From a virus: a stretch of 22,002 bases of DNA. The notes under the pieces are model-generated. The model saw only the letters and a list, made by a program, of their open reading frames with translations. It had not been told where the DNA came from and made no database searches. A program made the translations under genes and the position numbers. Position 1 is the stretch's first letter, and every line of letters begins with the position of its first letter. The DNA lies in IMG/VR virus record IMGVR_UViG_3300009164_000394, positions 1 to 22,002 of that record, one strand, 5' to 3'. Below, piece after piece: positions 1 to 22,002 of the stretch.

Positions 1-295
1 CGCACCAAGCACCAGGCTTGATGTCACGAGGATGAGCGGTAAGACTGTGAGTACGACTAACCCAACGATTATTGATGTAATACTTAACATCGTAGATCTT
101 TCTAACAGGCCAAGTTACAAAATCTTGGATATAGCCTAGGCCCTCTTCAGCTAACCAGTAACGAAAGTTGTGCTTCATTTGAGCCGTAGTGGACCAGTTG
201 TCCCACTCTTCGCTAGTACCCGCACTCAATTTCTTAGTGCCTCGAAGCCAGTCTGCAAAGGGAGTACAACTCCAGTAATTTGTGTGATGTGCCAT
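1..295 (-). CDS. Conserved phage-type hypothetical protein (3' end outside window)
   Basis: Reading leftward from an ATG at 293-295, the frame stays open to the window edge, giving the first 98 residues. The start MAHHTNYWSC is rich in aromatics (about eight Trp and seven Tyr/Phe in the fragment) and contains a WPVRKIYDVKYY-like stretch. No catalytic motif is visible and I cannot assign a function. Its ATG lies one base after the TAA of the RyR-domain gene, so it is the next gene of the same leftward operon. Context suggests a small cytoplasmic phage accessory protein. The C-terminus is not in the window. Confidence 0.7.
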   Translation of the reverse strand, partial: MAHHTNYWSCTPFADWLRGTKKLSAGTSEEWDNWSTTAQMKHNFRYWLAEEGLGYIQDFVTWPVRKIYDVKYYINNRWVSRTHSLTAHPRDIKPGAWC

Positions 296-296
296 T

Positions 297-704
297 TTAT
301 TTTTTCATCAGTTTCATCATAGTTCTAACATGAACTCTATCTTTTTCTTTTTCATCTTCAGGTAGCTCTTCATAAGGCACATGCTGTGACGCATTATAAT
401 CAGCTTTGGGGTTACGCTTCATCCATTCAATATGAATATGCTCTGCGGCTTTCTCAATGTCGTCTGGAAAATTAGCAACGGCCTCGGCGGCGGCGGCTCC
501 CGCAGCCAAATTTTCTCTTTGCCAATCTGGATGCAGTTTATCAAAAGGAACGTTGATGTCCCCTTCTGACCCATCTGAATTCTTTTTAACTCTTTCCTTT
601 GTACCGGTTGGATCAAAATTGCGGCGCCATGCATCGTGTGCCAAACTGGCAAACTGCGTAATGGCATTTTCTGTCAAAACAATGTTAATATATTCACGCA
701 TCAT
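297..704 (-). CDS. RyR-domain-like protein
   Basis: 135 residues. The C-terminal half (about 85-128) reads HIHIEWMKRNP followed by HVPYEELPEDEKEKDR, which matches the ryanodine-receptor (RyR) domain pattern: an H-x-x-W helix, then a VPYxxLPxxEKxxDR signature. The N-terminal half (AHDAWRRNF, then HPDWQRENLAAGAAAA) looks like a second, more divergent copy. RyR domains occur in many phage and prokaryotic proteins, where they are thought to bind nucleotides or other small ligands; the role here is unknown. The ATG overlaps the Bax-inhibitor stop codon in an ATGA, which indicates translational coupling. No membrane segment is seen. Family assignment is from motif recognition only. Confidence 0.6.
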   Translation of the reverse strand: MMREYINIVLTENAITQFASLAHDAWRRNFDPTGTKERVKKNSDGSEGDINVPFDKLHPDWQRENLAAGAAAAEAVANFPDDIEKAAEHIHIEWMKRNPKADYNASQHVPYEELPEDEKEKDRVHVRTMMKLMKK

Positions 705-1399
705 TTTCTATCACCAAACAACTGTAACAAGTTTAGGAACAAGTTGATAAAGTCCATGTACAAGGTCAACGCACCACTAACTTCTGCGGCTGGACTGGCA
801 TCTACACTTAATTCTTCACGTATACGTTGTGTATCATAAGCAGTGAGTCCTAAGAAGATAATAATAGCCAACGCACTAATAACCATTGCCATAACTGTAC
901 TACCAATAAAGATGTTTACAATGCTGGCAATGACAATGGCAATTAGTCCAATAAACATAAACTGTCCAAGACTTTCCAAACTACGTTTGGTAAAGTAGCC
1001 ATACCCACTCATTACACCAAACAAGATTGCCGCGCCCATAAAGGCACTGACAATTGATCCCATAGTGAACACGGCAAAGATTGTAGCAAAGCTCAATCCC
1101 ATTAGTGCCGCAAACCCATGCAAGCATAGTTGAGCAACTTCTTTACTAGGATTGTTACCTAGCACATAACTAATACCAAAAATTGCCGCAAGTGGAGCAA
1201 AAATCACAATCCACTTTAGTACACCTGTAAAAAAGAATTGTAGCAACTCTGGACTAGTGCCCACAAAGTAACTGACAATCATACTAACCAATACAGCCAA
1301 GCTCATGTGTCCGTAAACACGGCCCATTGCTGAATTGATCTCACTGGCACTACGGAATCCAATAGTTCCGTCACCACCTGTATAGTTTACTCCAAACAT
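701..1399 (-). CDS. Bax inhibitor-1 / YccA-family membrane protein
   Basis: 232 residues with about seven hydrophobic segments. The C-terminal family signatures are clear: LTAYDTQRI near residue 190 and LYMDFINLFLNLLQLFG at the end, both characteristic of the BI-1/YccA/YbhL/TMBIM group. These are inner-membrane proteins. Bacterial members act as pH-sensitive calcium leak channels or as inhibitors of the FtsH protease (YccA). In a phage the plausible role is to modulate host membrane proteostasis, FtsH, or lysis timing (inference). An in-frame ATG 16 codons upstream exists, but the start at 1399 is preferred because AAAGGAG lies just before it, inside the end of the MazG-like gene. The gene follows two ClpP-type genes and ligase in one leftward block. 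Confidence 0.85.
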   Translation of the reverse strand: MFGVNYTGGDGTIGFRSASEINSAMGRVYGHMSLAVLVSMIVSYFVGTSPELLQFFFTGVLKWIVIFAPLAAIFGISYVLGNNPSKEVAQLCLHGFAALMGLSFATIFAVFTMGSIVSAFMGAAILFGVMSGYGYFTKRSLESLGQFMFIGLIAIVIASIVNIFIGSTVMAMVISALAIIIFLGLTAYDTQRIREELSVDASPAAEVSGALTLYMDFINLFLNLLQLFGDRK

Positions 1400-1400
1400 G

Positions 1401-1775
1401 TCATTCTCCTTTAATAAATTGCGCCAACTCGGGCGACTTCCAACCAACTGGTTTTAACACCTTGCCATCCTCACGTTTACGAACTTTGCCAGTGTCGTAA
1501 TCAACTTTGGCAAAGTTAGTTTTCATTACTTCTTTCCATGCACCTTCTGCATCAAATCCTGCACTGTGGATTGCTCCAATAGTAACAACCAAAATGTCAA
1601 TCAACGCATCCAATTGTTCTACACGATCGTCCGACAGTGTGGCTTCCAACAATTCTTGATGTTCTTCATCAATCAACTTGATATACATACTGTATTGCAG
1701 TTCATTGAACTTGTCAACTGTTTGGTCGCAAGCCCGCATAAATTTTTCTTGATCTCTAAACGGATTTGTCATCAT
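1401..1775 (-). CDS. MazG-like / phosphoribosyl-ATP pyrophosphohydrolase-like NTP-PPase
   Basis: 124 residues, all-alpha NTP pyrophosphohydrolase fold. The metal-binding pattern is visible: DEEHQELLEA (an ExxxE-type helix, about residues 35-44) followed by EQLDALIDILVV (two aspartates four apart, about 55-59). The start, MTNPFRDQEKFM, is typical of phage members. Such enzymes cleave NTPs or dNTPs to the monophosphate and pyrophosphate. Phage MazG homologues have been proposed to lower (p)ppGpp or to sanitise and recycle nucleotides; the substrate here is not predictable. There are two adjacent ATG codons. The first overlaps the upstream stop (ATGA); the second has better spacing from AGGA. 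Confidence 0.75.
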   Translation of the reverse strand: MMTNPFRDQEKFMRACDQTVDKFNELQYSMYIKLIDEEHQELLEATLSDDRVEQLDALIDILVVTIGAIHSAGFDAEGAWKEVMKTNFAKVDYDTGKVRKREDGKVLKPVGWKSPELAQFIKGE

Positions 1776-1972
1776 GCCATCCTATCTACATTTTGTCCCG
1801 GACGATTCATCCGGCGATTCATTTCAATTCTTGCTTCTTCGTTATTTTTAAGATTCATTTTTACACGTATCTCCTCTATACGAAGTTCTTCATGTCGCTT
1901 GTCCAACTTTTTAACTTCCATCTGTCTATACATTTCTGCATTTTGTGCAGTTACCCTACTAACTTCCGTCAT
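1772..1972 (-). CDS. Small charged coiled-coil protein, unknown function
   Basis: 66 residues, very rich in Glu, Arg, Lys and Met, with a continuous helical heptad-like pattern through the middle (about 15-55: KKLDKRHEELRIEEIR and onwards). No membrane segment or catalytic motif. The ATG overlaps the DNA ligase stop (ATGA) and is preceded by AGGAG at 8 bases. Its own stop overlaps the next ATG, so it is translationally coupled on both sides. It could be a small adaptor or DNA-associated helix, but no function is assigned. Confidence 0.65.
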   Translation of the reverse strand: MTEVSRVTAQNAEMYRQMEVKKLDKRHEELRIEEIRVKMNLKNNEEARIEMNRRMNRPGQNVDRMA

Positions 1973-3285
1973 AGTTTTTCTCCTAGTTCAAATCCCCGGA
2001 ATCGCAGGAATCTTGGAAATCGCAAACTGTATGTGCCGTCTTGATTTTGCGTGACAGCATCGGCCCTTACTTCAACAATATTTCCGATAAGAGTATCACG
2101 CCCGCTCCAATAAGTATCGCGATTATTGTCTGTAAAACCACTTCCAACATTGACTTCAATTCGTTGTCCATTATCTTCTCCCTCGCACACCAGTGCACCA
2201 AGTTTTCCAATATTCCTACCAGTTCCTTCTTCCACTGCTACCACTTCTAGACTAACTTCAATAAAAGGTTTTAATTTTAGCCATGCAACACTACGCTTGC
2301 ATTCGTATCCAGCTTCTGGATCCTTAATCATAATGCCTTCATAACCACCAGCCACTGCCTGTGCATTAATTTCTTTAAAACGCAACTGTCCTTCAGCTGT
2401 GGCAAGATCAACATTTTCAAACGCCAATGCTTTAACATTGGGCATGGCTTCGTGATTAGCACTGACCCAATCTTGAAGTGCTTGACTGCGTTTGGTTTGT
2501 GTGGTTGAGCTTTTGCCGTTCTCAAATTCTTCAAGTGTCAATATATCAAACAAGTTTAGAACAGCGTCTGTACTTTGTACATCACTTTTACGATGCACTT
2601 GTTTCATCAAGTCTTGAAAGCTGGACGACATAATTTCGCCGTCCAACACCATTGCTTCTTTAAAGGAATGTGCAACTTTTGCAATTTGCTCTTTGACGTG
2701 TGGGAAGTTCACAAGCTCTTTGCCGTTGCGACTAAACTGATCAATACGACCATCAGGATGAACGATAGTGATAACACGCACACCATCCAGTTTAACTTCA
2801 ATCAGTTTATTACCAGCAACTTTGCTTTCATGCCCGTTGCTGTCATGTGCAAGCTGGCAACTAAAAACAGGAATAATATATTTCTTGTGTTCTTTGCCTA
2901 CTACCTTATTAACTGTAGTTTCACTAAAACCAGCTCGCATGTCCTTAATCAAAATACGACGATACCAACCATTCCATTCTGCTTTTGTAGCAGATTTCAT
3001 CATGGCTTGTATCATATCCCTCGCTGTATTACCGGTGACATTGCGAGTAACAAAGCCAGTAAGAGCGAGAGTAAAACTATCCCAAGGTAGCCCAGCGCCG
3101 TCTTCATCTTTTTTCTCCGGGATTTGTTTCAATCCAAATGTAATCATTGAATCAAATGCCAAGCGGCAACCTTCGAAAAATTCATCGTTGCCAGCGTCAG
3201 CTTGGACTTGAATAATAGCTTCTTTGTTGAGACGACTTGGATGATTTTCCAAATCACTAATAACGCGGTAGCAAGGATCGCTCAT
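1969..3285 (-). CDS. ATP-dependent DNA ligase
   Basis: 438 residues. Joins 5'-phosphate and 3'-hydroxyl ends through an enzyme-AMP intermediate. The nucleotidyltransferase motifs are in order: motif I EVKLDGVR with the adenylated lysine at about K165, motif III LDGEIM near 214-220, motif IV YEGIMIKD near 318, and motif V WLKLKP near 334. An OB-fold-like C-terminal region follows. The N-terminal 150 residues (with ALTGFVTRNVTGN) resemble the helical DNA-binding domain of T4-type ligases. Start ATG is preceded by AGGAAATCAA and by a consensus sigma-70 promoter at 3319-3347, so this gene heads a transcription unit. It probably serves replication and repair of the phage genome. Confidence 0.92.
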   Translation of the reverse strand: MSDPCYRVISDLENHPSRLNKEAIIQVQADAGNDEFFEGCRLAFDSMITFGLKQIPEKKDEDGAGLPWDSFTLALTGFVTRNVTGNTARDMIQAMMKSATKAEWNGWYRRILIKDMRAGFSETTVNKVVGKEHKKYIIPVFSCQLAHDSNGHESKVAGNKLIEVKLDGVRVITIVHPDGRIDQFSRNGKELVNFPHVKEQIAKVAHSFKEAMVLDGEIMSSSFQDLMKQVHRKSDVQSTDAVLNLFDILTLEEFENGKSSTTQTKRSQALQDWVSANHEAMPNVKALAFENVDLATAEGQLRFKEINAQAVAGGYEGIMIKDPEAGYECKRSVAWLKLKPFIEVSLEVVAVEEGTGRNIGKLGALVCEGEDNGQRIEVNVGSGFTDNNRDTYWSGRDTLIGNIVEVRADAVTQNQDGTYSLRFPRFLRFRGFELGEKL

Positions 3286-3318
3286 TTGATTTCCTAATTG
3301 TGTTGTTTATTAGTCTAT

Positions 3319-3347
3319 ATTATAGCAAACAACTACAAGGTTGTCAA
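3319..3347 (-). promoter_or_regulatory. Sigma-70 promoter for the DNA ligase operon
   Basis: On the minus strand, TTGACA (3342-3347) and TATAAT (3319-3324) are separated by exactly 17 bases, a perfect consensus. The -35 box overlaps the stop codon of the upstream ClpP-like gene and is embedded in a 15-base palindrome (3337-3351). The leader to the ligase ATG is roughly 25 bases and contains AGGA. Confidence 0.85.
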
Positions 3348-3931
3348 CCTTTTTCTTGGAAAATATGATCGGCTACGCCCAATTCGATTAATTCATCAGC
3401 AGTCAAATATACATCAGATGCTGGTAACAGTTTGTTTTTAACAGTTCGGGTATCCAATCCGGTTGCTTCTTTTAGAATGTTTACCATTCTAGTGTTGCAA
3501 TATTCGGACTCTTTCATTTGAGCTTTGATATCGTGGTACTTGGCATCCATTCCATCGGTGAATTGATGACACATGATTCCAGTATTTGGAGCAATGTAAC
3601 GTTCACCATTTTCTCCAGAAGCAAAAATTAAGAAGGCAGCACTCATAATATTACCCATACCAATTGTACGTATTTTATGAGTACTCACCCGCATCACATC
3701 TATTAAAGCAAATGCTTGATATAAATCACCGCCACTGCTATTGATATAAAGAGTTAGCACTTTTTCTTGTTTTTTATCAAGATTTTCGTAAACAATCCAT
3801 TTAATAGCTTCACTTATATTGACATCCTCAATTTCGCCCAACAAGAAGTGGACGCCGTTGTCCAGCAACTTGATGTTTATGCGATCTTGCGCATTGAATT
3901 CGTCGATCTTTTTCACGAGTTTGCCTTCCAT
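3344..3931 (-). CDS. ClpP-like serine protease, divergent paralogue
   Basis: 195 residues with the ClpP/crotonase fold. The oxyanion-loop region INSSGGDLYQ (near 63-72), nucleophile-loop GNIMSAAFL (Ser near 99), the His loop IMCHQF (near 122) and ASDVYLTADEL with the aspartate (near 168) together give an apparently intact Ser-His-Asp triad. It is clearly more divergent than the neighbouring ClpP and lacks the usual GQAxSMG and MIHQP wording. It lies 35 bases downstream of canonical clpP in the same direction. Hetero-oligomeric ClpP pairs are known in cyanobacteria and plastids; by analogy the two products may assemble together (inference). No strong ribosome site precedes the ATG; an internal GTG five codons in follows GGAAGG and could be the real start. 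Confidence 0.85.
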   Translation of the reverse strand: MEGKLVKKIDEFNAQDRINIKLLDNGVHFLLGEIEDVNISEAIKWIVYENLDKKQEKVLTLYINSSGGDLYQAFALIDVMRVSTHKIRTIGMGNIMSAAFLIFASGENGERYIAPNTGIMCHQFTDGMDAKYHDIKAQMKESEYCNTRMVNILKEATGLDTRTVKNKLLPASDVYLTADELIELGVADHIFQEKG

Positions 3932-3965
3932 AGTGTGATATTCAGATATTTAGCGCATAGACGAA

Positions 3966-4583
3966 TTAGCGTTTGGAAATCACTTTATCAGCCAAACCGT
4001 ATTCTACCGCTTCTTTGGCACTCAAAAACGTGTCAAATTTCATAGCTTCGTACAGTTGAGCATAGGTTTTTCCAGCGGTATTGTGCTTGACATACAGTTC
4101 AGTCAAGCGTTCGTTAATACGTTTGGATTCTTCAAAACTACGCTTGGCATCTTCAAATTCCAGTTCCTGTACATGTACAGTGCCACGTGTTCCAGGAGTA
4201 CCAGAACTAACACGATGGATCATTGTACGTGCTTCGGGTAGCACGAATCGTTTACCCGGGTGTCCGGCTTGAGCAAGGAAGGACCCCATTGAGCAAGCCT
4301 GTCCCATAACGTAAGTGGCGACATCGGGTTTGATAAACTGCATGGTATCGTAAATAGCAAGGCCAGCAGTAACGGAGCCCCCAGGGCTATTGATAAAGAA
4401 AGTAATGTCTTCATTTCCTTGACTCTCCAAAAAGAGCAACTGTGCCACTAACAAGCTGGACGTGTGCTCGTTGACATCCGTGTCCAGCATGACAACACGG
4501 TCTTTTAACAAACGGCTATAAATGTCATATGCACGTTCGCCTTTTGCTTCGGTCTCAATGACCATCGGTACTAAATTTGGCAT
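3966..4583 (-). CDS. clpP: ATP-dependent Clp protease proteolytic subunit ClpP
   Basis: 205 residues, close to bacterial ClpP in length and wording. The start [10 protein letters not shown] is typical of bacterial ClpP, the region [15 protein letters not shown] is family-typical, and [11 protein letters not shown] forms the oxyanion loop. GQACSMGSF carries the catalytic Ser (near 110), TMIHRVSSG the His (near 135) and [17 protein letters not shown] the Asp (near 184). ClpP forms a barrel of two heptameric rings and needs a Clp ATPase, not present in this window, so a host ClpX or ClpA may be used. Phage ClpP-like proteins often act as capsid proteases, but this one resembles cellular ClpP and sits among accessory genes. 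AAGGAAAAT precedes the ATG. Confidence 0.92.
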
Positions 4584-4590
4584 ATTTTCC

Positions 4591-5037
4591 TTATCTGTAA
4601 TCTTTATCTAATTCAACACCAGTTAGACTGGCAACTGTTTGGAACTTGTCCCATGCCTTTTTGGCAGCTGGATTTTTTGAAAGTTCTTCGCTAGGTAATA
4701 CTGCTTCCAGCCAAATTTCCGGACGACGACTAGGATGTGCACCAAATTTGCGTGGCTGGTGTAATTTGCCAGTTTCCCAAAGTTCAATGCTAACACTACG
4801 ATAATTTTTTTCATCTTCGTCAGTAGTACCAAACCATTCTGGATTTGCTCCTCCAAATAAACCACGCATTGAGTTTGCAGCCGAACCTCCTGAGTATCCT
4901 TCCCAAATGTCTTGCCACTGGTCAGCATCACGGGGATCAAAGTCAGTGCGAGTAATCAGCACCAATACATCGTTGATGTTTACCACGCCGTTTACAATGT
5001 CTCGAACACAACGACTATAACTTAATCCAATTTTCAT
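4591..5037 (-). CDS. Conserved phage-type hypothetical protein
   Basis: 148 residues, starting [17 protein letters not shown] and continuing with [12 protein letters not shown] and a Trp-rich QWQDIWEGY stretch. The middle has a Gly/Ser/Asn-rich segment ([14 protein letters not shown]) and then a beta-like [17 protein letters not shown] recognise the style as a conserved hypothetical of large phages but cannot name a function. It ends just before clpP; its last codons contain the clpP ribosome-binding site. AGGATAAT precedes its ATG, directly after the preceding gene's stop. Confidence 0.7.
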
Positions 5038-5038
5038 A

Positions 5039-5278
5039 TTATCCTCGACTGCTAGTTTCTATCACTGAGATTTTAGGACCGTTGCTGACAAAATCCATAC
5101 CAGCCATACGACCTTCGTATATTCTTCCATTCCACTTCATGGCAAGTTTTACACTTTTGTTTATTATAACATATAATGTATCTAATTCCTTGAAGTCTTG
5201 GACAACTGCTTCTACAATTTTATTGCTTGTAACGTTCTTAACATCACAAACATCACTGTGGCTGCGTATCTTGCTCAC
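5039..5278 (-). CDS. Small hypothetical protein (GTG start)
   Basis: 79 residues if started at GTG 5276-5278, which has GGAG seven bases upstream; an in-frame TTG four codons earlier contains that GGAG and is less likely. The protein is mostly beta-like (LYVIINKSVKLAMKWNGRIYEGRMAGMDF), with no membrane span or catalytic motif. Its beginning overlaps the 3' end of the Sm-like gene by 26 bases in another frame. No function assigned; a small SH3- or OB-like barrel is possible but not shown. Confidence 0.55.
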   Translation of the reverse strand: MSKIRSHSDVCDVKNVTSNKIVEAVVQDFKELDTLYVIINKSVKLAMKWNGRIYEGRMAGMDFVSNGPKISVIETSSRG

Positions 5279-5603
5279 TGTCTTCTCCAATTGTAATTTT
5301 AACCTCTTTCACGCTATCCCAACGGAAACTGCGCCATCCCTGTGCTTCCAAATCATAAACAGGCATAACGTCCTCATTTACTTTCTTTTCTTTCTTAACG
5401 GGAAAATCAATTGGGTTGTCCGTATTTGTTTCGTGAGCTTCCACAATTGGTATAGCTGGTATGAGTGCATCATTTGTAGTGCAAGTCATTTCACGATCAG
5501 TGCCGTCTTTTTTGGTAAAAACAAGTTTTACCTCACCAGCTGACAAGTGTTCTTTAAGCCAAGTTTTGAACTGGGCAAATTCTTGTTCATTTAAGGTCAT
5601 CAT
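5253..5603 (-). CDS. WYL_2 (DUF2693)-type Sm-like SH3 beta-barrel protein
   Basis: 116 residues. Recognisable halves of the family are KLVFTKKDGTDREMTCT (about 27-43) and VYDLEAQGWRSFRWDSVKEV (about 82-101), joined by an acidic/Lys linker. This matches the small phage and cyanophage proteins described as WYL_2, Sm-like SH3 beta-barrel fold, formerly DUF2693. The related WYL domain is a ligand- or nucleic-acid-binding regulatory module, so a host-takeover or RNA-binding role is plausible but unproven. The start lies inside the end of the preceding short gene. Two adjacent ATGs are possible starts. Confidence 0.7.
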   Translation of the reverse strand: MMTLNEQEFAQFKTWLKEHLSAGEVKLVFTKKDGTDREMTCTTNDALIPAIPIVEAHETNTDNPIDFPVKKEKKVNEDVMPVYDLEAQGWRSFRWDSVKEVKITIGEDSEQDTQPQ

Positions 5604-5739
5604 GGAGTTTCCGTTTCATTTCTGCATTTTCTTGTTCAATTTTCTCAACATGATCAGCTACCTTATTAAGTAGCTCTAATGTATTTTGAGCTGTTGTTCG
5701 TAACATTTGTGCCACAGTCATTGTCTTTTCTTCTGCCAT
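5587..5739 (-). CDS. Small helical protein, unknown function
   Basis: 50 residues (MAEEKTMTVAQMLRTTAQNT and onwards), a single long amphipathic or coiled-coil helix with a heptad pattern through LNKVADHVEKIEQENAEMKR. An open frame extends further upstream, but the start at 5739 is preferred because it immediately follows the phosphoesterase stop (TAA, one base, ATG) and TTGGAGATT lies just before it. It overlaps the start of the Sm-like gene. No function assigned. Confidence 0.6.
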   Translation of the reverse strand: MAEEKTMTVAQMLRTTAQNTLELLNKVADHVEKIEQENAEMKRKLHDDLK

Positions 5740-5740
5740 T

Positions 5741-6601
5741 TTAAATCTCCAAAATTTTAGTTGGGTCCCAACCAGTATCTTCGCTATACCCATCATTTTC
5801 GTAACCGCGTGGGTTACATACAATTCGTGTCTCACCAATAACATAATCAAACGGATGATGGGTGTGACCATGTGTCCACAGTTTGATCTGTGGTTGATCC
5901 AAAATGAACTCACTCAAGTCACTGTGGTAACCACCGTTCATCAATTGATCGTTTGCATACGTTGGATGACAACTTTGAAAACTTGGCGTGTGATGTCCAA
6001 CCACAACACATTTGGCATCTCGATGTTCTTGGAGAACAAGTTTAATGTAGCCCAGAGTCTTATCGTGCCTAATAGCAACATCCAACGCACTCATACAGGC
6101 ATAGTTACGCTTGTCGTTTCTAATGATACGGAAGTCGTTCATCATACCTTCAATGGCATGCATTGTGAGTGGGTCACGTTTGTTCATATTAGTCCAAAGC
6201 GTTCCGCCAACAAACACAACATCGTCAATTATCTTTGTATCTTGCTCTAACATATAGATGTTAGGATACTTGGCACACTCCTCACGCATGTAATCAATGC
6301 CAGCGTAGAACTTGCCGTTGTAGAATTCGTGATTGCCCATGATATAAATCACATGGGGAAACTGAAAACTACACCTCTTGAAGAAATCTCTAAAACGCTG
6401 TGCCTTTTCTTGTCTACGACCCAAGCCAGTGCCGTTGGCAATAGCAGCCTGATCCGCAGTATTGGCAGGTTCTGGATGATCGTGTAGATCCTGGGCGATA
6501 CAAATGTCACCTCCCAAAATCAATACATCAGCACCTTCGTCATTGTTGATGTAACAATCCGAAAATTCTAAATGTAAGTCACTAACCAACTTGATCTTCA
6601 T
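5741..6601 (-). CDS. Calcineurin-like metallophosphoesterase
   Basis: 286 residues. The five metallophosphoesterase motifs are intact: SDLHLEF with D8 and H10, GGDI at 30-33, GNHE at 89-92, GHH at 202-204 and THGHTH at 243-248. These ligands bind a dinuclear metal centre that hydrolyses phosphate esters, for example nucleotides or phosphorylated proteins or nucleic acids. The substrate cannot be read from the sequence. Insertions between motifs II and III make it longer than the second phosphoesterase at 11796-12344, so the two are not recent duplicates. Its start overlaps the end of the upstream gene by 20 bases. Confidence 0.88.
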   Translation of the reverse strand: MKIKLVSDLHLEFSDCYINNDEGADVLILGGDICIAQDLHDHPEPANTADQAAIANGTGLGRRQEKAQRFRDFFKRCSFQFPHVIYIMGNHEFYNGKFYAGIDYMREECAKYPNIYMLEQDTKIIDDVVFVGGTLWTNMNKRDPLTMHAIEGMMNDFRIIRNDKRNYACMSALDVAIRHDKTLGYIKLVLQEHRDAKCVVVGHHTPSFQSCHPTYANDQLMNGGYHSDLSEFILDQPQIKLWTHGHTHHPFDYVIGETRIVCNPRGYENDGYSEDTGWDPTKILEI

Positions 6602-7163
6602 GTTTATTTGCCGTTATAAATGCTGGTAAATTATCTTTAGTAAGGCGACCTGCCTCAACCTCTTCAAGCATATTACGCAATGCGTCTTCAACAAATTCGT
6701 TAAAGGTCATATCTCGATCATGTGCCATCTTCATGTATTGTAACAGATCTTCATCCGAAAAGTCAACTGGTATTTGCACCCTTGTATCATAATCCTCACC
6801 TGCCTTAATAGCCAAACACTTTTGGATAAAGTCATCTACCACATCCAAATCAACGTAATCAACATCATCCCATGCTTGATTAGCCAGTACACTTTTATGT
6901 TCTGCTTCTTTTTGATGCTTTTCTTGATTCTTTGGATTAATCATACGATATGCACGGTCGTTGGTGTAGTCACACACACTTACTTCATAAACCTTTTGGC
7001 TCTTATTACTGAATACAATACTGAAACTATAGCCACCTGTACCATGAACGCCATTCCAACTATCCAGACTATAACTGTTTGGGCCGTAACAGTCCCAACC
7101 ATAATCACTACCTTCGGTAATTTTATAGTCAACCAATTCCATCCATTCTTTAATTGTAATCAT
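6582..7163 (-). CDS. Phage protein with C-terminal ribbon-helix-helix-like segment
   Basis: 193 residues. The N-terminal part (ITIKEWMELVDYKITEGSDY, then GPNSYSLDSWNG and FSIVFSNKSQKVYEVSVCDY) is a mixed alpha/beta domain of a type seen in large phages, function unknown. From about 128 the pattern changes to RVQIPVDFSDEDLL, then KMAHDRDMTFNEFVEDALRN, which resembles an Arc/CopG ribbon-helix-helix fold: one strand and two helices with a conserved T-x-N-E-F-V turn. This suggests a dimeric DNA-binding or anti-host regulator (inference). ATG overlaps the upstream stop in ATGA. Confidence 0.65.
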   Translation of the reverse strand: MITIKEWMELVDYKITEGSDYGWDCYGPNSYSLDSWNGVHGTGGYSFSIVFSNKSQKVYEVSVCDYTNDRAYRMINPKNQEKHQKEAEHKSVLANQAWDDVDYVDLDVVDDFIQKCLAIKAGEDYDTRVQIPVDFSDEDLLQYMKMAHDRDMTFNEFVEDALRNMLEEVEAGRLTKDNLPAFITANKHEDQVG

Positions 7164-7336
7164 TTAAACACCTTTGAATCAAAAATAATTGCTGAACCCA
7201 GCACAATGAAACATATACCGCCTAATGTGTCTCCAAGAGCTAGACTTGTAACACCGTTTAATACATTCACTCCGCCAACAGTATATCCAATCGTCTTACG
7301 GTGACGACCAAACCATTCAAAAAACTTATCTGTCAT
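7160..7336 (-). CDS. Small membrane protein
   Basis: 58 residues: a basic N-terminus (MTDKFFEWFGRHRKTIGY) followed by two hydrophobic segments (TVGGVNVLNGVTSLALG and GGICFIVLGSAIIFD). It shares ATGA overlaps with both neighbours, so it is a genuine coupled gene despite its size. The topology suggests an inner-membrane hairpin. Function unknown; small phage membrane proteins may act in superinfection exclusion or lysis control, but nothing here decides. Confidence 0.7.
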   Translation of the reverse strand: MTDKFFEWFGRHRKTIGYTVGGVNVLNGVTSLALGDTLGGICFIVLGSAIIFDSKVFK

Positions 7337-7788
7337 AGTTCTAATCCATCCTTTTTTGCTTGTTCTTCAATACGAGCATTACGCTCCGCTTCATGTACAT
7401 CACACAATGTACGCACCCAGCCACCACCTCTGCGCTTGCCTATGCCGCCGCACTCTTCGCAAGCAATGTCGGCCCAGGCTTCTGCCATACGTACCATACC
7501 GTCAACCTTGTCATCACCGCCGCGATAGTAAAAACGTAGGCCGCCAAATTTCTCTTTAATCTGTTCCACAACAACTTGTGGACAACCTTCACCACGATTA
7601 AACTTTTCTTTTTGTTCCTGCTTCCATTCGATATGTTGTTGAATGTTACGACACAATCGTTCAAGTATTGGATACCATCCCTTACCTACAGAAAATCCAC
7701 CATACTTGCTCTCGAACATTTTTGGATAAGATTTCTCCATTCGTTTAGCAAACGTTTCATAGTCTATAAATTCTTGATCTTCGTTCAT
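7333..7788 (-). CDS. Conserved phage protein with zinc-finger-like cysteines
   Basis: 151 residues. The conserved core is VVVEQIKEKFGGLRFYYRGG followed by VDGMVRMAEAWADIACEECG. The C-terminal CEECGGIGKRR with TLCDVH downstream (CxxC ... CxxH) looks like a one-zinc structural finger. Proteins of this kind recur in tailed phages and prophages as hypotheticals. Nucleic-acid or protein binding is a reasonable guess but no enzyme motif is present. Coupled by ATGA overlaps to genes on both sides. Confidence 0.65.
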   Translation of the reverse strand: MNEDQEFIDYETFAKRMEKSYPKMFESKYGGFSVGKGWYPILERLCRNIQQHIEWKQEQKEKFNRGEGCPQVVVEQIKEKFGGLRFYYRGGDDKVDGMVRMAEAWADIACEECGGIGKRRGGGWVRTLCDVHEAERNARIEEQAKKDGLEL

Positions 7789-8036
7789 GTCATCTCCGGC
7801 ACTTCTGAGTAATGGCTAATAATCAAATCCAATGCAGAAATAGTGCGTATATTGCCTGCTACATCTTCTGGATGCAACCAATAGCCATCTGGGTTATCAT
7901 CTGTTTTTGGATTGGCTTTCCACTGTTTCAATTCTTTCTTAAGATACGCACGATAGTCACGTAGGGTAAGAGCTGTAATGCGAGCAGCAGTTTCGCCGTC
8001 GATAAAAACTTTTGGAACGTGTTTTTCTTTGCTCAT
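7785..8036 (-). CDS. Small hypothetical protein
   Basis: 83 residues beginning MSKEKHVPKVFIDGETAARIT, with a basic helix (RDYRAYLKKELKQWKAN) and a C-terminal helix (IRTISALDLIISHYSE). No recognisable domain. Start follows the preceding gene's TAA by one base; its stop overlaps the next ATG. Likely cytoplasmic. Confidence 0.6.
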   Translation of the reverse strand: MSKEKHVPKVFIDGETAARITALTLRDYRAYLKKELKQWKANPKTDDNPDGYWLHPEDVAGNIRTISALDLIISHYSEVPEMT

Positions 8037-8037
8037 T

Positions 8038-8208
8038 TTAATAAGTCTCTTTTACAATCTTATATTCAGTTGTGGGCCACTCGGCTTTGAATTCTTCTGT
8101 CTTAACATATTCATTAAATTCTTTAGCGTTAAAGAACATACGATGAAATACTGTTTTATGATCCAAAGTTGTTACTGTTAGATACATTGATTTTGCTTTG
8201 CCTGCCAT
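8038..8208 (-). CDS. Small hypothetical protein
   Basis: 56 residues (MAGKAKSMYLTVTTLDHKTV and onwards), a likely beta-beta-alpha fold with the phrase FHRMFFNAKEFNEYVKTEEF. The ATG directly abuts the preceding TAA and the stop is one base from the next ATG. This tight packing supports it as a real gene. No function assigned. Confidence 0.6.
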   Translation of the reverse strand: MAGKAKSMYLTVTTLDHKTVFHRMFFNAKEFNEYVKTEEFKAEWPTTEYKIVKETY

Positions 8209-8919
8209 TTATTGTGCCGCCTTTACATAGTTAAGTCTAGTTACTGCATTTGAATATTTCCAATGCTTGTTATGGTCCTTTACCTTACCTTTAATTACGA
8301 CACAAGGTCCTAACTTTAAGTCTGTTTGACTAAACCAAGACACCATCTTATTGTCTATTATAGCATCAATGTTCCAAGCGTCAAAGTTTTTTGAGCGTTG
8401 TGAGTTAAGAATTTCACAATCTCTATCCACAATTTGCTCACCAATTAAACCCACATATTCGTTATCTAAAGTTTTGACAAGTTTTTCAGTTTGATTTCGT
8501 GCATAGTCACGTTTGTAAACACTTGGGAGGCAGGCAATAAAACCAAATTTATTAATTGGAGTTTCTGCCTTGCTTAACAATGCATTTACTTCAGTTTGGA
8601 ATTCGTTATCGCCTTGGATTGCCGCAAACAACAGTCGACGATAATATTTTTGTATATCGTTAGCTAATTCACGATCATCCAAATTGGTACAAAGTAATTG
8701 AGGTTTTAGATAGTTTTCGTTATACTGCGTATGGTCTTCACCTAGTGTGAAAAGCATCAGTTGACGATTTGGATATTTGTAATACATCACTGTACCGTCA
8801 AAGATGTCTCCGTTAGTGTGTACTGCTTCTAAATCTTTTTGATAGGTTTTATTAACTCGCTGTGCGGCACAAGCTAGTTCTAAAACTGTTTGAAGTGGGA
8901 ACTCTTTTATCTTGACCAT
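8209..8919 (-). CDS. Hypothetical protein, possible OB-fold-like C-terminal domain
   Basis: 236 residues from the ATG at 8919, which has GGAG five bases upstream; a GTG one codon earlier is less likely. The N-terminal half is helical. The C-terminal half (about 127-236: FGFIACLPSVYKRDY, then NIDAIIDNKMVSWF, LGPCVVIKGKVKDH, VTRLNYVKAA) alternates strands in a way resembling an OB-fold, with a KGKVK strand. A single-stranded nucleic-acid-binding role is therefore possible (inference). It is headed by its own promoter (8950-8978), so it begins a leftward operon. Confidence 0.6.
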   Translation of the reverse strand: MVKIKEFPLQTVLELACAAQRVNKTYQKDLEAVHTNGDIFDGTVMYYKYPNRQLMLFTLGEDHTQYNENYLKPQLLCTNLDDRELANDIQKYYRRLLFAAIQGDNEFQTEVNALLSKAETPINKFGFIACLPSVYKRDYARNQTEKLVKTLDNEYVGLIGEQIVDRDCEILNSQRSKNFDAWNIDAIIDNKMVSWFSQTDLKLGPCVVIKGKVKDHNKHWKYSNAVTRLNYVKAAQ

Positions 8920-8949
8920 CACCGCTCCGTGAATTAATTTAATACTTGT

Positions 8950-8978
8950 ATTTTACACGAATATATGGTCTGTGTCAA
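8950..8978 (-). promoter_or_regulatory. Sigma-70 promoter
   Basis: Minus strand TTGACA (8973-8978), 17-base spacer, TAAAAT (8950-8955). It lies over the last codons of the upstream HExxH gene and about 30 bases before the ATG at 8919. Confidence 0.75.
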
Positions 8979-9627
8979 TCTTTTTAAGTCGGATATAAAC
9001 CTTTTTGGCAAGACGTTTTATTAGCCCATCGTCAATATTGCCAAAATGGCTAACATAAGCATTGAGATTTGGGCTCACGTATACATTTTGAATTTTGAAA
9101 CGGCTGAGTGATGTGAATCGATGCATGTAATTTAGGGCTCGATATTTTCCCAAAGTTCTGCATAATTCTATGGTGATGGATAATGCATATGCATCTAGTT
9201 CATCTGGATCCGCTAGATAGTTTACATACGGTTCTTGAATATGATTACTATAAACAGCATAGTGTCTTTTTACACTTTGACGTCGATGTCTATATTCGTG
9301 TACAACTGCATCGAATAATTGAATTAAAATATCAGTAACGTGCTTATGATCCCATGTTTCTGTATTTTCAAAATTGTGATACAGAAATACTTCTATGGCA
9401 GTTTCGTGATTTTTATCATCCTCTGCGTCATAGTAGGCATTGACATAGAACTCTTCAGGTCCTAAGAATTTTTTACGTTGAGTTTTTAAGGAGATATCAA
9501 AATCGTGTTTTTTAAATTGTCGGCGTGCTTTCGCTATTAACGTTTTAAATGAAACGGGAAAGTCACAATCTTTTCTTACGGCCACACATACAGAGTTTGC
9601 TCGCTCCAGTATGGTATTCATGTTCAT
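8953..9627 (-). CDS. Putative zinc metallopeptidase-like protein (HExxH)
   Basis: 224 residues. VVHEYRHRRQS places an HExxH zinc motif at H110-E111-H114, and DPDELDAYA about 30 residues later supplies an acidic third ligand (E143 or D145), the gluzincin-like layout. The rest is helical with no signal peptide, so it probably acts in the cytoplasm. Phages carry many such uncharacterised HExxH proteins; the substrate is unknown. Its ATG overlaps the IF-1 stop codon, and GTG/TTG alternatives are not needed. Part of the AbrB - IF-1 - HExxH coupled trio. Confidence 0.65.
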   Translation of the reverse strand: MNMNTILERANSVCVAVRKDCDFPVSFKTLIAKARRQFKKHDFDISLKTQRKKFLGPEEFYVNAYYDAEDDKNHETAIEVFLYHNFENTETWDHKHVTDILIQLFDAVVHEYRHRRQSVKRHYAVYSNHIQEPYVNYLADPDELDAYALSITIELCRTLGKYRALNYMHRFTSLSRFKIQNVYVSPNLNAYVSHFGNIDDGLIKRLAKKVYIRLKKIDTDHIFV

Positions 9628-9839
9628 AGCCTGTAAGTTACTCTGCCCTTGTTTAAATCATAGGGACTTGTCTCAACGCGAACACGATCGCCCAAGATAA
9701 CTTTAATTTTATGTTGCTTGAGCCTGCCGCCCAAATAACAAAGCATTATGTGTTCCATATCATCAATTTTTACTCTAAAAGTATTATTGGGGCATACCTC
9801 TAAAATTGCACCCGTAAGTTCAATTAGTTCTTTACTCAT
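9624..9839 (-). CDS. infA: Translation initiation factor IF-1 homologue
   Basis: 71 residues, the length of bacterial IF-1 (about 72). The S1/OB-fold wording is preserved: SKELIELTGAILEVCPNNTF, then FRVKIDDMEHIMLCYLGGRL, IKVILGDRVRVE, and the C-terminal TSPYDLNKGRVTYRL, which matches the TPYDLxKGRIxxR signature of cellular IF-1. IF-1 binds the A site of the 30S subunit and helps IF-2/IF-3 select initiator tRNA. A phage copy could displace host IF-1 or favour phage mRNAs (inference). It is embedded by ATGA overlaps between an AbrB-like gene and an HExxH gene. An alternative is another S1-like RNA-binding protein, but the full-length collinear match makes IF-1 much more likely. Confidence 0.9.
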   Translation of the reverse strand: MSKELIELTGAILEVCPNNTFRVKIDDMEHIMLCYLGGRLKQHKIKVILGDRVRVETSPYDLNKGRVTYRL

Positions 9840-10006
9840 ACTTTACTAATAATCATTGCACCATTTTCTACTTTGATATTCATAGTATCGCCTTCTTTCC
9901 AGCCTTGTGTTTTACAAATTTCTTCTGGGATTTTAAAAATAACATTGTCTGGATCTCCAGGAATGTCTTCAAATAATTCTTCAACAGTATAGGTTGTTTT
10001 AGTCAT
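9836..10006 (-). CDS. AbrB/MazE/SpoVT-like swapped-hairpin DNA-binding protein
   Basis: 56 residues. NVIFKIPEEICKTQGWKEGD, then TMNIKVENGAMIISK is the looped-hinge AbrB/MazE pattern: strand, IPxEI turn, GWxxGD, strand, GxxIIxK. Such proteins dimerise and bind DNA, as antitoxins or transition-state regulators. No toxin gene is adjacent; the next gene, IF-1, overlaps by an ATGA. The N-terminal extension with ELFEDIPGDPD resembles phage members. A regulatory role in phage transcription is inferred. Confidence 0.75.
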   Translation of the reverse strand: MTKTTYTVEELFEDIPGDPDNVIFKIPEEICKTQGWKEGDTMNIKVENGAMIISKV

Positions 10007-10017
10007 AACGTATTTAC

Positions 10018-10578
10018 TTAATCATCCATAGTCGGTTCGATGGAAACTGGTCTCCAGCCCAAACGGTTTAGATCCAATTCAATTTCTTCTGTAACTTGGC
10101 CTTCTGGAACGTAGTTACGGCCGTCAGTAATGTCTGGTATAGTGCCATCTAATCCGTTCCCGTATTCCTCATTACCAATACCACTACAGTACCAATCAAT
10201 ATAGTCGCCTTCTTCTCGCATGTCAGCAACAATGCCGCCAGCATGGCGCCAACTGCAACTCCAAGTTTCACCTTTTAATTCCTGCCAAAACTCTCTGCTT
10301 TGCCAATCCTGGTTACACATGGCGGCATATAAATTTTGAGCATAGTTGTCGTTTGCTTTGACCTTGTCGCATAGTTCTTTGCTACTGCGCAAATCGTATT
10401 CCATGTTGTTCTTTTGCCATTTTGGATCAACTAGATTTTCTTCATCTTGTTGCTTGGCTGTTTTCCAAAACTCAAGATATTGTTCTGGAACTTCTTCTCC
10501 ATTTTCCTCAGCACGGCGTTTTGCACCGTCAACTTGGAAGGTATGGCGTTCAGGACTACTTGCTACTTTTTTATTCAT
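10018..10578 (-). CDS. Conserved phage hypothetical protein
   Basis: 186 residues from the ATG at 10578, which has GGA six bases before it; an ATG four codons upstream is also possible. The middle and C-terminal region is distinctive: YDLRSSKELCDKVKANDNYA, then NLYAAMCNQDWQ, ETWSCSWRHAGGIVADMR, GDYIDWYCSGIG. The wording is that of a conserved protein of T4-like and other large phages. Three well-spaced Cys and many Trp suggest a compact fold, but I know no function. The start overlaps the end of the secreted HExxH gene. Confidence 0.65.
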   Translation of the reverse strand: MNKKVASSPERHTFQVDGAKRRAEENGEEVPEQYLEFWKTAKQQDEENLVDPKWQKNNMEYDLRSSKELCDKVKANDNYAQNLYAAMCNQDWQSREFWQELKGETWSCSWRHAGGIVADMREEGDYIDWYCSGIGNEEYGNGLDGTIPDITDGRNYVPEGQVTEEIELDLNRLGWRPVSIEPTMDD

Positions 10579-10912
10579 TTTTTCCAGCATGCCAATTGCC
10601 TTGGAAACAGTGCATCATTTCATGACCAATAGTTCGCATATCTACCTTTGTGGGTACAACTACTACACATTTGTCTTTCCAGAAAAATGTACAAGCCAAG
10701 ACGCCATAACCAATACCACTATTTCCGTATTTACGGCTCAAAGTGTCGCAAGTTTTTTGTATATCTTTTTGATCAACGTGCTTTATTTCAATAGTAGTTT
10801 TATTAGTATTATTATTACTCATGTCAAAAATACGACCACCACTATTATCAAAACTCCATTGCGCTTGTGCAGTGGATGTGATCATCATTAAAACTATTGC
10901 AAACTTTTTCAT
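10571..10912 (-). CDS. Exported small HExxH protein
   Basis: 113 residues. A classic Sec signal peptide is present: MKKFAIVLMMITSTAQA, with AQA-Q as probable cleavage site. The mature part ends in TIGHEMMHCFQGNWH, an HExxH zinc motif in a helix with a further His/Trp tail, and contains a Cys pair around DTLSRKYGN and GVLACTFFWKDKC. It is likely periplasmic or secreted in a Gram-negative host. At about 95 mature residues it is small for a peptidase, so it may be a minimal metallopeptidase or a zinc-binding remnant. A lysis or superinfection-exclusion role is speculative. CAGAGG precedes the ATG. Confidence 0.7.
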   Translation of the reverse strand: MKKFAIVLMMITSTAQAQWSFDNSGGRIFDMSNNNTNKTTIEIKHVDQKDIQKTCDTLSRKYGNSGIGYGVLACTFFWKDKCVVVVPTKVDMRTIGHEMMHCFQGNWHAGKNE

Positions 10913-10952
10913 TCTAGCCTCTGTATGCCTGTGTGTGCCTGTGTGTTAAAAA

Positions 10953-11068
10953 TGGTGTGGGCGGGAAGATTCGAACTTCCAAGGCATGATAATATCACTA
11001 GCCATTCCCTACTTGGTTACTTTTTACAGACCCCAAGTAGGAGGTCTACCAATTCCACTCACGTCCAC
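10953..11068 (-). tRNA. tRNA-like gene, class II, enlarged anticodon arm, isotype unassigned
   Basis: CCA is encoded at 10953-10955. Acceptor arms GTGGACG/CGCCCAC pair with one A-C mismatch, the T-arm is perfect (GGAAG/CTTCC around TTCGAAT), and GAATTGGTAGAC is a Leu-type D-arm. The expected anticodon region is replaced by a 9-bp helix CCTACTTGG/CCAAGTAGG with a 16-base loop, followed by a GGC/GCC variable arm. At 116 bases it is about 25 longer than a normal class II tRNA, so I cannot read an anticodon. Confidence 0.55.
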
Positions 11069-11074
11069 AATGCT

Positions 11075-11103
11075 ATTGTACACTCTATTTAAATAAAAGT
11101 CAA
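11075..11103 (-). promoter_or_regulatory. Sigma-70 promoter for the tRNA-like gene and following operon
   Basis: Minus strand TTGACT (11098-11103), 17-base spacer, TACAAT (11075-11080), ending about seven bases before the tRNA-like 5' end. The -35 region shares bases with the T-tract of the upstream terminator. Confidence 0.7.
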
Positions 11104-11131
11104 AAAAATTGGTGACCTGAGCCACCAATTT
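11102..11131 (-). terminator. Rho-independent terminator after the P-loop kinase gene
   Basis: As minus-strand RNA, a 9-bp stem AAATTGGTG/CACCAATTT (11123-11131 with 11106-11114) and 8-base loop are followed by a run of U (11102-11108). The stem starts at the kinase stop codon. Confidence 0.85.
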
Positions 11132-11588
11132 AAATGTACCAAATTTCCTTGAAACCTTCTTCGATTGTGGGTTGTTCCCAATTATCAATCATGCCTTGTA
11201 CAACTTCCCATGGAATGGGTTGACCTATTCGATTGGCCAATCGTTCTTTTAATACTTCAATTTTAGGTGTACGAAATACAACTGCAACGTGCCAATAGTT
11301 TGGAAGCATATTGAACTTACGAGCACGACTTTTAACAGTGGTGCTGGTTTGATCCCAAAGGATATCGCGTCCTGCCTCTCTAGCGGCAATAACGTCAGCG
11401 GCCATTAAGTCCACTGCTGTGGGCATGTAATCCTTAAAAACTTCTTCGTAAGTCTTACCTTGAGCTTTAGCATACTCATGAACATGATGATCAGTACTAA
11501 CATACTCCATACCCGTAGTCCAGTTTTGGCTATGAAACCAAGTACTTTTACCCGAGGCAGGAACTCCAATCAATTGATAACATTTCAT
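11130..11588 (-). CDS. P-loop kinase, polynucleotide-kinase-like
   Basis: 152 residues. Walker A GVPASGKST at 8-16, then STDHHVHEYA (about 31-40) where T4 polynucleotide kinase has its substrate-binding Asp, and ILWDQTSTTVKSRAR (about 76-90) resembling the Asp/Arg helix of the PNK/zeta-toxin-like kinase group. No phosphatase domain is fused. It probably phosphorylates a small or nucleic-acid substrate; RNA 5'-end repair is one option given the DNA ligase nearby, but no RNA ligase is seen. It ends directly at a terminator and follows two coupled genes. Confidence 0.75.
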   Translation of the reverse strand: MKCYQLIGVPASGKSTWFHSQNWTTGMEYVSTDHHVHEYAKAQGKTYEEVFKDYMPTAVDLMAADVIAAREAGRDILWDQTSTTVKSRARKFNMLPNYWHVAVVFRTPKIEVLKERLANRIGQPIPWEVVQGMIDNWEQPTIEEGFKEIWYI

Positions 11589-11589
11589 A

Positions 11590-11799
11590 TTATTTCCAAT
11601 CGTCTAAAGCAAAGATTGATAAATCTGATTCTAATTGTTCAATTTTGGTAGCAGCCTCGTCTAGCAAATCTGCCAAACGATCGGCTGCACCTTCTTGTAC
11701 ACTTTTACGTGAGCTGATCTGCCTACGTATTTCTGCTCGCTTGCGCAACCGGAACACTAGACTTTGTTCTGCTACGGGTAAATGACTTTCATCTTTCAT
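11590..11799 (-). CDS. Small helical phage protein
   Basis: 69 residues, highly charged: FRLRKRAEIRRQISSRKSVQ, then ADRLADLLDEAATKIEQLES. Two helices, the second coiled-coil-like. The pattern RxSVQEGxxDRxADLLxEAA recurs in small phage proteins of unknown role. Coupled through ATGA to the upstream phosphoesterase and one base from the kinase start region. Confidence 0.6.
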   Translation of the reverse strand: MKDESHLPVAEQSLVFRLRKRAEIRRQISSRKSVQEGAADRLADLLDEAATKIEQLESDLSIFALDDWK

Positions 11800-12344
11800 A
11801 CATGGTGTCCTTTTACTTCGTTGTTTTTGATGCTGCCAATAGCACGTTCCATGGTGATTACAATTTCGCCTGTAGAATCAAATCCCACATCTTTGGCTCG
11901 ATATTTTTCCAAACCACTGGCATTGCCATGCAAGTGTCCGTGAAACTGCAAGCTACCTCTGTGCATTTGATCCCACTCATTGATTGGATAGTGAAACATG
12001 ACAATCTTGTGACCATCATAGTTGATATCCAAATACTTGTGAATTTCTTCAAATTCATTTTGGAAACTCACATCCTTGACCAACTTGCGGTCATGGTTGC
12101 CTTCTACCAATATCTTACGACCGTTCAACCTACGCATGATCTTTGCCGCATCACTTGCCGAGCAAAAAGCCACGTCCCCCAAGATGTAGACCAAGTCATC
12201 TCGGCCCACTCTTTCATTCCATTCTGTAATCATGCCTTCAGTCATGTACTTTACATCATTGTTGAATCTTGCCCTTGTTACGGGGCAAAATTTCATAATG
12301 TTAGCATGACCAAAGTGCAAGTCACTTGTGATCCATGTTTTCAT
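11796..12344 (-). CDS. Calcineurin-like metallophosphoesterase (second copy type)
   Basis: 182 residues starting MKTWITSDLHFGHANIMKFC; the ATG at 12344 comes one base after the upstream stop, so an 11-codon longer reading is rejected. Motifs: SDLHFGH (D8, H10), LGDV (D57), GNHD (82-85), MFHYP (near 117) and HGHLHG (135-140). This compact type, with SDLHFGHxNI, is frequent in phages and bacterial mobile DNA and hydrolyses phosphate esters with two metal ions. Its substrate is unknown. It differs in length and wording from the enzyme at 5741-6601. Confidence 0.88.
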   Translation of the reverse strand: MKTWITSDLHFGHANIMKFCPVTRARFNNDVKYMTEGMITEWNERVGRDDLVYILGDVAFCSASDAAKIMRRLNGRKILVEGNHDRKLVKDVSFQNEFEEIHKYLDINYDGHKIVMFHYPINEWDQMHRGSLQFHGHLHGNASGLEKYRAKDVGFDSTGEIVITMERAIGSIKNNEVKGHHV

Positions 12345-12345
12345 T

Positions 12346-12543
12346 TTATTCTTCCGCAAACTCGCGGACCCATTCAAATTGTGTTTCGCTGGACTTCATC
12401 CATTTGAATTCAGCTTGTTTACGCACAGGCTTTTCAAAGTCAAAGCAGATAAAGATCCAGCCCTTATCTTCTGAAAATTGCACAGTCTCAACAACCCGAA
12501 CAATCTGTACAATCTTATCTTTAAATTTTGCTACGATCATCAT
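12346..12543 (-). CDS. Small hypothetical protein
   Basis: 65 residues from ATGATG at 12543, with AAAGGAG nine to ten bases upstream; a longer frame starting inside the preceding gene is unlikely. Sequence MMIVAKFKDKIVQIVRVVET continues as beta strands, then KGWIFICFDFEKPVRKQAEF and a short acidic helix. Beta-barrel-like; function unknown. Confidence 0.6.
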   Translation of the reverse strand: MMIVAKFKDKIVQIVRVVETVQFSEDKGWIFICFDFEKPVRKQAEFKWMKSSETQFEWVREFAEE

Positions 12544-12553
12544 ACTGACTCCT

Positions 12554-12838
12554 TTACATGGACCAGTATGACTCCGAAGCTGGATTGCAACACCAAGGAG
12601 TGTCGCGATCAATTTGGACGTCTTTACCGGTCATTAGATTTTTAACTGTTACTGTGGTTGGATGAAACTCAATACGGAAACCCAATCTTGTAGGATAAAG
12701 TTCGTATTGAAGTTCACGCACTTCACGCTTCATTTCAGCTTCGTCGCGGTGTTGCCAAACTGTAGTACTAACAAGACGTTCACCGCTTTTGGTACGGCGA
12801 TCTGTTTTGTAGATGTACATGGTGTGATTTTGTTTCAT
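12554..12838 (-). CDS. Conserved small phage protein
   Basis: 94 residues with a distinctive wording, MYIYKTDRRTKSGERLVSTT, then AEMKREVRELQYELYP, GFRIEFHPTTVTVKNLMTG, and a C-terminal DTPWCCNPASESYWSM. Proteins with this pattern recur across unrelated large phages. Two adjacent Cys and terminal aromatics are notable. Alpha/beta fold, no enzymatic motif. It heads a transcription unit under the perfect promoter at 12871-12899, with CAGGAG before the ATG. Confidence 0.65.
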   Translation of the reverse strand: MKQNHTMYIYKTDRRTKSGERLVSTTVWQHRDEAEMKREVRELQYELYPTRLGFRIEFHPTTVTVKNLMTGKDVQIDRDTPWCCNPASESYWSM

Positions 12839-12870
12839 TTCTTACTCCTGTTTTGTTAGTGTATGTGTAT

Positions 12871-12899
12871 ATTATACAGTCAAAAACTAAGATTGTCAA
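12871..12899 (-). promoter_or_regulatory. Sigma-70 promoter, perfect consensus
   Basis: Minus strand TTGACA (12894-12899), 17-base spacer, TATAAT (12871-12876). Drives the leftward genes from 12838 down to the kinase terminator near 11102. Confidence 0.9.
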
Positions 12900-12927
12900 C
12901 TAGAGAATACGGCAATAAGTGTTGTTT

Positions 12928-13395
12928 TTACGCAACAGGTTTGAACGTTCGCCAATCGTCAATATTGGGCTTTTCATCCGCATCGTATGTCCAACCCAAT
13001 ACTTTCATCATGCGATGCTTGACTAGCAAGTTTGGACTGCGGAATCTTCCAGTATCAGCAAATCCCATCATGACTCCAACTTCACAAACCGCACCCGACC
13101 TACATATACCAGCAAAGCAATGCACTACCACGTTCATGCGATTTTCTTTTGCATGTTGCAGTAAACGAACAAGCTCTGCGGCCTGCTCATGACTACACTT
13201 CATTGCTTCGTCATCAACATGGTCGTTTTCCTCCACATCCAAAAATTCAAAGTTGTGACGCTCTTTGAATTCATGTGCAGGTACAGGACGCCAACTGGCT
13301 GGGTCCACAATACTGATCAGCATACTGTTCTCTCCGGCTTCGTGATGAAATCTTTTTGGTATGTCATCTGCCGCTACGTTTTCAATCCAAGGCAT
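12928..13395 (-). CDS. Dual-specificity/tyrosine phosphatase-like protein
   Basis: 155 residues from the ATG at 13395, which overlaps the preceding TAA by one base and follows GGAGAAGATA. The phosphatase P-loop VVVHCFAGICRSGAV gives HCX5R with nucleophile C93 and R99. The upstream acidic stretch DVEENDHVDDE (about 53-63) can supply the general acid. These enzymes hydrolyse phosphotyrosine/serine or, in atypical members, RNA 5'-triphosphates or phospholipids. Substrate not predictable. It could counteract host kinases during infection (inference). No signal peptide. Confidence 0.8.
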   Translation of the reverse strand: MPWIENVAADDIPKRFHHEAGENSMLISIVDPASWRPVPAHEFKERHNFEFLDVEENDHVDDEAMKCSHEQAAELVRLLQHAKENRMNVVVHCFAGICRSGAVCEVGVMMGFADTGRFRSPNLLVKHRMMKVLGWTYDADEKPNIDDWRTFKPVA

Positions 13396-13640
13396 TATCT
13401 TCTCCGTGTTGCACCAATACGTGATGCTTTGTTCCAATCATAAGCGACACCATCTGGACATTTTCCGTCTCGAACGCTGTCCACTCCAAACTTACCAACC
13501 ACTTCAAATTCGCCACCTTTAATGGTGACAAAGTGGTTCAAAGTCTTGGCCCAGTCCATTGCTGGAGTTAAACCATCAAATTCTTTATCACAAACAACAT
13601 TGTTTGTGTCCTTCCATATTACATTATATATTTTTTTCAT
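13395..13640 (-). CDS. Conserved small phage protein, probably leaderless mRNA
   Basis: 81 residues from ATG 13638-13640: MKKIYNVIWKDTNNVVCDKE, then MDWAKTLNHFVTIKGGEFEV and a C-terminal DGKCPDGVAYDWNKASRIG. A conserved phage-type small protein with no known function; its Cys-containing C-terminus is the best-kept part. The promoter -10 box ends six bases before the ATG, which places transcription start at or next to the A of ATG, so no ribosome-binding site can be in the mRNA. A TTG inside the promoter is rejected as a start. Confidence 0.65.
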   Translation of the reverse strand: MKKIYNVIWKDTNNVVCDKEFDGLTPAMDWAKTLNHFVTIKGGEFEVVGKFGVDSVRDGKCPDGVAYDWNKASRIGATRRR

Positions 13641-13646
13641 ACCATT

Positions 13647-13675
13647 ATTATACAACCAAAAACAAAGTTAGTCAA
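13647..13675 (-). promoter_or_regulatory. Sigma-70 promoter giving a leaderless transcript
   Basis: Minus strand TTGACT (13670-13675), 17-base spacer, TATAAT (13647-13652); six bases then ATG at 13640. Confidence 0.85.
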
Positions 13676-13714
13676 CGAGTTAGTTGTTGTATTTTCACAA
13701 CAACACATTCACCT

Positions 13715-13741
13715 AAAAAAATAGCACCCGAAGGTGCTATT
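13715..13741 (-). terminator. Rho-independent terminator with UUCG tetraloop
   Basis: Minus-strand RNA: 9-bp stem AATAGCACC/GGTGCTATT (13733-13741 with 13720-13728) closed by a cUUCGg tetraloop and followed by seven U. It ends the TROVE-like/DUF2828 transcript 16 bases after its stop. Confidence 0.95.
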
Positions 13742-13756
13742 CAAAAACGTTAGTTT

Positions 13757-15166
13757 TTAGATATCGTAGCGTGGGACCATTACAGCCTTAAGCATGATAC
13801 CTTCTGGAGTGAATTGATCCATATCCGCTGACAGCAAGGCTGTCATGATGCTTGGGCTAAATCCACTTACCAATGCGGCACCACTCTTGTCTGACGCAAC
13901 AGGCACATTGTCTGAACTGTTTAGGTTCCAGAAAACAATCTGTGGCATGCTGTAGCCTGCGGCTTCGAACTTGCGTTCGATCATTTCCATTGCGCTGTCG
14001 TCGTGCTTGGCGCATTGGTTGAACTGCATGTCTGACAAGATCAGCAACATGGCTGGCATGTCGCTTGCTGGTACTGAACCCTTAACCGCCACGTCTAGAA
14101 TCTTGTTCATAGCCGCGTTTAGGTTAGTGCTCATTTCCCAGTCGCTCTTGGACATTTGGGTTACCTTGTCAACAATGTTACCCTTTAGAGTAACCAGTTG
14201 TGGCATGCTGGAGAAAGTCAAGAATGTGTCCTTGAACACGCCCTTGTTCTTATCTGCCAAGTACAAGCCAAGGCTAACCGCAACGTCCAAACAACGTACT
14301 TGTGTGTTCTTACCTGCGGCGCAGGTCATAGAACCACTTACGTCAACTAGAGGTAGGATACTTGCGTCACCTACGTAGTTTGGCAGAGCGTCCCATTGTG
14401 CAATCACATGGTCAGTTTCTGTCTTGTCCAGCTTGGTGTAGCTGTGAGCGATTCCCTTCAGCACGTCATGTGGGAAGATTGCGTTGGCGTTAACTTTCAC
14501 AGTCTTATCACCACTTACCAACTTGGCCACATATTCTGCGAACAGAGTTGTGTGACGGTTGAATGCCTTCTTGTAGTTGCGTGACGCAACAGAAGGTACG
14601 TGACTGAAGTTAATGTTGTCCCAATCTCCTGCACACATTTGTGTTTCAACAACCTTTGTAAGACCAACTAGGCTCTTACGGTATTGCTTTGGAGTCATGC
14701 CAAAGAAGGCACGAACTTCGGCCGCGATCTTACCCTTACGAGGAGTCCACTTTGCTGCCAAGCCGTTTTGCGCACGAAGAGCATCGCCCAACATGGTGTA
14801 AGCGGCTGACTTTAGGTCAGGGTTGGAGAAGACAAATATGTCATCCCAACGACCAACTTCTGGAATCTTCTTTAGAAGAGCCAAAGCGGCGTCTGGGTCA
14901 CGCTTTTCTAGATGAACTAGAATGTCGCGGAACAGTTGACGTTCACCTGCACCACCACGGACATCACGTGCCCATTGTGCAATGCGTAGTGCAACGTCTG
15001 AGTTTTCCACATAAGCGGCTGTGAAGTCGCCTGTGATGTCCTTACCACGGCTTGCGCCGATCTTGTAGAACAAGTCAACTGTGGCCTTAGCTGTTGACTT
15101 ACGAGCCTTCATACCGTTTGCGGTACGGGCTTCTTGATTTGCTACTGCGTTTACAAATGCGTTCAT
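13757..15166 (-). CDS. TROVE-like / DUF2828 protein with vWA domain (Ro60-like)
   Basis: 469 residues. The N-terminal helical-repeat part contains ALRIAQWARDVRGGAGERQLFR (about 59-80) and IPEVGRWDDIFVF (about 101-113), the hallmark wording of DUF2828 and of the related TROVE domain of Ro60. The C-terminal half is a von Willebrand A fold with a full MIDAS: DVSGSM at 275-280, T347 in WEMSTNLN, and D379 in LILSDMQF. Ro60/Rsr proteins are rings that bind Y RNAs and misfolded RNAs and work with exonucleases. DUF2828 members are uncharacterised, so an RNA-binding role is inferred. The gene looks richer in G+C and in AAG/AAC codons than neighbours, suggesting high expression. AAAGGT precedes the ATG; upstream lies an array of structured RNA modules. 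Confidence 0.85.
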   Translation of the reverse strand: MNAFVNAVANQEARTANGMKARKSTAKATVDLFYKIGASRGKDITGDFTAAYVENSDVALRIAQWARDVRGGAGERQLFRDILVHLEKRDPDAALALLKKIPEVGRWDDIFVFSNPDLKSAAYTMLGDALRAQNGLAAKWTPRKGKIAAEVRAFFGMTPKQYRKSLVGLTKVVETQMCAGDWDNINFSHVPSVASRNYKKAFNRHTTLFAEYVAKLVSGDKTVKVNANAIFPHDVLKGIAHSYTKLDKTETDHVIAQWDALPNYVGDASILPLVDVSGSMTCAAGKNTQVRCLDVAVSLGLYLADKNKGVFKDTFLTFSSMPQLVTLKGNIVDKVTQMSKSDWEMSTNLNAAMNKILDVAVKGSVPASDMPAMLLILSDMQFNQCAKHDDSAMEMIERKFEAAGYSMPQIVFWNLNSSDNVPVASDKSGAALVSGFSPSIMTALLSADMDQFTPEGIMLKAVMVPRYDI

Positions 15167-15181
15167 TTTAATTACCTTTAC

Positions 15182-15236
15182 AGAATGTGTTTTATTTTCG
15201 ATTATAGTTGAAATTTAAAGTTGCTGTTAACATTCT
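15182..15236 (-). ncRNA. RNA module M1 of the covarying-helix family (in leader of the TROVE-like gene)
   Basis: On the minus strand, AGAATGT and ACATTCT (15230-15236 and 15182-15188) form a 7-bp closing helix, and TAACAGCAA follows the 5' arm. It ends 16 bases before the ATG of the TROVE-like gene, just ahead of its ribosome-binding site. The third pair is A-U rather than G-C as in other modules, still paired. Confidence 0.55.
15201..15230 (-). promoter_or_regulatory. Possible promoter of the TROVE-like gene, inside module M1
   Basis: Minus strand TTAACA (15225-15230), 18-base spacer, TATAAT (15201-15206). The -35 box is part of the module's conserved TAACAGCAA motif. Transcription from here would start inside M1 and omit its 5' arm. 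Confidence 0.5.
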
Positions 15237-15247
15237 AAAACTTTAAC

Positions 15248-15473
15248 AGGATGATCGTGCCAATTTGTTTATTTTCTGGTCTGACCAATTACAGCACTCA
15301 GACCCTAACAACAATTCATGTTGTCTATTACATGTTCGTCTGTATGTAAATCATATTCCAGATTCTCCGGACCTATCTATTCCATCAGTGTCTATTTCTA
15401 GAAAGCATTTCTGCCTGTCCTCCGACCACCTTCTATAGCATTAAGATGTAGTTTAAATTGCTGTAGTCATCCT
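15248..15473 (-). ncRNA. RNA module M2 of the covarying-helix family
   Basis: 226 bases closed by AGGATGA (15467-15473) with TCATCCT (15248-15254). CTACAGCAA follows the 5' arm. Internal hairpins include GGTCTGA/TCAGACC (15278-15284 with 15298-15304), TTACAT/ATGTAA and ACAACA/TGTTGT. No open frame with a plausible start fills it. At the M2/M3 junction, an alternative hairpin GTCAT/ATGAC competes with the closing helix. Confidence 0.6.
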
Positions 15474-15482
15474 ATGACTAAC

Positions 15483-15646
15483 AGGATCGTTGTTGACTGC
15501 TTTTATTTTACTCAGGCCATCACTCTGAGCTTGTTGGTGTGTTCCAATAGTCTAGCTTCAACGCTCGGTGTTTTTACGCACTCTGCTCCACTAACTACCA
15601 CAGTGACCAACGGTTCATAGTATATGAATGTTGCTGTACCGATCCT
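15483..15646 (-). ncRNA. RNA module M3 of the covarying-helix family
   Basis: 164 bases closed by AGGATCG (15640-15646) with CGATCCT (15483-15489). GTACAGCAA follows the 5' arm. Internal pairing includes ACTCAG/CTGAGx and TTCATA/TATGAA. It begins about 30 bases downstream of the promoter at 15681-15709, so that promoter would transcribe M3 and then M2 as the first products. Confidence 0.6.
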
Positions 15647-15680
15647 AAAACTTCTTAACAAGTTTCCTTGCTATGTATCT

Positions 15681-15709
15681 ATTATAGTACAAATAGTGCT
15701 TGCTGTCTA
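15681..15709 (-). promoter_or_regulatory. Sigma-70-like promoter for RNA modules M3-M1
   Basis: Minus strand TAGACA (15704-15709), 17-base spacer, TATAAT (15681-15686), one mismatch from consensus. No gene start follows within 500 bases; the first product would be the non-coding modules. Confidence 0.75.
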
Positions 15710-15725
15710 TGTATTTTGGTTAAAC

Positions 15726-15774
15726 AGGATACATTTTCTTCTTGGATAAGATTGTAAATTGCTGTTAGTATCCT
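15726..15774 (-). ncRNA. RNA module M4 of the covarying-helix family (short)
   Basis: 49 bases closed by AGGATAC (15768-15774) with GTATCCT (15726-15732). CTAACAGCAA follows the 5' arm. It has little interior and may be a minimal or decayed copy. It lies upstream of the 15681-15709 promoter, so it would be made from the tRNA transcript. Confidence 0.5.
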
Positions 15775-15776
15775 AA

Positions 15777-15836
15777 TAAGGGGCCACATGATTTGTGACA
15801 CTACCACCAACTAGTTTTAGAAAACTAGCAAAACTT
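15777..15836. other. Spacer with hairpin between module M4 and tRNA-Cys
   Basis: An 8-base inverted repeat CTAGTTTT/AAAACTAG (15812-15829) separated by two bases lies just downstream of the tRNA-Cys 3' end. There is no T-tract on the minus strand, so it is more likely a processing or structural hairpin than a terminator. Confidence 0.4.
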
Positions 15837-15913
15837 GGAGTGGCGGGTGAGATTTGAACTCACGGTTTTACGGATTTGCAATCCGTTGCAATGGGCCTCT
15901 CTGCCACCGCCAC
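15837..15913 (-). tRNA. tRNA-Cys (GCA)
   Basis: Encoded CCA (15837-15839), discriminator U. Acceptor GTGGCGG/CCGCCAC perfect. Anticodon arm ACGGA-TTGCAAA-TCCGT reads GCA. T-arm GTGAG-TTCAAAT-CTCAC. Confidence 0.93.
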
Positions 15914-15917
15914 ATAT

Positions 15918-15992
15918 TGGTACATCCTCACGGTTTCGAACCGCGGACCCTCTCCGTGTAAAGGAGACGCTCTACCCCTGAGCTAAGGATGC
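15918..15992 (-). tRNA. tRNA-Val (TAC)
   Basis: Encoded ACCA. Acceptor GCATCCT/AGGATGT with a G-U first pair. Anticodon arm TCTCC-TTTACAC-GGAGA reads TAC. Standard D-arm AGCTCAGGGGTAGAGC. Confidence 0.95.
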
Positions 15993-15996
15993 AAAT

Positions 15997-16227
15997 TTAT
16001 CTTAACTTGTTCAAATATTCATTTGCGTCAATTTTGCCTTCTTGTATTTCAAGAAGTGCTGACACAATGGGCAACATTTTGTAGTCACCGCTTTTGACTG
16101 CTTCACGTTTGATTTCACGTGCTCGCACAGCGGCCACTAGAACTAATTGAAATCTATTTTGATTTGTGAGTTTAACACATTTGTCTGTGTCAATCTCTGG
16201 GCCTCGACTTGAGTATCGTGTAGTCAT
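15997..16227 (-). CDS. rpoZ: RNA polymerase omega-subunit (RpoZ)-like protein
   Basis: 76 residues. The core NRFQLVLVAAVRAREIKREA (about 24-43) matches the omega signature NRFxLVxxAAxRARxL, preceded by DTDKCVKLTNQ at the position of the N-terminal helix and followed by LPIVSALLEIQEGKIDANEY, equivalent to the VxxALxEIxxGxI segment. Omega wraps the beta' subunit C-terminus, aids assembly and, in many bacteria, forms part of a ppGpp site. A phage omega could mark or remodel host polymerase (inference). It has its own consensus promoter and a GGAGATAAC ribosome site, and sits between tRNA-Val and a class II tRNA. Confidence 0.85.
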   Translation of the reverse strand: MTTRYSSRGPEIDTDKCVKLTNQNRFQLVLVAAVRAREIKREAVKSGDYKMLPIVSALLEIQEGKIDANEYLNKLR

Positions 16228-16249
16228 GTTATCTCCTAAGTAAGTAACT

Positions 16250-16278
16250 ATTATAACAAACTACTTGCACTGTGTCAA
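16250..16278 (-). promoter_or_regulatory. Sigma-70 promoter for the omega gene and downstream tRNAs
   Basis: Minus strand TTGACA (16273-16278), 17-base spacer, TATAAT (16250-16255), perfect consensus. Leader of about 15-20 bases to the omega ATG; readthrough would give tRNA-Val and tRNA-Cys. Confidence 0.9.
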
Positions 16279-16284
16279 GCGTTT

Positions 16285-16376
16285 TGGTACCAGCGTAGGG
16301 AATCGAACCCTATCAAGAACGCTAATCTGGCGCTAAAAGGTATATAAGACCTCTCTGACTACCAAGTCTCGCTGGC
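16285..16376 (-). tRNA. Class II tRNA with anticodon TAT, atypical
   Basis: Encoded ACCA; acceptor GCCAGCG/CGCTGGT pairs fully. Anticodon arm GAGGT-CTTATAT-ACCTT reads TAT (Ile AUA). A 5-bp long variable arm AGCGC/GCGTT makes it class II, and the D-arm is minimal (GAC-TTGGTA-GTC) with A at position 8. T-arm TAGGG-TTCGATT-CCCTA. Identity is uncertain: the anticodon says Ile, the body says Leu/Ser/Tyr type. Confidence 0.75.
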
Positions 16377-16382
16377 ATTAAG

Positions 16383-16456
16383 TGGAGCGGGGTAAGAGAA
16401 TCGAACTCTCAGCATTAGCTTGGAAGGCTAAGGTATTACCACTATACGAACCCCGC
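16383..16456 (-). tRNA. tRNA-Gly (TCC)
   Basis: Encoded CCA, discriminator U. Acceptor GCGGGGT/ACCCCGC, anticodon arm TTAGC-CTTCCAA-GCTAA reads TCC, T-arm GAGAG-TTCGATT-CTCTT. Confidence 0.95.
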
Positions 16457-16463
16457 GGTGATT

Positions 16464-16634
16464 TTATTTTATTTCTTTGCCAGCCAAGTCTACTTGACCT
16501 GTTTCGTAAAGTTCTTTGCGCTGTGCAAATTCTTCTTCATTTAGTCCATGCCATCCAATACAGTAGCCTGTTGGGCTACGACCGCACCCACATTTACCAA
16601 ACTCTTTTGCATTTTCTTTTACACGTATTTGCAT
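16464..16634 (-). CDS. Small CDGSH-like cysteine/histidine protein
   Basis: 56 residues, MQIRVKENAKEFGKCGCGRS then PTGYCIGWHGLNEEEFAQRK. The cluster C-x-C-x2-S ... C-x-G-x-H is close to the CDGSH iron-sulfur signature (C-x-C-x2-S-x3-P-x-C-D-G-S-H), with IGW for DGS and a spacing one residue shorter. It could bind a 2Fe-2S cluster or one zinc. AGGAAAT lies before the ATG. It is inserted between tRNA-Gly and tRNA-Ala. Function unknown. Confidence 0.6.
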   Translation of the reverse strand: MQIRVKENAKEFGKCGCGRSPTGYCIGWHGLNEEEFAQRKELYETGQVDLAGKEIK

Positions 16635-16650
16635 TTGTATTTCCTAAAAT

Positions 16651-16726
16651 TGGTGGAGGATACAGGGATCGAACCTGCGACCTACTGGTTGCAAACCAGT
16701 CGCTCTCCCAACTGAGCTAATCCCCC
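16651..16726 (-). tRNA. tRNA-Ala (TGC)
   Basis: Encoded ACCA. Acceptor GGGGGAT/ATCCTCC with one G-U. Anticodon arm ACTGG-TTTGCAA-CCAGT reads TGC. D-arm GCTCAGTTGGGAGAGC standard. The G-U sits at position 3-70, the alanine identity pair. Confidence 0.96.
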
Positions 16727-16727
16727 A

Positions 16728-16804
16728 TGGTCCGTGTGACACGATTTGAACATGCGACCACTGCGTCCCAAACGCAGAGCTCTACCAGGCTGAGCTACAC
16801 ACGG
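16728..16804 (-). tRNA. tRNA-Pro (TGG)
   Basis: Encoded ACCA. Acceptor CCGTGTG/CACACGG, anticodon arm CTGCG-TTTGGGA-CGCAG reads TGG. Only one base separates it from tRNA-Ala. Confidence 0.95.
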
Positions 16805-16811
16805 TTAATAC

Positions 16812-16887
16812 TGGTGCCCTCAGTCGGATTCGAACTGACCACCTGCCGCTTACAAGGCGGCTGCTCTACCAAATGAGCTATGAGGGC
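16812..16887 (-). tRNA. tRNA-Thr (TGT)
   Basis: Encoded ACCA. Acceptor GCCCTCA/TGAGGGC, anticodon arm GCCGC-CTTGTAA-GCGGC reads TGT, T-arm GTCAG-TTCGAAT-CCGAC. Confidence 0.95.
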
Positions 16888-16910
16888 ATAAAATTACTTA
16901 TTGTACAAAC

Positions 16911-16986
16911 TGGTTGCGGGGCTTGGATTTGAACCAAGGATGGCAATGGCTTATGAGACCACGCTGGTGACCGGACCCTCCCCGCG
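16911..16986 (-). tRNA. Initiator-like tRNA-fMet (CAT)
   Basis: Encoded ACCA. The acceptor CGCGGGG/CCCCGCA leaves C1 opposite A72, the hallmark mismatch of bacterial initiator tRNA, and both arms equal those of E. coli tRNA-fMet. Anticodon arm GTGGT-CTCATAA-GCCAT reads CAT; of the three G-C pairs typical of initiators at 29-31/39-41, two are present and the third is U-G. D-arm is compact (GGT/ACC). T-arm CTTGG-TTCAAAT-CCAAG. Confidence 0.88.
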
Positions 16987-16991
16987 ATAAC

Positions 16992-17080
16992 TTTAATCAA
17001 ACACACTTTACACTTTTCACAACGGTGGTGTGTAGTCCTTACAACCCAAACTATGTTTGGGAAAAATGCATTTGATTAAA
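16992..17080 (-). ncRNA. Candidate structured element closed by 10-bp repeat
   Basis: TTTAATCAAA (16992-17001) is exactly complementary to TTTGATTAAA (17071-17080), enclosing a 7-bp hairpin CCCAAAC/GTTTGGG (17045-17061). It lies between tRNA-fMet and the tRNA-like element at 17092. No open frame of interest. Confidence 0.4.
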
Positions 17081-17091
17081 ATAACTTTATA

Positions 17092-17426
17092 GGTGCTCTC
17101 TGCCGGAGTCGAACCGCACCCGCCAAACTCCTCATCTTCCTGGCACTCCTTGTTCTTTCTAGAATTGAAAAAGGTTCGTGTTCTCCAGTGTAGTTCAGCA
17201 ACAGAAAGCATTTATAAAGTGTCTAGCTACTCTCACCACAAGAGCCCTAGACTGAGCGGTTACTCTGTCCACAACATTTGTTCTTTTGGAAAAGGCGTTA
17301 TACCTCACCCTAGGCAGTTTCCAGTATCCCCTAAAGAGGGACTGTGAGGTCAGGTCCTAGTGTACCCCCTGTTCTATCGTTTCAGGGACGCTATTTCTTT
17401 AACGTAGAAATAGTAAGACGGGGGTA
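17092..17426 (-). ncRNA. Structured RNA region with tRNA-like 3' part
   Basis: 335 bases without a plausible gene. It starts directly after the tRNA-Asn CCA with a 7-bp helix TACCCCC/GGGGGTA (17363-17426) enclosing CTATTTCT/AGAAATAG. A domain CCTCAC/GTGAGG (17303-17349) follows, then GTCTAG/CTAGAC (17221-17252). The last 118 bases resemble a long class II tRNA: GCTTTCT (17203-17209) pairs with AGAGAGC (17095-17101), followed by ACC. A T-loop TTCGACT is present, but the T-stem is imperfect and no anticodon can be read. tmRNA was considered; its typical 5' end and tag frame are absent. Confidence 0.45.
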
Positions 17427-17502
17427 TGGCTCCACAGCGTGGGCTCGAACCACGGACCAAAAGATTAACAGTCTTCTACTCTACCAACTGAGCTACTGCG
17501 GA
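17427..17502 (-). tRNA. tRNA-Asn (GTT)
   Basis: Encoded GCCA. Acceptor TCCGCAG/CTGTGGA with one G-U, anticodon arm GAAGA-CTGTTAA-TCTTT reads GTT, standard D-arm AGCTCAGTTGGTAGAG. Confidence 0.95.
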
Positions 17503-17509
17503 ATGGGTC

Positions 17510-17743
17510 TTATTCTACTGCCGGTGTTGCGCTATTACTTGTTGTTACATATGACGCGGTACCTTGTGGTCGCTTGTCATTGCTGTTACGATCACGTGTC
17601 TTGACAATTACTCTACTGCACAATTCTGCATCAATCATTGCACGTTTCCATTGACCGTGAGCATGTGCATCTTTCCATTTGGATAGTGCTAAACTTGCTT
17701 TGGTCATGCTACTCATCTTGTACGTACTAGTTGGTTTCATCAT
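17510..17743 (-). CDS. Small basic protein, unknown function
   Basis: 77 residues starting MMKPTSTYKMSSMTKASLAL, then a basic helix SKWKDAHAHGQWKRAMIDAE and a Ser/Thr-rich tail. It is flanked by tRNA-Ser and tRNA-Asn. AAAGGT upstream of ATGATG supports the start. Basic composition suits RNA or DNA binding, but no domain is recognised. Its reading covers AACAGCAAT, similar to the RNA-module motif, which I regard as chance. Confidence 0.6.
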   Translation of the reverse strand: MMKPTSTYKMSSMTKASLALSKWKDAHAHGQWKRAMIDAELCSRVIVKTRDRNSNDKRPQGTASYVTTSNSATPAVE

Positions 17744-17764
17744 ATTTTACCTTTTTAAAAATAA

Positions 17765-17852
17765 TGGCGGAGCATGTAGGAATCGAACCTACTCACCCAT
17801 TGCTGAATGACAGATTAGCAATCTGTTGCCTTAACCGGTCGGCCAATGCTCC
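17765..17852 (-). tRNA. tRNA-Ser (GCT)
   Basis: Encoded GCCA. Acceptor GGAGCAT/ATGCTCC, anticodon arm ACAGA-TTGCTAA-TCTGT reads GCT. A long variable arm is present, as expected for Ser. Confidence 0.95.
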
Positions 17853-17860
17853 ATAAAAAA

Positions 17861-17999
17861 TTTGTCTATCGTCACATGCTATCCAAGGCATGCGCTGAGT
17901 CTGGCATGGAGCCAGACTTGCTACGGGCATCAGGTACAGTAACAAGCGACTTGGTTAGCTCGCTACTCACATATGGATAACCGTACACACATAAACAAA
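17861..17999 (-). ncRNA. Candidate structured RNA between two tRNA-Ser genes
   Basis: 139 bases. Ends pair as minus-strand RNA over 9 bp (TTTGTTTAT with ATAGACAAA, one G-U; as plus-strand RNA the same position would be C-A). A second helix TATCC/GGATA (17880-17884, 17975-17979) lies inside, with hairpins AGCGA/TCGCT and GTCTGGC/GCCAGAC (17899-17917). No gene start with a ribosome site. Confidence 0.5.
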
Positions 18000-18002
18000 A
18001 CT

Positions 18003-18092
18003 TGGCGGAAGCGGTGAGATTCGAACTCACGGTGCCTTTCGACACGACAGTTTTCAAGACTGTTGCAATAAGCCGGACTCTGCCACGCTTCC
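18003..18092 (-). tRNA. tRNA-Ser (TGA)
   Basis: Encoded GCCA. Acceptor GGAAGCG/CGCTTCC, anticodon arm ACAGT-CTTGAAA-ACTGT reads TGA, long variable arm with a TCGA loop, T-arm GTGAG-TTCGAAT-CTCAC. Confidence 0.95.
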
Positions 18093-18097
18093 TAATT

Positions 18098-18182
18098 TGG
18101 TGGAGTATCCTGGGATCGAACCAGGCGTGCCCGAAGGCGGCGGATTTACAGTCCACTGCATCACCATTGATGCTTCTACTCC
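18098..18182 (-). tRNA. tRNA-Tyr (GTA)
   Basis: Encoded ACCA. Anticodon arm GTGGA-CTGTAAA-TCCGC reads GTA; class II variable arm GCC/GGC with a UUCG-like loop. Acceptor GGAGTAG/ATACTCC has one G-A mismatch at the inner end. Confidence 0.93.
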
Positions 18183-18189
18183 ATATACT

Positions 18190-18272
18190 TGGTGCCCCAA
18201 GAGAGACTCGAACTCTCACGCACTAGGCACTGGCTTCTAAGACCAGCGTGTCTACCATTCCACCATCGGGGC
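18190..18272 (-). tRNA. tRNA-Leu (TAG)
   Basis: Encoded ACCA. Acceptor GCCCCGA/TTGGGGC, anticodon arm CTGGT-CTTAGAA-GCCAG reads TAG, long variable arm, D-arm with GGTAGAC. Confidence 0.94.
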
Positions 18273-18276
18273 ATAA

Positions 18277-18353
18277 CATATTAAAACACACTAGGGGCTA
18301 TGCCACCTTACGATTCCAGAATTCTCGGATGTTGCCTAATGTGTTTTAATATG
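18277..18353 (-). ncRNA. Candidate small RNA closed by a perfect 14-bp helix
   Basis: CATATTAAAACACA (18277-18290) and TGTGTTTTAATATG (18340-18353) are perfect inverted repeats enclosing 49 bases with a GGC/GCC hairpin. The element fills the gap between tRNA-Leu and tRNA-Glu, and its outer arm overlaps the last two bases (CA of CCA) of tRNA-Glu. Confidence 0.55.
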
Positions 18354-18427
18354 GTACTCGGTAGGGGAATCGAACCCCTCTTCCCGCCGTGAAAGGGCGG
18401 TGTCCTAGACCGATAGACGAACCGAGC
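18352..18427 (-). tRNA. tRNA-Glu (TTC)
   Basis: Encoded ACCA. Acceptor GCTCGGT/ACCGAGT, anticodon arm CCGCC-CTTTCAC-GGCGG reads TTC, T-arm GAGGGG-type with TTCGATT loop. Confidence 0.95.
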
Positions 18428-18462
18428 ATATTAACTTTTAAATTTTTAATGAACAAGTATCT

Positions 18463-18491
18463 ATTATAACATCACTTAAGAGCAATGTCAA
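18463..18491 (-). promoter_or_regulatory. Sigma-70 promoter for a leftward tRNA block
   Basis: Minus strand TTGACA (18486-18491), 17-base spacer, TATAAT (18463-18468), perfect consensus, about 35 bases before tRNA-Glu. Confidence 0.9.
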
Positions 18492-18495
18492 TAGA

Positions 18496-18861
18496 TTAAA
18501 ATAATACAATGATTAAAAACAAATAACAAATTTGGTGAGCCATTTGATCTAAACCCAAATGATTCCAAAATGCTTTAGTGGTAATATCTCTATTACCCCA
18601 ATTCATTTTTGCCCAATCAATGTGATAGTGTAATACACCATCTACAGCGGCTGCTACTATAATCCAAAATACTGAAAGTTCTACGTAAAAACTTGCTACG
18701 GACAATGCCGCCAATGTACCAATTACGTGTTCTAAACTGTGACTGATTCCTATACGATTTCCGTATAGGCCTTTGCCTTTTATCTGTGCATCACTTTGCA
18801 GAACAAAGTCTACAATCCAATGTTTTACCTGTAGCCAAATTAGAACAATTAATATTTCCAT
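18496..18861 (-). CDS. DUF3307-type membrane protein, probably leaderless mRNA
   Basis: 121 residues from the ATG at 18861 (MEILIVLIWLQVKHWIVDFV). Four hydrophobic segments and the family phrases LQVKHWIVDFVLQSD, GISHSLEHVIGTL, HYHIDWAK and FWNHLGLDQMAHQ match DUF3307, a small integral-membrane family with conserved Asp/His in the membrane. Its biochemical role is unknown. The promoter -10 box ends six bases before the ATG, so the mRNA should begin at the start codon. A longer reading starting inside the promoter is rejected. The gene ends just upstream of the next promoter (18463-18491). Confidence 0.75.
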   Translation of the reverse strand: MEILIVLIWLQVKHWIVDFVLQSDAQIKGKGLYGNRIGISHSLEHVIGTLAALSVASFYVELSVFWIIVAAAVDGVLHYHIDWAKMNWGNRDITTKAFWNHLGLDQMAHQICYLFLIIVLF

Positions 18862-18867
18862 AGTGCA

Positions 18868-18896
18868 ATTATATAGTGATTTCAACTGTTTGTCAA
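18868..18896 (-). promoter_or_regulatory. Sigma-70 promoter giving a leaderless transcript
   Basis: Minus strand TTGACA (18891-18896), 17-base spacer, TATAAT (18868-18873), then six bases to ATG 18861. Confidence 0.9.
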
Positions 18897-18916
18897 CAAT
18901 TATTTGACTTTATTTT

Positions 18917-18991
18917 TGGCGGGCCTTGAGAGGATCGAACTCCCACCCTCTGTTTCGAAGACAGAGATGATATCCATTTCACCAAAGGCCC
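18917..18991 (-). tRNA. tRNA-Arg (TCG)
   Basis: Encoded GCCA. Acceptor GGGCCTT/AAGGCCC, anticodon arm TCTGT-CTTCGAA-ACAGA reads TCG, T-arm GGGAG-TTCGATC-CTCTC (one G-U). Confidence 0.94.
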
Positions 18992-18997
18992 GTTATT

Positions 18998-20104
18998 TTA
19001 AAGGTGTACCCAATCGTACAATTCTTTATTACAGATTTCCCAGCTTTCATTTCTTATGTTGTTCAATTTTTCATCCATTGTCAAGAATGATTGTATATTA
19101 CCTTGAGAATTTAAATCTTTTAAAATAAAATCAGTAATTGGTAAATTATATTTTTCTTTAAGTGCTATGTTCTTTTCTTGAACTTTTATCTTTGCACTAT
19201 CTGGCAAGTTTGAAACTTTCATCCAATCAAGTTCAAACACCATCATAAAATCATGATTAATTCTTGGAAAATTAGTTTTTACATAATCAATAAGTTGATC
19301 ATAGCAATTTACATTGTAAGCAGTTATTGTACTATGTATTCTAATTTTTTCAAAATTATCATAGAACCACTTTAGATTTTTTTCTACTTCTGCCCAATTA
19401 CTTCCTTTTCTTAAAAAGTCATTTAAATTGCCATACGCATCAATGCTCAGATTCACTTCTACACTTTGACATTTTTTAAATAATTCTATTAATTCAGGGA
19501 TTGGAAGTATTGTAGCATTAGTGTTTATAAAAAGACTAATATTTTCTAATGAACAATTGTTTAATAGATTAATAATTTTTTGTTGTTCCATTAAAGGCTC
19601 TCCACCTGAAATCTTAATAAATTTTAATTTTTTTAAATCTAAATTTTTTAAAGTAGTATCAGTTTCAATCACACCCTTAACTGGTATATGTGTTCCAAGT
19701 TTTTTTGCATCACTGTACCAATTAGTACTATACACTGGACTACACATTCTACATCGATTGTTACATATATTACTAAAAGAGATTTCTAAAAATACTAGCT
19801 CTGCTTTGTCAGGCGGGATAAAGTCAATCCCGGTTGTATCTTTGTATCTTTTTAGGAAAATAGTTCTGTAGCTACTGCCAGACATGGTATCTTGATGGTA
19901 ACATCTTGAACATCCGTTGACTGGGACATTGTTTCTAATGCGTGTCCGTATACTTTCAAAATCATCACTTTGGAACTTATCTTCATTACCTGAGTACTTA
20001 ACTTCGTTCTTTAATTCTAGATTGAACATACAACAGGGTTTGATTTCATTCCCAGGACCAATAAAAAGATGATGAAAGGGTAGAACGCAGTTTATGTTAT
20101 TCAT
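18998..20104 (-). CDS. Radical SAM enzyme
   Basis: 368 residues. SNICNNRCRMCSP gives the 4Fe-4S motif CxxxCxxC at C114, C118 and C121, followed by ISGGEPL (about 166-171), the SAM-binding GGE motif, and SLFINTNAT at the next strand. The N-terminal 110 residues hold extra Cys pairs (KPCCMF near 24, GCSRCYH near 65-68), suggesting an auxiliary cluster. The wording resembles twitch/SPASM-type enzymes that modify peptides or small molecules, and phage members of unknown substrate. It looks more AT-rich than the flanking tRNAs and other genes, a sign of recent transfer. A nitroreductase-like gene diverges from it. Confidence 0.85.
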   Translation of the reverse strand: MNNINCVLPFHHLFIGPGNEIKPCCMFNLELKNEVKYSGNEDKFQSDDFESIRTRIRNNVPVNGCSRCYHQDTMSGSSYRTIFLKRYKDTTGIDFIPPDKAELVFLEISFSNICNNRCRMCSPVYSTNWYSDAKKLGTHIPVKGVIETDTTLKNLDLKKLKFIKISGGEPLMEQQKIINLLNNCSLENISLFINTNATILPIPELIELFKKCQSVEVNLSIDAYGNLNDFLRKGSNWAEVEKNLKWFYDNFEKIRIHSTITAYNVNCYDQLIDYVKTNFPRINHDFMMVFELDWMKVSNLPDSAKIKVQEKNIALKEKYNLPITDFILKDLNSQGNIQSFLTMDEKLNNIRNESWEICNKELYDWVHL

Positions 20105-20132
20105 TTGTATAGGTTACCTAAATACTTGATTA

Positions 20133-20140
20133 TATTTATA
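20133..20140 (-). promoter_or_regulatory. Possible T4-type late promoter for the radical SAM gene
   Basis: TATAAATA on the minus strand, identical to the T4 late consensus, about 28 bases before the ATG at 20104. In an AT-rich spacer this can arise by chance. Confidence 0.35.
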
Positions 20141-20182
20141 TGGTATTATATTGATTGAAAGATTTCAGTGTACTTATTTTTT

Positions 20183-20190
20183 AATAAATA
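20183..20190 (+). promoter_or_regulatory. Possible T4-type late promoter for the nitroreductase-like gene
   Basis: AATAAATA on the plus strand, one base off TATAAATA, 21 bases before the ATG at 20212, with CAGGA in between as ribosome site. No good sigma-70 promoter is seen in this divergent spacer. Confidence 0.3.
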
Positions 20191-20211
20191 CATTTTTAAA
20201 CAGGATTCCCT

Positions 20212-20814
20212 ATGCAACTAGATCAAGTCAAAAAAGCTGTCATTAAAAGTCAACACTGCCAACGAAATTGGGACCTTTCTAAGTCGATGCCCAAAGAAGA
20301 TTTAGATCTCTTAGTTTTTGCGGCAACAAATTGCCCAAGCAAGCAGAACGTTTCATTTTATAAAATTCACGTCATTACCAATAGAGAAGTTATTGAAAAA
20401 ATTCACAAACAAACTACTGGATTTAATTATAACGGTCGTGAAATGACTAATAGTCAAACACTAGCCAATGTCTTGTTTGTTTTTACTGAAAATAAGGGCT
20501 ACGGTCAATGGTACAAAGAAGCCGTACATGCCGATACTAGTTCTACTTTAGAAAGAGATCGTCATATGGCGACTGGCATTGCTGCCGGGTACTTAAACTT
20601 ATTAGGTTCAATGCTTGGCTACGGAACAGGTTGCTGTGCATGTTTTAACAACGACGGGATTAAAGAAATCCTCGGTACAGATTCAAACGTTGTTTTAATG
20701 ATGGGGATTGGATATTCTGATTCTAATAAAAATAGAAGAATCCATCATCTTGATTCATCATTTGTTTTCCCAACAATTACTAAAGAATCAATCCAAGTCA
20801 CGTTTATTGAATAA
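20212..20814 (+). CDS. Nitroreductase-family (FMN) protein
   Basis: 200 residues, the only plus-strand gene. QRNWDLSKSMPKEDLDLLVF, then AATNCPSKQNVSFYKIHVI match the N-terminal FMN-binding region of nitroreductases (an R..W start, a ..APS.. type loop with N and Q, and a following strand). ATGIAAGYLNLLGSMLGYGT, then GCCACF match the dimer/flavin helix and glycine turn. These enzymes use FMN and NAD(P)H; substrates range from nitro compounds to quinones, and some members act on peptides. It diverges from a radical SAM gene, so the pair may form one modification pathway (inference). Its stop is five bases from tRNA-Arg on the other strand. Confidence 0.75.
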   Translation: MQLDQVKKAVIKSQHCQRNWDLSKSMPKEDLDLLVFAATNCPSKQNVSFYKIHVITNREVIEKIHKQTTGFNYNGREMTNSQTLANVLFVFTENKGYGQWYKEAVHADTSSTLERDRHMATGIAAGYLNLLGSMLGYGTGCCACFNNDGIKEILGTDSNVVLMMGIGYSDSNKNRRIHHLDSSFVFPTITKESIQVTFIE

Positions 20815-20818
20815 ATTG

Positions 20819-20893
20819 TGGTCCCGTTAACAGGAATCGAACCTGTATCTAATTCTTAGGAGGAACTTGTTCTATCCATTGAACTATAACGAG
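20819..20893 (-). tRNA. tRNA-Arg (CCT)
   Basis: Encoded ACCA. Acceptor CTCGTTA/TAACGGG with one U-G, anticodon arm AGTTC-CTCCTAA-GAATT reads CCT, T-arm ACAGG-TTCGATT-CCTGT. Confidence 0.93.
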
Positions 20894-21146
20894 TATCATG
20901 AGTAAAGGACTTGAGAGATTTTGGTTTAGACTCGATGAGTCCCAAGGCATCCCAAGTGTTAATAGCACTTGCTCTACTAGTCTAGCCTAACATGGAGCCT
21001 ATTGTCCCTCAACATTGTACGCTATTAACGCCGCCGTCATTTTGAAACAAGCAATACATCTATGATGTAATATGCACTAACTTTCCACATCAGTACAATT
21101 CCTTTTACGGTCGCTTAATAAGCCTTAGTCCCTTACTAATGATACT
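20892..21146 (-). ncRNA. Candidate 255-base structured RNA closed by a 20-base helix
   Basis: The stretch 20892-20911 pairs with 21127-21146. As minus-strand RNA this gives 18 Watson-Crick pairs, one G-U and one U-C mismatch; as plus-strand RNA it would have two mismatches. Internal helices are CAAGTG/CACTTG with a 7-base loop, TACATC/GATGTA and GACTC/GAGTC. The segment AAGTG-CTATTAA-CACTT looks like an anticodon arm. No gene fits. The outer arm shares two bases with the 5' end of tRNA-Arg(CCT), implying ordered processing. Confidence 0.55.
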
Positions 21147-21152
21147 AAATTT

Positions 21153-21236
21153 TGGTGCGAGAGGCGGGACTCGAACCCGCATGCCTTTCGACGGGAGATT
21201 TTAAGTCTCCTGAGTATACCATTTCTCCACTCTCGC
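21153..21236 (-). tRNA. tRNA-Leu (TAA)
   Basis: Encoded ACCA. Acceptor GCGAGAG/CTCTCGC, anticodon arm GGAGA-CTTAAAA-TCTCC reads TAA, long variable arm with a TCGA loop, T-arm GCGGG-TTCGAGT-CCCGC. Confidence 0.95.
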
Positions 21237-21254
21237 ATTTGCTTAACAATGCTT

Positions 21255-21283
21255 ATTATACTGCACTTGCTGACTTTTGCCTA
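21255..21283 (-). promoter_or_regulatory. Probable sigma-70 promoter for tRNA-Leu (TAA)
   Basis: Minus strand TATAAT (21255-21260), 17-base spacer and TAGGCA (21278-21283), four of six -35 matches, about 18 bases before the tRNA 5' end. Confidence 0.6.
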
Positions 21284-21313
21284 TGCATATTGGTTACATG
21301 TAAAAAATAAATT

Positions 21314-21391
21314 TGGTACCCCACCCCCGATTCGAACGGGGAGAACTTCTCCTTTTGAGAGAGATGACTTTACCAATTTGTCCAGTGGGGC
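21314..21391 (-). tRNA. tRNA with anticodon CAA, short variable loop (Leu?)
   Basis: Encoded ACCA; acceptor GCCCCAC/GTGGGGT perfect; anticodon arm TCTCT-CTCAAAA-GGAGA reads CAA; T-arm CCCCG-TTCGAAT-CGGGG perfect. CAA decodes Leu UUG, but the variable region is only about six bases, not the long arm of tRNA-Leu. Isotype therefore uncertain. Confidence 0.75.
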
Positions 21392-21409
21392 AATAGAACT
21401 TTGATCTAG

Positions 21410-21484
21410 TGGTACCGCTTAGTGGAATCGAACCACTATTCACACTTTAGAAGAATGTTGTCCTATCCATTGAACGAAAGCGGT
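21410..21484 (-). tRNA. tRNA-Arg (TCT)
   Basis: Encoded ACCA. Acceptor ACCGCTT/AAGCGGT, anticodon arm ACATT-CTTCTAA-AGTGT reads TCT, T-arm AGTGG-TTCGATT-CCACT. Confidence 0.95.
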
Positions 21485-21485
21485 A

Positions 21486-21559
21486 TGGTGCTCCTACGTA
21501 GAATCGAACTACGATTACTCACATACCAAGCGAGTGTTCTGCCATTAAACTATAAGAGC
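21486..21559 (-). tRNA. tRNA-Thr (GGT)
   Basis: Encoded ACCA. Acceptor GCTCTTA/TAGGAGC with one U-G, anticodon arm CTCGC-TTGGTAT-GTGAG reads GGT. One base separates it from tRNA-Arg (TCT). Confidence 0.94.
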
Positions 21560-21567
21560 ATGTTGTT

Positions 21568-21642
21568 TGGTGCCTCTGTATGGAATCGAACCACAATCCC
21601 CGGCTTCGTAGACCAGTGTATTATCCATTATACTACAGGGGC
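21568..21642 (-). tRNA. tRNA-Arg (ACG)
   Basis: Encoded ACCA. Acceptor GCCCCTG/CAGAGGC with one C-A mismatch, anticodon arm CTGGT-CTACGAA-GCCGG reads ACG, which needs A-to-I editing by host TadA to read CGU/CGC/CGA. T-arm TTGTGG-type with TTCGATT loop. Confidence 0.9.
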
Positions 21643-21648
21643 AAAATT

Positions 21649-21722
21649 TGGTAGTTCCTAAAAGAATTGAACTTTTGTCTGCGCGATGTCAACGCACTGT
21701 TCTACCATTAAACTAAGGAACT
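21649..21722 (-). tRNA. tRNA-Val (GAC)
   Basis: Encoded ACCA. Acceptor AGTTCCT/AGGAACT, anticodon arm GTGCG-TTGACAT-CGCGC reads GAC, T-arm AAAAG-TTCAATT-CTTTT. Confidence 0.92.
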
Positions 21723-21727
21723 GTATT

Positions 21728-21801
21728 TGGGGTGAAAGCGGGAATCGAACCCTGGTTACCTGTTTCACAGACAGGTGTGTTACCACTACACTACTAACAC
21801 C
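21728..21801 (-). tRNA. tRNA-His (GTG)
   Basis: Encoded CCA with discriminator C and an extra 5' G to pair with it, as in tRNA-His. Anticodon arm CCTGT-CTGTGAA-ACAGG reads GTG. The acceptor stem has two adjacent U-U mismatches in the middle. Confidence 0.9.
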
Positions 21802-21806
21802 ATAGC

Positions 21807-21880
21807 TGGCAGGCGGACTAGGGATCGAACCTAGGCTAACAGAGTCAAAGTCTGTTGTGCTACCATTACACAATCCGCCA
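21807..21880 (-). tRNA. tRNA-Gln (TTG)
   Basis: Encoded GCCA. Acceptor TGGCGGA/TCCGCCT, with the first pair U-U, in line with the weak 1-72 pair favoured in tRNA-Gln. Anticodon arm ACAGA-CTTTGAC-TCTGT reads TTG. Confidence 0.92.
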
Positions 21881-21891
21881 ACAAAATAAAC

Positions 21892-22002
21892 AGGATAGAA
21901 TTTAACATAGTGCTACCGTTACACCAAACCTTGCGGCTACGGAGTCGAACCGTTCCTTTTCTTTTCAAGAGAAGTGTGTTGTTAATTTTTGCTGTTACTA
22001 TC
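21892..22002 (-). ncRNA. RNA module M5 with tRNA-mimic domain (cut by window edge)
   Basis: Closing helix GATAG/CTATC (21998-22002 with 21894-21898; the outer arm continues beyond the window), followed by TAACAGCAA after the 5' arm as in M1-M4. Inside, in 5'-3' order: a T-arm ACGG-TTCGACT-CCGT, a 4-bp stem AGCC/GGTT capped by GCAA, and a D-arm GTG-TAACGGTAG-CAC. The acceptor stem of a tRNA is thus replaced by a small capped hairpin, and the chain ends lie on the anticodon side. Confidence 0.6.

Follow-up and report, generated by a model that had tools for sequence, protein, structure and literature searches.

What kind of RNA is encoded at the extreme end of this viral record, where tRNA-like arms in an unusual order lie inside a dense tRNA gene cluster about 6 kb from a Ro-like gene? 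The window, i.e. the whole stretch of DNA that was analysed, is the entire record of 22,002 bases; the module in question, M5, runs on the minus strand from position 22002 to 21892, and since the record ends at 22002 its terminal helix misses two bases. M5 starts with (AG)GATAG-TA-ACAGCAA, finishes with CTATCCT-GTT and is composed, in this order, of a 7-bp helix, ACAGCAA, an anticodon-like arm, a T-arm, a GCAA-capped 4-bp stub and a D-arm. We use the term handle for the terminal 7-bp helix together with ACAGCAA. The parts of M5 are as follows:

21892..22002, minus strand: M5, read here as a Y-RNA-like tRNA mimic; the 5' AG of its terminal helix lies beyond the contig
21998..22002, minus strand: 5' strand of the terminal helix, (AG)GATAG, with the two leading bases beyond the contig
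21989..21995, minus strand: conserved ACAGCAA motif of the handle
21959..21973, minus strand: anticodon-like arm TTCT-CTTGAAA-AGAA, 4 bp with a 7-nt loop, U33-like
21939..21953, minus strand: T-arm ACGG-TTCGACT-CCGT
21927..21938, minus strand: acceptor-like stub AGCC-GCAA-GGTT, 4 bp, with a GNRA cap
21910..21924, minus strand: D-arm GTGT-AACGGTA-GCAC
21892..21898, minus strand: 3' strand of the terminal helix, CTATCCT, then GTT (AGGATAG on the plus strand), completed in orthologues

The sequence-only reading had described AGGATAG/CTATC ends, an ACAGCAA motif and a T-arm, GCAA-capped 4-bp stem and D-arm in permuted order, and all of these are present on the minus strand; the anticodon-like arm at 21959-21973 had been overlooked. 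M5 is called neither by ARAGORN nor by Rfam, and its single-sequence fold is not more stable than that of shuffled sequence (z 0.02). As this fold energy is unremarkable, the case for M5 rests on comparison.

Further copies of M5, collected by a pattern search, comprise 13 distinct orthologues in other viral contigs, and the alignment with M5 itself holds 14 distinct sequences, among which the T-arm, stub, D-arm and helix hardly vary. The stub is a 4-bp, GNRA-capped stem in all orthologues and its loop is either GCAA or GAAA only. Two compensatory changes are seen on both sides of their stems, one from A-U to G-C in the T-stem and one from A-U to U-A in the anticodon stem, and the anticodon-like loop occurs as CUUGAAA, CUGUAAA or CUGAAAA. 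The AG that completes AGGATAG/CTATCCT is present in every orthologue displayed far enough around the module, and thus the expectation that the two missing bases would read CT on the plus strand holds wherever the surroundings of the module can be seen. A pairing of ACAGCA with UGUU, predicted within M5, was left unused because it is invariant in M5 and fails to transfer to other modules.

M5 could in principle be a functionless decayed or chimeric tRNA left by recombination within the cluster in which it sits, as fusion of the 3' half of one tRNA to the 5' half of the next would yield its order of parts, and a decayed ordinary tRNA had been named at the outset as the outcome that would refute the Y-RNA-like reading. 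This outcome has not materialised: the 13 orthologues conserve M5 with compensatory changes in both the T-arm and the anticodon arm, the handle is common to M5 and dozens of non-tRNA modules, and the M5 type is also recovered in FelixO1 and Bacillus phage FADO. We regard decay as extremely improbable and, as far as comparison of sequences can tell, M5 is not a decayed tRNA. A 7-bp acceptor with CCA or a processing site, as expected of an ordinary or permuted tRNA, is likewise lacking in M5 and is seen in sister modules alone.

The gene to which M5 had been linked, described from sequence alone as Ro60-like, and four more modules with the same ends that lie between this gene and the tRNA cluster (15182-15774), each with a 7-bp helix of its own, are located in the window as follows:

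13757..15166, minus strand: gene of the Ro60-like protein (DUF2828/DUF7788, PHROG 850)
15182..15236, minus strand: short handle module of 55 nt, helix AGAATGT, directly upstream of the Ro-like start codon
15248..15473, minus strand: handle module of 226 nt, helix AGGATGA, cargo unexplained, conserved in relatives
15483..15646, minus strand: handle module of 164 nt, helix AGGATCG, cargo unexplained, conserved beside the Ro-like gene in relatives
about 15726..15774, minus strand: short handle module of 49 nt, helix AGGATAC

The protein matches DUF7788, DUF2828 and PHROG 850 ('RNA-binding protein'); the TROVE family (PF05731) is not among its Pfam matches and is matched in none of 10 related records. 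Its AlphaFold2 model (pLDDT 82.5) finds as best PDB matches exclusively Ro60/TROVE structures, viz., a Trove domain (9kop), the Ro60 of Thermus phage phiLo (9l5y), the Ro autoantigen (1yvr; Z 21.6 over 405 aligned residues) and Deinococcus Rsr (2nvo). Judged by this predicted structure, the protein has the Ro60 fold, a HEAT-like ring plus vWA, and differs from Ro60/Rsr (1yvr, 2nvo, 9l5y) in its identity of only about 12% and in its Pfam family, which is DUF2828/DUF7788 and not TROVE. The earlier description of the gene is thereby borne out, though without a TROVE match. 'Ro-like RNA binding protein' is the name already in use for this family among annotators of mycobacteriophages, and the record of an Ochrobactrum phage refers to similarity to 2NVO by HHpred.

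The position of the 55-nt module (15182-15236) in the leader preceding the Ro-like start codon suggests possible autoregulation. The two larger modules, of about 160 and 225 nt, recur in conserved form next to the Ro-like gene of relatives, for example at L152:7761-7943 and L170:7521-7762, and their window copies (15248-15473 and 15483-15646) match no Rfam family. Elsewhere in the window, at 17091-17420, a T-arm-like end (GGTTCGACTCC, minus strand) adjoins some 300 bases in which no tRNA or tmRNA is called, and is possibly part of an unrecognised structured RNA.

Is the handle associated with Ro-like genes beyond this record? A scan with the window's Ro-like protein returned 80 related contigs, and a strict module rule (ACAGCAA, a 7-bp helix and GTT) recovers 163 modules in 82 records, all of them in the sense orientation relative to the Ro-like gene, as against 0-12 modules for seven control motifs (six scrambled and one reverse complement). 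The handle is likewise found next to Ro-like genes in phages that infect Salmonella, Listeria, Enterococcus, Staphylococcus, Campylobacter, Bacillus, Mycobacterium and other hosts. In 20 other phages, a perfect Watson-Crick 7-bp partner followed by G exists for 33 of the 56 sense ACAGCAA motifs around the Ro-like genes, compared with 34 of 1,299 permuted motifs (2.6%) and none of 10 antisense ACAGCAA. The partner is present for 4/4 motifs in FelixO1, 3/3 in Listeria P100, 2/2 in Campylobacter PC5, 5/6 in Bacillus FADO and 3/4 each in Mycobacterium Miley16 and Finnry, Enterococcus EA1 and Staphylococcus BE22, and a few phages with a Ro-like protein (DLP_6, Munch and OC) have no module by the partner rule. 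The sequence of the handle helix varies everywhere (AGACCGT, TGGACGC, AGAGAGC, AAGAACG etc.) while ACAGCAA stays constant, which is the pattern that a handle recognised by a protein or through tertiary contacts should be expected to leave in these sequences.

In the absence of binding data, the handle might instead be a processing or stability element for another factor, such as an RNase or a different RNA-binding protein, without the Ro-like protein as its partner, and a precedent is offered by the Class I RNAs of Dictyostelium, which have the same layout and are reported to bind the RRM protein Rnp1A/Cibp (PMC7919456). The strong sense-strand linkage to Ro-like genes in phages of many hosts and the occurrence of a module in the leader just ahead of the Ro-like start codon weigh against this explanation, which we consider unlikely. 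As a separate observation, in Listeria phage P100 (L270:2459-3010 and 6771-8054) the Ro-like gene is preceded by a near-threshold match to ROOL RNA (86 of 99.1 bits) and followed by an annotated tRNA splicing ligase.

How does M5 compare with the tRNA-mimicking Y RNAs of bacteria? YrlA, which Chen et al. in 2014 are said to have described as a bacterial Y RNA, is represented in Rfam by RF02553, and its consensus has, like M5, a terminal stem, a T-arm, a capped acceptor-like stub and a D-arm in that order. M5 thus has the permuted T-arm, stub and D-arm without an aminoacyl stem that characterise YrlA, and both are encoded by genomes with a Ro60 protein, a property met here through the Ro60 fold of the neighbour and the linkage across phages. 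On the other hand, M5 differs from YrlA in its ACAGCAA handle, which is absent from the RF02553 consensus, in its 4-bp GNRA stub, in its separate anticodon-like arm and in the lack of a significant match to RF02553, whose gathering score of 69 bits is not reached. The comparison with YrlA covariance models that had been proposed gives a mixed result, in that sister modules do match RF02553, with 31-48 bits (E 1e-7 to 1e-5; among them EA1 with 47.8 bits, L002 with 41.2 and Finnry with 39.5), yet below the gathering score, and the arm order is shared, whereas M5 itself finds no match. A covariance model of M5, with which stretches of ordinary tRNA score about 18 bits, finds, beyond its close relatives, tRNA-like modules in FelixO1 (61.8 bits, E 8e-12), Bacillus FADO (52.2 bits), Enterococcus EA1 (48.5 bits) and Rhizobium RHph_I1_18 (38.2 bits), and the tRNA-like module thus found in FelixO1 adjoins the Ro-like gene.

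Because RF02553 gives no match, we term M5 YrlA-like and not a YrlA. Points against the Y-RNA reading are this missing match, the location of M5 within a tRNA cluster and roughly 6 kb away from the Ro-like gene, the unremarkable single-sequence fold energy and the unexplained cargo of the 164- and 226-nt modules. The arm order of RF02553, the Ro60-fold neighbour and the FelixO1 match support the reading proposed originally, and on present comparative evidence M5 is best read as a Y-RNA (YrlA)-like tRNA mimic. As the presence of YrlA in phages has already been reported, albeit second-hand (PMC7765460), M5 as such is not categorically new.

The sequence-only reading was right that M5 and the other modules are real; it missed relatives of two kinds, the un-permuted and the anticodon-arm-only forms. 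In the former, tRNAs of normal order have their anticodon stem interrupted by an insert of 38-48 nt; this insert is the handle closed by a GNNA-type loop and followed by CAGCAA or a close variant. Such tRNAs are found in Synechococcus phage BUCT-ZZ01, in Aeromonas phages Ahp1, Aeh1, phiAS5 and AsFcp_2, in Cronobacter phage S13 and Citrobacter phage Ci1 and in the window's own relatives. Removal of the insert gives a tRNA call by ARAGORN in 20/20 cases, none of which is called before removal. Bases 27-29 pair with 41-43 across the insert at 27/30 positions in ten distinct combinations, compared with a mean of 14.3 for shuffled partners (1 in 10,000). Most insert-bearing tRNAs duplicate an isoacceptor that the same genome also encodes in ordinary form (Asn GUU, Met CAU and Gly UCC; three complete phages). 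A search of bacterial genomes with the insert pattern gave 22 scattered matches.

Insert-bearing tRNAs missed by ARAGORN were noted at L082:9614 and 9745, L084:9931 and 10054, L085:11766, L007:4515 and L078:1754 and in L108-L111, and some of them are annotated as pseudo or undetermined tRNA. One at L024:3290 reads CUA (amber) as its anticodon once joined; BUCT-ZZ01 also has a call for an ordinary tRNA with CUA (L241:18826).

In permuted modules of the relatives the tRNA body is opened at the handle, and a spacer (TCCAT, TTCAT or longer) closes it at the acceptor. Frequently the acceptor has 7 bp and the anticodon is a good one, for example Arg UCU, Cys GCA, Met CAU or Gly UCC; nine of these modules keep near-complete 7-bp acceptors and sensible anticodons. 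Since the linear and permuted forms have the same tRNA body, with the handle growing from the anticodon stem, they are circular permutants of one object, and M5 is the version in which the acceptor has shrunk to a GNRA-capped stub. In permuted tRNA genes, known from Cyanidioschyzon and others, the 3' half precedes the 5' half. The phage modules likewise have the 3' half first, and the sister modules L002, L014 and L073 keep 7-bp acceptors. M5 departs from permuted tRNA genes in that it has no full acceptor or CCA, shows no evidence of splicing and has its ends held by the shared handle. No paper on phage tRNA introns or permuted phage tRNAs turned up in the literature that was searched.

These forms raise the alternative of a small intron: the handle would be excised from the anticodon stem of canonical-order tRNAs (at 29/30 or 31/32), the exon ends of the permuted forms would be joined as in permuted tRNA genes, and the modules would be precursors of functional or circular tRNAs. 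The 20/20 tRNA calls upon exon joining, the nine permuted modules with near-complete acceptors, an Rnl2-type RNA ligase in 7/7 complete phages tested and, in Listeria phage P100, a tRNA splicing ligase annotated some 1.3 kb past the Ro-like gene speak for an intron, as does the pairing across the insert, though the latter is also expected if the handle is a mere side helix. However, the GNRA-sealed 4-bp stub of M5 and a UUCG cap in L037 make a usable acceptor impossible, most spacers lack CCA (TTCAT), the inserts occur mostly in duplicates of ordinary isoacceptors, no uninterrupted homologue of the insert-bearing tRNAs is seen among the loci examined, RtcB is absent from the 12 records tested and the anticodon-arm-only modules yield no tRNA. 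An archaeal-type bulge-helix-bulge motif was sought by eye in the inserts and no conserved pairing of intron ends was seen; a search for the Rnl1 family gave no match and is uninformative. An intron is not excluded for the full-acceptor forms, but as an account of the handle it appears rather unlikely. For M5 the Y-RNA reading is preferred, since a stable tetraloop seals its acceptor, bare anticodon arms make no tRNA, insert-bearing tRNAs mostly duplicate isoacceptors and the motif tracks Ro-like genes.

The second group of relatives consists of many modules of about 55 nt that hold an anticodon arm only, with an example also in Pseudomonas phage Milchi. Anticodon-type hairpins with a 7-nt xU...AA loop are present in 34 of 94 distinct short modules, where shuffled cargo gives 2.3 on average (maximum 7). 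The commonest arm, TTTGA-CTTTTAA-TCAAA, reads as that of tRNA-Lys(UUU), and further ones resemble the arms of Thr, Cys, Tyr, Ser, Arg, Trp and Glu tRNAs.

Short modules also resemble the Class I RNAs of Dictyostelium, which are 42-65 nt long, have a stem conserved in structure and not in sequence, an 11-nt motif adjoining the 5' stem and AAG/CUGU ends, and are reported to be unique to dictyostelids (PMC7919456). The likeness lies in the short terminal stem, the ACAGCAA-containing motif by the 5' stem and the CUGU end; a terminal stem, ACAGCAA and a CUG(U) 3' end are met in M5 as well as in the short modules. The short module at L203:616-669 gives the best match to Rfam family RF01414 (Dicty_Class_I_RNA), with 40.7 bits where 41.5 would be required (E 5e-7 for 121 bases, without a composition-matched control), and further matches score 34.8 and 30.9 bits. 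No phage module reaches the gathering score, and the M5 orthologue in L005 gives no match. Besides L203:616-669, resemblance to RF01414 was noted for L104:4266-4320, L197:13032-13086 and the 49-nt module of the window. Class I RNAs differ in being amoebal and in their reported RRM partner, and M5 is longer and tRNA-like. A single ACAGCAA-handle class that comprises phage Ro60-associated RNAs and Dictyostelium Class I RNAs, is bound by Ro60-fold DUF2828/DUF7788 proteins and carries in phages whole tRNAs, permuted tRNAs or bare anticodon arms as decoys is a tentative idea that we hold to be possible and no more, as the likeness may be due to homology, a shared partner or convergence.

Based on these comparisons, we hypothesize that M5 is a YrlA-type, Y-RNA-like phage RNA whose handle binds the phage Ro60 and whose sealed tRNA-like body occupies tRNA-binding enzymes. 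We consider this fairly likely, with both the binding and the decoy role being inferred; in the absence of binding data, M5 is probably a Ro60-bound phage Y-RNA-like tRNA mimic. The handle would serve as the binding site for Ro60, which may stabilise the RNA and tether its tRNA-like body. With a sealed acceptor end, M5 can neither be aminoacylated nor serve in translation, and it may occupy tRNA-binding enzymes instead, an inference made without expression or nuclease data. Its likeliest role, inferred and not demonstrated, would be that of a decoy or bait for host anticodon nucleases or of a guide for tRNA repair or degradation, and the anticodon-arm-only modules (often tRNA-Lys UUU) and the handle-bearing canonical tRNAs would be other forms of the same device. 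A decoy role has been suggested for Salmonella YrlA (PMC7790460), and an anticodon-nuclease decoy is the most economical idea for these mimics, again by inference.

As a phage YrlA-like RNA M5 is ordinary, and it is the surrounding family that varies the known kind in a new way, with the handle inside the anticodon stem of canonical tRNAs and the anticodon-arm-only modules as seemingly new extensions. The handle inserts explain phage tRNA genes annotated as pseudo or undetermined in Ahp1, S13, Ci1 and B23, and the short modules point to a possible link with the amoebal Class I RNAs. Canonical tRNAs, complete permuted tRNAs, mimics without an acceptor (M5 among them) and isolated anticodon arms all share one and the same handle; this series offers a route by which the tRNA mimicry of Y RNAs could have arisen, and the family points to a testable function as an anticodon-nuclease decoy or a repair scaffold.
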